From the NCBI GenBank assembly GCA_900102385.1, contig FNBQ01000011.1, positions 1-64,000 on the forward strand: a stretch of DNA of 64,000 nt, in the 5' to 3' direction. Shown piece by piece: positions 1 through 64,000 of the stretch. The notes beneath the pieces are model-generated. The model worked only from the letters and a program-made list of their open reading frames with translations. It was not told the origin of the DNA and made no database searches. A program made the position numbers and the translations under genes. This stretch comes from Bacteroidales bacterium KHT7 (GTDB lineage: Bacteria > Bacteroidota > Bacteroidia > Bacteroidales > Bacteroidaceae). Each line of letters starts with the position of its first letter. The first letter of the stretch is position 1.

Positions 1-179
1 TGATATTCTTCGGTATGTGTGCGGTGGTTTATGACAAGATTCATGGTTATTGTCGAGTCGTTCTTCTGACAAAACGAAATCATAGACAAACTATCGGGAC
101 GGATGGTTTCGGGCAACATAGTTTGTGCATAAATGTTGACAGAAAACAAAAAGAAAACAAGTGCAAATATGCGGTTCAT
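1..179 (-). CDS. N-terminus of a secreted protein, cut by the window edge
   Basis: The minus strand is open for 59 codons from an ATG at 179 to the edge. The product begins with a clear signal peptide: MNRI, then a hydrophobic stretch ALVFFLFSVNI, then YAQ-T, a typical Bacteroidetes signal peptidase I site. The mature part starts TMLPETIRPDS. A -7 box (TACTTTTG, minus strand, 212-219) with a TTG about 19 bp upstream supports expression. Too little is visible to name a family. The signal peptide and promoter together make this a real gene rather than a chance frame. Confidence 0.7.
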   Translation of the reverse strand, partial: MNRIFALVFFLFSVNIYAQTMLPETIRPDSLSMISFCQKNDSTITMNLVINHRTHTEEY

Positions 180-211
180 ATATTTTGGGTATTGCGGTAA
201 AATTGCAAATG

Positions 212-219
212 CAAAAGTA
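212..219 (-). promoter_or_regulatory. -7 promoter box for the secreted-protein gene
   Basis: TACTTTTG on the minus strand matches the Bacteroidetes -7 consensus TAnnTTTG. A TTG lies about 19 bp upstream. It sits 33 bp before the start codon at 179. Confidence 0.5.
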
Positions 220-287
220 AATAATCTGCCAAACTTATCAAAACTATAGATGTAAAACAATTCCCACCTTGTTCGGCTTGACTGTGT

Positions 288-320
288 GGCAACTCTTTTT
301 CCGCTCTCGTTTTTCAAAAT
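288..320. repeat. Direct repeat copy 1 (partner at 1055-1090)
   Basis: The segment beginning GGCAACTC, running through TTTTTCCGCTCT and ending TTTTTCAAAAT recurs at 1055-1090 with one substitution and three extra bases. The two copies flank the lipoprotein gene at 475-945. The rest of 180-474 is AT-rich and holds no other recognisable element. Confidence 0.6.
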
Positions 321-474
321 ATTGTTAAAAATAGATTTCTGCCGAGAAAAAGTTTGTATATTTACAGCCGTAAAAACACCAATTTAAGTCGTGAAAAACT
401 TGCATTACAACTGCAACATAATTCGAGACAAGGCGTTTAAGTATTAGTTTCACATAAAATTGAATTCCAAAGGT

Positions 475-945
475 ATGAGAAATATTTTTCCCATTTTAAT
501 TTGTGTTTTGTTTTTTCAATCGTGTTTTACACTGAAAGAACATGTCGATGACCGAATGGTTGACGACCAATTCGTAAAACGGCAAATAAGTCTGTATAAA
601 AGAATTGGAGATGATTATAGGTTAGGTAGTATTTTTAGAATGTTTATAACTCTGAAAAGAAGCAGAGATACAAAATATAATACATACGAAATATATGGTG
701 AGACAGGTAGTGGAATAATAGGAAAGTATTCTATGAAGAATGACACTCTTATTCTGTTCCATGAGTATGAATTTGTAGCAGGGGATAGTTGTGTAAGAAT
801 GTCAAAACTCAATGAGAATGACACCATCCCTGAATTCTATCCAAGAAAGTTTGTTGTTAGGAATGATAGTCTGATAGATATTACTAATTATAAAGATTTT
901 CATGGCTATATAAGAGCAAGGGAAGACTATATCTTAGTAAAATAA
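475..945 (+). CDS. Small lipoprotein of unknown function
   Basis: The 156-residue product starts MRNIFPILICVLFF and has a lipobox-like FQSC, so it is probably exported and lipid-anchored. I chose the ATG at 475 over the upstream in-frame TTG at 460 because the signal sequence then starts properly and AAAGG lies just upstream. The mature part is rich in charged and aromatic residues and has repeated beta-strand-like segments (YNTYEIYGETGSGIIGKYS, DTLILFHEYEF). No family was recognised. The gene is more AT-rich than its neighbours and lies between copies of a 33-36 bp direct repeat, which may mean insertion as a unit. Confidence 0.65.
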   Translation: MRNIFPILICVLFFQSCFTLKEHVDDRMVDDQFVKRQISLYKRIGDDYRLGSIFRMFITLKRSRDTKYNTYEIYGETGSGIIGKYSMKNDTLILFHEYEFVAGDSCVRMSKLNENDTIPEFYPRKFVVRNDSLIDITNYKDFHGYIRAREDYILVK

Positions 946-962
946 TTTCTACCTCCTTGGTT

Positions 963-1032
963 CTGCCGAATTTCCGAATTCGGCAGCATCAATAAACGCG
1001 AGTTTGCAACTCGCATTGTCGCAAAGCGACAA
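963..1032. repeat. Cluster of three perfect hairpins (REP-like)
   Basis: Three adjacent inverted repeats follow the lipoprotein gene: CTGCCGAATT/AATTCGGCAG around TCCG (963-986), GCGAGTT/AACTCGC around TGC (998-1014), and TTGTCGC/GCGACAA around AAA (1016-1032). None has an immediate T-run on the plus strand, so this is not a simple terminator. Tandem palindromes recall REP or BIME elements. Confidence 0.55.
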
Positions 1033-1054
1033 AATGTCGTTTTTTCAACGGTGG

Positions 1055-1090
1055 GGCAACTCGTTTTTCCGCTCTTGTTTTTTTCAAAAT
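1055..1090. repeat. Direct repeat copy 2 (partner at 288-320)
   Basis: Same segment as 288-320, with an extra G after GGCAACTC and two extra T. It lies after the hairpin cluster, in the intergenic region between the lipoprotein gene and the EF-G2 terminator. Confidence 0.6.
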
Positions 1091-1180
1091 GCAGGCTTAA
1101 TAGAAAGTGCTTTCAGCATCATTCCGAAAAACACATTTCCTAAAAACGGTGATTCTTATGACGAACTGGCGTATAGATGC

Positions 1181-1223
1181 AAAAAAGCCTCCCTGCGGCA
1201 TTTCTGCCAACAGGTGAGGCTTT
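1181..1223 (-). terminator. Rho-independent terminator of the EF-G2 gene
   Basis: On the minus strand AAGCCTCACCTG pairs with CAGGGAGGCTT, with an inner GGCA/TGCC stem closed by GAAA, followed by TTTTTT. It lies 25 bp after the stop codon. Confidence 0.85.
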
Positions 1224-1247
1224 CCAACTTTCTCCTTCGTTGTAATC

Positions 1248-3401
1248 TTATTCTTCTTCCTCTTTTGCGTGTTCGGCAATAAGCTGCTGCTGAATGTCGT
1301 TAGGAACGAGCTCGTAGCTTGCAAACTTCATGATGAAAGAGGCGCGGCCGCCACTCAACGAACTGAGCGAAGTAGAGTAGGTTGACATCTCGTTCAACGG
1401 AACTTTTGCCTGAATCTTCTCGTAGCCGTTCTCCGAACTCATGCCTATAATCATTCCGCGTCGTCCCTGAAGGTCGCTCATCACGTCGCCCATCTTGTCG
1501 GAAGGCACGAAGACTTCGACATCGTAGATAGGCTCAAGAATCTTAGGACCAGCATTCTTGAACGCCTCGCTGAATGCCTGACGAGCCGCCAGCATGAACG
1601 AGAGTTCGTTACTGTCAACCGGGTGCATCTTGCCGTCGTACACAACAACGCGAACGTTGCAGGCTGCCGAACCTGTTAGCGGTCCTTGCTCCAAACGGCT
1701 CATGATACCCTTCATGATGGCAGGCATGAAGCGTGTGTCGATTGCACCGCCAACGACGCTGTTGATGAATACAAGCTTGCCGCCCCAGTCGAGGGTTACC
1801 TCTTCCTTGCCCTTCATCGTTACGCGTATCTCCTGACCGTTGAAGTTGTATGAAACAGGGTCGGGCATTCCCTCGCTGTAAGGCTCAACGATAAGGTGAA
1901 CCTCGCCAAACTGACCTGCTCCGCCCGACTGCTTCTTGTGGCGGTAGTCGGCTCTTGCAGCCTTCGTGATGGTCTCTCTGTACGGAATTCTCTGCTGATA
2001 GAATGTAACAGGAATCTTGTCGATATTCTCGATGCGCCATTTCAGCGTGCGCAGATGGAATTCGCCCTGTCCGTGAACAAGAGTCTGGCGCAGTTCCTTG
2101 CTCTGCTCAACCATCCATGTAGGGTCTTCCTGCTGCATTCTGATGAGCGCAGCCATCATCTTTTCGGTGTCGCCCTCGTTGGTAGCCTTTATGGCGCGTG
2201 TATATTTAGGGTTAGGATACTTGATGAAGTTGAAGCGGTTGTCGCAATCCTTGTCGTTGAGGGTGTTGCCCGTGCGCACATCCTTAAGTTTTACGCAACA
2301 GCCAATGTCGCCGGCGTGCAGTTCGGTTACTTTCTCGCGGTTTGCTCCCGAGCAGACGAAAATCTGCGCCAATCGTTCCTTGCTTCCGCGGTCGGCATTT
2401 GTCAAGTCCATACCTTCCTTCAGCACGCCGCTCATAACCTTGAAATACTGTACCTCGCCGATGTGAGGCTCTATTCCTGTCTTGAAGAAATATATTGATG
2501 TAGGAGCATCGTCGGTAAGCGGAACTTCAACGCCTCGTGTGTTGTGAACAGTAGGCATCTCGTCGACATGAGGCACTACGTTCCCGAGGAATTCCATCAG
2601 ACGGCCTACTCCCATGTTCTTTCCTGCGCAAACGCAGAACACAGGGAAGATGCTGCGCGTAACCATGCCCTTGCGTATGCCCTCGCGCATCTCGTCTTCG
2701 GTAAGTTGTTCAGTCTCGAAGAACTTCTCCATCAGTCCTTCGTCGTTCTCGGCAGCAGCCTCTACGAGAGTCTTGTGCATCATCTGCGCCTTTTCCTGCT
2801 CTTCTGCCGGAATATCCTCGATGGTAGGAGAGCCGCCGTCGGGTCCCCATGTAAGTTTCTTCATCAATATTACATCGATGAGCGAGTTAAAGTCGGGACC
2901 AGTCTTTATTGGGTACTGTACTGGCACGCACTTTGTGCCATATATAGTCTGGAGTTCTTCCAGAATGGCATCGTAGTCGCATTTTTCGTCATCGAGTTGG
3001 TTGATGAGGAAAATGGCAGGCTTAGACAGTTTTTCTGTGTATCTGAAGTGATTCTGCGTTCCGACTTCGGCACCGAAGCGTCCGTTTATGAGCATCACCA
3101 CCGTGTCGGTAACATTCATTGCTGTGAGGGCTGCGCCGACGAAGTCGTCAGAACCGGGACAGTCTATGATATTCAGTTTCTTGCCCTTCCACTCAACGTG
3201 GAAGACGGTGGAGAAAACCGAGTATCCGTATTCCTGCTCAACCGGGAAATAGTCAGAAACGGTGTTCTGCTGAGTTATGCGACCGCGGCGCTTAATTTGT
3301 CCGCTTTCAAACAAGAGGGCTTCTGTAAGGGTAGTCTTACCCGAGCCGTCATTACCAAGCAACGCAATGTTCTTGATTTCTTTTGAACTATAGATTTGCA
3401 T
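1248..3401 (-). CDS. fusA2: Elongation factor G paralogue EF-G2, probably GTPase-deficient
   Basis: The 717-residue product has the five-domain EF-G layout. A P-loop-like GNDGSGKTT lies at residues 16-24, and an EF-G-like C-terminal half includes GGAGQFGEV and GRRGMIIGM. The G motifs are altered. Switch II reads DCPGSDDF (80-87) where translating EF-G has DTPGHVDF, so the catalytic His is Ser84. Switch I reads YGYSV in place of RGITI, and the G4 motif is NQLD in place of NKMD. The sequence closely resembles the Bacteroides EF-G2 type, known from Bacteroides thetaiotaomicron as a paralogue that supports translation without GTPase activity. The gene stands alone, has its own terminator, and diverges from hisS. 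Loss of GTPase activity here is inferred from the motifs. Confidence 0.92.
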   Translation of the reverse strand: MQIYSSKEIKNIALLGNDGSGKTTLTEALLFESGQIKRRGRITQQNTVSDYFPVEQEYGYSVFSTVFHVEWKGKKLNIIDCPGSDDFVGAALTAMNVTDTVVMLINGRFGAEVGTQNHFRYTEKLSKPAIFLINQLDDEKCDYDAILEELQTIYGTKCVPVQYPIKTGPDFNSLIDVILMKKLTWGPDGGSPTIEDIPAEEQEKAQMMHKTLVEAAAENDEGLMEKFFETEQLTEDEMREGIRKGMVTRSIFPVFCVCAGKNMGVGRLMEFLGNVVPHVDEMPTVHNTRGVEVPLTDDAPTSIYFFKTGIEPHIGEVQYFKVMSGVLKEGMDLTNADRGSKERLAQIFVCSGANREKVTELHAGDIGCCVKLKDVRTGNTLNDKDCDNRFNFIKYPNPKYTRAIKATNEGDTEKMMAALIRMQQEDPTWMVEQSKELRQTLVHGQGEFHLRTLKWRIENIDKIPVTFYQQRIPYRETITKAARADYRHKKQSGGAGQFGEVHLIVEPYSEGMPDPVSYNFNGQEIRVTMKGKEEVTLDWGGKLVFINSVVGGAIDTRFMPAIMKGIMSRLEQGPLTGSAACNVRVVVYDGKMHPVDSNELSFMLAARQAFSEAFKNAGPKILEPIYDVEVFVPSDKMGDVMSDLQGRRGMIIGMSSENGYEKIQAKVPLNEMSTYSTSLSSLSGGRASFIMKFASYELVPNDIQQQLIAEHAKEEEE

Positions 3402-3531
3402 AAGGTAAAGTTTTTGATTAAAGGTTATGTTAATTAAGTTATCATCTCATAGTTAGTCAGCATAGTGTAAATCAACTCTTCGCAAATATACGAATTTATT
3501 CAATAAAACAAATGTTTATGCTATTTTTTAT

Positions 3532-3539
3532 TAACTTTG
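3532..3539 (+). promoter_or_regulatory. -7 promoter box for hisS
   Basis: TAACTTTG is an exact match to TAnnTTTG, 24 bp before the hisS ATG. The upstream region is very AT-rich. No strong -33 element is evident. Confidence 0.6.
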
Positions 3540-3563
3540 CACGAAATTTTAATAAACGATATA

Positions 3564-4925
3564 ATGGCACAGAAACCAAGTATTCCAAAAGGCACGCGCG
3601 ACTTCTCTCCGGTAGAGATGGCAAAGCGCAACTATATATTCAACACCATTCGCGAGGTATATTCACTTTACGGTTTTCAGCAGATTGAGACTCCTGCCAT
3701 GGAGAATCTCTCAACACTTATGGGAAAGTATGGCGAAGAGGGCGACAAACTGCTGTTCAAGATTCTTAACTCGGGCGATTTCCTGCACGGAATGACAGCC
3801 GACGAGGTTGCCAACACAAGCACCCTTAAACTGGCATCGAAGTTCTGTGAGAAGGGATTGCGCTACGACCTTACTGTGCCTTTCGCGCGCTACGTTGTGC
3901 AGCACCGCGACGAACTTACGTTGCCTTTCAAGCGTTATCAGGTTCAGCCAGTATGGCGTGCCGACCGTCCGCAGAAGGGACGCTACCGCGAGTTCTATCA
4001 GTTCGATGGCGATGTGGTAGGCTCAGACTCTCTGCTCAACGAGGTTGAGCTTATGCAGATTGTCGATACCGTGTTCACCCGCCTTGGCGCAAGAGTGTGC
4101 ATAAAGATTAACAACCGAAAGATTCTTACTGGCATTGCCGAGATGATTGGCGCAGCCGATAAGATTGTTGACATAACCGTTGCCATCGACAAACTCGACA
4201 AAATAGGTCTTGATGCCGTAAATGCCGAGTTGGCAGAAGACGGAATAAGTGCTGAGGCTATCGAGAAACTTCAGCCTATTATCAAACTCAGCGGCTCTAA
4301 TGCAGAGAAACTTGCAACGATGAAGCAGGTTCTTGCCGGGTCGGAAACAGGTTTGAAGGGTATTGAGGAGTGCGAATTCGTTCTGAATACTCTTGCAGGC
4401 TTCAGTCTTAAAAACGAGGTTGAACTCGACCTTACCCTTGCCCGCGGTCTGAACTATTATACAGGCTGCATCTTCGAGGTCAAGGCTCTCGACGTTCAGA
4501 TTGGCTCAATAACCGGCGGCGGCCGCTACGACAATCTTACTGGCATCTTCGGAATGCCGGGTATCAGCGGCGTGGGCATCAGTTTCGGTGTTGACCGCAT
4601 CTTCGATGTCCTGAACCAGTTGGAACTCTATCCAAAGGAGGCTGTAAACAGCACAAAGGTTCTGTTTGTAAACTTTGGCGACAAGGAGGCTGCATATTGT
4701 CTGCCTGTTCTGGCAAAACTTCGCGCCGCAGGTGTTTCGAGCGAGATTTTCCCTGATTCGGCCAAGATGAAGAAGCAGATGAGTTATGCCAACGCAAAGG
4801 GCATTGCCTATGTCGTCCTGGTAGGCGAGAACGAGATGAACGAGAACAAGCTCACCCTGAAGAACATGGAGACTGGCGAGCAGAAACTTGTTTCGGCAGA
4901 GGAACTTCTTGAAATTGTAAAGTAA
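3564..4925 (+). CDS. hisS: Histidyl-tRNA synthetase
   Basis: This class II aminoacyl-tRNA synthetase (453 residues, normal length) charges tRNA-His. Motif 1 surrounds [12 protein letters not shown], motif 2 is [12 protein letters not shown], the histidine-specific signature is RGLNYYTG, and the glycine-rich HisB motif is GGGRYDNL. The C-terminal anticodon-binding domain begins near [13 protein letters not shown] chose the ATG at 3564 ([14 protein letters not shown]) because PKGTRDF is the usual N-terminus of the family; the longer frame from 3537 starts at TTG inside the promoter. The gene diverges from EF-G2 and ends at a strong terminator. Confidence 0.97.
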
Positions 4926-4950
4926 AAGTCTTTATCAGAAAATAAAAGCA

Positions 4951-4989
4951 AAAGAGTGTGGATTCCAGACGGTTTCCACACTCTTTTTT
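4951..4989 (+). terminator. Terminator of hisS
   Basis: AAAGAGTGTGGA pairs with TCCACACTCTTT around a 15-base loop and runs into a T-tract. The A-rich left flank could also let it work for the minus-strand ATPase gene. Confidence 0.9.
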
Positions 4990-5051
4990 ACTCCGTGATA
5001 AGGTTATACATTTGTGCATTTCATTCAGTCTAAATACTGAATATATGTATC

Positions 5052-6080
5052 TTACATCATATTGTTTCTAAACCAAACGGCATAGACAGGGTCGCAGAAC
5101 GAATAATGGTCGTCCGACTTCTCTATGTAGCCGCGTTCTACCATTGCGCGCTTGTTTCGCGTTATGGTCTGGGCGTTTCCCAAGTTATATTGTTCAACGA
5201 TTTTTGCGGCGTTAAACTGATATTCGCCGTGCATCACCGCCTTGAGCATGGCAACCTGAGCCGAAGTCAGTGTTTCGGTAAGGTTGTAGAATGTAGGGGC
5301 GTTGGTATCTACAAGTTGTTGTATTGACTGTTCGATGGTAAAGTCTTCGACGTTCATTGTTGTCGATGTCCACACAAAGAAGCACAGTTGCTGCACATAG
5401 TACGAGTTACATTCGGTAGTGTTGCAGATAAGTTCGGCTTGTTGTTCGGTAATGTATTTTCCGCTTTTCTTAAAGTGGCTTGTAATGTATTTTATCCATT
5501 CCGTTTTGTCAATCCGTGGCATTTTAATCAGTTGCCCGAATTTGTAAAGCCCTTTCTTGTAAGTGTCGAATGTTTGTGTCATCAGCACATTATCATTTCC
5601 GCTAATGCAGAAAACCACGTTCTTTTGTTCTTTTTGTGCTGTGTGCAGAGCCTTCTCCAGTTTATCGAAGTTCTGAATGTAGGTTAGTTGCTGAAACTCT
5701 TTGATGCAGATTATCAGTCTTAGGTTTTTTGCGGTGGCTTTTTCTTCTATTATCCTGAAGATGTCATCGCGCGTGCATTGCGGCGGCGTGTCGTCGGTGT
5801 CGGGCAGAATTTTCCTGACTGTTTCCTGAAGTCTGATGTAGAAGTTTTCTTCGGTCTTAATACCGAAGGCATCGACAAAACAGATTCTTGTGTCGGTATT
5901 TTCTTTCGCAATCTCCTCTGCCACGCTCTTGATGAGCGATGTCTTTCCCCATCCTCTGGGCGACATCAGGACTACGTTTTTGCCATTGCAGAGTAAGTCC
6001 TTGAGTTGCGCAATATCAGAAGTGCGATTTATGAATCTGTGGTGGTTTGCTGTCGTGCCATATTGAAATGGGCATACCAT
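5052..6080 (-). CDS. AAA ATPase with C-terminal winged helix, altered Walker B
   Basis: The 342-residue protein belongs to the archaeal-type ATPase family (ATPase_2) common in Bacteroidetes. Walker A is PRGWGKTS with the lysine at residue 46, CISGNDN lies in the sensor region, and the C-terminus has a winged-helix domain ending in DPVYAVWFR. Walker B reads IICIKEFQQL: residue 127 is Lys where the family normally has Asp (IDEFQ). I checked the codon (AAA) on the minus strand. This would weaken magnesium binding unless compensated. The cellular role of the family is poorly defined, and proposed roles are usually regulatory or NTP-dependent switching. It is a single-gene unit with its own -7 box. 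Confidence 0.85.
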   Translation of the reverse strand: MVCPFQYGTTANHHRFINRTSDIAQLKDLLCNGKNVVLMSPRGWGKTSLIKSVAEEIAKENTDTRICFVDAFGIKTEENFYIRLQETVRKILPDTDDTPPQCTRDDIFRIIEEKATAKNLRLIICIKEFQQLTYIQNFDKLEKALHTAQKEQKNVVFCISGNDNVLMTQTFDTYKKGLYKFGQLIKMPRIDKTEWIKYITSHFKKSGKYITEQQAELICNTTECNSYYVQQLCFFVWTSTTMNVEDFTIEQSIQQLVDTNAPTFYNLTETLTSAQVAMLKAVMHGEYQFNAAKIVEQYNLGNAQTITRNKRAMVERGYIEKSDDHYSFCDPVYAVWFRNNMM

Positions 6081-6109
6081 AAGTAATTGAATTTAAATAG
6101 TTAGTGCTG

Positions 6110-6117
6110 CAAATATA
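6110..6117 (-). promoter_or_regulatory. -7 promoter box for the AAA ATPase gene
   Basis: TATATTTG on the minus strand matches TAnnTTTG, 30 bp before the start codon, in AT-rich sequence. Confidence 0.55.
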
Positions 6118-6227
6118 GTAATTTCGTAATATAAAATACTATTTTGTATATTATAGCTTTGCCACTTGTGTTGAAGAACATATAACTGCCTTGTTTTTAG
6201 GGCATGAAAAACGAATGTGATGGAAAA

Positions 6228-6262
6228 TGAAAAGAGACGACTGTAGCCGATACAGCCGCCTC
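6228..6262 (-). terminator. Terminator of the lipoprotein gene at 6297-7010
   Basis: On the minus strand a 12-pair stem (GAGGCGGCTGTA with TACAGTCGTCTC, including two G-T pairs) closes a TCGGC loop and is followed by TTTTC. It lies 35 bp after the stop codon. Confidence 0.75.
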
Positions 6263-6296
6263 ATTGCAGATGCTTATAGAGAGTTAGGCTTTGATT

Positions 6297-7010
6297 TTAT
6301 TCGTTATTTCCCAAATTCTCAGAAACAAACAGCTTTATGGCATTTTCGCACTCTGTGCCGTTGCCCTCTCTTACGCCGGCACACATCCAGTATCCGTAGT
6401 TGCCTTTGTAGAACTCGAGAAGGGCAGAAGGGTCGCTTCCGTAGCGGAATTCGGTGTGGTAAGTCTTTTCTGGAGTGTCGGGCATAAAGAAGAAGTATTT
6501 GAACTCGTCGTTATTGTCATCGGTTGTCTGATACTTCACGAATCCCATAGTCTCGTCTGTGCCGATGTACTTGTAGTTGTGAGTGAAAACAGTCTTGCCG
6601 TTGCTGTCGAGACCTTTGATGTTGCTGCCGTTGATGACCATTTTCTTTATGCCGTTAGAAAAGTGGCAGTCGAACTGATATCCGTTAGGAAACTCGTTGT
6701 TTATGCCTTCGCCATAAATCTTCACGGCTTCTGCTCCGTGAATGTTGCCAGCCATGCAGCCTTTTAGCATCTGTACCGACTCGGCAGCCTTTTCGTTGCC
6801 AACGCACTTGGCTGCTTCTGACAGCCACAAGGCATCGTACTTGCTGTTTGTTGCGCTCTCGCTTTCGAAAAACTCGACATAAGTGCCGTCAAGTTCGTGA
6901 TTGCTGAGAATTGTAGATTCCTCTTTGTCGTCGCTGCTGCAACTTGTCATTGTGCAGCCTGTGCAGATTGCAACTGCTGCAAAAACTGAAAACAGAAAAT
7001 GTTTTTTCAT
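6297..7010 (-). CDS. Lipoprotein under the shared operator, possibly ZinT-like
   Basis: The 237-residue product has a signal peptide and a lipobox AICTGC (cysteine 19), so it should be lipid-anchored in the envelope. The C-terminal half (FKYFFFMPD, then TYHTEFRYGSDPSALLEFY) resembles the layout of ZinT/YodA zinc-binding proteins (PKYIQF..., HFHIFMGND...). However, the ZinT histidine ligands are mostly absent: only one His remains in that segment. The ZinT assignment is therefore tentative. Its promoter carries the same -7 box and palindromic operator as the RND operon and the TonB receptor gene. A ZIP metal transporter gene lies 0.9 kb upstream. An accessory role in metal handling is an inference from this context. 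Confidence 0.55.
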   Translation of the reverse strand: MKKHFLFSVFAAVAICTGCTMTSCSSDDKEESTILSNHELDGTYVEFFESESATNSKYDALWLSEAAKCVGNEKAAESVQMLKGCMAGNIHGAEAVKIYGEGINNEFPNGYQFDCHFSNGIKKMVINGSNIKGLDSNGKTVFTHNYKYIGTDETMGFVKYQTTDDNNDEFKYFFFMPDTPEKTYHTEFRYGSDPSALLEFYKGNYGYWMCAGVREGNGTECENAIKLFVSENLGNNE

Positions 7011-7075
7011 CTTTTTACTCTTTTTTCAATAGAATTAATAATAAAGCTTTGAATTTGCTGTCTTGTTTTGTTCTG

Positions 7076-7154
7076 CAAAATTATTCTGTTTGTATATGTT
7101 TATCAATCACTAAAATTAGTGAAAAGTGCTATCCAGTAATCACTATTGGTGATT
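7076..7154 (-). promoter_or_regulatory. Promoter with paired operators, site A (lipoprotein gene)
   Basis: Reading the minus strand, the -7 box TAATTTTG (7076-7083) is preceded by a TTG 20 bp upstream (7104-7106). Immediately beyond lies the palindrome TCACTAATTTTAGTGA (7107-7122; plus strand TCACTAAAATTAGTGA). A weaker dyad, AATCAC-N5-GTGATT (7138-7154), is centred about 31 bp further out. The same arrangement with the same spacing recurs at 16748-16825 and 21415-21492. Confidence 0.75.
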
Positions 7155-7171
7155 TGTTGCCTCGGACTGAA

Positions 7172-7212
7172 TAAAAAAATCCCGACCGTGCAATCGCTGC
7201 AGAGCCGGGCTG
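7172..7212 (-). terminator. Terminator after the methyltransferase gene (end of the RND operon)
   Basis: On the minus strand CCCGGCT pairs with GGTCGGG (two wobbles), with an inner TGCA/TGCA stem, followed by ATTTTTTT. It lies 48 bp past the stop codon and separates the operon from the site A promoter. Confidence 0.8.
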
Positions 7213-7260
7213 GAAAAAGAATATAATCTTCTACTTGTATAAATATGATGAATTGTGATT

Positions 7261-7854
7261 TTATGCTCTTTTACATTCGGTGTAAAGCAAGTCTATCCTG
7301 CCTTTCACGATTTCTGATTTCTCTATTTTCCATCCGTTTGATTGCAGAAATGCCGCGAATTGCTCCGCCGTCCATTCGTGGGCGAATCTTATGCCTATGA
7401 GCGTTAGGAGTCGCTGCCACAGATTCTTCCGTCCGTTAAAGATGAAGTTTGGGGCGATAAGCGTGCCGCCAGATTTCAGAACGCGGTCTATTTCGGACAG
7501 AGCCTTCTCGGGATTAGGCATGATGTGAAGCGCGTTGGCAATTATCACGACATCGAAAGAATGTTCTTTAAAGTGCAGGTTGGTGGCGTCGGCCTCTTCG
7601 AAATACACATTTTGCGGAACGTAGCCTTTCTTTGCCGTTGCAATCATTTTAGGCGCAAAATCTGTGGCAATCACGTTTTTGGCAGATGCCGCAATGTGCT
7701 TGGCAATCATTCCCGGTCCGGTGGCGAGTTCGAGAACCTCTTTCTCGGCAACGACTTGCGAGATTCGGTTGTACATATAATCGTAAATGCCTTTTTGTGA
7801 GTGCATTGAACGTTCGTAAACGGGTGCGAAAAAGTCCCAGACGGTTGTTTTCAT
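7261..7854 (-). CDS. Class I SAM-dependent methyltransferase
   Basis: This 197-residue Rossmann-fold methyltransferase has the SAM-binding motif ELATGPGM (42-49), an acidic motif near ATDFAPKM, and the FDVVIIANALHIMPNPEKAL segment of the UbiE/Methyltransf_11 type. The substrate cannot be predicted. It starts 22 bp after the ZIP transporter gene and is followed by a terminator, so it is probably the last gene of the operon that starts at 16598. A link to metal or metallophore chemistry is possible but rests on position only. Confidence 0.85.
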   Translation of the reverse strand: MKTTVWDFFAPVYERSMHSQKGIYDYMYNRISQVVAEKEVLELATGPGMIAKHIAASAKNVIATDFAPKMIATAKKGYVPQNVYFEEADATNLHFKEHSFDVVIIANALHIMPNPEKALSEIDRVLKSGGTLIAPNFIFNGRKNLWQRLLTLIGIRFAHEWTAEQFAAFLQSNGWKIEKSEIVKGRIDLLYTECKRA

Positions 7855-7876
7855 ATCAGTTTTGTTTTAAAAGTTT

Positions 7877-8629
7877 CTATCCCATAACGACATCGAGCAC
7901 CATCATCAAGGCAAAGCCGATGGCAAAACCTATTGTTGCTACGTTTGAGTGCTTGCCCTGCGATGCCTCGGGAATCAGTTCCTCGATAACTACATAAAGC
8001 ATCGCTCCGGCGGCAAACGGCAGAAGGTAGGGCATCGTGGCGGTTGCCTCGGATGCAAGAAAGAGAACCAGAACGCTGCCTATTGGCTCGACAATGCCGC
8101 TCAGACTGCCCACGACGAAGGCTTTCAGACGGCTGTTGCCTGCGCTGCGCAGAGGCATTGAGATGATTGCTCCCTCAGGAATGTTCTGTATGGCAATGCC
8201 GAGCGAGAGAGCCAGCGCGCCCGATAGACTGAAGTTGGCGGTTGTTGCGCCGGCTATTGCCACGCCCACAGCCATTCCCTCGGGAAAGTTGTGGATTGTA
8301 ACCGCCAGAGCCAGCATCGTTGTGCGCGACAATCGGCTTTTAGGACCTTCTTGCCCTATTATCGGGTGCATGTGCGGCGTGATGTTGTCGATAAGCAGCA
8401 GAAAGGCAAATCCGCCCAGCAGTCCGCCGGCAACCTGCCACACGTTTCCCATTCCGAGAGCCGGAAGCAGCAGCGACCAGACCGATGCTGCCACCATGAC
8501 TCCCGACGCAAAGCCGAGTTGTATCTTCTGAAACAGTTCTGGCATTTCGTTCTTCATCAGAAATACGAATGCAGAGCCGAAAATCGTTCCGGCAAGAGGA
8601 ATAAGAAGTGTAATTATAATCGCGCTCAT
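7877..8629 (-). CDS. ZIP family metal transporter
   Basis: The 250-residue inner-membrane protein has about eight hydrophobic segments. It carries the two ZIP metal-site motifs HNFPEG (113-118) and QNIPEG (148-153), plus a His-containing loop (ITPHMHPIIG). ZIP proteins such as ZupT import zinc, iron or manganese; which metal is used here cannot be told. The gene begins 40 bp after the second ABC transporter gene and is probably cotranscribed. A possible internal promoter (-7 box TACTTTTG, minus, 8656-8663) could also drive it. Normal length for the family. Confidence 0.92.
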   Translation of the reverse strand: MSAIIITLLIPLAGTIFGSAFVFLMKNEMPELFQKIQLGFASGVMVAASVWSLLLPALGMGNVWQVAGGLLGGFAFLLLIDNITPHMHPIIGQEGPKSRLSRTTMLALAVTIHNFPEGMAVGVAIAGATTANFSLSGALALSLGIAIQNIPEGAIISMPLRSAGNSRLKAFVVGSLSGIVEPIGSVLVLFLASEATATMPYLLPFAAGAMLYVVIEELIPEASQGKHSNVATIGFAIGFALMMVLDVVMG

Positions 8630-8655
8630 ATTGATGCTTTATATTGTTGACGGTA

Positions 8656-8663
8656 CAAAAGTA
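8656..8663 (-). promoter_or_regulatory. Possible internal promoter for the ZIP and methyltransferase genes
   Basis: TACTTTTG on the minus strand matches TAnnTTTG in the 40-bp gap between the ABC and ZIP genes. The -33 region is weak and no operator dyad is seen here. Confidence 0.35.
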
Positions 8664-8669
8664 TGCATT

Positions 8670-10367
8670 TTATCCTGCAATCGAATTGCAAATGTTGCCT
8701 GCCGATGGATTGTCGAAAAACTTTTCTGATTCCTCCCACGCCTTTCCATCCTTAATCGTGATAATTTTGTTCGCGCCTTGGATTGTCCGCAGCCTATGTG
8801 CGATTACAAGAACGGTTTTGCCTTTGATTAGTTTTGAAAGCGATTGTTGAATAAGTGTCTCGTTTTCAACGTCTAATGAGGCGGATGCTTCGTCGAGAAG
8901 AATTATTGGAGCGTTTTTGAGGAAGGCACGGGCAATGGAAATTCGCTGACGTTCGCCGCCGGAGAGTTTTTTGCCATTTTCGCCAATAATTGTATTCCAC
9001 TTATCAGGCAGATTTTCAACAAATTCGGTGCAGTTGGCAAGTTCGGCTGCGGCTTTTACCTGTTCGTCGGTGGCGTTTTTGTCGCCAATGCGGATGTTTT
9101 CCAAAACGGTATTGTTAAACAATGTAACATCTTGAAAGACAATTGAGTAAAGACTCATAAGTGTTTCAGTGTCAACCTTTGAAATATCCTGACCGCCAAC
9201 AGTTATTTTTCCCGAATCAATATCCCAAAACCTTGCAGCAAGTCGCGAAACAGTGGTTTTGCCGCTGCCCGAAGGACCAATCAATGCCGTAACTTCGCCC
9301 TGTTTTGCAGTGAACGAAACGCCGTCGAGAATCTTTTTGCCATCTTGATACGAGAACTTAACATCCTCAAACACAATGTCTCCGCCATTTACTTTAAGTT
9401 CCTCAGAGCCTTGAAGTTCCTTGTGGCAGAGAATTTCGTTGAGGCGTTCGGAATTGACGTCAAGACCGATTATCGCCGCAAAATGTTCGAGCGACGTCAT
9501 CAGCGGGTCGTAAAGCCTTGAAACGATTATCAAAAACAGGAAGAACATCAGGACGTCGATTTCGCCTGATTTCAAGAGCATTGCGCCGACAAGTGCTGTG
9601 GTTGCGATGCCGAATTTCAGGAGCATTTCGGCGTTTGTGACAAAAAGTCCCGTGCCGAGTTCGTTCCAAAGCATACGTTTTTCAACTTCGTGGATTTTCG
9701 CCTTGACATTCTGAAAATAACTTTCCTGCGCATTGTTTTGTCGCAAATCCCTCACCGACTCCAAACATTCTTGGATTTTTTCGGTCATTTCGACGGCGGC
9801 GACGCTCTTTTTCTTTCCGAGTTTGTACTGAACTTTTCTTGAAAATGTCACAATTATAAGGCTAATCGGCAACATCCAAACCGCCGCCAAGGCCATTTTC
9901 CAATTGATGAAAAACAGACTTGCCGACAGTATGCAAGTGCTTATCACTGAGCCGATAAACTGCGGAATGAAATGTGATGAAGCCTGTTCGATGCTTGCTG
10001 CGTCGTCCATCAAAGCCGAGGTCAGGTCTGCGCAGTCTTTTTTTGCAAAAAACGACAAAGGCAGTTTCCTGAGTTTTTCGGCTAACGTGATTCTGCGCAC
10101 ACCGCTCTCCTTGTAAGTAGAGAAAAAACACGTGTTGTACTGAATCATGGCTGTTACTATTAGCAACAAAACCCAAATGCAAATACCTGTCAGATAGAAT
10201 GTTGCTTTATCCTCAAGACCATCGCCCAAAATGTCCTTTATCAAAAAATAGAGTAACACAACGGGCGAAAACAGCACCAAATTGTAAAAGATATTTGCTA
10301 CCGATGCAATTATCATCGATCTTGCGCCCTCGTCAGAAAGGGCATATTTTTGTTTCAAATTTTTCAT
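8670..10367 (-). CDS. ABC transporter half (exporter fold), YbtQ/IrtB-like partner
   Basis: This 565-residue fusion has an N-terminal six-helix membrane domain and a C-terminal ATPase. Walker A is GPSGSGKTTVSRL, the signature is LSGGERQRISIARAF, and Walker B is IILLDEASASLD followed by VENET. It forms a natural pair with the gene upstream. Two fused half transporters of this type make the heterodimers of the YbtPQ/IrtAB group, which despite their exporter fold import metal-siderophore complexes in enterobacteria and mycobacteria. Import is an inference from family resemblance and the metal-related neighbours. The C-terminus after the H-loop is short (ends NICNSIAG). Confidence 0.85.
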   Translation of the reverse strand: MKNLKQKYALSDEGARSMIIASVANIFYNLVLFSPVVLLYFLIKDILGDGLEDKATFYLTGICIWVLLLIVTAMIQYNTCFFSTYKESGVRRITLAEKLRKLPLSFFAKKDCADLTSALMDDAASIEQASSHFIPQFIGSVISTCILSASLFFINWKMALAAVWMLPISLIIVTFSRKVQYKLGKKKSVAAVEMTEKIQECLESVRDLRQNNAQESYFQNVKAKIHEVEKRMLWNELGTGLFVTNAEMLLKFGIATTALVGAMLLKSGEIDVLMFFLFLIIVSRLYDPLMTSLEHFAAIIGLDVNSERLNEILCHKELQGSEELKVNGGDIVFEDVKFSYQDGKKILDGVSFTAKQGEVTALIGPSGSGKTTVSRLAARFWDIDSGKITVGGQDISKVDTETLMSLYSIVFQDVTLFNNTVLENIRIGDKNATDEQVKAAAELANCTEFVENLPDKWNTIIGENGKKLSGGERQRISIARAFLKNAPIILLDEASASLDVENETLIQQSLSKLIKGKTVLVIAHRLRTIQGANKIITIKDGKAWEESEKFFDNPSAGNICNSIAG

Positions 10368-10380
10368 TTCATTAATTACG

Positions 10381-10425
10381 AATTATGAATTATGAATTAT
10401 GCATTATGCATTAATTGTTAATTGT
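10381..10425. repeat. ATGAATT/ATGCATT heptamer array
   Basis: Tandem seven-base units (ATGAATT, ATGAATT, ATGCATT and relatives) fill the gap between the two ABC genes. They belong to the same AATTSAY heptamer family seen at 14205-14256, 19170-19204, 38822-38853 and on both sides of the gene at 47476-47841. Confidence 0.55.
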
Positions 10426-12180
10426 CCATTCTACCGATTTTTGATATTCGTTCCACATCCGACTGTAAATGCCTTGTTTTTCAAGGAGTTGGCTGTGTTT
10501 GCCTTGTTCGGCGATTTTGCCGTCTTTAAGCACGAAAATTTCGTCACAATTAACGATTGTAGAGAGCCTATGGGCTATTTTGATGACGGTTTTGCCTTTG
10601 GAAATTTCGTCGAAAGCCTTTAAGACTTTTTCTTCGTTTTCAGGGTCGGCAAATGCTGTCGCCTCGTCAAGAATTAAAACGGGTGTGTTTCTGAGCATCA
10701 CCCTTGCGATTGCAATTCGCTGTTGTTCGCCACCGCTGAGATATGTACCTTTGCTGCCGAGAACAGATTTGGCACCATCTGGCAGACGTTCGATGATGTC
10801 GGAGCATTGTGCACGTTGTAGGGCTGACAAAACTTCGTCGTCGGTGGCATCGGGTTTTGCCATTCTTATATTTTCTAAAATGCTTGTTTTCAAAAGTTTG
10901 CTGTCTTGAAAAACAAACGAAACAATTTCGGAAAGTTTTTCAGAGGCGATGTTTTTAACATTGACTCCGCCTATGAGAATTTCGCCTTCCTTAACGTCCC
11001 AAAATCTTGAAATAAGGCTTGCGGCAGTAGTTTTGCCGCCGCCCGAAGGTCCAACAAATGCAACTTGAGAGCCGGACGGAATTTTCATCGAGATATTGTC
11101 TAAAGCGTTTTTCGTCGCGCCTTCATATTGAAATTTAACATTCTGAAATTCAACTGAATAATCTGTCGGGATTTGTGGATTTTCTGCCTCTTGGTTTTCT
11201 TTTACGTTGATGACGGTTTCAATACGGTTGAGTGCAGTCTCCACAATCATATCCGCCTCTGAGGAGTGCATCAGTTTGAAAAGTGTTACCGCAATCACCG
11301 GCGTAAAGATGATGTAAAACAGCAAGTTGGAGAAAAATTCAGGGTCGTTGGCGTTGCTTGAATTATACAGAGCTACCGAAATCAGAATTGCAAAAGCTGA
11401 ATTGATAACCACGGTATAAGCCGTCATCGGAATCCTAAAACGACGGGTGTAACTTACGGTAAATTTTTCGTAATCGTCGATGGATTTTTTGAACTTTTTG
11501 AACGAAAACACCGACTGTCCGAAAGTCTTGACAACGGGAATACCGCGCACATATTCAACGGCTTCCTTTGTCATATTTTCGAGAGCTGCGTTGTAAGCCT
11601 CGATGTCTTTTTTGAGGTTTTTGCCAACCATAAACATATACATTATGAAAAATCCTGCTATGACGGTTGCGATGCACAGAAGTCCGATTTTCCAATCGAA
11701 ATACAGCAACATTGCAATCATTGCGAATGGCGTTGTGATTGCGACAGTTCGGTCGGGCAGGATGTGCGCCATAAAATTTTCGAGCGACGCCGACGAGTCG
11801 ATGATGATTTTTCGGATTTTGCCGCTGCCCTCGTTTTCGATATATCCGAGCGGCATTCTGAGAACTTTTTCTACGCATTTTTCTCTGACGTTAGCCACTG
11901 TTCTGAATGCTCCCAAATGCGAACAAGCAAGCGCACAAAAATATACGCACATCGCATTGACAGCATATTTGACGGCTTCAAAACCGTAGTTTTCGATGTT
12001 TTGGGCTTTGGAGAAATCGGGCATTACAGATAGGACTTCGCCGGTGATTTTCCAAATGAATACGAATGGCACGAGGGCAAGACACGCGCTCGCCGTCGCC
12101 AAAACGATGGAGCCGATGGTAAAATACTTGTAACCTCCGGCAAAATCCATCAATTTTATAAGATATGATTTGTTTTTCAT
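10411..12180 (-). CDS. ABC transporter half (exporter fold), YbtP/IrtA-like partner
   Basis: The 589-residue protein fuses a membrane domain to an ATPase. Walker A is GPSGGGKTTAASL, the signature is LSGGEQQRIAIARVM, and Walker B is VLILDEATAFADPENE. The ATAFADPENE variant, together with the N-terminal LVPFVFIWKI and EYVRGIPVVKTFGQ segments, is typical of the YbtP-type siderophore ABC group. It starts 11 bp after the barrel protein gene and is followed 43 bp later by its partner ABC gene, so the pair is embedded in the RND operon. The imported or exported substrate is unknown. Confidence 0.87.
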   Translation of the reverse strand: MKNKSYLIKLMDFAGGYKYFTIGSIVLATASACLALVPFVFIWKITGEVLSVMPDFSKAQNIENYGFEAVKYAVNAMCVYFCALACSHLGAFRTVANVREKCVEKVLRMPLGYIENEGSGKIRKIIIDSSASLENFMAHILPDRTVAITTPFAMIAMLLYFDWKIGLLCIATVIAGFFIMYMFMVGKNLKKDIEAYNAALENMTKEAVEYVRGIPVVKTFGQSVFSFKKFKKSIDDYEKFTVSYTRRFRIPMTAYTVVINSAFAILISVALYNSSNANDPEFFSNLLFYIIFTPVIAVTLFKLMHSSEADMIVETALNRIETVINVKENQEAENPQIPTDYSVEFQNVKFQYEGATKNALDNISMKIPSGSQVAFVGPSGGGKTTAASLISRFWDVKEGEILIGGVNVKNIASEKLSEIVSFVFQDSKLLKTSILENIRMAKPDATDDEVLSALQRAQCSDIIERLPDGAKSVLGSKGTYLSGGEQQRIAIARVMLRNTPVLILDEATAFADPENEEKVLKAFDEISKGKTVIKIAHRLSTIVNCDEIFVLKDGKIAEQGKHSQLLEKQGIYSRMWNEYQKSVEWTINN

Positions 12181-12191
12181 TATTCTTTCAT

Positions 12192-13421
12192 TTAAAAACT
12201 CATTTTAACTTTGGCAAAAATTTCGGAATTTTTGTCGTACATTTTAAACATACCTTTGTCGGCATTGAAATAATCAAAGCCGAGAGCGATATGGAGCATA
12301 TCATTAACAGAATAGTCGAACGTTGTTCGGTCGTAAACGCCGCCATTGGTTACGTCTATATATGCAAAAGTGCTTACATTCAGAGTGTTGCGAAATAAAT
12401 CTTTCGATATTCTGACTGTCGCCGTGCCCGAACTTCTGTATGAACTGATGCCCGAATTGTGGTCGTAACCGCCGATGTATTTGTGCGCGTATTGAAGGCT
12501 GACATTCCAGTCGTTGCCTGGATAGATGTCGATGCCCAGAAGCGCGTTCGTCGTATTTTTGCACACAACTTTGTTGTAGATATCCGGTTGCTGAGCCTCG
12601 CCAAAATATTCTGCAAGTTCGCCGCGAAGCACAAATTTGCCTAATGGCAGCGAGATGTCGCATCCTGCCATCGTCATTCGCTTGTGCTTCGGGCTAAGGA
12701 TAACCTTGTGACTTTCAGAATCGTAATTCATCTCGAATACTGGCATCTTGTTGAATGTTCTAAGTGCGCAGACCGAGAAATCCACTCCGTTGAGAAACCA
12801 CGACAGTCTTCCGCCAAATTCAGCATTTTTAATCTTGAAATCGGGTTTTGCGGCAGAAAGAACCGAGTCGTTGCCCGTAATCGATACAGCCCACGGATTG
12901 TTGCGGTCGAACGGCAGTTCGAAAGTCTCAATAACCGGAACGGCTATCGCCTCGAAGGCAAACGAACTTTTGCTGAACTTCACGCGCAGCGCATTTTCGG
13001 GAATCCTAATGTCGTCGTAATCCTGAGCCAGAAATTCGCTGTAATCCATAGGTGACACCAAGTCGGTTATTCGCAGCGCATCGGCCACGCCCCAAGTGAT
13101 AATCTGCCTTCCAACACGAATGTCGAACGCGCCAGTCTGCTGCGAGACGTAGAGTTCGCGAATGTTGAAGCCCGAATATTCGGGAATAAGCGAGTTGTAG
13201 ACCGCGTTTGCCGAGAAGAACAGTTCGGATTTGTTTTTTGATACCGAGAGTTCGCCGCGCAAGCGAGTGCGCGACGACATCCAATCGTTGGGACTCTCGG
13301 TTCTCACAGCATGGTAAGTGTCGGCAAAACCTTTAATTTTTACTTTTAAATCTCCGTCGTCGTCCTGTGCAGAGACGGCGGCGGAAATAACAACAAAAAA
13401 TAATGAGAAAAGCAGTCGCAT
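12192..13421 (-). CDS. Outer-membrane beta-barrel protein (DUF1302-like)
   Basis: The 409-residue product begins with a signal peptide (MRLLFSLFFVVISAAVSAQ). Next come alternating amphipathic strands such as LKVKIKGFADTY, SSRTRLRGELSV and FDIRVGRQIITWG. The C-terminus is a strand ending FAKVKMSF, with the terminal aromatic residue expected of an outer-membrane barrel. The GRQIITWGVADALRITDLVSP segment is the type seen in DUF1302-like proteins that accompany RND/MMPL and LolA-like genes. It is spaced 2 bp from the LolA-like gene and 11 bp from the ABC gene. It probably provides the outer-membrane part of the export route; this is inferred from gene order. Confidence 0.75.
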   Translation of the reverse strand: MRLLFSLFFVVISAAVSAQDDDGDLKVKIKGFADTYHAVRTESPNDWMSSRTRLRGELSVSKNKSELFFSANAVYNSLIPEYSGFNIRELYVSQQTGAFDIRVGRQIITWGVADALRITDLVSPMDYSEFLAQDYDDIRIPENALRVKFSKSSFAFEAIAVPVIETFELPFDRNNPWAVSITGNDSVLSAAKPDFKIKNAEFGGRLSWFLNGVDFSVCALRTFNKMPVFEMNYDSESHKVILSPKHKRMTMAGCDISLPLGKFVLRGELAEYFGEAQQPDIYNKVVCKNTTNALLGIDIYPGNDWNVSLQYAHKYIGGYDHNSGISSYRSSGTATVRISKDLFRNTLNVSTFAYIDVTNGGVYDRTTFDYSVNDMLHIALGFDYFNADKGMFKMYDKNSEIFAKVKMSF

Positions 13422-13423
13422 TT

Positions 13424-14197
13424 TTATATTCCCTTTTCCATTTTTGCAACGTTAAACATGTCAGAGCCAATCTTCAGATTGTACTTCATGTCAGAAAAAG
13501 TGATGATTGTCTTGTGCTTGGTCTGAACATTCTGCATCTCCATTTTTCCGCGAGTCCAGAAGCCCTGAACCTGCTTTATGTCCTGCACATTGAGCACGCG
13601 ATGGAGTTTGCCGAGTTTGTCGTAAAACTCAACCTTTACGGTCATGAAACAGTCTTTTCGAATCCACGATATTTTCTTTGAATAAATCTCGCGCTTGTCC
13701 TTCGGAACAGACTCGACAACATAGCAGTCGAATCCGCCGCATTTCTCCTTGCGCAGAAATTTGTGAGTATCCTCGTCGAGGTTGCGGTCGCCCATATCGT
13801 CGTAAGTAAAGTCCGTTCCCATGAAATAATCAGTCTTTGACGAACTTCCGCTTATTCGGCGAGTCTTTTTGAGGGCAGGCATGTAGAGCCATTTGTCATC
13901 GTCCTTGCCAATTTCGTCGTAGTTCCAAGTCAGAAATCCCGTGCCTTTAACATCGCCCGGATAGGTGAACGTCATCATCGTCTTTGTGTCCTTGCCGATA
14001 TCCATTGCCCACGATTCCACCTTGCGCTCGCGCTTAGAGCCGTTGGCTTTCTCGAGCACCAGATTCATCTTGGCATATCGAGTGTCGCCATCGGGATTAT
14101 CCTTTACTTTCTTAATGATGTCTCTGCCCGAAAGATTCTGAGCATCAACTGAATATGCAGCCAAAACTAAAGCCGCCAAAAATAATATCTTTCTCAT
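13424..14197 (-). CDS. Outer-membrane lipoprotein-sorting (LolA-like) protein
   Basis: The 257-residue secreted protein has a signal peptide ending VDAQ. Its body matches the LolA-like family that travels with MMPL/RND exporters: SGRDIIKKVKDNPDGDTRYA, MTFTYPGDVKGTGFLTW, DDKWLYMPALKKTRRI, DYFMGTDFTYDDM. The family folds like LolA, an unclosed barrel that carries lipids or lipoproteins across the periplasm, which fits a shuttle between the RND pump and the outer membrane. It starts 49 bp after the RND gene, in a gap filled with heptamer repeats, and sits 2 bp before the barrel gene. Confidence 0.87.
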   Translation of the reverse strand: MRKILFLAALVLAAYSVDAQNLSGRDIIKKVKDNPDGDTRYAKMNLVLEKANGSKRERKVESWAMDIGKDTKTMMTFTYPGDVKGTGFLTWNYDEIGKDDDKWLYMPALKKTRRISGSSSKTDYFMGTDFTYDDMGDRNLDEDTHKFLRKEKCGGFDCYVVESVPKDKREIYSKKISWIRKDCFMTVKVEFYDKLGKLHRVLNVQDIKQVQGFWTRGKMEMQNVQTKHKTIITFSDMKYNLKIGSDMFNVAKMEKGI

Positions 14198-14204
14198 ATT
14201 CCTA

Positions 14205-14256
14205 AAAAATTATGAATTATCATTTTTAATTGTCAATTATGAATTGTCAATTCTCC
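14205..14256. repeat. AATT-type heptamer repeats between RND and LolA-like genes
   Basis: AATTATGAATT, TTTTTAATTGTCAATT and ATGAATTGTCAATT runs fill the 49-bp intergenic gap and slightly overlap the RND gene's 3' end. Same family as the other heptamer arrays in the window. Confidence 0.5.
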
Positions 14257-16598
14257 TCCTCTTTTCCAAATATTTTCAGCATTTTGAACAATACCGGAGT
14301 GATGAACAAGTCGGCAAGAAGAGCCGAAATCAAGCCAGCCACTGCCAATGTACCGAAGTGTCTCATCTGAATGGCGTCAGAAACCGAGAATCCGAGGAAA
14401 GTGGCTGATATTATGACAGATGTCATGACGATAGCCAAGCCCGTTACGCGGAACGTCGCTTTCACGGCATGCTCGTAGTTTCGTTTGCGGTTGAACTCAA
14501 GATGTGCGTGGTTTACAAAATGGATAGTGTCGTCTACCGCCAGACCGAGAATCATCGGGATGATGCAAGCCGTCATCATGTCGAGCGGATAGCCCAGCCA
14601 ACCCATCATGCCGCCAACAAACACCGCAGGCGCAAGGTTCGGAATCATTCCGATAAGGCCGAGCCTGATGTTTCCGAAGACAATCATCAGCAGTATGCCG
14701 ATAATCACGGCCGACAGGATAAGCGACCACATCTGTCCCTTTGTGATGTACTGCTGCATAACCGTAAACTGAGGCAGATTGCCCACCGTAGAAACTTCGG
14801 AATTCGGGAACAGCTCTTTGGCGCGGGCCTCGAGACGCTTCATCTCGTTCTCAATCTCGTTAGAGTTGTAGTTGCTGATTTCTATTTGCAGACGCAGACG
14901 GCGATATTCATAATCCATCCAGTATTCAGATTCCGAGCCGCCAGCATTCTCGTAAAGAAGCAAGAGTTGTGCCACCGCATCGTAGTTGTCGGGAACGTGA
15001 TAATACGCTGTATCGTTGCCGTTTAGCGTGCAGTTCATGTCTTTTATTATGTCGAGAACCGAAGAGTGACGCTTTGTCAGTGGATATTTTTCAATTTCGT
15101 GTTCGAGAGTCTCGAGTTTCTGAAGATTCTCGGGCTTCTTGGCATCGCCTTCCTCGGGCAGGACAACCATCAAATCGTAAGAGTACATCGTTCCGAGTTC
15201 TGTTTCGCACAGTTCAAGAAAACGGCGCGAATAGTCAACCTTTCTGCCCATCGAACGCTCAACGTCGAATGCCGGCTCAATCCAGCAAACGCCTATGCCA
15301 CAGAATATTGTGATGATGGTTGAAACAACGATAATCTTCTTTGAATGACGCAGAACGTATTCGCCAAAACGCTCGAAAAGTCCGGCAGACTTGCCCTCGA
15401 ACGATGTTTCGAACTGCTTGTTGTTCTCTGCCTTCTTTCCGAGCGAAAGCATTATTGGGGTAATTACAAGAATCGAGATGAGAACTGACACGATTGCAAG
15501 CGCAGAGTTTATGCCCATCGCCTTCATCGGAACAATGTTCATGGCAAGGAACGTCATCATTGCTGCAAGCGTCGTGAAGCCCGAGAAGATAACAGGCCAA
15601 GCAGTCTCGGCAATGGCATCGATGGCTGCCTGCTTGCGGTCGTGAAGTTTTATAAGCTGTGTTCTGAAGAAACTGTAAACGTGGATGTTATATGCTATTG
15701 CCACGGCAAAGGCAAGCATTACGGTTATCATCGTGGTGCTCATGTCCAAATAAAGCCCGAGCCAACCTATAATTCCCATGGCTATAATCAAGGCGGAGAT
15801 TGAGGTGAGGATAGGAATCAGAACGCCTCGCAATGAGCGGGTTACGAGAGTCATCACAATCAGCGCAACGATTATGGCAATAAGCATCAGACGCGACATC
15901 TCGCCTTTTATGTACTGAGCCTTGGCATAGTTCATGTATGGCATTCCGGCGATGTTTGGGTTGAGCGATGCGTATTTGTCTTTTGTACAGATTTTTATCG
16001 CCTCTCTACCAGTTTGGTTTTCGGGAGCCTCAAGCCCTTGCGCGCGCCAAAGACTGTCGGAAGGGTAGGGGCGCAGTTTTACCAGAATCCACGACATTGT
16101 GCCGTCTTTGCTGATGAGTTTCTTCGACACATATTCCTTGCTGTAAGCCTTTTGGCGTATTGAGTCGAGTCCTTCCTTCGAATTTGGAATCACCTCTGGC
16201 ACAATCTGTTGCAGTTCCATTCCATCCTCCGTTCCGACCATAAATTCGAGGTCGGTGATAGATGTGATTTTCTCGGAATACGACAGACTGTCCATCAGTT
16301 CGTTGCTGAGTTCACGGACAAGTTCGAGGTTCTTCTTGTTGAACAATCCCTCTTTGTTCTCAACCAGCACGGCAACATAGTAGTCGTTGCCGAAAATGCT
16401 CTTGAACTCGTTGGTTTTCAGAATCATCGGGTCGTCTTTCACGAAATAGGTATCGAACGATGTTTCAAAATAGATACGTTTCAGTCCTGCTACCGAAAAA
16501 GCAAGCAGGGCGGCAAACGCAATCATCACGATTATGCGATGATTTACAACAAATTGTCCGAATCTGCGGAACTTTGTGTTTATCTTCTCGATATTCAT
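14247..16598 (-). CDS. RND/MMPL family exporter
   Basis: The 783-residue inner-membrane protein has two halves, each with one N-terminal helix, a large periplasmic loop and a five-helix bundle of the sterol-sensing/MMPL type (GFTTLAAMMTFLAM in half one, GLAVDDTIHFVNHAH in half two). The acidic pair in GLAVDD is the expected proton-relay position; the equivalent place in half one (AFAVAIAYNIHV) lacks acids. Such exporters paired with LolA-like proteins are thought to move lipids or lipid-linked molecules. It is the first gene of the operon, 150 bp after the site B promoter, and its leader contains a terminator-like hairpin. A TetR gene lies just upstream. Confidence 0.92.
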   Translation of the reverse strand: MNIEKINTKFRRFGQFVVNHRIIVMIAFAALLAFSVAGLKRIYFETSFDTYFVKDDPMILKTNEFKSIFGNDYYVAVLVENKEGLFNKKNLELVRELSNELMDSLSYSEKITSITDLEFMVGTEDGMELQQIVPEVIPNSKEGLDSIRQKAYSKEYVSKKLISKDGTMSWILVKLRPYPSDSLWRAQGLEAPENQTGREAIKICTKDKYASLNPNIAGMPYMNYAKAQYIKGEMSRLMLIAIIVALIVMTLVTRSLRGVLIPILTSISALIIAMGIIGWLGLYLDMSTTMITVMLAFAVAIAYNIHVYSFFRTQLIKLHDRKQAAIDAIAETAWPVIFSGFTTLAAMMTFLAMNIVPMKAMGINSALAIVSVLISILVITPIMLSLGKKAENNKQFETSFEGKSAGLFERFGEYVLRHSKKIIVVSTIITIFCGIGVCWIEPAFDVERSMGRKVDYSRRFLELCETELGTMYSYDLMVVLPEEGDAKKPENLQKLETLEHEIEKYPLTKRHSSVLDIIKDMNCTLNGNDTAYYHVPDNYDAVAQLLLLYENAGGSESEYWMDYEYRRLRLQIEISNYNSNEIENEMKRLEARAKELFPNSEVSTVGNLPQFTVMQQYITKGQMWSLILSAVIIGILLMIVFGNIRLGLIGMIPNLAPAVFVGGMMGWLGYPLDMMTACIIPMILGLAVDDTIHFVNHAHLEFNRKRNYEHAVKATFRVTGLAIVMTSVIISATFLGFSVSDAIQMRHFGTLAVAGLISALLADLFITPVLFKMLKIFGKEEEN

Positions 16599-16670
16599 AA
16601 TACTTGTTAATTATATGGTTTTAAGTTATGCAACTTTTTATTAAAACCGAACAGTATTCTTTTGGCTTTC

Positions 16671-16700
16671 AAAAAAGAGACGTGCATTTGTTACACGTCT
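16671..16700 (-). terminator. Hairpin plus T-run in the RND leader: TetR terminator or attenuator
   Basis: On the minus strand AGACGTG pairs with CACGTCT around a nine-base loop and is followed by CTTTTTTG. It lies between the site B promoter (16748-16755) and the RND start (16598). It must therefore either attenuate the operon or end TetR transcripts after they cross the operator. Confidence 0.65.
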
Positions 16701-16747
16701 TTGTCTTTCTGTCGGGCACTTAACACTTTTTTGTTTTAAATCTGTTG

Positions 16748-16825
16748 CAAAATTACTGCGGAAAACAAGTATGGGCAATAACTAAAATTAGGGAATATTT
16801 ACGTACTGATACCTAAAAGTGGGGA
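16748..16825 (-). promoter_or_regulatory. Promoter with paired operators, site B (RND operon)
   Basis: The -7 box TAATTTTG (16748-16755) has a TTG 20 bp upstream (16776-16778). It directly abuts TAACTAAAATTAGGGA (plus strand, 16779-16794), 14 of 16 identical to the site A palindrome. A second copy, TACCTAAAAGTGGGGA, lies at 16810-16825, exactly 31 bp further. Spacing from -7 box to first operator is 23 bp, as at sites A and C. The outer copy ends 25 bp from the TetR stop codon. Confidence 0.75.
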
Positions 16826-16849
16826 TTCGTCCTGAAAAAAGTCGTGTTT

Positions 16850-17467
16850 TTATTTTACATCTACGCCAAACAGACTTGCCCAGCCGCTTGTTGAGAAATG
16901 CACAAAATCGCTTGCAAACTTGTCTAACTCGCTGTCGGAGAGGTCGTGGCTTGCCATCTCGCCGATGATTGACAGCATCCACGCGCAGTTGGCATGAATG
17001 AAAAACGTTGAAATGTCAGTATTTATATGCGGATATTTCATCTTCATCTTTCCGAAGAACCAAAGAATGTGCGCGGTGGTGGCATCTGTATAGTTGTCGC
17101 GGAAGTTGTTTACTGTTGAGCCTTCGGATTTGTAGAGAATAAGGCGGATGATGTCGCGGTATTTTGTTACGAAACTGATGAACAACTTAGCCGTTTCCTG
17201 CTGCTTTTCAATGTCCATCATGTCCTCGAGGGTGGTGCTTTCGGAGTGCCGTTCCTTGGTTATCTGCATCATCGAGTCGATAAACGGACGGCAGACGGCA
17301 GTCATGAGTTCGTCCTTGTTTTTGTAGTAGGAATATATTGTGCTCACACTAATACCCACGCGGGCGGCGATGGTGCGCAGCGAAGCATCGGTGAAGCCTT
17401 TTTCAAGAAACTCCTCTTCGGCATATTTTATTATCGAATTCCGGACATTGTCTTTTAAAATCTGCAT
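16850..17467 (-). CDS. TetR family transcriptional regulator
   Basis: The 205-residue protein starts MQILKDNVRNSIIKYAEEEF with the classic TetR N-terminal helix-turn-helix (FTDASLRTIAARVGISVSTIYSYYKNKDEL, about 25-54). The rest is a helical ligand domain. I chose the ATG at 17467; the longer frame to 17617 runs through the promoter and lacks family similarity. A -7 box TATATTTG (minus strand, 17513-17520) precedes it. It lies directly upstream of the paired operator of the RND operon, on the same strand, so it is the leading candidate to bind the three related operators. That link is inference. Confidence 0.9.
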   Translation of the reverse strand: MQILKDNVRNSIIKYAEEEFLEKGFTDASLRTIAARVGISVSTIYSYYKNKDELMTAVCRPFIDSMMQITKERHSESTTLEDMMDIEKQQETAKLFISFVTKYRDIIRLILYKSEGSTVNNFRDNYTDATTAHILWFFGKMKMKYPHINTDISTFFIHANCAWMLSIIGEMASHDLSDSELDKFASDFVHFSTSGWASLFGVDVK

Positions 17468-17648
17468 AAGTGCGTAGTTTTTTAGAGTTAAACAAAACGC
17501 TGTTTGATTTTGCAAATATAAACCGAATTTTTCGATTGTGCAAAAAAATAGCGGAGCACGTTTTGTTAATCTCGCACTCCACCGTCCCCGAGTTAAAGAA
17601 AAAGGGAGCGCAGACAAATCCCGTCTGCACTCCCCAAAGCACCACTAT

Positions 17649-18866
17649 TTACTCAAAACTATAAAAGAATGATGGAAAGCCTGTTACGGTAGCCACCTTT
17701 GTTTCTATATCTCCTGTGTTTATGTCAACCGTGCTGAAGCCGTTATACTCGGTGTTTGCCGAGCCGTATACCATCTTGTTGCCATGGCGACCCATTGCAA
17801 CGCCGTGTCCGTTGGTTAGCGGAAGTCCTTCGATAACTTTTATCGTCTTGTTGTAGATGTCTACAATAACCGGAACGCCAATGTGGGCAAGGTAAGAGTT
17901 TGTATTGTCTGGCTCGAGGGCAAAGGCAAAGCCGTATGCATACATTTTTCCGTTGCCAACGTAGCGGCACATCATAATCACGTTAAGATAGTCGCAACTC
18001 AAGCCTTCAACCTTAGTCTTTGTAAGGTCTATGCAGTACGACTCGTCGAAATCCGTCTCGCCTTTTTTGATGCGCGCAATGCCTCCGTTGAGTCCCGGAA
18101 TATAGCCGAACGAGCCTGTGCAGTTGACGTAGATATCGCCTTTCTCATCTTCGAAGATTGACTGGTTGTCTACCGGGCGTGAAGGGGCGCACAGACCGAT
18201 GGAAGTGTTGCGCGTCTTCTTGATGAATTTATTGTCGGCAACGTTGTAGAGAGCCATCTCAAGAGCGTTCTCCGATGGCATCCACTGTGAGTTGTACTGC
18301 TCCAAGGCAACGTACAAGATGCCGTCGCGGATGAAGAGTGCTCCAGGATATGCTGCCACGCCTTCGTTGCGGAGCGATGAAAGGTCGATGCGCGAAATCT
18401 CGGTCATCGTCTGCGGATTGAAGACGATAATCATGTCGAGACTCTGGCAGCCCACATAAGCCTTTTCTGCGTTTGCCTCTACCACGATTGCCGCGCTCGA
18501 GTTTGCAGGAAGTTCCATAGATCCTTTCAGTTCCAGTTGGTTGCTTGAGTTTAGAACGTAACGCTTCAGTTTCAGTTCCGTTCCGCCAGTATAGTCGGGG
18601 AAGACATAGATGTTGCCGCTTGGGCATACGCAAGGATATGCGCCGAAGCCAAGCGGAATGGCGTTTGCGTTGCTGTAATTTACGCCGCCGCTGATATTGT
18701 CGACTGCCTGCAAGTAGCCGCTGCCCGTGCTTCCGTCGGGGTTGGTAACCGTTGTTGAAAACAGAATCTTGCCAGATGCCGTTGTCTTGTCGTCATCTTT
18801 CTCGTCGTTGCAGGCTGCAAAAGATGCTGCAAATGCTGCAATAATAAATAAATGCTTGATTTTCAT
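17649..18866 (-). CDS. Surface lipoprotein, beta-propeller-like (DUF4374/XusB-like)
   Basis: The 405-residue product has a signal peptide and lipobox FAAC (cysteine 19) followed by an acidic stretch NDEKDDDK, a pattern of surface-exported Bacteroidetes lipoproteins. The body contains repeated blade-like segments (GNIYVFPDYTGG, AEKAYVGCQSLDMIIVFN, GDIYVNCTGSFGYIPGL, NKMVYGSANTEYNGFSTVD). The overall pattern resembles DUF4374 lipoproteins such as XusB, which captures ferric siderophores beside the TonB receptor XusA. The family call is moderate and the ligand is unknown. It follows the TonB receptor gene on the same strand after a 340-bp gap that holds repeats. Confidence 0.65.
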   Translation of the reverse strand: MKIKHLFIIAAFAASFAACNDEKDDDKTTASGKILFSTTVTNPDGSTGSGYLQAVDNISGGVNYSNANAIPLGFGAYPCVCPSGNIYVFPDYTGGTELKLKRYVLNSSNQLELKGSMELPANSSAAIVVEANAEKAYVGCQSLDMIIVFNPQTMTEISRIDLSSLRNEGVAAYPGALFIRDGILYVALEQYNSQWMPSENALEMALYNVADNKFIKKTRNTSIGLCAPSRPVDNQSIFEDEKGDIYVNCTGSFGYIPGLNGGIARIKKGETDFDESYCIDLTKTKVEGLSCDYLNVIMMCRYVGNGKMYAYGFAFALEPDNTNSYLAHIGVPVIVDIYNKTIKVIEGLPLTNGHGVAMGRHGNKMVYGSANTEYNGFSTVDINTGDIETKVATVTGFPSFFYSFE

Positions 18867-19013
18867 ATCTATAATAAATTTAATTGTTTTGATTGTACTC
18901 TTTCGCTAAGTAACATGAGGAAGGGGAGTGTCCCATGCCGGAAAGCCCTATTCGGAATCTTGGTGGAGGTTTTCAGCTTTCTACTGTCAATTTTCAGTTT
19001 ACCCATCAGCTAT

Positions 19014-19112
19014 CTTGCCCGAACCTTGCCCGAACCTTGAACGTAGGTTGAACGTACCTTGAACGTAGCTTCCCCGTACCTTCCCCGTACCTACCCCGTA
19101 GCTACTTCGTAT
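19014..19112. repeat. Tandem array of nine 11-bp units
   Basis: Nine contiguous 11-base units run from CTTGCCCGAAC (two copies) through CTTGAACGTAG, GTTGAACGTAC and CTTCCCCGTAC (two copies) to CTACTTCGTAT. Read on the minus strand the units match the array at 38953-39117 (CTACGTTCAAG, GTACGGGGAAG). It lies in the 340-bp gap between the TonB receptor and lipoprotein genes. The rest of the gap holds AATT heptamers (19170-19204) and no gene. Confidence 0.8.
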
Positions 19113-19169
19113 TTTTCGGCTTATTTTCCTCTGCTTTGAATCTTAGTTGAAACGATTTTTCAACTTTGC

Positions 19170-19204
19170 GAATTGTCCATTGTCAATTATGAATTGTCAA
19201 TTGT
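19170..19204. repeat. AATT-type heptamer repeats
   Basis: AATTGTCCATTGTCAATT, then ATGAATTGTCAATTGTC, immediately downstream of the TonB receptor stop codon. Same family as the arrays at 38822 and 47392. Confidence 0.55.
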
Positions 19205-19206
19205 CC

Positions 19207-21324
19207 TTATTTCATCACATATCTCACCTTGAAACCATAGTTTCTGCCCGGAAGCGGACGGTTCAGGTCGGAGAAGACAGCCTCGTTTGTCAGGTTTTTC
19301 ACCTTCAGAGTGATAGTCCAGCGGTTGTTCATAAAACTGTGCTCATATCCAAGGTCTATCGTGAAAGCCTCCGGAATCTTGCGGTCTTGATATTTGCTCA
19401 TCTCAAAGTCGTAGAAATACTCGCCGATGTATGATGCATCTGCCAAGAAACGGCTGTTCTGGCTTTTTCCGCCGAATAGATTCTCCTTGTGAAGTTCGAA
19501 TCCGAAGTTTGCCAGTTTGTACGGAACATTCGGCATACGCTTGTTGTAAGTAGGGTTTGCCCCTGTCGAGCCAAGTTCGTTCTTGCGCTTGTCGCGAAGG
19601 TCCTGATAAGTGGCGTTGCAGTAGATGTAAAGGAACGAAGTAACATCGCCCTTTGCCTCAAACTCCACGCCCTTGGTGTCTACCGTTCCGAAGTTAGCGT
19701 AGCGTGCCATTGTAGGAATCATATCAGCCTGATAGCGAATCATATTCTTCAGACGATTGTAGAAGAAGTTCGCCTCTACCTCGATAAAACCGAAGGTGTT
19801 GGCACGATGATACAGAAGTCCGGCGTTTAGTCCGTTGCATCGCTCAGGCTCAAGGTTTGTTGACGGCAAGACTGAATATCCGTTGCCGGCAAGTTCTTCG
19901 GATGTAGGGATTCGGACTTCGGAACTGAACGTAGCCTTTGCCATGAGGTATTTTGTGAACTTGTATCGCATACTCTCGCTCGCGCCCCAATAGTTCTTAG
20001 ACAGTTTTACAGGCTGCGGATTGTTTATGTATGTGTGTTCCAGAACCTTGGTGTCGGAAGTGTAATTGAAGTTCTTCACCGTCGTTGCGCTCATAAACTT
20101 ACTGTCGAAAAGCGTGAGGTCGTACGACAGTCCGGTGGTGAAGCTGCTCGTCTTGCTGTCGAAATTCGTCTTGTATCCAAACGACAGGTCCATCAGTTCG
20201 TTTTCTGGCTTCTGATTGTTGTGAGTGGCATAGACGTTGAGGTTGAACGAGTTGTGAACGTCTAAAAGATAGTTCATGTTAATCTTGGCAATGAAGTCGT
20301 GCGACTGATTCTTTGAGTCCGAAGCGTAGTTGCTCAGTTCTCCGCCGTAGGGTGAAATGGAAGGATAGCGGTTGCCGTCCCAGTCGTACTTGTATTTGGC
20401 ATCGTCGCACATTCCGTTTCTGCCGTACGAGTATGCAGCATCAACATCAAGGTCGAGGCCGGCAAAAATAAAGTTGTCGCGCTTCAGCGTGAGGGCTGCT
20501 ATTCCTGCTATGCCGTGGTTGTAGGCTTCGCGAACATCAGAGTCGATGCCCTGAATTTCGGCCTTTGTACCTAAGAATACAAGTTCCAGTTTTGCCTCGT
20601 CGAAATACCATTTCGTTGCTTTTATCGAGCCGCCAACCATAGCCTTCTTAAATTTGTCGTGGTCGCGCTTAACCTTTCGGTCATTAAGGTTTTTCAGAGT
20701 CATTTCGTAGTCGTTGTCGGCATATGTCAACATTCCGCCAAGACCGAATTGAATGCCCGTTTTCTTGTTAGTCTGCTTTAAAACCCAGTTGAATTTGTGT
20801 GTGTTGAACGAGGCAATCTCGTAACTGGCATCAACATAAACCGGCGGATATTCTTTCGTAACAACATTAACCGCTCCGCCGAGAGCCGAGCCTCCGAATC
20901 TGTAAGGCACGATGCCTTTGTAGACTTCGATGCGCTCAATCATGTCGGTATGAATATCGTTTAGCGACATATAGTCGGACATCTGACCGATTGCCGCCTC
21001 GTCGATGTACAGTCCCACGCGCTTGCCTTCAAGTCCGCGCACCGATATTCGTGACGCGCTACCTACGCCGCCGGTGTTCCTCACCGTTATGCCAGCCATG
21101 CGCGAGAGTGCATCGTTTATGCTCGATGTTGTGCCTTCGAGTTGTCGTGCGCCCAAAACGGTTACTGGAATTGCGCCTTCGCGCATCTTTCTAATCTCAT
21201 TATGGGCAACGATGGTTACGTTTTCCAACTCTTGGTCGGCTATCGAAGTCGAGTCCGAATTGGTTTGTGCCGACATGTTTATTGCGGTTGATGTCAGCAG
21301 TAAAATAGCAATTTTTGACCTCAT
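19207..21324 (-). CDS. TonB-dependent outer-membrane receptor
   Basis: The 705-residue receptor has a signal peptide (MRSKIAILLLTSTAINMSAQ) and a TonB-box-like ENVTIVA. A plug domain follows (DALSRMAGITVRNTGG, ISVRGLEGKRVGLYIDEAAIG, IERIEVYKGIVPYRFGGSALGGAVNVVTKE). A 22-strand-type barrel ends in YGFKVRYVMK. It is the size of siderophore or cobalamin receptors rather than SusC, with no carboxypeptidase-like N-terminal extension. The promoter carries the site C operator pair. The downstream lipoprotein gene suggests a receptor-plus-capture-lipoprotein pair like XusA/XusB. The substrate is unknown, but shared operators tie it to the ABC/ZIP operon. Confidence 0.92.
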   Translation of the reverse strand: MRSKIAILLLTSTAINMSAQTNSDSTSIADQELENVTIVAHNEIRKMREGAIPVTVLGARQLEGTTSSINDALSRMAGITVRNTGGVGSASRISVRGLEGKRVGLYIDEAAIGQMSDYMSLNDIHTDMIERIEVYKGIVPYRFGGSALGGAVNVVTKEYPPVYVDASYEIASFNTHKFNWVLKQTNKKTGIQFGLGGMLTYADNDYEMTLKNLNDRKVKRDHDKFKKAMVGGSIKATKWYFDEAKLELVFLGTKAEIQGIDSDVREAYNHGIAGIAALTLKRDNFIFAGLDLDVDAAYSYGRNGMCDDAKYKYDWDGNRYPSISPYGGELSNYASDSKNQSHDFIAKINMNYLLDVHNSFNLNVYATHNNQKPENELMDLSFGYKTNFDSKTSSFTTGLSYDLTLFDSKFMSATTVKNFNYTSDTKVLEHTYINNPQPVKLSKNYWGASESMRYKFTKYLMAKATFSSEVRIPTSEELAGNGYSVLPSTNLEPERCNGLNAGLLYHRANTFGFIEVEANFFYNRLKNMIRYQADMIPTMARYANFGTVDTKGVEFEAKGDVTSFLYIYCNATYQDLRDKRKNELGSTGANPTYNKRMPNVPYKLANFGFELHKENLFGGKSQNSRFLADASYIGEYFYDFEMSKYQDRKIPEAFTIDLGYEHSFMNNRWTITLKVKNLTNEAVFSDLNRPLPGRNYGFKVRYVMK

Positions 21325-21414
21325 GATTCAATGATTGTATATGCTTTTGATTTTAGAATTGATTTCAAAATTAGATAATGTGCTGTTTTTCTTCATCTCT
21401 GTTAGAATCGTGTG

Positions 21415-21492
21415 CAAAATTATAATCGATGAAAAAAACTTGCAATCACTAAAAATAGTGAAAGGCTCGGAGAGACTAATTAGTTTTAGGGA
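21415..21492 (-). promoter_or_regulatory. Promoter with paired operators, site C (TonB receptor)
   Basis: The -7 box TAATTTTG (21415-21422) has a TTG 20 bp upstream (21443-21445). It abuts TCACTAAAAATAGTGA (21446-21461), 15 of 16 identical to site A. A second copy exactly 31 bp further (21477-21492) reads TCCCTAAAACTAATTA on the minus strand, 12 of 16. The 20-bp block starting CAAT and ending GGAA or TGAA is nearly the same at all three promoters. Confidence 0.77.
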
Positions 21493-21529
21493 GAAAAACG
21501 GCTGCCCCGTTTAGAGTGGGGCAGCCGTT
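21493..21529 (-). terminator. Terminator of the lipoprotein gene at 21536-22108
   Basis: AACGGCTGCCCC pairs perfectly with GGGGCAGCCGTT around a nine-base loop. On the minus strand it is followed by TTTTT. It abuts the outer operator of site C. Confidence 0.9.
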
Positions 21530-21535
21530 AAATTA

Positions 21536-22108
21536 TTAGCAATATATGGTTATAAGTGCTGTCGTTTTATGCTTTTGGGTGTTGAATGTTTCTTTGTAGT
21601 ATTTATCGTTATCAAGTTCTAATGTCTGTCCGTCGAACTCGCATTTGTAGGCATCGTAAGATCCGTTATTTACGTCCAGATACCATTTAAGAGTGTGAAT
21701 GTCGTCATTTCCGAAGATTTTCCGACTCTTCATTTTTATCTCATAGATTTCTTCGTATCTTTTTTGACGGTTTTCTGCATCTATGATGTCCCAGTCAATC
21801 CATTCGAGAACTAGAGTTGTTTCGTTTTCTATAACAGAACTGTAAAGCCATGATTTCTTGAAATTTTCAAGAGACTTGTTCCTTGAAAGGCTTTTACCTT
21901 TTATAGAAATGATATTCGAATTTACTTCTTCAATATATTTGCCCTTTTCTAGGACTTTAATAGAGTCTAAAACATTTGTTCCTTTTGGAGACACGAATCT
22001 GAGGTACGTCTCGTGTAGGACAGGAGCATTACTGTCGTCGTTATAGTTGTTGCACGAAAAAAAAGTGCAAACAAATATTAAAATGATAAATGATTTGAAA
22101 TTCACCAT
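21536..22108 (-). CDS. Lipoprotein of unknown function beside a C10-protease relic
   Basis: The 190-residue product starts MVNFKSFIILIFVCTFFSC, with a lipobox at FFSC, followed by an Asn/Asp-rich spacer (NNYNDDSN). The mature part is mainly beta with a TTLVLEWIDWDII segment and no recognised domain. It is AT-rich. Its start overlaps the last seven bases of the C10 peptidase fragment. In Bacteroidetes, C10 proteases are often followed by small lipoprotein inhibitors, so an inhibitor-like origin is possible but unproven. Confidence 0.6.
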   Translation of the reverse strand: MVNFKSFIILIFVCTFFSCNNYNDDSNAPVLHETYLRFVSPKGTNVLDSIKVLEKGKYIEEVNSNIISIKGKSLSRNKSLENFKKSWLYSSVIENETTLVLEWIDWDIIDAENRQKRYEEIYEIKMKSRKIFGNDDIHTLKWYLDVNNGSYDAYKCEFDGQTLELDNDKYYKETFNTQKHKTTALITIYC

Positions 22109-22320
22109 ATTGTTGTGTTTTTTAGGTTGTATTTGAATTGCCCACCTCTTGTGGTAGGTTTTGCGTCGTTATTGTAGTAAGGAGTGGCATCTGGATCTAG
22201 TATGTTGCTTAAATAGTAACCATTAGTGCACGTTTCTCCTCCCCAGTTACAATGAAGATAAATAGTTTTATTATTATTTCGTACTGTTGTAATAATGAAA
22301 TTGACTTTAATAAAACTCAT
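22102..22320 (-). pseudogene. C-terminal fragment of a C10 (streptopain-like) peptidase
   Basis: The 72-residue frame holds LHCNWGGETCTNGYYLS and ends GGQFKYNLKNTTIW. This matches the end of Bacteroidetes C10 peptidases, where the region around NWGWGG...NGYY lies after the catalytic His. The first 20 residues (MSFIKVNFIITTVRNNNKTI) do not match well, and a stop lies just upstream, so the catalytic Cys and His domains are gone. It is therefore a relic, retained only because the adjacent lipoprotein gene overlaps its end. Confidence 0.6.
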
Positions 22321-22625
22321 TTCTAATAAATAAATTTAGGTTATTTGCCATCTAAAAGCTTCAGACATTACTACTTGCTTGTTTTTGGCAGTCAAGTTCT
22401 GTCATGTAAACTAGCTTATTTTGATTGCAAAGTTAAAAAAAATAGCGAGATTTCCAACTTTTTCAGACCTTTTTTATCACGAACTCACGTATATGTTTTA
22501 TCATATATTTTGTATGTACAACTTGGTGTCAGCTTTGTTGTTGAAACAAAGAATGCAAGAAAATGCTATAGATGCTGCTTTATCTCTTATAGCAATATAC
22601 ATCTCATGCTCTGTCACGCCAAAAC

Positions 22626-22651
22626 TGACAAACTTGGCAGATTTTTTGTCA
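22626..22651. promoter_or_regulatory. TGACAAA/TTTGTCA dyad upstream of groES
   Basis: TGACAAA and TTTGTCA form an inverted repeat with a 12-bp spacer, just upstream of the candidate sigma-54 promoter. A further TGTCA at 22612-22616 faces the first arm. It is a candidate activator or stress-regulator site. The rest of the 401-bp gap before groES has no convincing gene. Confidence 0.4.
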
Positions 22652-22663
22652 ATCGCATGGTTT

Positions 22664-22679
22664 TGGCACGCTTTTAGCA
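22664..22679 (+). promoter_or_regulatory. Candidate sigma-54 promoter of groESL
   Basis: TGGCACGCTTTTAGCA has GG (22665-22666) and GC (22677-22678) separated by exactly ten bases, the invariant spacing of -24/-12 promoters. The -24 half TGGCAC is perfect; the -12 half is TAGCA rather than TTGCA. The start codon lies 43 bp downstream. Confidence 0.55.
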
Positions 22680-22721
22680 AGAACCAAATCAGAAATAATA
22701 AAAACATTAAAATTTAACGAT

Positions 22722-22994
22722 ATGAATATTAAACCATTAGCAGACAGAGTTCTGGTTCTTCCTGCTCCAGCAGAGGAGAAGACAATCGGCGGAATTATCA
22801 TTCCAGACACAGCAAAAGAGAAGCCTCTTCAGGGTAAGGTTGTTGCAACTGGCAACGGCACTAAGGACGAAGAGATGGTTGTAAAGGAAGGCGACACCGT
22901 TCTTTACGGCAAGTATGCTGGTGCTGAGGTTGAGTTCGATGGTACTAAATACCTCATCATGCGCCAGAGCGACATTCTCGCTGTTCTTGCATAA
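22722..22994 (+). CDS. groES: Co-chaperonin GroES
   Basis: The 90-residue protein is the heptameric lid of the GroEL chamber. It starts [14 protein letters not shown] and has the mobile loop ([18 protein letters not shown]) and the [12 protein letters not shown] segment. Normal length. It is followed 56 bp later by groEL and is preceded by a candidate sigma-54 promoter with inverted repeats. Confidence 0.98.
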
Positions 22995-23038
22995 ATAAGA
23001 TATGTGGAGAAGAAAATTTCAGAACAATTAACCCATAA

Positions 23039-24682
<1,644 letters not shown>

Positions 24683-24716
24683 TAAACGAATTTCATACCG
24701 ATAAGATAAAAAGATG

Positions 24717-24756
24717 AAGCCGTCGTGCTCCGAATGAGGAGCATGGCGGCTTTTTT
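24717..24756 (+). terminator. Terminator of groESL
   Basis: AAGCCGTCGTGCTCC pairs with GGAGCATGGCGGCTT around a short loop, followed by TTTTTT. It separates groEL from the convergent lipoprotein gene. Confidence 0.9.
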
Positions 24757-24795
24757 AGTTATAAAAAATCATTTCTTTTCTTTCTGATTTCGATG

Positions 24796-25227
24796 TCAGT
24801 TTGCAGATTGCTCAAAGTAAAAGGCGTGGAAGATGTCTCCGCCCGTAACCTCAAGTTTGAGTTGTCTTTCTACTCCAGTTTCATTGGGTTCAAAAGTAAC
24901 TTTGAGTCTGTTTCCGTTTATTTCGGCTTTTGCCCATTCTGTTGTCAATGTGTTGAAGTCGTTTTTTTCGCGTGGCGGATAGTAATATTTACCATTAGCC
25001 ACAGCTCCTTCAAACCAAGGCTCATAGTTGACGCAGTAAAATATAAACTCACCTCCGGCTGACGGAACAGAGTTTGTTCCGGCTATTTTCTTGGGCGGAT
25101 TTCCGGTTTCCCATACCATAGGTTCCCACTTCCCGAGTTCGTTGGTTTCGTTGGTGTTGCAAGAAGTGAGTGTGAGGGCTGCGATGCCCATTACAAGGAG
25201 ACTTTTTCTGATTTTTGACAAATTCAT
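24796..25227 (-). CDS. BACON-like domain lipoprotein
   Basis: The 143-residue product starts at the ATG at 25227 (MNLSKIRKSLLVMGIAALTL), giving a proper signal peptide and lipobox LTSC; the longer frame to 25275 adds an unlikely leader. The mature part, SVPSAGGEFIFYCVNYEPWF through GVERQLKLEVTGG to FYFEQ, has the strand pattern of a BACON or Ig-like domain, a fold found in Bacteroidetes glycan-binding and surface lipoproteins. No enzyme domain is attached. Its role is unknown. It is convergent with groEL. Confidence 0.7.
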   Translation of the reverse strand: MNLSKIRKSLLVMGIAALTLTSCNTNETNELGKWEPMVWETGNPPKKIAGTNSVPSAGGEFIFYCVNYEPWFEGAVANGKYYYPPREKNDFNTLTTEWAKAEINGNRLKVTFEPNETGVERQLKLEVTGGDIFHAFYFEQSAN

Positions 25228-25300
25228 TTGCTTATTTTTTTGGTTTTCTATTATTGTAAATGCACGAAAGCACAAAAACTTGCATAGGGGAGTGGATTTT

Positions 25301-26893
25301 TTATTTGCGTCGGTATATTATCTTCTCTCGCCGGCTTCTTATTATTCTGATTACGATAATGACTCCGAGCAGCAGAAGCATACCTGTCGAGGCGATGTTG
25401 ATAAGCAACTCTCGGGTAAATAATGGCTTACTGACTTTTATGCTTTCGATATGTTCGAAGTGTCCCCAAAGTTCGTGTTCTCTGTATTTTCTTATCATGT
25501 TTTCAGGAACGAACAGATAGCATTTTTTGTAAAAAAACAAATCGGGCACAAACGTATCATTGTATATTTCAATAACTCTGTTGCCTTTACATTCAATTTT
25601 TCTGATATTCGAACAGTTGTAGAAAGCGTGTCCGCTTATGCTACGCAACGATTTTGGAAAAATCAGGGTCAATATATCATTGCAGTTTCTGAAGGCATTT
25701 GGCGAGATATATTCCACGCCTTCGGGAATGGAACTGTTGTTGCAGCCTCTTATCAGCAGATTGCCTTTGATTATGCAGTTGCAGTTCTCGCGACTATTGA
25801 AATGAGGATTTCTCTTGTCTACTACTATCGACTTGATACTATCGCAGTTCAAGAACACATCGCGCATCGCCACCTCGTGGTTTGCCAAGCCTTGGAGTCC
25901 TATAATGTATTCTATTCCTATTCTTTCTACACTTTTTGAGATGAAAACCTCTTTTACAGAGCGACAGTTGGCAAATGCCAGAGGTTTTATCTCTTTTACT
26001 CCATCGGGAAGCATTATTCTTTTCAGACCGCTACAATCTGCAAAGGCGTTTATGCCGATTTCCTTGACAGAATTGGCAGGAATGTTAAGTTGGCTGAGTT
26101 TTGTACAACCTCTGAAAGCATTTTTGCCTATTGCCTTTGCGCTTTTTGGCACGATGCTGTTGTTGCAGCCTGTTATTATCGTGTTGTCGTGTGTGCTGAT
26201 TATGCAGTTGCAATTGTCGCGGCTGTCGTAAAAGTGGTTGTCTTTGTCGACCGTTATGCTCTTCAGATTGACACATTGGCTAAAAACGTTGCCTGAATCA
26301 ATCCGTTCTACGCTCTTTGGTATTTTTATACTTGCCAAATCCTTGCATCTGTCGAAACATGAAGATTGTATGGTTGTTACTCCTTCAGGAAATTCGATGT
26401 CTTTCAGTCCTCGGCAACCGCTGAAAGCATATTTGCCTATGGTTGTCACACCTTTTGGAATAATGCTGTTCTTGCTGCCTACAACCAGCGTGTTGGTACT
26501 TTTCTCAATTAAGCAGTTGCCGCGACTGATGTAGTATTTGTTACGGCTGTCAACAATAATAGAATCGAGGTTGTTGCAATGTATGAATGCCTTGGCATCG
26601 ATATTTCTGATATTTCTTGAAATGTAAATTTTGCGCAATTCATTATAGTTGCCAAAAGTGTTTTCTTCTATTTTAGTGAGGTCGTCTGGTGTCACGAATT
26701 CTGTCGGACTCTCCTGAACATCTTTCAGCATCTTTCGTGAATGATAAAAATAGTCGTATTCTCCCGTGTATTCTTCTGTAAGTTTCGAAGCATTATGATG
26801 GAAAACGCTCGATGAGTGCGAGATGCCCAGCACGATGCAGATTACAAGTGCCAGACAGAAGAGCGATACGCAAATGATTATAATTCTTTTCAT
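25301..26893 (-). CDS. Membrane-tethered BspA-type leucine-rich repeat protein
   Basis: The 530-residue protein starts MKRIIIICVSLFCLALVICIV, an uncleaved-looking anchor. It then carries about ten LRR_5 repeats with the TpLRR/BspA pattern (AFSGCRGLKDIEFPEGV, NAFRGCTKLSQLNIP, LAFANCRSVKEVFISKSV). It ends with a second hydrophobic helix (NIASTGMLLLLGVIIVIRII) and a basic tail RSRREKIIYRRK. BspA repeats usually sit on secreted adhesins, so two membrane anchors are unusual and suggest a periplasmic LRR domain held at both ends. I chose the ATG at 26893, one base after the DUF418 stop codon, which implies translational coupling. Confidence 0.85.
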   Translation of the reverse strand: MKRIIIICVSLFCLALVICIVLGISHSSSVFHHNASKLTEEYTGEYDYFYHSRKMLKDVQESPTEFVTPDDLTKIEENTFGNYNELRKIYISRNIRNIDAKAFIHCNNLDSIIVDSRNKYYISRGNCLIEKSTNTLVVGSKNSIIPKGVTTIGKYAFSGCRGLKDIEFPEGVTTIQSSCFDRCKDLASIKIPKSVERIDSGNVFSQCVNLKSITVDKDNHFYDSRDNCNCIISTHDNTIITGCNNSIVPKSAKAIGKNAFRGCTKLSQLNIPANSVKEIGINAFADCSGLKRIMLPDGVKEIKPLAFANCRSVKEVFISKSVERIGIEYIIGLQGLANHEVAMRDVFLNCDSIKSIVVDKRNPHFNSRENCNCIIKGNLLIRGCNNSSIPEGVEYISPNAFRNCNDILTLIFPKSLRSISGHAFYNCSNIRKIECKGNRVIEIYNDTFVPDLFFYKKCYLFVPENMIRKYREHELWGHFEHIESIKVSKPLFTRELLINIASTGMLLLLGVIIVIRIIRSRREKIIYRRK

Positions 26894-26894
26894 T

Positions 26895-28115
26895 TTATTT
26901 CCTGATTTTAAACCATTTTCCGTAAGTAAACATTCTCCAAATCCATTCAAGCGGACCGAAGTTGAAATGCTTTAGCCACAAGGCGCAAAGAGCGGTCTCG
27001 GCTGCAAAGATGGCTGTGGCTGCAAACTCGTTGAAGGTAAGTCCTGCCGTTGCTCCCATTCCGAAGCCGATGCCGTAGAACAAAATGATGCCGGCAACCG
27101 ACTGCATTATGTAGCACGTCAGAGCCATTCGTCCGGGGTAGGCGAGCATATTCCACACGCGGTTGTTGCGATGGCGCAGATAGAGCAGACTGAAGCCCGA
27201 CATATAGGCAAAGCCCATTGGATACACGCTCAACGTGTAGATGAGGCTGTGCAGAATAGAACCGAGGGGCTCGCCCGACATAGAACTCCATGCGTAGATG
27301 AAAGACATTGGCAGTCCGATGCCAAAGCCGATTTTAGTAACTCTTCGGAGTAATTCGGAGTGCGCTTCGAGATTGCTGAAAATCTGACGCTTGCCAACGT
27401 AAAAGCCCACAAGAAAAAGAGCCAGAACCTTGAAATACCGCTGTCCCGACACAAATTCCCACATACGTTCAACCGCGCCTTGCATCAGAAAGGCGTTCAT
27501 CTCTTTGTACGACTGGGCATCGCGCAGCCAGCCGGCAAAATTCTCCTCGCCAATGCCGTATGCCGATGCCGTGTTCCACCATGCAGAATAGAGCATGTCG
27601 GCAGGATTGATGCCCGATGCCACGCGCCACATCTCTATTGCCGTGGGTAGAAGAAAGAAGAAGCCCGACCACCACAAAAGCGTCTTTGGGTTGCAGTTTC
27701 TGAACAACGGAAGCAACATTCCGATGGCGGCATAGAGCATCAGGATATCGCCGCTCCAAAGAAGCATAAGGTGCGCCAGACCGATGATGAGCAGAATCAG
27801 CATCCGTCGGTAGAAGATTCTGAAGCCGTTTGCGCCTCGTTGTATGGCGTGAGAGATTATGATGTAGAATCCGATGCCGAAGAGAACCGAGAATATTGTG
27901 TAGAACTTACCGTCTACGAGCAGATATTGCAGGCATCGTACAATGGCATCGAGCGAGCCTGTTTGCATTTTCATCTGCGTTTCGTGGTCGAGGAATGTCC
28001 AGAGCGAAAACTCCGGAAAGTTGGCGAGGGCTATGCCAAGCAAGGCAAATCCTCTGAGGGCATCGAGCGTAACGATGCGGTTCTTTACGGGCTGAGATGT
28101 GTTTTCGGCTTTCAT
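26895..28115 (-). CDS. DUF418 (YeiB-like) membrane protein
   Basis: The 406-residue polytopic protein starts MKAENTSQPVKNRIVTLDALRGFALLGI; the LDALRGFALLGIALANFP motif and the C-terminal GPLEWIWR segment are hallmarks of DUF418. About ten membrane helices are visible. Members are distantly related to acyltransferase-3 and HGSNAT proteins, so acyl transfer across the membrane is possible but not shown. I chose the ATG at 28115 over the TTG at 28136. It is the first gene of a two-gene unit with the LRR protein. Confidence 0.85.
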   Translation of the reverse strand: MKAENTSQPVKNRIVTLDALRGFALLGIALANFPEFSLWTFLDHETQMKMQTGSLDAIVRCLQYLLVDGKFYTIFSVLFGIGFYIIISHAIQRGANGFRIFYRRMLILLIIGLAHLMLLWSGDILMLYAAIGMLLPLFRNCNPKTLLWWSGFFFLLPTAIEMWRVASGINPADMLYSAWWNTASAYGIGEENFAGWLRDAQSYKEMNAFLMQGAVERMWEFVSGQRYFKVLALFLVGFYVGKRQIFSNLEAHSELLRRVTKIGFGIGLPMSFIYAWSSMSGEPLGSILHSLIYTLSVYPMGFAYMSGFSLLYLRHRNNRVWNMLAYPGRMALTCYIMQSVAGIILFYGIGFGMGATAGLTFNEFAATAIFAAETALCALWLKHFNFGPLEWIWRMFTYGKWFKIRK

Positions 28116-28144
28116 ACAGAATAAATTTTGCCACAAAGTTATCA

Positions 28145-28191
28145 GAAAAAAGCAAACTCTGCATATCCCAGAATGAGAATATGCAGAGTTT
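28145..28191 (-). terminator. Terminator of the large outer-membrane receptor gene
   Basis: On the minus strand AAACTCTGCATAT pairs with ATATGCAGAGTTT around a 12-base loop, then GCTTTTTTC. It lies 8 bp past the stop codon. Confidence 0.9.
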
Positions 28192-28198
28192 CTGATGA

Positions 28199-31000
28199 TT
28201 ATTTCTTAGGCTTCTTTGCCAATCGATAGCTGAGCGAGAACATAAAGTAGTGCGGAATGCTGTTGAAGCGCGTTTCTACGCGGCTTTGTGCGTTTACATA
28301 GTACGAGCGTGCCGACAGCTGGTGAAGAATGTCGTACATCTCGGCTTTTGCCACGAACATTCCTTTCAGGAAAGGACGTGAGAGCGTGGCATTCCAAACC
28401 CAGTCGTTCGAGTTCATTTCGTTGCTCTTGTAGCCATTTTGCGAGTAAAGGTTGATGCTTGTGGCAATCGTTGTTTTCAGAATCGGGAATGTGTACTGGG
28501 TTGCCAATCCAAACTGATATTCGTATACGCTCATGTCACGTTCTCCGTAAATCTGTTCGTGGCTGAAGTTGCCCGAGAATTTGGCCGTAGCATCTACCGT
28601 AAAATCGCTTTTGCTGTAAGTTAGTTTACACTTTGTGCTTGGAAGGAAAGTGTTTACCCGGCTCAGCTGGTTTTCTGCGCCGTTGTAGGCAATGGCAAAG
28701 TCGACGCTATGAATAAAGTCGGTGTTTGCGTCTATGTTGTATCGCCAATGTTGCTGTTTGTCGAGCGGGCCTTTTATTCCAAATGCCAATGAAGAGTTCC
28801 AGTTACCGTTTACGTTGTCGGGCATCGATGTGCTGCGTCCTGTCTCGGTATCGTAGTTGCGGCGGTTTCCTATGTATTGGCTTTGTATGATGTGCCTAAA
28901 TTTCAGCCACAACGAAGGCTTCATAGCTCTGCCGTTCATGTCCAGCCTAATGTCGAATCTTGTGTGTCTACTGGCTTTCAGATTTGGGTTGGAAAGAGTG
29001 GTGTACAGCGGATTTCTTGTATCTGCCGATGGCATAAGGCTTACCAATTCCGGTAGGCTTTTGTATGAGTTGAAATTAGTCTCCAGCGTATTTCTGTTCC
29101 ATTTATATGTAATGTATAAGTATGGGTCGAAAGAAACATAGTTACGTCGCGCAAGAGTGTCGAGTCCGTCTTTCTTGTATCTTATTTGTTCGTGTGCGTA
29201 ATAGATTGGAAATAAAAGGTTTATCCGCGTATTTTTTAAATTGTAGCCTATGTTGAATGAGTTTTGTATATTGTGACTACGCGTGATAAATTCGAAACTG
29301 TTGTGTGTGTCGATTGCTGCCTGAAGAGAGTCGGCGGTAGATGGCAGTACAAATTCGTTCTTGTATCTGTCTCCGTAGCCGTATAGTTGATAGAATTTGC
29401 TGTTCTGTTCGCTTTCGCTTTGGGTGTATGAGAGTGTGTGCGACAGATTGAATGCCTCCAAATTATAAGAGTTATCTAAAAAAAGACCGTAATAGAAATT
29501 TTTTGATTTTGCGTCGCCGTAATTATTCTGCGCATCGCTTGTATTTGAGTTTTTATACAGAATATCTTGCAGCGACTGGTCCTTGTCTCGCAAGGCTTTG
29601 CTGTAATAGTATGTTCCGATAAAATTCAGCGAGTATGGCGAGTCAAAACTTTTCATCCAACTCAAATTTCCGTTCAGTTCGATATTTCTGCCTTCTTTTT
29701 TATTCTGAGTCAGATTTCTGTTTATCAGCTTCTTGTCGAAAGTCGAATCGGTAGAACTGTTCAAATTGTTAATGTTGTTGTATCCAATTTCGTTGTCGAA
29801 GTAGAAATAGTTCTTCTTTATATTGTATGTGATGTTAAGTTTGTCGTTGAATTTAAAATCTTTCGAGCGGCTGGCAGCCGACGAAATGCCCAAAATCGTT
29901 CCTTCCGAAGCGAAGTTTTCGCTACGCGTGTTCTGCGTATTGTTTTCGTCTTTCCATTCAAGCAGCGCAGAGTGGTCGAGTGTGAAAGTCTTCTTCCTGT
30001 TGTTAAGGTTCATGTTCATTCCTGCCTGCTTGGTGGTTAGCAGTCCGCGCTGCTGCTTTTGTGGCGACCAGTCGCCATCGTTTCCCGGAGTTCGGTTTTC
30101 GTTAACGTTGTTTATGTTGCCGAAGAGTGATATGCGCGAGAAATCGTCGTAGCGCATTCCAAAAATCTTTCCCTTCCAGCGTTCGTCAGTTCCCAGTCCA
30201 GCCTCGGCATTTGCTATGTTGCCAACAGCATATTCGCGTTTCATCACAATGTCCATAACATAGTCGGTATTCTTCTTTCCGTCTTTGTATTTTGGTTCGT
30301 GAGGTTTCTCCTTCTCGTACACTTGCAGTTCTTTTACGGTAAAGTAGGGCAGATTCTCCAGAATAACCTTGTTGCTGCCCTTAAAGAATTCGTTTCCGTT
30401 AAGAGTTATGTAGTCAACTTTCTTTCCGTTAATGAAGACCGTTCCGTCGCTTTTCAGTTCAGCTCCCGGAAGTCGTCGTACAAGAGCATCGAGCATCTCG
30501 CCCTCGGGAATGTTGAAAGCCATGGCATCGTACACCAGCGTGTCGCCGCGATATGCCACTTGCAGTCGTGTTCCTTTTACAACCACCTCGTCCATTCCGA
30601 GAGTCCACAGACTGTCGGCTTGTTCTTTTGGCGCGCGTTTCATCTGGAACGTAACACTATTAGTGTATCGGCTTTTCTTCGAGAAGTCGAAGATTTCTTT
30701 CTTTACGCAAGGCTTGTATCCCTGATATTCGGCTCGAAGAATATATTCGCCAGAAATCTTCGGAACATAGAGCTTTCCATACGAATAATAGTTATCAATA
30801 ATCGTGCATGTAACCGTATCGATGACGGTCGAGTCGCTTTTCATAAGTGTGACAAATGCAGGAAGTGCCTTTCGCGTAAACGAGTCTTCGGCATAGATGT
30901 TGATTTGTTCTACACTTACCTTCTTCTGCTTTTGTGCAAAGGCTGTAGCCGATAGGCAGCAAAGGCAAAAGAGTAGTTTAATAAATTTTTTCTCTGACAT
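28199..31000 (-). CDS. Large outer-membrane beta-barrel receptor (TonB-receptor-like)
   Basis: The 933-residue protein has a signal peptide ending AFAQ and an N-terminal carboxypeptidase-regulatory-like Ig domain (about 25-120). A plug-like region follows (MDEVVVKGTRLQVAYRGDTL, IPEGEMLDALVRRLPGAEL, GKKVDYITLNGNEFF), then a long barrel ending FMFSLSYRLAKK. This is the layout of the outer-membrane beta-barrel family (OMP_b-brl_3) related to TonB receptors. No SusD partner is nearby, so glycan uptake is not implied, and the substrate is unknown. A -7 box lies at 31044-31051. It is a single-gene unit. Confidence 0.87.
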   Translation of the reverse strand: MSEKKFIKLLFCLCCLSATAFAQKQKKVSVEQINIYAEDSFTRKALPAFVTLMKSDSTVIDTVTCTIIDNYYSYGKLYVPKISGEYILRAEYQGYKPCVKKEIFDFSKKSRYTNSVTFQMKRAPKEQADSLWTLGMDEVVVKGTRLQVAYRGDTLVYDAMAFNIPEGEMLDALVRRLPGAELKSDGTVFINGKKVDYITLNGNEFFKGSNKVILENLPYFTVKELQVYEKEKPHEPKYKDGKKNTDYVMDIVMKREYAVGNIANAEAGLGTDERWKGKIFGMRYDDFSRISLFGNINNVNENRTPGNDGDWSPQKQQRGLLTTKQAGMNMNLNNRKKTFTLDHSALLEWKDENNTQNTRSENFASEGTILGISSAASRSKDFKFNDKLNITYNIKKNYFYFDNEIGYNNINNLNSSTDSTFDKKLINRNLTQNKKEGRNIELNGNLSWMKSFDSPYSLNFIGTYYYSKALRDKDQSLQDILYKNSNTSDAQNNYGDAKSKNFYYGLFLDNSYNLEAFNLSHTLSYTQSESEQNSKFYQLYGYGDRYKNEFVLPSTADSLQAAIDTHNSFEFITRSHNIQNSFNIGYNLKNTRINLLFPIYYAHEQIRYKKDGLDTLARRNYVSFDPYLYITYKWNRNTLETNFNSYKSLPELVSLMPSADTRNPLYTTLSNPNLKASRHTRFDIRLDMNGRAMKPSLWLKFRHIIQSQYIGNRRNYDTETGRSTSMPDNVNGNWNSSLAFGIKGPLDKQQHWRYNIDANTDFIHSVDFAIAYNGAENQLSRVNTFLPSTKCKLTYSKSDFTVDATAKFSGNFSHEQIYGERDMSVYEYQFGLATQYTFPILKTTIATSINLYSQNGYKSNEMNSNDWVWNATLSRPFLKGMFVAKAEMYDILHQLSARSYYVNAQSRVETRFNSIPHYFMFSLSYRLAKKPKK

Positions 31001-31043
31001 AAATTTTAAAGTTAAGGTTTGGTTAAATTTGGTTAATTATTTG

Positions 31044-31051
31044 CAAAGGTA
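31044..31051 (-). promoter_or_regulatory. -7 promoter box for the receptor gene
   Basis: TACCTTTG on the minus strand matches TAnnTTTG, 44 bp before the start codon. No clear -33 element. Confidence 0.5.
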
Positions 31052-31211
31052 TATATTTCTTTTGTATTTTGAAAATTATTCAAGAGCTTGTTTTTTTGTT
31101 TTTTTTCGTAGTACAGAAGACTGAAAAAATATTTCTTTCTGTTTTGTTCTGATAATTTGCGCATTACCGACTTTTTTGCTATCTTTCGGCTGATTTTTAA
31201 GAATAATGATT

Positions 31212-32114
31212 ATGAAAAAGCTCCTTGTTCCATTTTTCGCTTTGTTCTTGTTCTCGTGCGGAAACATGTCAAAGCAGAACGCAACCGATAGTCAGAACGA
31301 TTCGCTTTGGGCAGAAAAAACGACTGCCGAAACCGCCAAGCCTATGCCGCCCGTCTATGTGGTTTGTGATGTCTACGGCGAGAAATTCCTGCTCCGCCAG
31401 CGTTTCGACGAGGACGAAAAGCCTTCTGCCCCCGACTCGCTAAATAAATACAAGTTCGTTATCTACAAAAGAAAACCGCATGCCGTATCGTTTCTCCGTT
31501 TTCAGCCCGAAAATGCCGAAATGAACACGGGGCGCGACAGTTACCGCAATTTCGACAACCTTTCGGGATGGCTCTACACGATGGATAGCGGCAAGTTGCT
31601 CGAAAATCCAAAAGACGAGTGGGATGCCATTTGGGACGCCGCGCTTCTTGTCGACGATTTGTTTCTGAAGCAGAACGACATTCTTCCGTTTAAAGATGAA
31701 TCTGCCCCAACTGCCGATATAAAAGTTGCGCTGGAGAAGAAATACGGTCGTAAGATTAAGTCAGTTGTGTCGTCGCAGGCCTTTGGCGAAAAGGGTGAGT
31801 ATCTGTTTGTAAACGTGCAGTTTTTTAATAAAGGTGCTGAGGCTCTTGGCGTTACGGCTCTCTGTAAAAACGGCTCTTTGCTTGCCACAAAAGATTTTCC
31901 TGCCGCGTGGAACGATGAGTCTGTTTGGCGAGTCGACGACGAGGGCGAGTTTCATGGTTTGCAATTAGACCTTGCCACTCTATGCAACGGCGTGCTCACA
32001 CTATACACGGCCAACTTCGGCGCAGAAGGCACAAATTACGCATCGTATGTGATAAAAGACGGCTCGTTTGCCGACGGCGGTTTGTCTGACACGTTCTATC
32101 AGTCGCCTGAGTAG
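31212..32114 (+). CDS. Lipoprotein of unknown function
   Basis: The 300-residue product starts MKKLLVPFFALFLFSCGN, with a lipobox at LFSC. I prefer the ATG at 31212 to the one at 31206. The body has an N-terminal acidic, Thr-rich linker and two regions with aromatic repeats (NLSGWLYTMDSGKLL, YASYVIKDGSFADGGLSDTFYQ). No Pfam-like signature was recognised. It is monocistronic and ends at a bidirectional terminator. Confidence 0.7.
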   Translation: MKKLLVPFFALFLFSCGNMSKQNATDSQNDSLWAEKTTAETAKPMPPVYVVCDVYGEKFLLRQRFDEDEKPSAPDSLNKYKFVIYKRKPHAVSFLRFQPENAEMNTGRDSYRNFDNLSGWLYTMDSGKLLENPKDEWDAIWDAALLVDDLFLKQNDILPFKDESAPTADIKVALEKKYGRKIKSVVSSQAFGEKGEYLFVNVQFFNKGAEALGVTALCKNGSLLATKDFPAAWNDESVWRVDDEGEFHGLQLDLATLCNGVLTLYTANFGAEGTNYASYVIKDGSFADGGLSDTFYQSPE

Positions 32115-32126
32115 TTTTTGATATAG

Positions 32127-32165
32127 AAAAAGAGACAAGCAAAGCAAATGTTTGTCTCTTTTTTT
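32127..32165. terminator. Bidirectional terminator
   Basis: AAAAAGAGACAA pairs with TTGTCTCTTTTT around a 13-base interior, followed by more T on the plus strand and preceded by A on the other side. It serves the lipoprotein gene and possibly the convergent gene at 32246. Confidence 0.85.
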
Positions 32166-32188
32166 GATGTTTTTTTCAAACTGTGATT

Positions 32189-32221
32189 GTTCGGGATGCC
32201 TTCGGGATTCGTTCGGGATTT
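32189..32221. repeat. Short array of three 11-bp units
   Basis: GTTCGGGATGC, CTTCGGGATTC and GTTCGGGATTT follow each other without gaps. They resemble the GTTCGGGCAAG units of the array at 19014-19112 (minus-strand reading) and share the 11-base period. Confidence 0.6.
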
Positions 32222-32245
32222 TGATTACTTTTTGTCTTTGTTAAA

Positions 32246-32908
32246 TTACGGATTTTTTACAGTCAGCCTGAAATAAGGATAGCCTTCTATTATTTGGGAT
32301 GGAAACGAGTCGTAATTTGAGACTGGAATATTGTGTTCTTTCAGAACAGTCTTATCTGCCAAAAGGTATTTTTCCGTTTTTACCTTATCTACATGTAGAT
32401 GATAAGGCGAAAATACAGAATCAATAATTTCTCTTATTCTGCTTTTAAATAAAATAGAGTCGATAGGCACTCTCTCCCTTGTCCTGTAATACTCCTTTGT
32501 TATTTCGGCATCAAGATCTCCGCAATAAATCAAACGTGTAACTACGCCACGTATTTTTTTTACAGAGTCGTTTCCAAGATGAGTTTTAATATAAATGTCG
32601 ACCAACTTTATCTGTTCTACAAAAGGCAAAGCAGCCCGCGCATTTCCACGACAGAAAGAATTATTCATGCTTAACGTAATTAGCCCATCCTTATTGGTGC
32701 TAGTTCCCAAAATAAAATTCAAAGTGTCCTTGCCTTTTGTAAAATAATATTCTTCTCTCCTTGAATATTTTTCTTTAGCTTTTGACTTCCAACATTTTAC
32801 GCTTGTAGTATCATCACAAGCAGATTCGGCTTTAGACATATTGTTGTGCGCCTCTTTACACGACATAAAGAGGACACAACAGCAAATAAATGTTATTACT
32901 TTGTTCAT
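32246..32908 (-). CDS. Lipoprotein of unknown function
   Basis: The 220-residue product starts MNKVITFICCCVLFMSCKEA, with a lipobox at FMSC. I chose the ATG at 32908; the open frame extends to 33061 but the extension overlaps the neighbouring gene's 3' end and spoils the signal peptide. The mature part is Lys-rich and basic, with KYSRREEYYFTKGKDTLNFIL and a C-terminal GYPYFRLTVKNP. No family was recognised. It is AT-rich and lies downstream of the nadK unit on the same strand. Confidence 0.65.
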   Translation of the reverse strand: MNKVITFICCCVLFMSCKEAHNNMSKAESACDDTTSVKCWKSKAKEKYSRREEYYFTKGKDTLNFILGTSTNKDGLITLSMNNSFCRGNARAALPFVEQIKLVDIYIKTHLGNDSVKKIRGVVTRLIYCGDLDAEITKEYYRTRERVPIDSILFKSRIREIIDSVFSPYHLHVDKVKTEKYLLADKTVLKEHNIPVSNYDSFPSQIIEGYPYFRLTVKNP

Positions 32909-32975
32909 TTTTTTAGGTTGAAAAGATTGTTTTCTTTTATTAGTAACCGAAGATTTATTATTCGCCTTAAGTTTA

Positions 32976-33470
32976 TTATTCGTTTTCGAAGATGTTTGGC
33001 ACGAGCATGTCGAGCAGCCAGCCCTTTGCTTCGAGTATTGTGGCAAAACGGCTTCCGCCAAGGTCGCAGACGTAACGGCGTTTTTCCGTGCCTTTTGCGG
33101 TTTTTATGGTAAGGCAGATATCCTCGTTATCGTAGCGGAAAGTAAAGACGGCTTTCCGGTACAGGCTTTCGAGATTTTCAGACCACGAAAACTCGCTTAT
33201 GTAACTGCCAAAGTTTTCAATCTCGTAGTCGGTGGTGGCTGTTTTCTTGTATTTTAGCGGAGTAATCTCGCCATTATATGCCAGAATGAACAGCTTTCCG
33301 TTCTCCATCTGAAAGCCTTCGACGGGAAACAGATATTTTCCATCGGCCTTTCTGTCGTAAACAATATTGTCAACAAATTTACTTTCAATCCAAGCAACAT
33401 TTTTGTTCTGTCCCGAAACGGCACAGAACTGCATCAAAGTAACAATAAGCAGAAAAATCTTTTTATTCAT
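32976..33470 (-). CDS. Small secreted protein of unknown function
   Basis: The 164-residue product has a signal peptide (MNKKIFLLIVTLMQFCAVSGQ) and a beta-rich body. It begins 5 bp after the ABC exporter stop codon and is probably the last gene of the nadK-ABC unit. It may be a periplasmic accessory, but nothing in the sequence identifies a function. Confidence 0.65.
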   Translation of the reverse strand: MNKKIFLLIVTLMQFCAVSGQNKNVAWIESKFVDNIVYDRKADGKYLFPVEGFQMENGKLFILAYNGEITPLKYKKTATTDYEIENFGSYISEFSWSENLESLYRKAVFTFRYDNEDICLTIKTAKGTEKRRYVCDLGGSRFATILEAKGWLLDMLVPNIFENE

Positions 33471-33475
33471 GATTG

Positions 33476-35161
33476 TTATTCTTTTCTGTTTTCAATTTTT
33501 AGAGTCTGATTGCAGTATTCCATTACGGCGAGGCGATGTGTAACGAAGATAAGCGTCTTGCCGTGCTCGCCTTGTGTTAGGCGTTGCAGAAGATTCTTTT
33601 CCGTCTCCAAGTCGAGCGCGCTTGTAGCCTCGTCGAGCAGAAGAATGCTTCCGCGACGCAGAAGGGCACGCGCGATGGCTATTCGCTGAGCCTGACCCTC
33701 GCTCAGTCCGCCGCCCTTTTCGGAGCATCGGGTGTCGAGTCCGTCCTTCAGTTTGTAAACAAAGTCGGCGCAGGCATATTCAAGAGCCGTGCGTATGTCG
33801 TCTTCGGTGGCATCGGGTCTGCCCATCAGCATGTTCTCGCGTATCGTTCCGCTAAAGAGCGAGTTGCCTTGCGGAACGTAGACGAAGTTGCATCGCGTAA
33901 GAGCGTTTACCTCGAACTCCTGATGGTCGTTGTAGACCGTTATCCGTCCGCTTGTAGGGTGCAGAAGTGCCAGCATCAGGCGTATGAGCGTGGTCTTTCC
34001 CGAACCCGTTTCGCCAAGAATAGCCGTACAACTTCCCGGCGGAAAAGAGTACGAGAAGTTTTCGAGAACCTTCTTCGAGTTCTCTTCGGGATTGTATTGG
34101 AATGTCAGATTCTCAATTTTTACGCCGCCCTTGTCGTCAAGTTTCTGTGGTTCGCCGTCGGCCTCGAGAGGCTGTTCCTCGAGTTCCATCAGTCGCTCAC
34201 ATGCCGTAAGAACAGATATGAACGTAGGGATAAGTTGCGTTATGTTCAGCACAGGACCTTGAATTCGTGCCACGAGTTGCATGAAAGCCGTCATCACTCC
34301 AAAGGTTATCTCGCCCTCCGACAATCGGTATGCGCCCCACATAAAGGCTATGAAATATCCGCCGCTAAAGCCGATAGAAAGCGTTGTGTTGGCAAAGATA
34401 GAGAATCGCGTGCGGTCCATAATCTGCGAGCGCAGAATGCCCTGACGCTTGTCGAGCTTTACGATGGTGTTGTCGCATTGTTCGAGCGTTTTCAGCACCA
34501 TGCGGTTCTGCACGCTCTCTTGCAAGATGCTCTGTATCGCGCTGTCGCTCTCGCGCACATTCTTGTTTATCGACCTCATCTTTAGCATGTAAAGACGGCT
34601 CATGATGATGAATACCGGCAGGATTCCGACGGTTACCCAAGCCAGCGACGAGTCCATGAGGCACAAGAACCAGAATGCCGTTCCGAGTTGGAAGAAGACC
34701 ACGATGGTGGCAGGAATTGTCTGCGTAAGAATGTCAACCACGTCGGTAACATCGCGTTCAAGACGGTTCAGAATGTCGCCGCTGTGGTATGTCTTCTTGC
34801 TGTGCCACTCGCTGTGCAGAAGATGTCTGAAGAAATATTGCTGAATGGAGTTCTGCGTGCGCACGCCAAGACTATTGCGCACCCATCGCTGAATGATGAA
34901 CAGAATTATTTCGGCAACGATGAGCGAGCCGAGCCACAAGCCGGCGGTTAGCAGACTGCCTTTGTAGTCGCCCGTTGCCGTATCTATAACCCTCTTGCTT
35001 GCCCACACAAAGGCAAGCGAGAGCACAACACTCACCAGTCCGGTGGCGGTGTTGATGATAGACATCTTGTGATAGCCCTTCCAGCAGTTGAGCAGCCAAA
35101 GCGATATCTGCTTGACCGAGTACATGCTGTCGTCTCGTTTTAGTCTTAGCCTGCTAATCAT
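33476..35161 (-). CDS. ABC transporter, exporter fold (fused membrane and ATPase domains)
   Basis: The 561-residue half transporter has an N-terminal membrane domain (about 20-320) and a C-terminal ATPase. Walker A is GETGSGKTTLIRL, the signature is LSEGQAQRIAIARAL, and Walker B is SILLLDEATSALD. It would act as a homodimer, exporting an unknown substrate. It lies 13 bp after nadK and 5 bp before the small secreted protein gene. It is more conventional than the ABC pair at 8.7-12.2 kb and is not close to it in sequence. Confidence 0.88.
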   Translation of the reverse strand: MISRLRLKRDDSMYSVKQISLWLLNCWKGYHKMSIINTATGLVSVVLSLAFVWASKRVIDTATGDYKGSLLTAGLWLGSLIVAEIILFIIQRWVRNSLGVRTQNSIQQYFFRHLLHSEWHSKKTYHSGDILNRLERDVTDVVDILTQTIPATIVVFFQLGTAFWFLCLMDSSLAWVTVGILPVFIIMSRLYMLKMRSINKNVRESDSAIQSILQESVQNRMVLKTLEQCDNTIVKLDKRQGILRSQIMDRTRFSIFANTTLSIGFSGGYFIAFMWGAYRLSEGEITFGVMTAFMQLVARIQGPVLNITQLIPTFISVLTACERLMELEEQPLEADGEPQKLDDKGGVKIENLTFQYNPEENSKKVLENFSYSFPPGSCTAILGETGSGKTTLIRLMLALLHPTSGRITVYNDHQEFEVNALTRCNFVYVPQGNSLFSGTIRENMLMGRPDATEDDIRTALEYACADFVYKLKDGLDTRCSEKGGGLSEGQAQRIAIARALLRRGSILLLDEATSALDLETEKNLLQRLTQGEHGKTLIFVTHRLAVMEYCNQTLKIENRKE

Positions 35162-35174
35162 AGTCGTAAAAGAT

Positions 35175-36062
35175 TTACTGTCGGGTATCGGCTCCCCACA
35201 TCAGTTTTTCGCGCAGAGTGCCGTAGAAGTTATGTCCCTTCTGCTTGACCACCAAGATAGGGTAGTCGGCTTTTTTGAGTCTTAGTTTCACTCTGTCGCA
35301 AAGGCTCTCGCTTCTGCCGTCTATGGCAAGCAGATAGTTGCGGCTGCGGCTCTCAACCTCAAGAGTTATCTCGCTCTCGTCGCTAAGTACTATTGGGCGT
35401 ATGTTGAGCGAGTGCGGAGCAACAGCCGACATGGTTATGCTGTGCGATGACGGCGTTAGAATAGGACCGCCAACGCTGAGGGCATAGCCCGTTGAGCCTG
35501 TAGGGGTGCTGATGATTAGTCCGTCAGCCTGATATGTTGTGAGATACATTCCGTCGATGTGCGCGTGAATTGCCAGCATCGAACTGCTGTCGTGCTTCAG
35601 GATGGCAATCTCGTTGAGCGCGTAAGGGAAATGCTGAAGTCGGGTGTCCTCGGTCTCGGCGCACAGAACGCTACGCTTCTCAACCTCGTAGTTGCCCGTG
35701 AAGACGTTGTCGAGAGCCTCTTCTACCTGCTCCTGACCTATGTCGGCAAGAAATCCGAGGCGACCCATATTAACGCCGATAATCGGAATCCGCTTGTTGC
35801 CCACGCGGCTTGCGGCATGAAGGAATGTTCCGTCGCCGCCCATGCTTATGGCAAAATCAGCCTTGAAGTCGTTGCCCTCGATTATCGTTGCGCACGGAAT
35901 GTCGTCGTATCCTTCCGATTTAAGATAAACGTAAAAATCCTTGTCTATCGCAACATCGGCGTTGCGCTTGTTAAGATGGTCGAGGATAAGTTTTATTGAA
36001 GACGATTTCTTCTTCTGATATGTGTTACCGAAAATGGCGAATGTTAGTCTGTTACTATTCAT
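35175..36062 (-). CDS. nadK: NAD kinase
   Basis: The 295-residue enzyme phosphorylates NAD to NADP. It has the GGDGTFLHAA motif, the NE motif in YALNEIAIL, and the PTGSTGYALSVGGP motif, all in the family order and at normal length. It is the first gene of a unit with the ABC exporter. A -7 box TATTTTTG (minus strand, 36082-36089) precedes it, back to back with the DJ-1 gene promoter. Confidence 0.96.
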   Translation of the reverse strand: MNSNRLTFAIFGNTYQKKKSSSIKLILDHLNKRNADVAIDKDFYVYLKSEGYDDIPCATIIEGNDFKADFAISMGGDGTFLHAASRVGNKRIPIIGVNMGRLGFLADIGQEQVEEALDNVFTGNYEVEKRSVLCAETEDTRLQHFPYALNEIAILKHDSSSMLAIHAHIDGMYLTTYQADGLIISTPTGSTGYALSVGGPILTPSSHSITMSAVAPHSLNIRPIVLSDESEITLEVESRSRNYLLAIDGRSESLCDRVKLRLKKADYPILVVKQKGHNFYGTLREKLMWGADTRQ

Positions 36063-36099
36063 AAAGCGTGTTTCTACTGCACAAAAATAATACTTTTCT

Positions 36100-36131
36100 T
36101 TTGGTTTGGTGCATGTATTTAATTATTTTTG
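36100..36131 (+). promoter_or_regulatory. Promoter of the DJ-1 family gene and recG
   Basis: TTTG at 36100-36103 and TATTTTTG at 36124-36131 are separated by 20 bp, matching the Bacteroidetes -33/-7 promoter. The start codon is 17 bp further. Confidence 0.6.
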
Positions 36132-36148
36132 CATAAACTTTAATAAAT

Positions 36149-36706
36149 ATGAATACTGTATACACTTTTCTTGCCGACGGCTTTGAAGAAGTCGAGGCGT
36201 TGGCTGTTGTAGACTGTCTTGTGCGTGCCGGACTCAATACAAAAACCGTATCTGTAAACGGAAGCAACACGGTTACTGGCGCGCACAACATTAAGGTCGT
36301 TGCCGACATTGAGTTCTCGGAGGGCGATTTCTCCGATGCCAATGTGCTTTTCTTTCCCGGCGGAATGCCCGGAACGCTCAATCTCGAGGCCCACTCTGGC
36401 TTGATGAATCTTCTTGACAAGCATTACAACGCCGGCAAGGAGATTGCAGCCATCTGCGCAGCACCTTCAATCCTTGCTCACAAGGGCTATCTGAAAGACA
36501 AGAAGGCAACATGCTATCCGGGCTTCGACAAAGACCTTGTTGAGGGCGGCGCAACACACACCGGCAGCCTGGTAGAAGAGTGCGGAAACATAGTAACAGC
36601 CAAAGGCCCGGGAGCGGCTCTCGAACTGGGATACACGCTCGTGGCTCGCCACGTTTCGCCCGAGAGAGCGGCAGAGATGAAGGCTCAGATGATTTTTGAA
36701 TATTAA
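36149..36706 (+). CDS. DJ-1/PfpI family protein
   Basis: The 185-residue protein has the DJ-1 fold markers: conserved Glu in GFEEVEALAVVD, the FFPGGMPG loop, and the nucleophile-elbow Cys in AAICAAPSIL. Relatives (YajL, DJ-1) act as oxidative-stress proteins, with debated deglycase or chaperone activity. It is transcribed with recG, whose apparent start overlaps its last 11 bases. Confidence 0.93.
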   Translation: MNTVYTFLADGFEEVEALAVVDCLVRAGLNTKTVSVNGSNTVTGAHNIKVVADIEFSEGDFSDANVLFFPGGMPGTLNLEAHSGLMNLLDKHYNAGKEIAAICAAPSILAHKGYLKDKKATCYPGFDKDLVEGGATHTGSLVEECGNIVTAKGPGAALELGYTLVARHVSPERAAEMKAQMIFEY

Positions 36707-38819
36707 ACCGGAATTCTTGGCACAGAATCTGGAAAACTGGGATATCAAGTTCCTGCCGGGCGTTGGTCCGCAGCGGGCAAGTGTGCTGGACAAGGAGGCT
36801 GGAATCCGTTCGGTGCTCGATCTTTTGTATTATTATCCATACAAGTATGTAGACCGAAGCCGACTCTTCTACATCCATGAACTTGAGGACAATATGCCTT
36901 ACGTTCAGGTTAGGGGAGAGATTCTTAGTTTCGAGACCTTTGGCGAGGGACGGCAGCGGCGACTCGTGGCTCATTTCAGCGACGGCACGGGCGTTATAGA
37001 CCTTGTGTGGTTTCAGGGCATAAAATTCGTAACCCAGAACTACAAGTGCCATGTTCAGTATATCGTTTTTGGCAAGCCTACGCTGTTTGGCTCGCGCATA
37101 AACCTTACTCACCCCGATATAGACGAGGCTTCGAAGATTTCGCTCTCGACGATGGGATTGCAGCCTTTCTATCCCACAACCGAGAAGATGAAACGTGCGG
37201 GGTTGAACTCGCGCGGCATGGAACGCCTCACGGCAAAGATGATTGAGGTGCTGAAAGAGCCGCTCGAGGAGACGCTTCCGCCATGGCTTATAGCCGAGCA
37301 TCATCTCATCTCGTACGATGAGGCTATGCGAACCATTCATTATCCAAAGTCGCACGATGTTCTGCGCAAGGCTCAGTTAAGGCTGAAGTTCGAGGAACTT
37401 TTCTATATCCAACTGAATATCCTTAGACTTGTAAAAGACCGCCAGCAGAAATATCAGGGCTTCATTTTCAATCGCGTAGGAAAGGTTTTCAACACATTCT
37501 ATTCCGATAAACTGCCATTCGAGCTTACCGGTGCGCAGAAACGCGTTATCAAGGAGGTTCATGCCGATATGAAGTCGGGCAAGCAGATGAATCGTCTTGT
37601 TCAGGGCGATGTGGGCAGCGGAAAGACGCTCGTTGCCCTTATGTGCATGCTTCTGGCAATAGACAACGGCTTTCAGGCATGCATAATGGCGCCGACCGAG
37701 ATTCTTGCCGAGCAGCATCTCGAAACAATCCGCAAGTTTTTGGGCGATATGCCTGTCCGCGTTGAACTTCTGACTGGCATCGTGAAGGGCAAGAAACGCG
37801 AGAAAATCCTTACCGACCTTCGTCTTGGCGAGGTCGATATCCTCGTCGGAACTCATGCTCTTATCGAGGATACCGTACAGTTCTCAAACCTCGGCATTGC
37901 CGTGATTGACGAGCAACATCGTTTCGGAGTGGCTCAGCGAGCAAAACTGTACTCAAAGAACGTTGTTCCGCCGCACATTCTGGTAATGACGGCAACGCCT
38001 ATTCCACGTACGCTTGCCATGACTCTTTACGGCGACTTGGACGTGAGCGTGATAGACGAGCTTCCGCCGGGCAGAAAACCGATAAAGACCGTTCATCAGT
38101 ACGACTCAAAGCGAGGTCCGCTATATAGCGGAATACGTCAGCAGATTCAGGAGGGAAGGCAAGTCTACATCGTCTATCCGCTTATAAGCGAGAGCGAGAA
38201 GATGGAAGACATCAAGAATCTGGAAGACGGCTACAAACATATTCAGGAAGTCTTTCCTGAGTACAAGATAAGCATGGTTCACGGCAAGATGAAGTCTGCC
38301 GAGAAAGATGCCGAGATGGCTAAGTTTGCCAGCGGCGAGACGCAGATTCTGGTTGCAACAACCGTAATCGAGGTGGGAGTGAACGTTCCGAACGCCTCGG
38401 TAATGGTTATTGAGAATGCCGAACGCTTTGGATTGTCGCAGCTGCATCAGTTGCGCGGACGCGTTGGGCGAGGTGCAGACCAGTCGTATTGCATCCTCGT
38501 AACCGGCTTTAAACTGAGCGAGGACACCCGAAAGCGAATATCGATAATGACGAGCACCAGCGACGGCTTCGAGATTGCCGAGGCTGACTTGAAACTTCGC
38601 GGTCCGGGCGATTTGGAAGGTACTCAGCAGAGCGGAGTGGCGTTCGACCTTAAGATTGCCGACATCACGCGCGACGGCCAGATTCTTGAATTGGCTCGCA
38701 ACGTGGCTTCGAAGATTCTCGATGCCGACCCGCAGCTTGCATCGCCCGAGAGCGCAATCTTCGTAAGGCAACTCCGCAGGCTAAAGAAAGAAGATGCCGA
38801 TTGGAGCAGAATCTCGTGA
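36696..38819 (+). CDS. recG: ATP-dependent DNA helicase RecG, probable TTG start
   Basis: The 707-residue helicase remodels stalled forks and branched DNA. It has an N-terminal wedge domain (FLPGVGPQRASVL, FSDGTGVIDLVWFQG), Walker A GDVGSGKTLVAL, DEQH box, motif III TATPIPRTLAM, and the helicase C domain with QLHQLRGRVGRG. The only start that keeps the usual leader before DIKFLPGVGP is TTG at 36696; the next Met is far inside the wedge. AAGG lies 12 bases upstream of that TTG. The start overlaps the DJ-1 stop by 11 bases, which suggests coupled translation. Confidence 0.95.
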   Translation: MNIKPEFLAQNLENWDIKFLPGVGPQRASVLDKEAGIRSVLDLLYYYPYKYVDRSRLFYIHELEDNMPYVQVRGEILSFETFGEGRQRRLVAHFSDGTGVIDLVWFQGIKFVTQNYKCHVQYIVFGKPTLFGSRINLTHPDIDEASKISLSTMGLQPFYPTTEKMKRAGLNSRGMERLTAKMIEVLKEPLEETLPPWLIAEHHLISYDEAMRTIHYPKSHDVLRKAQLRLKFEELFYIQLNILRLVKDRQQKYQGFIFNRVGKVFNTFYSDKLPFELTGAQKRVIKEVHADMKSGKQMNRLVQGDVGSGKTLVALMCMLLAIDNGFQACIMAPTEILAEQHLETIRKFLGDMPVRVELLTGIVKGKKREKILTDLRLGEVDILVGTHALIEDTVQFSNLGIAVIDEQHRFGVAQRAKLYSKNVVPPHILVMTATPIPRTLAMTLYGDLDVSVIDELPPGRKPIKTVHQYDSKRGPLYSGIRQQIQEGRQVYIVYPLISESEKMEDIKNLEDGYKHIQEVFPEYKISMVHGKMKSAEKDAEMAKFASGETQILVATTVIEVGVNVPNASVMVIENAERFGLSQLHQLRGRVGRGADQSYCILVTGFKLSEDTRKRISIMTSTSDGFEIAEADLKLRGPGDLEGTQQSGVAFDLKIADITRDGQILELARNVASKILDADPQLASPESAIFVRQLRRLKKEDADWSRIS

Positions 38820-38821
38820 AG

Positions 38822-38853
38822 AATTGACAATTCACAATTGACAATTGACAATG
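38822..38853. repeat. AATTSAC heptamer array after recG
   Basis: AATTGAC, AATTCAC, AATTGAC, AATTGAC units follow the recG stop codon directly. A related TTGAAAG/TTGAGAA heptamer run continues at about 38861-38890. Confidence 0.6.
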
Positions 38854-38952
38854 GGAGCTTGAAAGTTGAGAATTGAAAGTTGAAAAAGCTATTTAATTCA
38901 CAATGAAAAATTGAGAATTGAAAGCCGATAAGTAGCATTTTACAAGCCGCAA

Positions 38953-39117
38953 CCTACGTTCATGTATGCTTCAAGTAAGCCGGAAGGTACGGGGTAGGAA
39001 CGGGGTAGGAACGGGGTAGCAAGCCGGAAGGTACGTTCAAGGTTCGTTCAAGATACGTTCAGAGTTCGTTCAAAGTACGTTCTGAATACGTTCAAGATTC
39101 GTTCAAGATACGGGGAG
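38953..39117. repeat. Tandem array of fifteen 11-bp units
   Basis: Fifteen contiguous 11-base units of the type GGTACGTTCAA, GGTTCGTTCAA, GATACGTTCAG, GGAACGGGGTA and GCAAGCCGGAA run without spacers. Two core variants alternate in blocks: CGTTCAA and CGGGGTA. The array lies between convergent recG and the HAD gene, in a 378-bp gap that otherwise holds only heptamer repeats and a hairpin. The unit length is close to one helical turn. Confidence 0.85.
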
Positions 39118-39129
39118 CTCTTTTGAAAC

Positions 39130-39179
39130 TTGAAAGTTGAAAATTGAAATTTTAGTTGCTTTCAATTTTCAACTTTCAA
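39130..39179. terminator. Perfect 20-bp hairpin between convergent genes
   Basis: Bases 39130-39149 (starting TTGAAAGTTG) are the exact reverse complement of 39160-39179, with a ten-base loop. The arms are built of TTGAAAN heptamers. It lies between the recG array and the stop of the HAD gene, so it may end transcripts from both sides, though no T-run follows. Confidence 0.6.
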
Positions 39180-39197
39180 TTCTCAATTCCTGAAATT

Positions 39198-39845
39198 TTA
39201 TTTTACAATATCCATAATGTCGCTTGGCTTCTCGGCAAAAATCGTTGCACCGTTTTTTTTCAGAAAATCCTTGTCGCGGAATCCCCACAGAACCGATATG
39301 CACGGAATACAGGCGTTTCGTGCCGTCATTATGTCAACATCGCTGTCGCCAACGTATATTGATTCTTCGGGCTTCACGCCGAGTCGCTTCATAGCCTCCA
39401 CAACCATGTCGGCGTATGGCTTGCGTCGCAGAGGGGCAGCCTCGCCAATAGCAACGTCAATCGTGCTGCTGAAAAACGATTTGTACAACTCCGTAACACC
39501 AAACTGCGGTTTGTTAGATACGATTGCCAACTTAACGCCATTATCTTTCAGATTCTCAAGAAGTTCTTGAATGCCACTATACAGACATGTATAATCCATG
39601 CAATGGCACGCATAATGTTGCCTGAACAGCGAAAAACACTCCTCAATCTGCTCCTGAGACGAGCCTGACTCTACCGACAGTTCAATCAGCCTTCTTGCTC
39701 CGTTTCCAACAAACTGTTTTATCTCCTCAATTGTGTGCTGTGGCATGTTCATGCAAGCCAGAGCATGATTAACGCTTATTGCCAAATCCTTTAACGAATC
39801 CATCAGGGTTCCGTCAAGGTCGAAAATTACTGCTTTGTATTTCAT
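39198..39845 (-). CDS. HAD-family phosphatase (phosphoglycolate phosphatase-like)
   Basis: The 215-residue hydrolase shows HAD motif I FDLDGTLMDS, motif II IVSNKP, the lysine in RRKPYAD, and motif IV VGDSDVD. The cap domain begins with DLAISVNHAL, as in Gph/PGP enzymes. I chose the ATG at 39845 (MKYKAVIFDLDG). The likely role is removal of 2-phosphoglycolate or a similar phosphoester, but HAD specificities are hard to predict. Monocistronic, convergent with recG. Confidence 0.88.
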   Translation of the reverse strand: MKYKAVIFDLDGTLMDSLKDLAISVNHALACMNMPQHTIEEIKQFVGNGARRLIELSVESGSSQEQIEECFSLFRQHYACHCMDYTCLYSGIQELLENLKDNGVKLAIVSNKPQFGVTELYKSFFSSTIDVAIGEAAPLRRKPYADMVVEAMKRLGVKPEESIYVGDSDVDIMTARNACIPCISVLWGFRDKDFLKKNGATIFAEKPSDIMDIVK

Positions 39846-39901
39846 TTGTGCAAAGAAAGCAAAACTTTGAGCAAATCGCAACTCGTTTGCGATTATTTTC
39901 T

Positions 39902-39909
39902 TAATTTTG
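39902..39909 (+). promoter_or_regulatory. -7 promoter box for the licD operon
   Basis: TAATTTTG matches TAnnTTTG, 43 bp before the licD ATG. The -33 region is not clear. Confidence 0.5.
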
Positions 39910-39952
39910 CATAATTTAAAAAACGATAAAGTAAGATTTCTTTTTCAGAAGA

Positions 39953-40756
39953 ATGTACAACCAATATCTTAAACAGTATAACAAGAACAATCTCCGCAAG
40001 TCGCAACTCAAGCAGTTGGAGATGCTGAAGATAATAGCAGACATCTGCGACCGCCACGGACTGCGCTACTGGCTCGATGCCGGAAGTCTGCTCGGTGCGG
40101 TGCGTCACGGGGGCTTTATTCCGTGGGACGACGACATGGATATTGCCATGCCGATGGACGATTTGAAGAAGTTTGCCGAGATTGCCAAGACCGAACTTCC
40201 CGAACATCTGTTTGTGCAGAGCAAGGATACCGACCCTTCGTACCGTTTTGAGCATTACAAGGTTGTTGACAAAAAGTCGTTCTACGTCCAGTACGACGAC
40301 GATTTCGAACTTCCTTATCAGAAGGGACTGTTTATTGATATTTTTCCGTACATCGACTATCCGAGCCTTCCGAACTGTGTGCGCAGACCTTTTCTGCGCG
40401 GAATGTGCGTGGCATACTGCGTTCTGCACGGCAAGCACTATTATTCGCTCGAAAACACAGCCAAACTGTTCTATTTCGGCCTGAAGAATATGCTGCTGAA
40501 GACAATATGGCATTGCCTTCCGAAGAACAAAAAGTATTTCTGCTGTCTGCCAAGCAACAACTGGCACGGCATGGTTCAGGAGCGGAAAGACATCTTCCCG
40601 ACAAGCAAGATAATGTTCGAGGGCGTTGAGTTCAGCGCGCCGCACGACACCGATGCCTATCTGAAGAAACTTTATCGCAACTATATGCAGATGCCGCCCG
40701 AGGACAAGCGCGACATTCACAGCGTGTTCATTATGCCCGACTTAGATAACGAGTAG
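39953..40756 (+). CDS. LicD family phosphotransferase
   Basis: The 267-residue protein has the LicD nucleotidyltransferase-fold core DAGSLLGAVRHGGFIPWDDDMDIAMP with its metal-binding acids, and the second acidic motif LFIDIFPYIDYP. LicD proteins move phosphocholine or a similar phospho-alcohol onto surface glycans. The donor here is unknown: no choline kinase or cytidylyltransferase gene is in the window. It heads a three-gene operon with a sulfatase-fold transferase (3 bp gap) and a glycosyltransferase. Confidence 0.9.
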   Translation: MYNQYLKQYNKNNLRKSQLKQLEMLKIIADICDRHGLRYWLDAGSLLGAVRHGGFIPWDDDMDIAMPMDDLKKFAEIAKTELPEHLFVQSKDTDPSYRFEHYKVVDKKSFYVQYDDDFELPYQKGLFIDIFPYIDYPSLPNCVRRPFLRGMCVAYCVLHGKHYYSLENTAKLFYFGLKNMLLKTIWHCLPKNKKYFCCLPSNNWHGMVQERKDIFPTSKIMFEGVEFSAPHDTDAYLKKLYRNYMQMPPEDKRDIHSVFIMPDLDNE

Positions 40757-40759
40757 AAA

Positions 40760-42550
40760 ATGAAGAGATTATTGTTTGTTCTTGTAAGAATATCGAAGAT
40801 GATAACAGCCCCTTTGCGCTGGTATCCCATCTTCTTTTTGTTTATGTACCTTTTGGTTGTGTTCTCGTTCTTCTACGAAGACTTGCCAACCGATCAGGCG
40901 GTGTTCTACGAAGGATTGTTCATGGATTGCTATATCCTCTGCGCCATTCTTTCGCTCTTGCCAAAGAAGGTCTACAAGTATTTCAAGTATCTTTTCTATA
41001 CCGTCGGATATCTGGTTACGGCTACCGAATGGTTTCTCTACAACCGATTCTGGCTGCGCTACACGCCAACAACAATTCAGCTTCTTATCGAGACAAACTC
41101 AGATGAGGCTGGCGATTTCTGCCGTGCCTTCCTTATAAGCAAGCAGATGGGGCAGGTGCTTCTGCTCATGCTTCTCATCCTTACGGCCAATGTTCTTCTC
41201 GAAATCTACGAGAAGCCAATCCGCCGGTTCTTGCGTAAGCAACTTACATGGCGTTCGCATTATCTTGGCTACATCGGATTCAGTTGTTTCATAGTCGTCT
41301 ACTTTGTTTATTGCTTCTGCACGACTCTCGAAAACAAGAAACTCTTTGTTGAGTATTTCCGCCTAAACGGAGCCGAGAGAATTGAGCGTGTGATGGGGCC
41401 GATTCAGTTCTATTCGCCCGAACTCAGACTGGCTTATTCGTTCAAGTTTACAAGACTCACGGCTGGCGAGGTTGAGATTCTGCGCAAGACGATGCACAAA
41501 CTTCAGGTTGACAGTTGCGACTACAAATGTCCGAACATCGTGTTCATAATAGGCGAGAGTTACAACAAACATCACTCGCAACTCTACGGCTATCCGCTTG
41601 AGACGACGCCGAACATGGTGCGCCGTCAGAAAAAGGGCGAACTTATCCGCTTCGACGATGTTATTACGCCGTGGAACGTGACGAGCAACGCCTTCAAGAG
41701 TTTCCTTTCAACCCATGCCGACGACGAGAAGGGCTTGTGGGCCGATGGCGTTCTGTTTCCTGCGCTGTTCAAGAAGGCGGGCTATCATGTGTCGTTCTTC
41801 ACGCAGCAGTTCATGAAGTCGTCGAGACTGGCGGCTGCCGATTTCAACGGAAGTTTCTTCCTTAACGATGCCGAACTCGATTCGCTCTGCTTCGACACCC
41901 GAAACAAACTGAAATGGACTCAAGATAACGGTCTGATAAAGGAATACGGCAAGCACAAGGGCGATTATACCGACCGCAACCTGTTCATCTTCCATCTGCT
42001 TGGACAGCATGTCGAATACAAGCAGAGATTCCCGAAGGCTCAGGAGTTTTTCACGATTGACAATTACAAAGACCGTAACGACCTTTCGAAGGCTGAGAAG
42101 TATATCGTTGCCGACTACGACAATGCCACACGATATAACGACAATGTTGTCGACGGCATCATAAATCTTTTTGTAAACGAAGATGCCATCGTAATATACA
42201 TGCCCGACCATGCCGAGGAAGTCTACGACGAGATTCACGCCTTTGGCAGACTGCACGATGCCAACTTGTCGCCGTCGCTCGTAAGACAGGAGTTCGAGAT
42301 TCCGCTTGCGGTGTGGTGCAGCAAAAAGTTCCGCCGCCGTCACCGCAGCGAGTTCAAGAAACTGAAGTCGATAAGCAAGCGACCTTACAAGACCGACGAC
42401 ATCGCCCATTTCATGATAGGTTTGGCTGGAATACACACACCTTTCTATAATGCCGAGCGCGACTGGGCGAGCGACAGCTACAAGCTGCATCCGCGAATAA
42501 TAAAGCACACGGCAGACTACGATTCAATAATGAGTTCAGAAAAGAAATGA
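40760..42550 (+). CDS. Membrane phosphoethanolamine-transferase-like (sulfatase fold) protein
   Basis: The 596-residue protein has about five N-terminal membrane helices (to residue 190) and a periplasmic alkaline-phosphatase-fold domain. That domain starts IVFIIGESYNKHHSQLYGYPLETTPN, with the nucleophile-region Thr likely in PWNVTSNAFKS and the late metal motif in YMPDHAEEVYDE. This is the layout of EptA/LptA-type phosphoethanolamine transferases and related LTA-synthase proteins. The acceptor may be lipid A, a capsule or a protein glycan. It overlaps the next gene by four bases (ATGA). Confidence 0.88.
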   Translation: MKRLLFVLVRISKMITAPLRWYPIFFLFMYLLVVFSFFYEDLPTDQAVFYEGLFMDCYILCAILSLLPKKVYKYFKYLFYTVGYLVTATEWFLYNRFWLRYTPTTIQLLIETNSDEAGDFCRAFLISKQMGQVLLLMLLILTANVLLEIYEKPIRRFLRKQLTWRSHYLGYIGFSCFIVVYFVYCFCTTLENKKLFVEYFRLNGAERIERVMGPIQFYSPELRLAYSFKFTRLTAGEVEILRKTMHKLQVDSCDYKCPNIVFIIGESYNKHHSQLYGYPLETTPNMVRRQKKGELIRFDDVITPWNVTSNAFKSFLSTHADDEKGLWADGVLFPALFKKAGYHVSFFTQQFMKSSRLAAADFNGSFFLNDAELDSLCFDTRNKLKWTQDNGLIKEYGKHKGDYTDRNLFIFHLLGQHVEYKQRFPKAQEFFTIDNYKDRNDLSKAEKYIVADYDNATRYNDNVVDGIINLFVNEDAIVIYMPDHAEEVYDEIHAFGRLHDANLSPSLVRQEFEIPLAVWCSKKFRRRHRSEFKKLKSISKRPYKTDDIAHFMIGLAGIHTPFYNAERDWASDSYKLHPRIIKHTADYDSIMSSEKK

Positions 42551-43530
42551 AGACAGTATCGGTAGTGATGTGTACCTACAACGGTGCCAAATACATACGC
42601 CAGCAGCTCGACTCAATCATCGCGCAGAAATATCCGATAGAAGAGGTTATTGTTCAGGATGACGGCTCGAACGATGGCACGATAGAGATTGTCGAGGAAT
42701 ATTCAGCCCGGCATCCCTACATTCATCTTTACAGAAACGAGGTGAACAAGGGTTTCAACATGAATTTCATCACGGCTTTTCAGCGTGCAAAGACCGATTT
42801 CGTTGCCATCTCAGACCAAGACGACATCTGGTTCAGCGACAAGATTGAAAGGCAGGTCGAAGCCATCGGCGACAAATATGCTGCATGCTGCACCGACCAT
42901 TATCGCGACGAGAAGTATTCTGACCGATGCACGTTTCGCCGTAATCCGCAGAACACTTTTGAAAGTCAGATATTTACGAGCCATGTTCCGGGACATTGTC
43001 TGCTCGTCCGCACATCGTTTCTGAAGTCGATAGACAACTGGGACAAGCACATTCCGTACGACTGGTGGATAGTTATAAATGCCCACTTCTGCGGAGGACT
43101 TGCAAAAGCCCCTTATCCCCTCAACTGGTACAGACCTTATGCCGAGAGCGTGGCTACAAAGCATCGCGCCAAGTATCAGCGTCATGCCGAGAATCCAACG
43201 TGGCAGCCGTACATCTTCGGAATGAAGGATTTCCGCCAGCTTCAGAAACGCGAGTTGTGGAGCAAATTCTACGGATACATCAACCTGCGAACCGCCACGG
43301 CAGACGACAGCCTGAGCGAGGACGAGAAACAGACGTTCAGACTCGTTCACAAACTCACGGGCTTGATGCTAAGAAAAGACATCTTCAGCCTGCTGAAACT
43401 CTGCTTTCTGTGCATGAAGCATCGCGATGTCGTTCACGGAAAAAAGCATCCTAATATCGCCGTGGCAATGCTCCGCGGATTTTTCTACCCATTCATCTGG
43501 GCATATTCTACAACAAACTTCGATTATTAA
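42547..43530 (+). CDS. Glycosyltransferase family 2
   Basis: The 327-residue GT-A enzyme starts VSVVMCTYNGAKYIRQQLDSI and has VQDDGSNDGT and the metal-binding region AISDQDDIWF. It resembles rhamnosyl- or galactosyl-type GT2 enzymes in surface polysaccharide clusters. It is translationally coupled to the sulfatase-fold gene. Together with LicD it suggests a small cassette decorating a surface glycan. Confidence 0.93.
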   Translation: MKTVSVVMCTYNGAKYIRQQLDSIIAQKYPIEEVIVQDDGSNDGTIEIVEEYSARHPYIHLYRNEVNKGFNMNFITAFQRAKTDFVAISDQDDIWFSDKIERQVEAIGDKYAACCTDHYRDEKYSDRCTFRRNPQNTFESQIFTSHVPGHCLLVRTSFLKSIDNWDKHIPYDWWIVINAHFCGGLAKAPYPLNWYRPYAESVATKHRAKYQRHAENPTWQPYIFGMKDFRQLQKRELWSKFYGYINLRTATADDSLSEDEKQTFRLVHKLTGLMLRKDIFSLLKLCFLCMKHRDVVHGKKHPNIAVAMLRGFFYPFIWAYSTTNFDY

Positions 43531-43543
43531 AAAATGCAATATT

Positions 43544-43590
43544 GCGATAGTCGGCCTTGGTTTTGGCATAAAACTAAGGTTGACTATTGT
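43544..43590 (+). promoter_or_regulatory. Long wobble-rich hairpin upstream of the arabinose cluster
   Basis: An 18-pair stem (43547-43564 with 43570-43587, loop GGCAT) extends to 21 pairs when G-T pairs are counted at its base. The G-T pairs are on the plus strand, so the fold is stable as plus-strand RNA but would contain A-C mismatches on the other strand. It follows the glycosyltransferase stop by 14 bp and precedes galM by about 150 bp. It may be the terminator of the licD operon, though the T-run is weak. Its arm contains ATAGTCGGC, shared with 46625-46633. Confidence 0.55.
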
Positions 43591-43736
43591 TTCCTAATTA
43601 GGTGTTATTTGTAACATACCGCTACAAACTCAATCTTTTCTGCTTAATAACATATTGTATTCTTTACGTTATTTAATCAAAAAGTAGTTTCTTTGTTGCT
43701 CGAAAAAAAGTATAATAACACCAATAAAATTATATC

Positions 43737-44873
43737 ATGAAATTGACTAAGAGTTTCATTGGCGCAGTGCTTGTTTGCTGTGCGGTAATGACAGGCTGTT
43801 CGGAAAACAAACTGACACTTTCCGGACTTGATTCAAAGGCTTTCGAGTCGAACGTAGACGGCAAGGAAACAGGCTTGTACGTCCTTAAAAACGCTAACGG
43901 AGTTGAAGTTTGCGTTACCAACTTCGGAGGCCGAATTGTTTCGCTGATGGTTCCTGACAAAAATGGTGAGATGCGTGATGTTGTGTTGGGCTTCGACAGC
44001 ATAAGCACATACCGCAATGTGCCAAGCGATTTCGGCGCATCGGTAGGACGTTACGCAAACAGAATAAACAAGGGCAAGATTGTTGTCGACGGCGACACAA
44101 TACAGTTGCCTACAAACAACTTCGGACACTGTCTGCACGGCGGTCCTCAGGGCTGGCAGTACCAGATATACAAGGCAGAGCAGAAGAGCGACTCTGTTGT
44201 AGTGCTTACAATGGATTCTCCTGACGGCGATGCCAACTTCCCTGGTCACGTTGTTGCAACGGTTACATACACTCTTACTTATGACAACTGCGTTGACATC
44301 AAGTACGAGGCTACAACCGACAAGAAGACTGTCATCAACATGACAAACCATTCTTATTTCAACCTGAGCGGCGACCCTACAAAGCCTATCACAGACCACC
44401 TGCTCACAGTCAATGCCGACAACTTCACTCCAGTTGATTCGACTTACATGACAACTGGCGAGATTATTCCTGTGGCTGAAACTCCGATGGACTTCACTAA
44501 GCCAAAGGCTGTAGGTCAGGACATCGACAAGTTTGACTACGTTCAGGTTAAGAACGGCAACGGATACGACCACAACTGGGTGCTCAACACAAAGGGCGAC
44601 TTCTCGCAGATTGCTGCAACCCTTTACTGTCCGTCAACAGGTATCAATGTTGATTGCTACACCGACGAGCCGGGTATTCAGGTTTATTCAGGCAACTTCC
44701 TCGACGGAACAGTTACCGGAAAGAAGGGCATCGTTTACAAGCAGCGTACAGGTATCTGCCTCGAGACTCAGAAGTATCCTGATGCTCCTAACAAGCCAGA
44801 GTGGCCATCGGCATGGCTTGAGCCGGGACAGAAGTACACTTCGCACACAATGTACAAATTCAGCGTAAAATAA
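43737..44873 (+). CDS. galM: Secreted aldose 1-epimerase (galactose mutarotase), lipoprotein
   Basis: The 378-residue enzyme interconverts sugar anomers. It has a signal peptide with lipobox VMTGC, the core GRIVSLMVPDKNGEMRDVVLGFD, the catalytic His in NMTNHSYFNLSG, and the catalytic Glu in GICLETQKYPDAPN. As a lipoprotein it acts in the periplasm or at the surface, preparing the anomer taken by the downstream symporter. It heads the arabinose cluster; in Bacteroides thetaiotaomicron an equivalent mutarotase gene belongs to the arabinose regulon. Confidence 0.94.
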   Translation: MKLTKSFIGAVLVCCAVMTGCSENKLTLSGLDSKAFESNVDGKETGLYVLKNANGVEVCVTNFGGRIVSLMVPDKNGEMRDVVLGFDSISTYRNVPSDFGASVGRYANRINKGKIVVDGDTIQLPTNNFGHCLHGGPQGWQYQIYKAEQKSDSVVVLTMDSPDGDANFPGHVVATVTYTLTYDNCVDIKYEATTDKKTVINMTNHSYFNLSGDPTKPITDHLLTVNADNFTPVDSTYMTTGEIIPVAETPMDFTKPKAVGQDIDKFDYVQVKNGNGYDHNWVLNTKGDFSQIAATLYCPSTGINVDCYTDEPGIQVYSGNFLDGTVTGKKGIVYKQRTGICLETQKYPDAPNKPEWPSAWLEPGQKYTSHTMYKFSVK

Positions 44874-44903
44874 TAAAAAAACGTTTAAATAACTGAAATA
44901 CAA

Positions 44904-46586
44904 ATGGCATTTTTAGATTGGTTAGTGATTGCAGCCTTTGCTGCACTGATGATTGGAATTGTATGGTGGGTGAGCCGCCAGAAGCAGGAGAATTCCGACG
45001 ATTATTTCTTGGGTGGAAAGGATGCTACATGGATAGCTATCGGTGCTTCAATCTTTGCATCGAACATTGGTTCTGAGCACCTTATCGGTCTTGCCGGCGC
45101 CGGTGCATCATCTGGTATGGCAATGGCTCACTGGGAGATTCAGGGATGGATGATTCTGATTCTGGGATGGGTGTTCGTGCCATTCTACACTCGCAGTATG
45201 GTGCTCACAATGCCTGAGTTCCTTGAGAGACGATACAACACACAGAGCCGTACTCTGCTCTCGTTCATATCTCTTATTAGTTATGTGATGACAAAGGTTG
45301 CCGTAACCGTTTATGCCGGCGGACTTGTGTTCCAGCAGGTGTTCGGTATCAAGGAACTTTGGGGTATCGACTTCTTCTGGATTTCGGCTATCGGCTTGGT
45401 GCTTATCACTGCCGTTTATACTATCGTAGGCGGTATGAAGTCGGTGCTTTACACTTCTGTGCTTCAGACTCCGATACTTCTTCTTGGTTCTCTTATCATC
45501 CTTGTTCTTGGTTTGAAGGAACTTGGCGGTTGGGACGAGATGATGCGTCTTTGCGACGTAACTCCATCATACGAGGGTGCTACAGGCACAATGATTCATT
45601 TGATGCGCGATAATTCCGACCCTCAGTATCCTTGGTTGGGTGCTCTTATCGGTTCGGCTATCATCGGTTTCTGGTACTGGTGTACCGACCAGTTCATCGT
45701 TCAGCGTGTGCTTTCAGGTAAGAACGAGACTGAGGCTCGCCGTGGTACAATCTTCGGTGCATACCTCAAGCTTCTTCCTGTGTTCTTGTTCCTTATCCCG
45801 GGTATGATTGCATTCGCTTTGCATCAGAAGACTGGCAGCTTCCTGCCAATGCTTGCAAGCGGCGCACACAATGCCGATGCTGCTTTCCCAACGCTGGTTG
45901 CCAAGTTGCTTCCTGCAGGTGTTAAGGGCTTGGTTGTTTGTGGTATCCTTGCTGCCTTGATGAGTTCTTTGGCTTCATTGTTCAACTCATCTGCAATGTT
46001 GTTTACAATCGACTTCTACAAGCGTTTCAAGCCTGAGACTCCTGAGAAGAAGCTCGTTGTTATCGGTCAGATTGCAACAGTCGTTATCGTTGTGCTCGGT
46101 ATCCTTTGGATTCCTGTTATGCGTAGCGTGGGCGATGTGCTCTATACTTACTTGCAGGATGTTCAGAGTGTTCTTGCTCCGGGTATCGCAGCAGCCTTCC
46201 TGCTCGGTATTGCTTGGAAGAGAACTTCAGCCCTTGGCGGAATGTGGGGATTGATTTCTGGTATGGTTGTTGGTCTTACTCGTCTTGGTGCGAAGGTTTA
46301 CTACAGCAATGTTCAGGATGCTGCCGACAGCACATTCAAGTATCTGTTCTACGACCTTAACTGGCTGTTCTTCTGCGGATGGATGCTGTTGTTCTGTATC
46401 ATTGTTGTGATTGTTGTCAGCTTGTGTACCGAGGCTCCTTCAGAAGAGAAAATCAAGGGCTTGGTATTCGGCACGTCAACCGAGGAACAGATTCTGGCAA
46501 CCCGCAAGAGTTGGAACAAGTGGGATGTTATTCACACAATCATCATTCTTGCAATTACTGCTGCATTCTACTATTATTTCTGGTAA
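44904..46586 (+). CDS. Sodium/solute (sugar) symporter, SSS family
   Basis: The 560-residue protein has about 14 membrane helices and SGLT features: DYFLGGKDATWIAIGASIFASNIGSEHLIGLAGAGA, FYTRSMVLTMPEFLERRY, and WYWCTDQFIVQRVLSGKN. It is the likely sodium-coupled arabinose importer, like AraP in Bacteroides. It lies 30 bp after galM. The stop is followed by a dyad that flanks the araD promoter. Confidence 0.92.
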   Translation: MAFLDWLVIAAFAALMIGIVWWVSRQKQENSDDYFLGGKDATWIAIGASIFASNIGSEHLIGLAGAGASSGMAMAHWEIQGWMILILGWVFVPFYTRSMVLTMPEFLERRYNTQSRTLLSFISLISYVMTKVAVTVYAGGLVFQQVFGIKELWGIDFFWISAIGLVLITAVYTIVGGMKSVLYTSVLQTPILLLGSLIILVLGLKELGGWDEMMRLCDVTPSYEGATGTMIHLMRDNSDPQYPWLGALIGSAIIGFWYWCTDQFIVQRVLSGKNETEARRGTIFGAYLKLLPVFLFLIPGMIAFALHQKTGSFLPMLASGAHNADAAFPTLVAKLLPAGVKGLVVCGILAALMSSLASLFNSSAMLFTIDFYKRFKPETPEKKLVVIGQIATVVIVVLGILWIPVMRSVGDVLYTYLQDVQSVLAPGIAAAFLLGIAWKRTSALGGMWGLISGMVVGLTRLGAKVYYSNVQDAADSTFKYLFYDLNWLFFCGWMLLFCIIVVIVVSLCTEAPSEEKIKGLVFGTSTEEQILATRKSWNKWDVIHTIIILAITAAFYYYFW

Positions 46587-46618
46587 GTAAAAAATAGATT
46601 TTAAATATTAAATTTTTG

Positions 46619-46671
46619 TAACTAATAGTCGGCGACATTGTTTTTATAACTTTGTTTTCGGCTATTAGTTA
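46619..46671. promoter_or_regulatory. Inverted repeat flanking the araD promoter
   Basis: TAACTAATAG (46619-46628) and CTATTAGTTA (46662-46671) face each other across a -7 box TAACTTTG (46647-46654), which lies 34 bp before the araD ATG. The left arm continues as ATAGTCGGC, the same nine bases as in the hairpin upstream of galM. It is a candidate operator for an arabinose regulator. Confidence 0.5.
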
Positions 46672-46688
46672 TACATATTTTAAAGCAA

Positions 46689-47387
46689 ATGTTAGAAGAT
46701 TTAAAGGAAAAAGTGTTCAAGGCCAACATGGAGTTGGTTGAACAGGGCTTGGTGATATATACTTGGGGCAACGCTTCGGGTATTGACCGTGAAAAAGGAC
46801 TTGTGGTTATAAAGCCAAGCGGTGTGGATTATGATGTAATGAAACCGTCGGACATGGTTGTCGTTGACCTTCAGACAGGAAAGGTTGTTGAGGGCGACTT
46901 GAACCCATCGTCAGATACTCCAACGCATCTCGAACTTTACCGTAAGTTCCCGAACATCGGCGGTGTTGTTCACACTCACTCAACATACGCTACTGCGTGG
47001 GCACAGGCAGGTAAGGCTATCCCGAATATCGGTACAACTCATGCCGACTATTTCTACAAGGATATTCCTTGCACCGATGCAATGGTTGAGTCGGAGATGC
47101 CTGAGTATGAGTTGGAGACAGGAAAGGTTATCGTGCGCAAGTTCGAGGAACTGGGCATCAATCCCGACCACACTCCTGCGGTACTCGTAAAGAATCACGG
47201 TCCGTTCTCGTGGGGCAAGAACCCGTCTAACGCGGTGTACAATGCCAAGGTAATGGAGCAGTGCGCCAAGATGGCGTTCATCTCATTCTCCGTTAATCCG
47301 CAGACAACAATGAATCCTCTTCTCGTGGAGAAGCATTACATGCGCAAGCATGGCCCTAATGCTTATTACGGACAAAAGAAGAAGTAA
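46689..47387 (+). CDS. araD: L-ribulose-5-phosphate 4-epimerase
   Basis: The 232-residue class II aldolase-family enzyme converts L-ribulose 5-phosphate to D-xylulose 5-phosphate. The zinc ligands are in [14 protein letters not shown], with [13 protein letters not shown] and [10 protein letters not shown] completing the site. Normal length. In the same direction as araA and araB, from which it is separated by the inserted four-helix-bundle gene and its flanking repeats. Confidence 0.96.
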
Positions 47388-47391
47388 ATTG

Positions 47392-47461
47392 AATTCATAA
47401 TTGACAATTCACAATTCACAATTCATAATTCATAATTGATAATTGATAATTGATAATTTTT
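47392..47461. repeat. Array of ten AATTSAY heptamers (left side of inserted gene)
   Basis: Ten contiguous seven-base units: AATTCAT, AATTGAC, AATTCAC (2), AATTCAT (2), AATTGAT (3), AATTTTT. The partner array at 47874-47901 carries the same units in inverted orientation on the other side of the four-helix-bundle gene. Confidence 0.75.
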
Positions 47462-47475
47462 AATTTGTAGATGCG

Positions 47476-47841
47476 ATGAAAACTGCCAATGTTGTAAAGG
47501 ACAAAAGTTTAGCCTTTGGAGTACGTATTGTAAGAATGGTTAGACATTTGTTAAAAGATTCAACTTATGCAGAACATCCCATTTTTGCGCAAATTTTGAA
47601 GAGTGGCACAAGTATTGGTGCTAATATACGAGAGGCTGAACATGCCGAAAGTATAGATGATTTTAAGCATAAGTTGAAGATTGCGCTTAAAGAAGCTAAC
47701 GAGACATTGTATTGGTTGGAGATATTATTTCGGTCAAATTATGTTTCTGAAAAAGAATATGAAAGTATGATTTGTGATTGTACAGAAATCAATAAGATTC
47801 TTGTTTCGATAATTAACACGCTAAATAAAAAAAGTAAATAA
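47476..47841 (+). CDS. Four-helix-bundle protein (S23/rRNA-intervening-sequence family)
   Basis: The 121-residue protein shows the family pattern: KDKSLAFGVRIVRMVRHLL, the conserved QILKSGTSIGANIREAEHAES, then KLKIALKEANETLYWLEIL. Relatives are encoded in rRNA intervening sequences, and Avd of diversity-generating retroelements has the same fold. It is not in an rRNA gene here and no reverse transcriptase is near. It lies between araD and araA in the same direction, bracketed by inverted heptamer arrays, so it looks inserted. Its function is unknown; RNA or nucleic-acid binding is plausible from the fold. Confidence 0.9.
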   Translation: MKTANVVKDKSLAFGVRIVRMVRHLLKDSTYAEHPIFAQILKSGTSIGANIREAEHAESIDDFKHKLKIALKEANETLYWLEILFRSNYVSEKEYESMICDCTEINKILVSIINTLNKKSK

Positions 47842-47873
47842 TAACTTCATGATTTATATATTGCAAATTCATT

Positions 47874-47901
47874 ATGAATTGTGAATTATGAATTATGAAT
47901 T
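47874..47901. repeat. Array of four inverted heptamers (right side of inserted gene)
   Basis: ATGAATT, GTGAATT, ATGAATT, ATGAATT: the reverse complements of AATTCAT and AATTCAC found on the left side at 47392-47461. Confidence 0.7.
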
Positions 47902-47915
47902 AAAAAGGAAAAGAC

Positions 47916-49448
47916 ATGTTTGACAATTTTGAAATTTGGTGGGTAACTGGTGCACAGTTGCTTTATGGAGGTGACGCAGTAGTAGCTGTAGACGCACACT
48001 CTAAGGAGATGGTAGAAGGACTTAACAACTCAGGAAACATTCCTGTAAAGGTTGTTTACAAAGGCACAGCAAACTCTTCTAAGGAAGTAGAGGCTGTAAT
48101 GAAGGCAGCTAACAACGAAGAGAAGTGTATCGGTATCATCACATGGATGCACACCTTCTCTCCTGCTAAGATGTGGATTAAGGGACTTCAGCAGCTGAAG
48201 AAGCCTTTGCTTCACTTCCACACTCAGTATAACGAGGAGATTCCTTGGGATACTATGGACATGGACTTCATGAACCTTAACCAGAGTGCTCACGGCGACA
48301 TCGAGTTCGGACACATCTGCACACGCATGAGAATTGCACGCAAGGTAGTTGTTGGCCACTGGAAGAGCGAGGAGGCACAGAAGAAGATTGCCGTTTGGGC
48401 TCGCGTATGTGCTGCCGTTGCAGATGCTCACGACGTTCGTTGTCTGATGTTCGGTCTTAACATGAACAACGTTGCCGTAACCGATGGCGACCGCGTTGAG
48501 TTTGAGCAGCGTCTTGGCTATCATGTTGACTACTATCCTGTATCTTCATTGATGGATTACTTCAAGAAGGTAACAGATGCCGAGGTTGACGCTCTTGTTG
48601 AGGAGTACAAGAAAGAATACACAATAAAGATTGACGAGTCTGGCGAAGAGGTTTACTGGGAGAAGGTAAGAAACGCAGCCAAGGCTGAAATCGCTATCCG
48701 CCGCGTGCTGAAGGACGAGAACGCAACTGCCTTCACTACTAACTTCGACGACCTTGGCGATGCCGACATCAACGACCCTAATTTCTGCGGATTCGACCAG
48801 ATTCCGGGTCTTGCATCACAGCGTCTGATGGCCGAGGGTATCGGCTTCGGTGCCGAGGGCGACTGGAAGACAGCTTGCCTGTACCGTTCACTCTGGGTTA
48901 TGAATCAGGGCATGTCAACAGGCTGCTCATTCCTCGAGGACTACACCCTTAACTTCGCTAACGGCCAGACATCAATCCTTCAGAGCCACATGCTCGAGGT
49001 TACTCCGCTTATCGCTACAGACAAGCCAAAGTTGGAGGTTCACTTCCTTGGCATCGGTATCCGCAAGCAGCAGACTGCCCGTCTGGTGTTCACATCAAAG
49101 ACTGGCGCAGGAACAAAGGCTACAGTTGTTGACCTTGGCAACCGCTTCCGTCTCATCACTCAGGATGTTGAGTGTATCGAGCCAAAGCCAATGCCAAAGC
49201 TTCCTGTTGCATCTGCTCTCTGGGTTCCACAGCCTACATTCGAGATTGGCGCAGGCGCATGGATTCTTGCCGGCGGTACTCACCACAGCGCATTCTCATA
49301 CGCTATCGACGCAGAGTACTGGGCTGACTTCGCCGAGATTCTTGGCATTGAGTGTATCAGCATCAACAAGGATACAACAATCGAGAACTTCAAGAAGGAA
49401 CTTCGCACAAACGAGGTTTACTATATGCTTAACAAAGCACTCTGCTAA
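47916..49448 (+). CDS. araA: L-arabinose isomerase
   Basis: The 510-residue enzyme converts L-arabinose to L-ribulose. It starts MFDNFEIWWVTGAQLLYGGD and keeps the active-site segments GFGAEGDWKTACLYR, SFLEDYTLNF and GGTHHSAFSYA, which hold the metal-binding Glu and His residues. Normal length. AAAAGGAAAAGAC provides a ribosome site. araB follows after 3 bp. Confidence 0.98.
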   Translation: MFDNFEIWWVTGAQLLYGGDAVVAVDAHSKEMVEGLNNSGNIPVKVVYKGTANSSKEVEAVMKAANNEEKCIGIITWMHTFSPAKMWIKGLQQLKKPLLHFHTQYNEEIPWDTMDMDFMNLNQSAHGDIEFGHICTRMRIARKVVVGHWKSEEAQKKIAVWARVCAAVADAHDVRCLMFGLNMNNVAVTDGDRVEFEQRLGYHVDYYPVSSLMDYFKKVTDAEVDALVEEYKKEYTIKIDESGEEVYWEKVRNAAKAEIAIRRVLKDENATAFTTNFDDLGDADINDPNFCGFDQIPGLASQRLMAEGIGFGAEGDWKTACLYRSLWVMNQGMSTGCSFLEDYTLNFANGQTSILQSHMLEVTPLIATDKPKLEVHFLGIGIRKQQTARLVFTSKTGAGTKATVVDLGNRFRLITQDVECIEPKPMPKLPVASALWVPQPTFEIGAGAWILAGGTHHSAFSYAIDAEYWADFAEILGIECISINKDTTIENFKKELRTNEVYYMLNKALC

Positions 49449-49451
49449 ACT

Positions 49452-51044
49452 ATGGATGCAAAGGAGTTAATACAGTCAGGTAAAGCCATTCTCGGTATCG
49501 AGTTTGGCTCTACCCGTATAAAGGCGGTGCTCATAGACGATGCGCACAAGCCAATAGCACAGGGCAGTCACACTTGGGAGAACCAACTTGTCGACGGCTT
49601 GTGGACATACAGCCTCGATGCTATCTGGGGTGGCTTGCAGGACTGCTATTCAGACCTTCGTGCCAATGTGCAGAAGCAGTATGGCGTTGAGATTAAGTCG
49701 CTCGCATCTATCGGCATCAGTGCCATGATGCACGGCTATATGGCCTTCAATGCAAAGAACGAGTTGCTCGTGCCTTTCCGCACATGGAGAAACACCAATA
49801 CGGGCAAGGCTGCTGCTGAATTGTCTGAACTGTTCAAGTTCAACATTCCGTTGCGCTGGAGCATCTCGCATCTTTACCAGTGCATTCTCAACGGCGATGC
49901 TCATGTTAAGGACATCACCTTCCAGACAACTCTTGCCGGCTATATCCATTGGATGCTGACAGGCGAGAAGGTGCTTGGCATTGGCGATGCTTCGGGCATG
50001 ATTCCTGTTGATTCTGCTACAAAGACTTATTGCGCCGATATGGTTGAGAAGTTCGACAAGCTGGTTGCTCCAAAGGGCTACGGATGGAAACTTCTCGACA
50101 TCTTCCCTAAGGTGCTTGTTGCTGGCGAGGATGCCGGCAAACTTACAGCCGAGGGCGCTGCAAAGCTCGATGTATCGGGCAACTTGCAGGCAGGCATTCC
50201 GTTGTGTCCTCCTGAGGGCGATGCTGGCACAGGCATGGTTGCAACAAATGCCGTTAAGCAGCGCACCGGAAACGTATCTGCCGGAACATCATCATTCTCT
50301 ATGATTGTTCTCGAAAAGGCTCTTTCTAAGGCTTACGAGCCGATTGATATGGTTACAACTCCCGACGGAAGTCCGGTTGCTATGGTTCACTGCAACAACT
50401 GTACATCGGATATCAACGCGTGGGTTAACATCTTCAAGGAGTTTGAGGAGCTGATGGGCATTCCTGTTGATATGGACGCGCTCTACGGCAAGCTATACAA
50501 CAAGGCTCTCGAGGGCGATGCCGACTGCGGTGGCTTGCTTGCCTACAATTACGTTTCGGGCGAGCCTATCACGGGGCTTGCCGAGGGTAGACCGATGTTC
50601 GTTCGTTCTGCCAACGACAAGTTCAATCTGGCTAACTTCATGCGTGCCAATCTTTATGCAACCATCGGTGTGCTGAAGATTGGTAACGATATTTTGCTGA
50701 AGGAAGAGAAGGTTAAGATTGACCGCATCACTGGTCATGGTGGACTGTTCAAGACTGCCGGCGTTGGCCAGCGTATTCTTGCCGCTGCCATCAACTCGCC
50801 AATCTCTGTTATGGAGACAGCAGGCGAGGGCGGTGCATGGGGTATCGCGCTTTTGGCATCATATCTTGTAAACAACGCTAAGAACGAGAATCTTGCCGAC
50901 TTCCTCGAAAATACAGTCTTTGCAGGCGAAACAGGCGTAGAGATTGCGCCTACTGCCGAGGATGTTGAAGGATTTAACAAGTATATTGCAACATACAAGG
51001 CCGGTCTTGCCATTGAGCAGGCAGCCGTTGCAAACAAGCAGTAA
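49452..51044 (+). CDS. araB: FGGY-family sugar kinase, L-ribulokinase by context
   Basis: The 530-residue kinase has the N-terminal phosphate motif [15 protein letters not shown] and the FGGY C-terminal domain with [20 protein letters not shown] and [19 protein letters not shown] kinases for ribulose and xylulose are similar, but the position directly after araA makes L-ribulokinase most likely; it would supply the substrate of AraD. The gene completes the route from arabinose to xylulose 5-phosphate. Confidence 0.9.
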
Positions 51045-51066
51045 TAGTTTTTTAGTTTTTGTTTTT

Positions 51067-51103
51067 GAAAGGGCGGCTTCTGTTTTCAGACGGCTGCCCT
51101 TTC
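51067..51103 (+). terminator. Terminator of the arabinose cluster
   Basis: GAAAGGGC and GCCCTTTC close a loop with a further partial stem, followed by TCTGTTTTTATT. It lies 23 bp after the araB stop codon. Confidence 0.7.
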
Positions 51104-51138
51104 TCTGTTTTTATTGCCATGGTTTGGATAGTTTTTTG

Positions 51139-51146
51139 TAGTTTTG
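51139..51146 (+). promoter_or_regulatory. -7 promoter box for the TPR regulator gene
   Basis: TAGTTTTG matches TAnnTTTG, 35 bp before the ATG at 51181; a TTG lies about 22 bp upstream. Confidence 0.5.
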
Positions 51147-51180
51147 TATCGCTAAACTGATATTACTGAAAACAATTGCA

Positions 51181-52956
51181 ATGCAATATCTTGTAAAGAA
51201 ACTGAACATAAGTAACTTAGCCTGCCTATATGCGGTTTTCGTGGTGTTGATGTTTTCTGCCTGCGATTTCCGAAGAATGACCGAACAGTTGGATTCCATC
51301 GGTAAGATTGCCGACACCAATGCCGATTCGGCTTGTTCTCTCCTAAAAAAATACGAGTCTGAAGTGCCAAACTGGGGAAAAGGAGACAGAATGCACTACG
51401 AACTTATAAAGATGAAGATTGAAAACAAGCAGAATGTAGTTTTCACTTCCGATTCGCTGATAAAGCAGATTGTTGATTATTACAAAGACCACGGCTCGCC
51501 AAACGAGCAGATGCTTGCATACTATCTGCTTGGCAGGGTATATTATCACATGGGTGAAGCGCCACAGGCATTGCAGGCTTATTACGATGCTCTGGAGAAA
51601 GCCGACACAACAAGAGCAGACTGCGATATCTGGGGCATTGCGGTTGTGTATTCACAAATGTCGGAAATATTCCATCAGCAAAACCTACCTAACGATGAAA
51701 TTTGGGCATTGAAAAACTATTGTAAATATACTAAAATCGTAAAAACGCCTACAGATTATGCTATTGCTAAAAGTTTTTTTGTTGCGCCTTATTTTTTGTT
51801 GGAAAAAAATGATACTGTTTTGCATATAATTAAAACATATAACGAGGAATTGCAGCAACTTGGCGATACAGGTATGGCTGTACGACTGAATCCAACAGCT
51901 ATATATGTTTATACAAAACGCAAACAATTAGATAAGGCAGAACAGTTAATAAGGAGCTTTGAAGAAAAATCAGGTTTGTTTGATGAAAAAGGAAATATAG
52001 ATAAAGAATATAGATTTTATTATTATATAAAAGGATATTATGAATTGGCTGCGAATAATATTGATTCTGCCGAATATTATTTTAGAGAAGCTATAAAATA
52101 TGGCTATTCGTATGATTCTTATAACGGGATGATTGCAATTTATAGAGAGAAACGAAATGTTGATTCTATTGCACATTATTCACTTTTAATGGATAATGGA
52201 ATAGATTCTGTGCGTAAACAAATACGTATAGATGCAATTCATCGCATGGCATCGCTATATAATTATTCGCGAAATCAGAAGATAGCCGAGCAAGAGTCGC
52301 AGAAAGCTCATAACGCTCAAGTTATAATTATACTGATTCTTTCGCTTGGCGTGTTTGGCAGTCTTTTTGTATTTCAGTTGTATTATTCATACAAAAGAAA
52401 GAAGCAGAACGAGATTGACAAACTCGGCTATGCTCTGTCTTCGGCTAAACGTGAATATCAGAATATTCAGGATGAGTTGCAAAAACTAAAGAACAGCAAT
52501 GTTGAAAGACTGATAGAGGAGAAAGAACGAAAGGGAAAGGAACTGAAGCAGACAATCGAAAGCATTGCCAGCGAGGGCAAAATGTCGGCTGCCACAAACG
52601 GGCTCGAAGAGTTTGCTAAAAGTGAAATTGTGGGCGAGTTCGTGGCTAAAAAGAGTTTCTGTGCCGATAGTAAGAAGCCGACAAAGGCAGAGTGGAAGGC
52701 ACTCGAAACTCAGTTCCGTAAAGATATGCCTATGGCGTATAATATGCTTGCCAACGAAAAGAAACTGTCGCCTCTCGAACTGCATGTGTGCATATTGCTT
52801 ATCCTCGATTTTGAGGATGGTATAATTGCCAGCATCACCGAATCATTGCCGCAGACAGTTTCTAATGCAAAGGCAAGGGCAAACAAGAAAATCTTTAACG
52901 AGAGCGGTGCTCAGAGCTTTAAAAACAGACTTATGCAACTTATTGGCGAATTTTGA
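51181..52956 (+). CDS. TPR membrane protein with cytoplasmic helix-turn-helix domain
   Basis: The 591-residue protein has an N-terminal export signal with a lipobox-like FSAC. Tetratricopeptide repeats follow (AYYLLGRVYYHMGEAPQALQAYYDALEKA, YYIKGYYELAANNIDSAEYYFREAIKYG). There is a single membrane helix (IIILILSLGVFGSLFVFQLYY, about 380-400), a coiled coil (405-475), and a C-terminal LuxR/GerE-like segment (LSPLELHVCILLILDFEDGIIASITESL, then TVSNAKARANKKIFN). This layout is common in Bacteroidetes one-component regulators that sense in the periplasm and bind DNA in the cytoplasm. Target genes are unknown; the adjacent barrel gene is a candidate. The middle third is clearly AT-richer than the ends. 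Confidence 0.75.
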   Translation: MQYLVKKLNISNLACLYAVFVVLMFSACDFRRMTEQLDSIGKIADTNADSACSLLKKYESEVPNWGKGDRMHYELIKMKIENKQNVVFTSDSLIKQIVDYYKDHGSPNEQMLAYYLLGRVYYHMGEAPQALQAYYDALEKADTTRADCDIWGIAVVYSQMSEIFHQQNLPNDEIWALKNYCKYTKIVKTPTDYAIAKSFFVAPYFLLEKNDTVLHIIKTYNEELQQLGDTGMAVRLNPTAIYVYTKRKQLDKAEQLIRSFEEKSGLFDEKGNIDKEYRFYYYIKGYYELAANNIDSAEYYFREAIKYGYSYDSYNGMIAIYREKRNVDSIAHYSLLMDNGIDSVRKQIRIDAIHRMASLYNYSRNQKIAEQESQKAHNAQVIIILILSLGVFGSLFVFQLYYSYKRKKQNEIDKLGYALSSAKREYQNIQDELQKLKNSNVERLIEEKERKGKELKQTIESIASEGKMSAATNGLEEFAKSEIVGEFVAKKSFCADSKKPTKAEWKALETQFRKDMPMAYNMLANEKKLSPLELHVCILLILDFEDGIIASITESLPQTVSNAKARANKKIFNESGAQSFKNRLMQLIGEF

Positions 52957-53022
52957 AAATGTTAGTAAATAAACCGTTGTAACAGCTTGAAATATAAGAA
53001 GTTAGGTGTGGTTTTATACAGG

Positions 53023-53046
53023 TTTTGATTTACTTTGATTTAAAAT
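53023..53046. repeat. 24-bp exact direct repeat, copy 1
   Basis: Starts TTTTGATTTACTTTG; identical over 24 bases to 53095-53118. The copies are 72 bp apart, start to start, in the 234-bp gap before the barrel gene. Confidence 0.8.
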
Positions 53047-53094
53047 TTGTGTAACTGATTGAAAATCAGGGAAGGTAGCATGTTTTTGCCGTCC

Positions 53095-53118
53095 TTTTGA
53101 TTTACTTTGATTTAAAAT
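53095..53118. repeat. 24-bp exact direct repeat, copy 2
   Basis: Second copy of the repeat at 53023-53046. It lies 40 bp upstream of the -7 box TAATTTTG (53158-53165) of the barrel gene, close enough to be a regulator site. Confidence 0.8.
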
Positions 53119-53157
53119 CCGAGCACCGAAAATTGCCTGCCTTTACAGAATTATCCA

Positions 53158-53165
53158 TAATTTTG
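53158..53165 (+). promoter_or_regulatory. -7 promoter box for the small barrel gene
   Basis: TAATTTTG matches TAnnTTTG; a TTG lies about 22 bp upstream and the start codon 26 bp downstream. Confidence 0.55.
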
Positions 53166-53190
53166 TAGCGTAAACAAAAACAGGTAAGAA

Positions 53191-53787
53191 ATGATGTTAA
53201 GTAGATTTTTTGTATTGGGGGTATGTTGCTTATTGTGTTGTAGCACTTTTGCCCAGATAGAAGTAAAGGTTGGAATAAATGCCGAGAGAACAGACAATTA
53301 CTCGAATAATACTTCTCGCTTTTCTCCATCAATAGGAGCTTCTTACGACATATTGTTGAGTAAGCACTGGAAACTCCGTCCTTCACTGATGCTGTCGGAG
53401 ATTGGTGAGAAACTTGTTAAGAAAGAAGAATATGATATTGCTGGCGGCTATGTATATCTTTATGGCATAGAGATACCAGCCGACTTCGTATTCTCTTTCA
53501 GTCCAGAGAAGGAGAATACGTTTTATTTGAATGCAGGTCCGTATTACCGTTACAATTTGTGGGGATGGGAAAAGATTAAATACAATAAGAACGAGAATCT
53601 TTCGATGTCTGTTTTTAATGACCTTGGAGGCTATTATCACTCAAACTTTGGATTGAGTATCGGTCTTGGTTATGTTCTGAAGAATTTTGATTTTAATCTA
53701 AATTTTGAAAGAAGTCTGACGTATATTGATAAAGCTGACAATCATTATTCGCAGGCATACAGACTAAGTGTTGGCTACAGATTTTAA
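53191..53787 (+). CDS. Small outer-membrane beta-barrel protein
   Basis: The 198-residue protein has a signal peptide (MLSRFFVLGVCCLLCCSTFAQ) and eight or so amphipathic strands (IEVKVGINAERTD, KHWKLRPSLMLSEIG, FGLSIGLGYVLKNFDFNLNFE). The last strand is AYRLSVGYRF, ending in Phe. It resembles PorT-like or OmpA-barrel proteins of Bacteroidetes. ATGs at 53191 and 53194 are both possible. It is monocistronic with its own terminator. Confidence 0.8.
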   Translation: MMLSRFFVLGVCCLLCCSTFAQIEVKVGINAERTDNYSNNTSRFSPSIGASYDILLSKHWKLRPSLMLSEIGEKLVKKEEYDIAGGYVYLYGIEIPADFVFSFSPEKENTFYLNAGPYYRYNLWGWEKIKYNKNENLSMSVFNDLGGYYHSNFGLSIGLGYVLKNFDFNLNFERSLTYIDKADNHYSQAYRLSVGYRF

Positions 53788-53830
53788 ATTTTAGCATCAA
53801 AAACAACCTCTCAAACAAAGCGACAATACA

Positions 53831-53871
53831 GTAGAAGACAAGGGAGACGCAACAGAAAACTTGTCTTCTAC
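53831..53871 (+). terminator. Terminator of the small barrel gene
   Basis: GTAGAAGACAAG and CTTGTCTTCTAC form a perfect 12-bp stem, followed by TTTTATAAA. Confidence 0.9.
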
Positions 53872-54009
53872 TTTTATAAATTAAACGTCGTTTGATTAAT
53901 GGTTGTTCATAAATGAAAGTATTGTAACGAAAGCTAGCTGTTATATAAAGTCAGACCTTGACTGAAAATAAAACAAGGAGCAATGCCCGAAGCTTTTATA
54001 TTGTAATAC

Positions 54010-54494
54010 CACTACTGTCCAAAGAAATTTTCCCATAAGGTTAGCTGACCATCATCGGAGTCATTCTGAAGACGTTTGGGTTTAACAAATAGCTCGCCTA
54101 AGGGCTTCCTCTCAAAGAGTACTTTCCCGATGGCAGCAGATAAAATATAAAAATCTTGATCAACATGATACACTTTCTTAGCAATGGCAAGCAGCAGATA
54201 GTCGCAGATGGCAATCCAAATCTGCGAGAATACTGCATTCTTACTCGTTCCGTAGAACGACTTGATGTGCAGTCGCTGCTTAATCCATTTGAAGAAACAT
54301 TCCACCTGCCAGCGTTCTCTATAGAGCTCTGCAATGGTCAGGTAGGAGTGAGTGAAATCGTTTGTCAAATTTCTGCCTCTTGCAATACGATTTGCAAAAG
54401 TACAAAATCAAATCTCGAAAAAATAATATTCGCGTAACTCATTGAAAATAACTAATTTAAATTATGTCTAAGAAATTTTCTTTGGACAGCAGTG
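54010..54494 (-). mobile_element. Internally deleted IS4-family element with both ends
   Basis: The ends CACTACTGTCCAAAGAAA (54010-54027) and, reversed, CACTGCTGTCCAAAGAAA (54477-54494) belong to inverted repeats that match at 21 of 23 positions. Only 485 bp separate the outer ends, against roughly 1.2-1.6 kb expected for a full element. Inside remain the transposase C-terminus and, at the other end, a promoter-like TACTTTTG. No target-site duplication is evident. The right end lies 7 bp from the start codon of the next gene. Confidence 0.8.
54012..54368 (-). pseudogene. C-terminal fragment of an IS4-family transposase
   Basis: The frame encodes LTNDFTHSYLTIAELYRERW, then QVECFFKWIKQRLHIKSFYG and QIWIAICDYLLLAI. 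This is the end of the DDE domain with the YREK-type motif (YRERWQVECFFKWIK) holding the catalytic Glu. The two catalytic Asp residues are missing. The stop codon lies inside the inverted repeat, as usual in these elements. It cannot be an active transposase. Confidence 0.85.
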
Positions 54495-54501
54495 AAAAAC
54501 A

Positions 54502-56256
54502 ATGTATATGAATAAACAACTTATTCTATTTGCAATCTTCTTGCTAACACTTTTGTGTACACAAGAAATGCAGTCGCAAACAATAGTCACTTTAGACTAT
54601 ATAGATTGTTTCCAAGCAAACGTAGACAGTGTTGCTTCTTCAAAGCCAATCTTGTCTAAAAAAGTAAGAAGTAGTAACAAAACTGCGCTATCGTTTGTTT
54701 TGAACTATGACGAATCGATTCCTGATTCCATTTCGAAAAGCCTAGAAGTAGCAACAGATATTTGGAGGAATTCTTTAAACACTAATTCGGATTATAAAAT
54801 TAGAATAAGTCTCGTGTTGGGTGATCTTCCTGATGGTGTGGATGTGAAGACATCTGTCAGCTATGTTCCGTATAATAACATTTACTACCCTACAAGTTTG
54901 TATTGCTCTTATATTCAGAGCCTTCCTGATACCCAGAAACCTGACGCCGTAATAACAATAAACAAGAATGTTAATTGGTATTGTGGGTATAACACTAACA
55001 GCACTACAGAATATAACCTTACATATGCTTTTCTTAGAAGTATTGCTGTTGTCTTAGGGTTTGGAAGTAGTATACATCAAACTACAATACGTGGAAATGA
55101 AATAGTTCGTTTCAACAACACATATCCTTCTCTTTTTGATAGTTTTCTTGAGTCAACTAATGGAGCGATTTTAGCTGATTATAAAAATACGGGAACAAGA
55201 CAAAACCCTGACATTCTCAAGTTTGCGACAGGACAATTTGGTGATGTGTATATTTCTGGTTTTGAGAATGACTCTGTATATAGAATGTATACACCTAGTA
55301 TGTATGAGAGCGGTAGGTCTTTGATTTATTTGAATAATTCAAATACGCTGATGCATTATAATTTGAATAAATTAGATGCAATATTGCAAATTGACACCTT
55401 AACAGCAAATGTACTAAACAAATTGGGTTGGAATGTAAATGCCACTCAGGTTGAAAACTTCACAATAATTGGAGTTGATATTCCAGAAACAGGCATAACG
55501 TCAGCTTACTCAACGCATTCTTTTAATTTAGAGGGTAATGGAAAACAATACATAAATAACAGAAAATGGACTTTTTTACTCCCGTCTTCTGATGGAAGTG
55601 ATACCGTCGTAAAGGAAACATATGGAGACTTGAACTTTTCTATTGACCCATTAAATTTTCCCAATGACTATCATGTCAATATCAACGGAGATATTTATGG
55701 AAAGATAATATTTACAGGAGAAATAAATGGAAAACATGTAAGAATTGTTTATAATATAACTCTTGAACTCATTCCTGAAATTTCGGCTGTTAATTTTGCC
55801 AGAAACCCTAATTCTGGATATGATTCATATGATGTCATTTGCAAAGTTGACTACAAAGGGGCTGATTATCTATATGTTTCTTTAGAGGAGGAATACAGTT
55901 CGTTACTCAGGAGCCAATTTGTAAGAGAACCTTATTATGCACATTTCTCATGCAAGAATGTTTCATCGAATTATTATGCTTGGATTGATATAACTGTGGA
56001 GAATCAGTATGGGAGTGACTTATACACAATAGAGTTACCACCACTTCAAAATAATACGAACAGGGAATTGCAATACAAAAAAGGCATAAAAAAAGCTATT
56101 GATGGATTTTCTTCCATTAAAATATACGATATTCATGGTTTTTATATAAAGACAGTTAAAAATATCGGAGAAACCGTTGGGTTGCCTTCAGGCAAGTATA
56201 TTCTCAATTATTATACAGGAGATACTCTTATCAAAACTTCAAAACTTTTAAAATGA
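54502..56256 (+). CDS. Secreted protein with degenerate metalloprotease motif and T9SS-like tail
   Basis: The 584-residue product has a signal peptide ending EMQSQ and a region laid out like a zinc metalloprotease: YAFLRSIAVVLGFGSS, YPSLFDSFLE, NTLMHYNLNKLD, VLNKLGWNV. Where such enzymes carry HELGH, this reads RSIAV, so the zinc site is lost. The C-terminal 60 residues (SIKIYDIHGFYIKTV through LPSGKYILNYYTGDTLIKTSKL) fit a type A type IX secretion sorting domain. It is probably an exported pseudoprotease, perhaps a binding protein. The ATG at 54502 or 54508 lies just after the IS remnant. AT-rich. Confidence 0.7.
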   Translation: MYMNKQLILFAIFLLTLLCTQEMQSQTIVTLDYIDCFQANVDSVASSKPILSKKVRSSNKTALSFVLNYDESIPDSISKSLEVATDIWRNSLNTNSDYKIRISLVLGDLPDGVDVKTSVSYVPYNNIYYPTSLYCSYIQSLPDTQKPDAVITINKNVNWYCGYNTNSTTEYNLTYAFLRSIAVVLGFGSSIHQTTIRGNEIVRFNNTYPSLFDSFLESTNGAILADYKNTGTRQNPDILKFATGQFGDVYISGFENDSVYRMYTPSMYESGRSLIYLNNSNTLMHYNLNKLDAILQIDTLTANVLNKLGWNVNATQVENFTIIGVDIPETGITSAYSTHSFNLEGNGKQYINNRKWTFLLPSSDGSDTVVKETYGDLNFSIDPLNFPNDYHVNINGDIYGKIIFTGEINGKHVRIVYNITLELIPEISAVNFARNPNSGYDSYDVICKVDYKGADYLYVSLEEEYSSLLRSQFVREPYYAHFSCKNVSSNYYAWIDITVENQYGSDLYTIELPPLQNNTNRELQYKKGIKKAIDGFSSIKIYDIHGFYIKTVKNIGETVGLPSGKYILNYYTGDTLIKTSKLLK

Positions 56257-57290
56257 GAATTTGGTTGTTTATAACATTTCTTATGTCCACAATGATGTCT
56301 AGTGCTCAGGTGCTGGACAAAGTAATTGTTGTCAACAACAGTTACGAAGTAATGACAGAACACACATTTGTTGATGGCGATTCTCTGAAATTTAGCGTAA
56401 TATGTGATGATGTTGTAAACCATAATTTTGAATGGGAAGCTTGTATTGAAATACAAGACAACAGTTTTATGTCGCTAATTAAAAGACATGTTACCAGCAA
56501 CAGTTTTGGCTTCTCTGTATCTCCGTCTTTGTTTACGCAAAGTAACATAAAACGCATTGAATTCCAAAATGATTCATGCATATATTATCATACTAAAGTG
56601 TTTTTATACGAAGACGCGGTTGTATTAGATAGCCTATCACTGCATATTAATGTGTTGCCATCCAAGCCCAAATTTGTCAGATTGTCTCTCGATGGTATTT
56701 TCGATTATGAAGACTGTTGCTATAATGAGTTAGCAGAACTACGTGTGTCTTTCACCTCAAATTCAATGGATCAGTGTTACCTGGCACAGATTAGAAGCAC
56801 TGAGGATAGCTTATATTTAAATCAGATTCCGAATCATTATGTGTTGACATATATTCCTGTAACAAGTGTAGAAGAAGCTTACTATCATTCAATCCAATAT
56901 AAAAATGCAGATTGGGGTCAATTTTACCAAATAATTAGTCAAAACAAATACGGAAGTGTTGTTTCGGAAGAGATAATTCAAACCACAGATTTAATTGAAG
57001 ATATCAGTATTCGAGATGCAGTTGAACATTATTACACACCAACATTTATAAAGAATGTGCATCCTGAGACATTGGCTCGTTGTATTTCATATAAGAATGG
57101 AGTCCTATATAAAACTGGAAGTGAGGGATCTGTTTTTTCTATAAGTATATACGATTCAAAAGGACAACAGGTCATATCCTCTTTAATTTCAGATCTTTTG
57201 GACATCTCTTTTTTGCCAAAAGGCATATATGTAATTAAATGTATCGATATAAATAAAGATAGCGAAATCACATTTAAAATGTCAATATAA
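56253..57290 (+). CDS. Secreted protein with T9SS-like C-terminal domain
   Basis: The 345-residue product has a signal peptide (MRIWLFITFLMSTMMSSAQ) and a beta-rich body with Ig-like strands. The C-terminal module, SVFSISIYDSKGQQVISSLI to LPKGIYVIKCIDINKDSEI, resembles a type A sorting domain of the type IX secretion system. It overlaps the previous stop by four bases and the next start by one, so the three genes are translationally coupled. Function unknown. AT-rich like its neighbours. Confidence 0.7.
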   Translation: MRIWLFITFLMSTMMSSAQVLDKVIVVNNSYEVMTEHTFVDGDSLKFSVICDDVVNHNFEWEACIEIQDNSFMSLIKRHVTSNSFGFSVSPSLFTQSNIKRIEFQNDSCIYYHTKVFLYEDAVVLDSLSLHINVLPSKPKFVRLSLDGIFDYEDCCYNELAELRVSFTSNSMDQCYLAQIRSTEDSLYLNQIPNHYVLTYIPVTSVEEAYYHSIQYKNADWGQFYQIISQNKYGSVVSEEIIQTTDLIEDISIRDAVEHYYTPTFIKNVHPETLARCISYKNGVLYKTGSEGSVFSISIYDSKGQQVISSLISDLLDISFLPKGIYVIKCIDINKDSEITFKMSI

Positions 57291-58108
57291 TGAAAAAAGT
57301 TTTACTCTTGTTGTTGCAAACATTATTAACGGCATCAATGTTTGCACAAAATTACACAGAGACAGAGTCTTATGCTGTTGATGAGTACATTGAAAAATGT
57401 ACTGACATTCCCGTTGTACGCCAAATTAATGGAGGCACAGTATTTAATGTTACTTATGAGCCAGAAGAACTTTGGGATAACTCGATGAAGGGTGCATTCG
57501 AATATGCATGTAAGATTTGGGAAGAGCAATTGCCCAATTCGTTGCCAATAAATATCCATGTTAAATTAGCCAATATAAGAGGAAGTAACAACAGCCAGAA
57601 CTTGCTTTCCAAAGTTAGTTCTACCACGTACGATTATTCCTACAACGAGTCTGTGCTGTCAAGTCGAATTAAATATGTTCTCTTGGCTGAATACAATAGT
57701 GGTCATAATGTAACGTATGTTGATAGTATTAATAATGAGGATTTTTTTAGCAAACCCGATATAACCATAACATACAATAAGAACAAGTTGAATGATTTCT
57801 CATTTTCATTGGATAACACACCTGTTGCAAAATATGATTTTGTAACGGTTGCTCTTCGTGACATTGCCAGAGGATTAGGTTTTTCGTTTAATTTGACAGC
57901 AAATTCAAATACACAAACCTTTGATAATACGAATAGATCGTTGACCTATTATGAGAATATCGTTCGACAAGCAATTGGAGGAAACAATTCTTCTGAAGCA
58001 TACACTAATGCTACTCAAGGAACACTTAATCTTTCCGTTAATTATTACAACAGCAATTCTCAACTAAAGAAATTGCCCATTGTCAATCCTTCTCAACTGT
58101 TAGTATGA
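57290..58108 (+). CDS. Truncated secreted protein with degenerate metalloprotease motif
   Basis: The 272-residue product has a signal peptide (MKKVLLLLLQTLLTASMFAQ) and the same domain as the first gene of the operon. FVTVALRDIARGLGFSFNLT takes the place of a HELGH-type helix (RDIAR here), and EYACKIWEEQLPNSLPINIHVKLA matches the N-terminal half. It ends abruptly (KKLPIVNPSQLLV) without a C-terminal sorting domain, and its last 26 bases overlap the 3' end of the convergent kinase gene. It is therefore probably a 3'-truncated gene, cut where AT-rich sequence meets GC-richer sequence. Confidence 0.65.
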   Translation: MKKVLLLLLQTLLTASMFAQNYTETESYAVDEYIEKCTDIPVVRQINGGTVFNVTYEPEELWDNSMKGAFEYACKIWEEQLPNSLPINIHVKLANIRGSNNSQNLLSKVSSTTYDYSYNESVLSSRIKYVLLAEYNSGHNVTYVDSINNEDFFSKPDITITYNKNKLNDFSFSLDNTPVAKYDFVTVALRDIARGLGFSFNLTANSNTQTFDNTNRSLTYYENIVRQAIGGNNSSEAYTNATQGTLNLSVNYYNSNSQLKKLPIVNPSQLLV

Positions 58109-58955
58109 AAGCCGCGTGGCAGCCTTGTCGGGGCGTTTCGGCAAGGTCGAGCATTCCGCCTTGCTGAATCATCATGCGGCGGCTCAGCGACAAGCCTATT
58201 CCGCTGCCGCTGCGCTTGGTGGTGAAGAATGGGACGAAGAGCGACTGGCGGTTCTCGGCAGGTATAGGCAGTCCGTCGTTACCCATAAACAGACTTATGC
58301 GGCTGCTCTGCTTGGCATCAGAAATTTCTTCAAGAACAATCTTTGTGGCATCTGCCTCGGCAGCGTTCTTTGCCAGATTCATAAGCACTTGGCGCAACAT
58401 TCCGGCATCGGCGCGAACCTTCAGACCGTGGGGCAGATTTATTTCCCATTGCAGTTGCGGATAAGCCTTTCTTAGGTCGTCGGCAATCTTGTTCAGCTCG
58501 ACCACGGCGAGAACAGGCTTTTCGAGTTCCGACATCTTGCGGTAGTTGGTAACAAACTCGCTAAGGTGGCGCGATGTCTCGTAAATGGCCGTTATGCCGT
58601 CTTCGAGCGGCGTGCCCTTAACGTCGGGGCGGCTCATGAGCGACTGGCTTATGCTGGTGATGGGAGCCGTGGCGTTCATCATCTCGTGCGTCAGAACCCT
58701 TGTAAGGCGTTCCCACGATTCAACCTCGTTCTGGTTTATTTGCTGGCGGATGGTTTCGCCCAGATGGTTCAGAGCCTCTTGCATGGCGCGTTCTCCCGAG
58801 AACATTCCGCTTGTCGGCATCCTGAAGGTGAAGTCGCGGTTGCGAATTGCCTCCTGCATAAGGTGCGCACGCAGTTTAAGCATACGCTGGTGCATGAAGA
58901 ACGCCGCGAACAGTGCAACGAGGATTATTGCGATAGAGATGTATTGCCACGTCAT
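58083..58955 (-). CDS. Sensor histidine kinase
   Basis: The 290-residue kinase starts at the ATG at 58955 (MTWQYISIAIILVALFAAFF), giving one N-terminal membrane helix and almost no periplasmic domain. The H-box is RLTRVLTHEMMNATAPI, the N-box is LMNLAKNAAEADA, and the G-boxes are GNDGLPIP and SGSGIGLSLSRRMM. It overlaps the response regulator by four bases (ATGA) and probably phosphorylates it. With so short an outer part it may sense the membrane or a partner protein. The pair diverges from the TolC-type efflux operon, a likely target. Confidence 0.9.
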   Translation of the reverse strand: MTWQYISIAIILVALFAAFFMHQRMLKLRAHLMQEAIRNRDFTFRMPTSGMFSGERAMQEALNHLGETIRQQINQNEVESWERLTRVLTHEMMNATAPITSISQSLMSRPDVKGTPLEDGITAIYETSRHLSEFVTNYRKMSELEKPVLAVVELNKIADDLRKAYPQLQWEINLPHGLKVRADAGMLRQVLMNLAKNAAEADATKIVLEEISDAKQSSRISLFMGNDGLPIPAENRQSLFVPFFTTKRSGSGIGLSLSRRMMIQQGGMLDLAETPRQGCHAAFILTVEKD

Positions 58956-59476
58956 AGTCTTTTCATTTTGTTGTAGAGAGTCTGGCGCGTGATGCCCAGA
59001 AGTTCGGCCGCCTGAGTGAGGTTGCCGTGGCAGTGGTCGATGGTGCGGCGAATGTGCTCCTTCTCCATCTCGTCGAGGCTTACGATTTCGTTCTTCATGT
59101 CGAGCACATCTTTCAGTTTGTGGATAAGTTCGTCGTTGTCCCACGGCTTGGTTATGAAGTCCGACGCGCCGTTCTTCAGACCCTTTACAGCCAGATTTAC
59201 ATCAGCATAGGCGGTGAGCAGAACGACGGGCGTTTCGGGGTGCTGCTTCCTGATGGCTCTGAGCCAGAACAGCCCCTCGTTGCCGTTGTTTACGCCAAGC
59301 GTGAAGTTCATGTCGAGCACAACAAGGTCGATGGGTTGCTGTGCCATTAGTTTAAGAATGTCATCGGGCTGAGTGGTTGTTAGTATCAGCTCGAAGGTTG
59401 AATCCAGAAGATAGCGCATGGCTGTCAGGATTGCTGTGTTGTCATCGACAATCAAAATAGTTCCGTACTTGTTCAT
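58952..59476 (-). CDS. Response regulator, receiver plus Fis-type helix-turn-helix
   Basis: The 174-residue protein has a receiver domain (ILIVDDNTAIL, phosphoacceptor Asp in LVVLDMNF, Thr in LLTAYAD, Lys in ITKPWDN). After a short linker comes a Fis-like HTH (IDHCHGNLTQAAELLGITRQTLYNKMK). The central sigma-54 AAA+ domain of NtrC-type regulators, to which both ends are most similar, is absent. It must therefore act without driving sigma-54 open-complex formation. It heads a two-gene unit with the kinase. Confidence 0.9.
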   Translation of the reverse strand: MNKYGTILIVDDNTAILTAMRYLLDSTFELILTTTQPDDILKLMAQQPIDLVVLDMNFTLGVNNGNEGLFWLRAIRKQHPETPVVLLTAYADVNLAVKGLKNGASDFITKPWDNDELIHKLKDVLDMKNEIVSLDEMEKEHIRRTIDHCHGNLTQAAELLGITRQTLYNKMKRL

Positions 59477-59521
59477 GGCGGTAAAATTACTAAGATTTGT
59501 AAAAAAATCATACGAGCGAGT

Positions 59522-59536
59522 GTCTAAAATTTAGAC
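59522..59536. promoter_or_regulatory. Palindrome between the two-component system and the efflux operon
   Basis: GTCTAAAATTTAGAC has perfect 7-bp arms around a single A. It lies 46 bp from the regulator start and 51 bp upstream of the efflux -7 box, a fitting position for a Fis-type HTH dimer. Confidence 0.55.
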
Positions 59537-59586
59537 GTTCTGCCTCTGGGCGTGTTAAAATGCTTGGCACGAAGCCGTTTAGCCTC

Positions 59587-59594
59587 TAACTTTG
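59587..59594 (+). promoter_or_regulatory. -7 promoter box of the efflux operon
   Basis: TAACTTTG matches TAnnTTTG and lies 19 bp before the first ATG of the TolC-like gene; TTGG lies about 20 bp upstream (59564-59567). Confidence 0.6.
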
Positions 59595-59612
59595 CGTCAG
59601 AAAAACAAAAAA

Positions 59613-60938
59613 ATGAGTATGAAACGAACCTTGATTATATTACTTGCTTTTGCTGCCGCACACGTTGGCAAGTCTGCCGGACAGACTCCGTGGACAATGC
59701 AGCAGTGCATGCAATATGCCGTAAAGCACAATCACGAAGTAAAACGCACAGAACTCGAGCTCGACAACCGCAAGGCAGACAAGACCGCAGCCATCGGCAA
59801 CTTCCTGCCTTCGGTTGGGGCGAGCGTGGGGGCGCAGTACAACTTTGGCCGCGCCATCAATCCCGAGACAAACGGCTATACCGATGTGAGCACCTTCTAT
59901 AACGAATATTCGCTGTACGCATCGCTTCCGGTGTTCGACGGATTCAGCCGTCTGCACGCGCTGAAGGCTGCCGAGGCAAGCAGGCTGATGGGACATCAGG
60001 CTTTGCGACAGCAACAGAATGAGACCGCGCTGAGCGTTCTGCAAGCCTTCACGAGTGTGGCCTATTACGAAGGACTGGTTAAGATGGCTGCCGAAAAAGT
60101 TGCCGAGACCGAACTCTTGCTGAAGCAGACGCAGATTCTTGAAGAAGTGGGACGCAAGAGCCACACGGATGTCGCACTGGTAGAGTCGCAGAAAGCCGAG
60201 GCCGACTACGAACTAACCCGTCAGCAAAGCCTCTACGAATCGGCTCTTCTCGAACTGAAGAAAGAGATGGCCTTCCCCGTTGCCGATTCGCTCTTGCTCG
60301 ATGTGCAGACAACAAAGACCGATGAGGCTGTTCTCTCGGGCATCATGCTAAACGACGAGGAGCACGCCGCCCTTCAGCAGGCACGATACAAGATTACGGC
60401 ATCGAAGCACGAATGGCGGCAGGCTCGCGCATCGCTCATGCCAACGCTGTCGGTAGGTGCAGGCATCGGGACAACATACTACAAAACACTTCACGCTGCC
60501 AATACAGCCGCTTTCAGCAGTCAGTTTAAAAACAACATGGGCGAGTATGTAGGCTTTACGCTCAGCATACCTCTCTTCAGCCGGTTGCAGTCGGCAATGG
60601 GCATCCGCCGCGCCAAGAACAACTACAAGATGGCTTGCGAGGCCTACGAGCAGAAGCATCTGGAACTCGAAAAACTGAGTAGGGAGGCTTGGCAAGACTG
60701 GCAAGGCTACATAAAGCAGACGATGCAGATGGAGAAGAAAGTCGAGGCCGACAGTCTGGCATATCAACTTACGCGCCGGCAGTTTGAGGAAGGACTGAGC
60801 ACCGCCATCGACCTTCATACAACATCGGCAGAACTGCTGAAGTCGAAGGCAACGCTTCTGCAATGCCGACTGATGACTATGGTTAAGGAACAATTAGTAA
60901 AATATTATAGAGGAGAAACAATATGGACAGAGCAATAG
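59613..60938 (+). CDS. TolC-family outer-membrane efflux protein
   Basis: The 441-residue protein has a signal peptide (MKRTLIILLAFAAAHVGKSAG) and the two-fold TolC repeat: WTMQQCMQYAVKHNHEVKRTELEL, NFLPSVGASVGAQYNFGRAINPET, and in the second half SLMPTLSVGAGIGTTYYKT and YVGFTLSIPLFSR. Long helices between the barrel parts form the periplasmic channel. I chose the ATG at 59613 (or 59619) over the TTG at 59592, which overlaps the -7 box. It overlaps the membrane fusion protein gene by 16 bases. Confidence 0.92.
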   Translation: MSMKRTLIILLAFAAAHVGKSAGQTPWTMQQCMQYAVKHNHEVKRTELELDNRKADKTAAIGNFLPSVGASVGAQYNFGRAINPETNGYTDVSTFYNEYSLYASLPVFDGFSRLHALKAAEASRLMGHQALRQQQNETALSVLQAFTSVAYYEGLVKMAAEKVAETELLLKQTQILEEVGRKSHTDVALVESQKAEADYELTRQQSLYESALLELKKEMAFPVADSLLLDVQTTKTDEAVLSGIMLNDEEHAALQQARYKITASKHEWRQARASLMPTLSVGAGIGTTYYKTLHAANTAAFSSQFKNNMGEYVGFTLSIPLFSRLQSAMGIRRAKNNYKMACEAYEQKHLELEKLSREAWQDWQGYIKQTMQMEKKVEADSLAYQLTRRQFEEGLSTAIDLHTTSAELLKSKATLLQCRLMTMVKEQLVKYYRGETIWTEQ

Positions 60939-62176
60939 AGAAAACTAAGAAACAGCGAATACTAAGATATTGGCCTTATGCTGCTGGCGGCGCAGTGCTG
61001 CTTGCAATTGTGGGCTGGCTCATTTTCGGCAATCATGCCTCTACGCTGAAGGTAGACAGAAACGATTTGACAATCAGCGAGGTGCGCCGCGACGAGTTTA
61101 AGGACTACGTTCGCACCAACGGACAGGTATTGCCAATTCAGGTGGTTCAGATTTCGCCCGAAGAAGGCGGCATCGTACTCGAAAAGGTGGTTGAGGAAGG
61201 CGCAATGGTCAAGAAAGGCGATGTAATTGTGCGCCTTAGCAACTCGAACCTCGACCTCCAGATTCTGAATGCCGAGGCTGAGCTTGCCGAGAAGCAGAAT
61301 CTTTTGCGAAACACTCAGGTTGCCATGCAGCAAGACCGACTGAACAACCAGACGGAGAAGGCACAACTTGACATGGACACTCAGCGCAAGAAGCGCGCCT
61401 ACGAGCAGAACAAGCGTCTCTTTGCCGAGAAACTGATAAGCCGCGAGACTTACGTCCAGTCGCAGGAAGACTATCAGCTTTCTACCAAGAAGCACTCGCT
61501 CATAAGCAAGCGACTGAAGCAGGACAGCATATACCGCAGCGTTCAGATGGACCAGATGGAAGACAACCTTCTGAATATGCGCCGAAACGTTGTGATGGTT
61601 CGCCTGCGCAAGGACAAACTCGAGATACGCTCTGCCATCGACGGCGAACTTGGTCTGCTCGATGTTGAACTGGGGCAGAGCATCCAGCCGGGACAGAAGA
61701 TTGGTCAGCTCAACGACCTCTCTGCCTATAAGGTTGAGGCTATGATTGACGAGCATTACATCGACCGCGTGCGTCAGGGCTTGACGGCAACATTCAGCCG
61801 TGGCGACAAGACATTCCAGCTTGTTGTGCGCAAGGTTTATCCCGAGGTGCGCGATGGCAAGTTCCGCTGCGACTTTGTGTTCAAGGGCGAGCGTCCCGAG
61901 AATATCCGAACAGGACAGACATACTACATCGACCTCGAACTCGGTCAGCCCGAGCAGGCTGTCATCATTCCTCGCGGAACATTCTTCCAGAGCACCGGCG
62001 GACAGTGGATTTTCGTGCTCGACAAGGGCGGAGCAAAAGCCTATCGCCGACAGATTCGTGTAGGCCGTCAGAATCCACAGTTCTACGAGATTCTTGAGGG
62101 GCTGGAGCCGGGCGAGCGCGTGGTAACAAGCGGCTACGAGGCATTTAAAGACAACGAAGTTTTAGTAATAAAGTAA
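60923..62176 (+). CDS. Periplasmic membrane-fusion protein of an efflux pump (HlyD-like)
   Basis: The 417-residue adaptor has one N-terminal membrane helix (WPYAAGGAVLLAIVGWLIF) and a lipoyl-like domain (VVQISPEEGGIVLEKVVEEGAMVKKGDVI). A long coiled-coil hairpin (about 100-220) and beta-barrel and proximal domains follow (YKVEAMIDEHYIDRVRQGL, EPGERVVTSGYEAF). It bridges the inner-membrane permease and the TolC-like channel. The start codon lies inside the TolC-like gene, so translation is coupled. Confidence 0.93.
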   Translation: MDRAIEKTKKQRILRYWPYAAGGAVLLAIVGWLIFGNHASTLKVDRNDLTISEVRRDEFKDYVRTNGQVLPIQVVQISPEEGGIVLEKVVEEGAMVKKGDVIVRLSNSNLDLQILNAEAELAEKQNLLRNTQVAMQQDRLNNQTEKAQLDMDTQRKKRAYEQNKRLFAEKLISRETYVQSQEDYQLSTKKHSLISKRLKQDSIYRSVQMDQMEDNLLNMRRNVVMVRLRKDKLEIRSAIDGELGLLDVELGQSIQPGQKIGQLNDLSAYKVEAMIDEHYIDRVRQGLTATFSRGDKTFQLVVRKVYPEVRDGKFRCDFVFKGERPENIRTGQTYYIDLELGQPEQAVIIPRGTFFQSTGGQWIFVLDKGGAKAYRRQIRVGRQNPQFYEILEGLEPGERVVTSGYEAFKDNEVLVIK

Positions 62177-62184
62177 ATAATACC

Positions 62185-64000
62185 ATGAATATTTTTAGAA
62201 GTCTGATATATATGGCGCGCCGTTTCAAAATGGCAACCGCGCTCAATTTCATAGGGCTCACGGTGGCATTTTCTGCCTGCTACCTGTTCCTTACGCAAGT
62301 GATATACAATCATTCGTACAACAAGTGTCTGAAGGATTCGGAACGCCTTTATCGCGTTGAGTTCCGCGACATCTTCGAGGAAGGCCGATGGGAGGCACAC
62401 ACCTCCCGAATGGTTGCCGACGAACTGGCTACGTTGCCGCAGGTAGAGGGCATGGCATTGCTTCAGTGTTGGCTCAGCGAGTGGAGATTCAAGAATAATG
62501 AAACCGATGTAAAGTTCGGAATATGCAATGTAAGCAACGATGCCATCTCTATTCTTGCTCCGCGGCTTATTGACGGCAGGCTGAACTGGAAGGAAGGCGA
62601 CACGAAAGGCCTGATTATTCCGGCTTCGGTTGCATTGAATTATTTCGGCTCTATTCGGGTTGCAGGGCGTTGTATGCGCGATCTGAAGGACAGCATCCCC
62701 GTAATCGGCGTTTACGAGGATATGCCCGAAAACTGTTCTTTAAGTAATTGCATCTATCGCAATCTTGGCGATGAGAACAAAGACAACGTCAACAACTGGA
62801 ACTATACGTGCTACATTAAATTGAAGGAAAATGTTGATACCGTAGGACTCAACGCAACTCTTGGCAAGGCCGTAACCGCGAAGATTGACGAGAAAATGAA
62901 GGCTCTTGGCGGACAAGGAATGTCAGACTCAGACGGACAGAACAGAGAATTGAAAATCCGGCTTACGCCTGTTGGCAAAACGTGGTTCTCGGGACTCGAC
63001 CTTGTGCTAGATAAGGGCAACCGCACGGTAGACTGGATTCTGCAACTGGCGTGTCTGCTGGTAATCATCATTGCATCCATCAACTTCCTTAACTTTACGC
63101 TGGCAGAAAGTCCGATGCGCATAAAGAGCGTAAACACGTGCATGGTGCTAGGCAACAGCAAATCGGTGTTGCGAATGGGCTTGGTTGGCGAAACGGTGGT
63201 TACATCATTCTTGGCATTCGTGTTTGCTGCTGTGCTTGTTTATCTGCTCTCGCAGTCACCGGTGGCTCACGGACTTCTTTCGGGCGACATCTCGCTAGGC
63301 GGCAACATTCTGCTTCTGCTTGCTATGGCTGTCGTGTCGGTTGTTGTAGGCATCGTTGCCGGAATGTATCCAGCCTATTATGTCACATCGTTCCAGCCGG
63401 CCTTGGTGCTGAAAGGCTCTTTCGGACTCACCCCGAAGGGACGTAAACTGAGAACTGCGCTGCTCTGTCTGCAATTCGTAATCACATCGGTAATGATGGT
63501 CTACATCGGAATTCTTCAGCAGCAGATTCATTACATATTCCATTCAGACTACGGATTCAGCAAAGACGAGATTCTGCAAGCAAACGTGTGGGATGTGATA
63601 GACAAGAGCGATGCCTTGCGCTCTGAACTGATGCGGCTTACTGGCGTGAAGAATGTGAGCTACTCGCAGTTTAAACTGGGCACCGGAGACCAGTACATGG
63701 GCTGGGGACGTGGCGACAAAGACCATCATGTAAACTTTACTTGTATGCCGGTTGACTGGCACTATTTGCGGACAATGGGCATAGAGGTGATTGAAGGACA
63801 CGATTTCAACGAAAACGACAAGGATGTGTACATCATAAACGAGGCGGCGCGCAAGCAGTGGGACTGGATAGAAATGGACAAGCCTCTTCTGGAAAACGAT
63901 TTGCCGGTGATAGGAGTGTGCAAAAACGTCAGATTCATGTCAACGCGTGTAGACAATAACAATATGCCAATGGCATTTCTGATTATGGGCGACGCGTTTA
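62185..64000 (+). CDS. ABC transporter permease, FtsX/MacB type, cut by the window edge
   Basis: The frame from the ATG at 62185 stays open for 605 codons to the edge. It starts MNIFRSLIYMARRFKMATAL with the first membrane helix (LNFIGLTVAFSACYLFL). A MacB-like periplasmic domain follows, then helices near DWILQLACLLVIIIASINFLNFTLAE, LGETVVTSFLAFVFAAVLV-like segments and a second domain. It is the inner-membrane part of the pump built with the preceding two genes. The ATPase gene is not in the window and presumably lies downstream. Confidence 0.88.
   Translation, partial: MNIFRSLIYMARRFKMATALNFIGLTVAFSACYLFLTQVIYNHSYNKCLKDSERLYRVEFRDIFEEGRWEAHTSRMVADELATLPQVEGMALLQCWLSEWRFKNNETDVKFGICNVSNDAISILAPRLIDGRLNWKEGDTKGLIIPASVALNYFGSIRVAGRCMRDLKDSIPVIGVYEDMPENCSLSNCIYRNLGDENKDNVNNWNYTCYIKLKENVDTVGLNATLGKAVTAKIDEKMKALGGQGMSDSDGQNRELKIRLTPVGKTWFSGLDLVLDKGNRTVDWILQLACLLVIIIASINFLNFTLAESPMRIKSVNTCMVLGNSKSVLRMGLVGETVVTSFLAFVFAAVLVYLLSQSPVAHGLLSGDISLGGNILLLLAMAVVSVVVGIVAGMYPAYYVTSFQPALVLKGSFGLTPKGRKLRTALLCLQFVITSVMMVYIGILQQQIHYIFHSDYGFSKDEILQANVWDVIDKSDALRSELMRLTGVKNVSYSQFKLGTGDQYMGWGRGDKDHHVNFTCMPVDWHYLRTMGIEVIEGHDFNENDKDVYIINEAARKQWDWIEMDKPLLENDLPVIGVCKNVRFMSTRVDNNNMPMAFLIMGDAF

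Follow-up and report, generated by a model that had tools for sequence, protein, structure and literature searches.

A family of tandem arrays built from 11-bp units is dispersed between genes in the genome of Bacteroidales bacterium KHT7 and is restricted to its genus. The window analysed here, a stretch of 64,000 nucleotides (contig FNBQ01000011.1, positions 1 to 64,000), carries two of these arrays. The account we prefer, with a probability of roughly 55%, is that the family consists partly of MITEs spread by an IS982-like transposase and has been kept since two species of the genus separated, probably by selection. Where bacterial transposon remnants contain minisatellites, these are generally regarded as passengers. 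The copies described here keep their place, register and sequence across species (18 orthologous pairs) while more than one-fifth of the adjoining fourfold sites changed; if selection is the cause, repeat DNA has acquired a use across a whole genome.

The preliminary description of this DNA had placed contiguous 11-bp units at 38953-39117. These are present, and a profile-chained scan widened the array to 16 units. Its setting between convergent genes was also confirmed, with recG on one side and a HAD-type hydrolase gene on the other. The relevant features of the window are as follows.

36696..38819, plus strand: recG, the upstream neighbour of the main array (Pfam RecG_dom3_C, E 4.1e-41)
38822..38885, plus strand: 5' heptad repeats AATTGAC and TTGAAAG, called by TRF at 38822-38852 and 38859-38885, with the forward polarity seen 5' of arrays
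38932..38942, plus strand: final 11 bases of the leader, GTAGCATTTTA, from the leader alignment; with close counterparts at the arrays of L133, L153 and L168
38943..39118, plus strand: main array of 16 abutting 11-bp units; all 15 steps are 11 bp in the profile-chained scan, a regularity that is partly built in because the scan penalises other step lengths
39123..39188, plus strand: 3' heptad repeats, forward TTGAAAA and then TTTCAAT, hairpin-like by eye (TRF 39123-39149 and 39160-39188)
39198..39881, minus strand: HAD-like hydrolase gene, the convergent neighbour (Pfam HAD_2, E 2.1e-38)
18948..19123, minus strand: second family array, for which the profile scan gives 16 units, with TRF support at 19014-19105 and an aligned ortholog in the sibling species
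32185..32220, plus strand: short triplet of about three 11-bp units on TTCGGGAT (TRF), of uncertain kinship

A three-unit pattern matched 13 times within the window, each time inside one of the two main arrays, whereas 100 dinucleotide shuffles gave 0.02 matches on average and never more than 1, which excludes chance for these arrays. The units abut directly, in contrast to CRISPR loci with their unique spacers between repeats. Two core types, CGTTCAA and CGGGGTA, had been proposed, a vocabulary that proved too small, as the main array also contains GCCGG, GCCGC and GCTTC cores, and GGGGA and GAAGG occur elsewhere. Likewise, the statement that every unit faces the same side of the DNA is only an approximation: at 10.5 bp per turn, each unit is offset from the last by about 17 degrees and 16 units rotate by about 270 degrees in all, while exact same-side facing arithmetically requires DNA underwound to about 11 bp per turn.

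The array near 19014-19112, which had been described as an inverted member of the family, does lie on the minus strand, but its flanking genes are co-oriented and not convergent. At 32189-32221, where a short form of the family had been noted, about three 11-bp units on TTCGGGAT are indeed present; however, the family profile made no call there, and we regard the triplet as a separate short motif whose kinship with the 11-bp family is uncertain. It sits behind the apparent terminator hairpin (by eye) of a gene ending at 32114, and similar triplets are repeated near other arrays and ends in the same genome. Furthermore, TRF detected intergenic heptads (AATTGAC, AATTATG, AATTCAT, TTGAAAG and their kin) across the window at 10374-10413, 14208-14252, 19171-19205, 38822-38885, 39123-39188, 47392-47458 and 47871-47902, and AATTGTC-type heptads are present in another genus of the same family (L239).

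Beyond the window, the pattern CGKKSWAGNWNCGKKSWAG matched 124 times in the window genome and 195 times in that of a sibling species of the same genus, but once in each of 4 and not at all in 95 of 99 other genomes; its reversed control had no match in either family genome and 0-2 in the others. The possibility, raised beforehand, that the unit occurs no more often than expected or only through local slippage is thus contradicted by a genome-wide count far above the control. Slippage alone is ruled out by this genome-wide family together with the leaders and the word order common to its copies. After removal of overlapping and weak calls, at least 45 arrays with 768 units remained in the window genome and at least 51 arrays with 856 units in the sibling species, both numbers being minima because the sites were found with patterns. 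A GGGG-type pattern was also run over 84,980 species genomes and returned 24 stretches, 21 of which derive from the sibling genome, the MAG Bacteroidaceae bacterium RGIG8161 from water-buffalo rumen, and one each from Xenorhabdus, Planctomycetia and Burkholderia.

Two other origins or affiliations were rejected. The window element had no match pointing to a phage or plasmid, the wider region had none in plasmids, and one GGGG-type pattern had 0 matches in viral contigs; a phage or plasmid origin of the array was rejected on this lack of matches. A family-wide class of 11/22-bp arrays was dismissed after inspection of 182 kb from five other genera, in which the few 22-bp rows were inverted-repeat-like and several lay between convergent genes. 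In other genera, words phased at 11 bp and alternately inverted were seen between convergent genes (L235, ~9019-9118 and 15603-15669; L238, 15638-15680); these words are perhaps two-way terminators.

The units comprise several word types, namely CGTTC, CGGGG, GCCGG, GGGGA and variants thereof, within a common frame: across 778 units from 47 window-genome arrays, positions 2-3 are A or T in 99% of cases, position 10 is A in 88% and position 11 is G in 88%. Among the matches listed, array copies have leaders, heptad flanks and word order in common, and the homology between them reaches beyond the arrays themselves. The heptads are strongly polarised, with 402 forward versus 61 reverse on the 5' side and 276 forward versus 57 reverse on the 3' side of 94 arrays. 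An array copy may be read as a polarised cassette in which heptads come first, then a short leader and a minisatellite whose 11-bp words keep a partly fixed order, and finally further heptads. A second, homogeneous array type of the form (GAACGTCGTAG)n or (GAAGAAGGTAG)n was also observed (L144, 3209-3492; L162, 3519-3592; L172; L244; L249); it is preceded by a leader with the hairpin ACAATTTCGNCAGAAATTGT and can occupy the site of a mixed array in the other species.

When 12 leaders were aligned, they showed a common start, the reverse complement of which appears in the tails (match by eye). The arrays of both species were pooled for the end searches, so that orthologs are counted twice among the 94 arrays. 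Within 450 bp and in the expected orientation, the end core was found to the left of 18 of these arrays, to the right of 19 and on both sides of 5; in the wrong orientation it was found to the left of 3 and to the right of 4. A matrix search detected at least one terminal inverted repeat resembling TAYRYSAGTTCGGCATAA within 350 bp in 33 of the 94 arrays, as compared to 3 in the wrong orientation, a test that is not wholly independent because the matrix was built from genome-wide end matches, some of them array-linked. Both ends exceeded the matrix threshold in 6 of the 94 arrays and neither end did in 61, the matrix search finding no recognisable ends for the two window copies (38943-39118 and 18948-19123). 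The end pattern itself had 52 matches genome-wide, while the reversed pattern had 0.

The end TACGCCAGTTCGGGATAA was furthermore found at seven contig ends, 308-465 bp from the end of the contig. Two fragments beside it match the NCBIfam family IS982 (E 3.2e-07, typed by eye, and E 3.7e-32, in L282), both below the NCBIfam cutoff of 130 bits, as fragments may be; IS982 was the best match and IS5 a weak one. The fragment with the lower significance matched no Pfam family, and a third fragment (L288) matched no NCBIfam family. At the contig ends of L281-L287, IS982-like fragments bounded by TACGCCAGTTCGGGATAA appear to be repeats that interrupted the assembly.

Six two-ended elements span 301-398 bp (one alternative end pair gives 498), and no ORF longer than 163 aa crosses any of 42 placed arrays; like MITEs, the elements are thus short and transposase-free. 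Target duplications were recognised by eye in L165 and its ortholog L214 (4 bp) and in the array-bearing element of L289 (5 bp), while no clean duplication was seen by eye in L136, L170, L194 and L197. No array-free insertion site was seen; in L168 and L219 the array is absent from the other species, but the neighbouring sequence differs as well. Because their ends are shared with IS982-like transposase fragments, these data suggest that part of the family, with ends in about one-third of copies, represents MITEs carrying a minisatellite, and an IS982-like transposase would have spread this part. For the two window copies, we infer arrival by the same route from the words, leaders and heptads they share with the others. 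Elements that carry the same ends but no array were also noted (L290, 1625-1961; L291, 1444-1800; L292, 1563-2043; L294, 1441-1810). They are rich in hairpins and 337-481 bp long, and direct repeats of 5 and 6 bp flank those of L291 and L292, respectively (by eye).

For the comparison between the two species, the pairing procedure flagged 20 of the 47 window-genome arrays; L153:6357 and L159:6576, which were paired with the wrong sibling array, were omitted, leaving 18 pairs. The other 27 arrays have no ortholog among the stretches compared, which does not mean absence: of five unpaired sites inspected (L136, L164, L168, L200 and L219), L136 proved to have a sibling array that the patterns missed. 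Across the 18 pairs, whose detection depended on intact units in each species and thus carries a bias of choice, array identity is 95.8% (2875/3001), while the fourfold sites of nearby genes are 77.5% identical (8530/11004); flanking intergenic DNA reaches 94.4% (8514/9018) and coding DNA 91.7% (71447/77924). The main window array has the lowest identity among the 18 pairs, 85.8%, and the array at 19 kb stands at 96.0%. The two copies in the window, and at least 16 more, would accordingly predate the divergence of the two species.

The arrays differ mainly by whole units. In a first alignment, 15 of 17 array indels were multiples of 11; in a second, 23 of 26 were 11, 22 or 33 bp long, and the rest measured 1, 7 and 59 bp, the latter two adjoining each other in L133. 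Unit number thus varies between orthologous arrays, as in a minisatellite or VNTR. Only 3 indels break the phase, as opposed to 25.5 expected from the flanks by length (Poisson 2.6e-08) or 13.4 when scaled by substitutions (Poisson 7.6e-04). Within the unit, the CG at positions 4-5 is least substituted (6 and 5 of 273). Since the split, the arrays would have changed chiefly as entire 11-bp units were added or lost, and in the 18 pairs their sequence and register appear to have changed far more slowly than the fourfold sites of adjoining genes. Selection on array sequence and register would account for this pattern. For the register, it is the reading we favour, from two genomes in many contigs and from pairs chosen via intact units; the element may have been selected as a platform for a putative phased DNA-binding protein.

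Some sites differ in array kind between the species (L164/L244, L200/L249 and L162/L173; for L164 and L200, the other species has the second, homogeneous type, at contig ends), so single arrays are not indispensable. Recombination between arrays that joins different flanks was considered and rejected, as 0 of 51 sibling arrays were chimeric: among the stretches compared, both flanks lay at one locus for 14, one flank for 6 and neither for 31. At L141/L192 and L147/L209, one flank of the array is far more alike between the species than the other (98.8 vs 89.5% and 98.5 vs 85.3%, respectively), as if stretches had been exchanged.

The likeliest of the alternatives is that the family is unremarkable minisatellite junk from old MITEs or repeats, its conservation being an appearance created by slow intergenic mutation or by the choice of well-kept pairs. 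The way the pairs were found would favour such an outcome. Moreover, intergenic DNA is generally more conserved than fourfold sites here, every intergenic class exceeding them, and a low mutation rate at the 5' ends of bacterial genes has been reported (PMC12725619). However, within the same regions, identity is 96-97% for the array and its flanks to 150 bp and falls to 91-93% beyond 200 bp. Inside the genes, fourfold identity is 84% in the first 150 bp and 76-80% deeper. A separate comparison of the window with the sibling contig, in which 12 of 28 intergenic regions were left out (less than half aligned), gave 94.6% (679/718) for the two array regions versus 90.5% (2221/2454) for the 14 control regions retained. 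We consider the junk reading unlikely.

A further possibility is that the arrays, whatever their origin, are phased binding sites for a putative genus-specific nucleoid or chromosome-organising protein, with tens of dispersed sites of about a dozen words each, one helical turn apart. The scarcity of phase-breaking indels, the low substitution of the CG at positions 4-5 and a placement free of orientation and context (see below) are all consistent with it. On the other hand, whole-unit slippage by itself also yields multiples of 11, the flanks to 150 bp are as identical as the array, so that the 11-mers are not singled out, and in the pair L136/L301, found by gene, the gaps are 11 and 20, one of the two breaking the phase. 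As an explanation in its own right this remains doubtful, and so does its combination with the transposon history, in which former MITE minisatellites would now form about fifty dispersed, helically phased docking sites for a putative chromosome-organising protein of this rumen genus, with selection keeping both register and words.

The gene context bears on whether the arrays act as terminators, promoters or other cis-regulatory elements of the adjoining genes. The main window array does lie between convergent genes, and segments of BrickBuilt, a repeat compared below, are reported to drive transcription in the portion of the source cited (PMC4596501). Nevertheless, contexts are mixed: for the 41 of 47 window-genome arrays with both flanking genes visible (6 at stretch edges were left out), these genes are tandem in 20 cases, convergent in 12 and divergent in 9. 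This count excludes ORFs that pass for at least 60 bp through an array; without this rule, ORFs of 84-163 aa, which we took for spurious, overlap many arrays. Relative to the orientation of the array, the four possible gene contexts account for 13, 8, 10 and 8 of 39 arrays in the window genome and for 14, 12, 11 and 9 of 46 in the sibling. Orientation is even with respect to the coding strand (19/45 and 26/51 in the window and sibling genomes, respectively), and with contexts this mixed a special tie to gene ends, for which a check had been proposed at the outset, is not supported. A tie to replication direction fared no better, as orientation is also even with respect to local GC skew (24/45 and 25/51), the proxy used since true direction is unreadable in a genome of 61 contigs. 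The array as a strand marker, promoter or terminator was rejected on this absence of context and orientation bias. RNA folding is weak as well (mean z of -1.7 and -1.3 on the two strands, with z < -2 in 11 of 37 arrays on each strand; 20 shuffles each) and no Rfam match was found within the window, on which grounds a structured RNA was also rejected. A cis-regulatory role thus appears very improbable. Less probable still is a role in DNA secondary structure, for example as a G-quadruplex: GGGG units do cluster, with 7-base loops, but the canonical motif occurs in only 5 of 47 arrays, and after shuffling of unit order it is still present in 2.2 on average and in up to 6.

The preferred reading, MITEs in part and retention probably by selection, can be set against known systems. 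In line with the preliminary description, no named repeat family with this unit was found in the open-access literature, as judged from titles and abstract openings, BrickBuilt being close in architecture. Porphyromonas gingivalis belongs, like the window genome, to the order Bacteroidales. Its BrickBuilt is a minisatellite inside a MITE and, according to the portion of the report cited, resembles the 11-bp family in being a spacer-less, intergenic tandem repeat of narrow host range with a leader and a tail, with IS-like ends in some copies only (both ends in 4 of 19 BrickBuilt copies) and, going by the duplications read by eye here, with variable target duplications (PMC4596501). It differs in having a single type of 23-nt unit, a length that by itself sets the two apart, as well as 19 copies and ends like those of the IS5-family elements ISPg1 and ISPg9 (PMC4596501), whereas the family described here has several word types, at least 45 arrays, heptad flanks and another end sequence. 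The ends of P. gingivalis MITE239 (ACGTGAGTTCGATATAA), MITE700 (ACGTCATTCGA) and ISPg3 (ACGTCAGTTCGA) closely resemble TAYRYSAGTTCGGCATAA; in the cited portion of that report, no minisatellite is named for MITE239 or MITE700, and ISPg3 is filed under IS5 (PMC4596501), while IS982 is the best match for the fragments found here.

The heptad flanks have a counterpart in TAACTGA and related heptamers, described in the portion of the source cited as short intergenic direct repeats that also occur in some Bacteroidetes, with several related heptamers per region as observed here (PMC4679880). Unlike the 11-bp family, these are 7-bp units without 11-bp words, and in Beggiatoaceae they mostly lie just upstream of start codons (PMC4679880). 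Taken as a MITE-borne minisatellite, the family would thus be of a known kind, and what is new is its 11-bp vocabulary, its heptad flanks and a degree of conservation that calls for an explanation.
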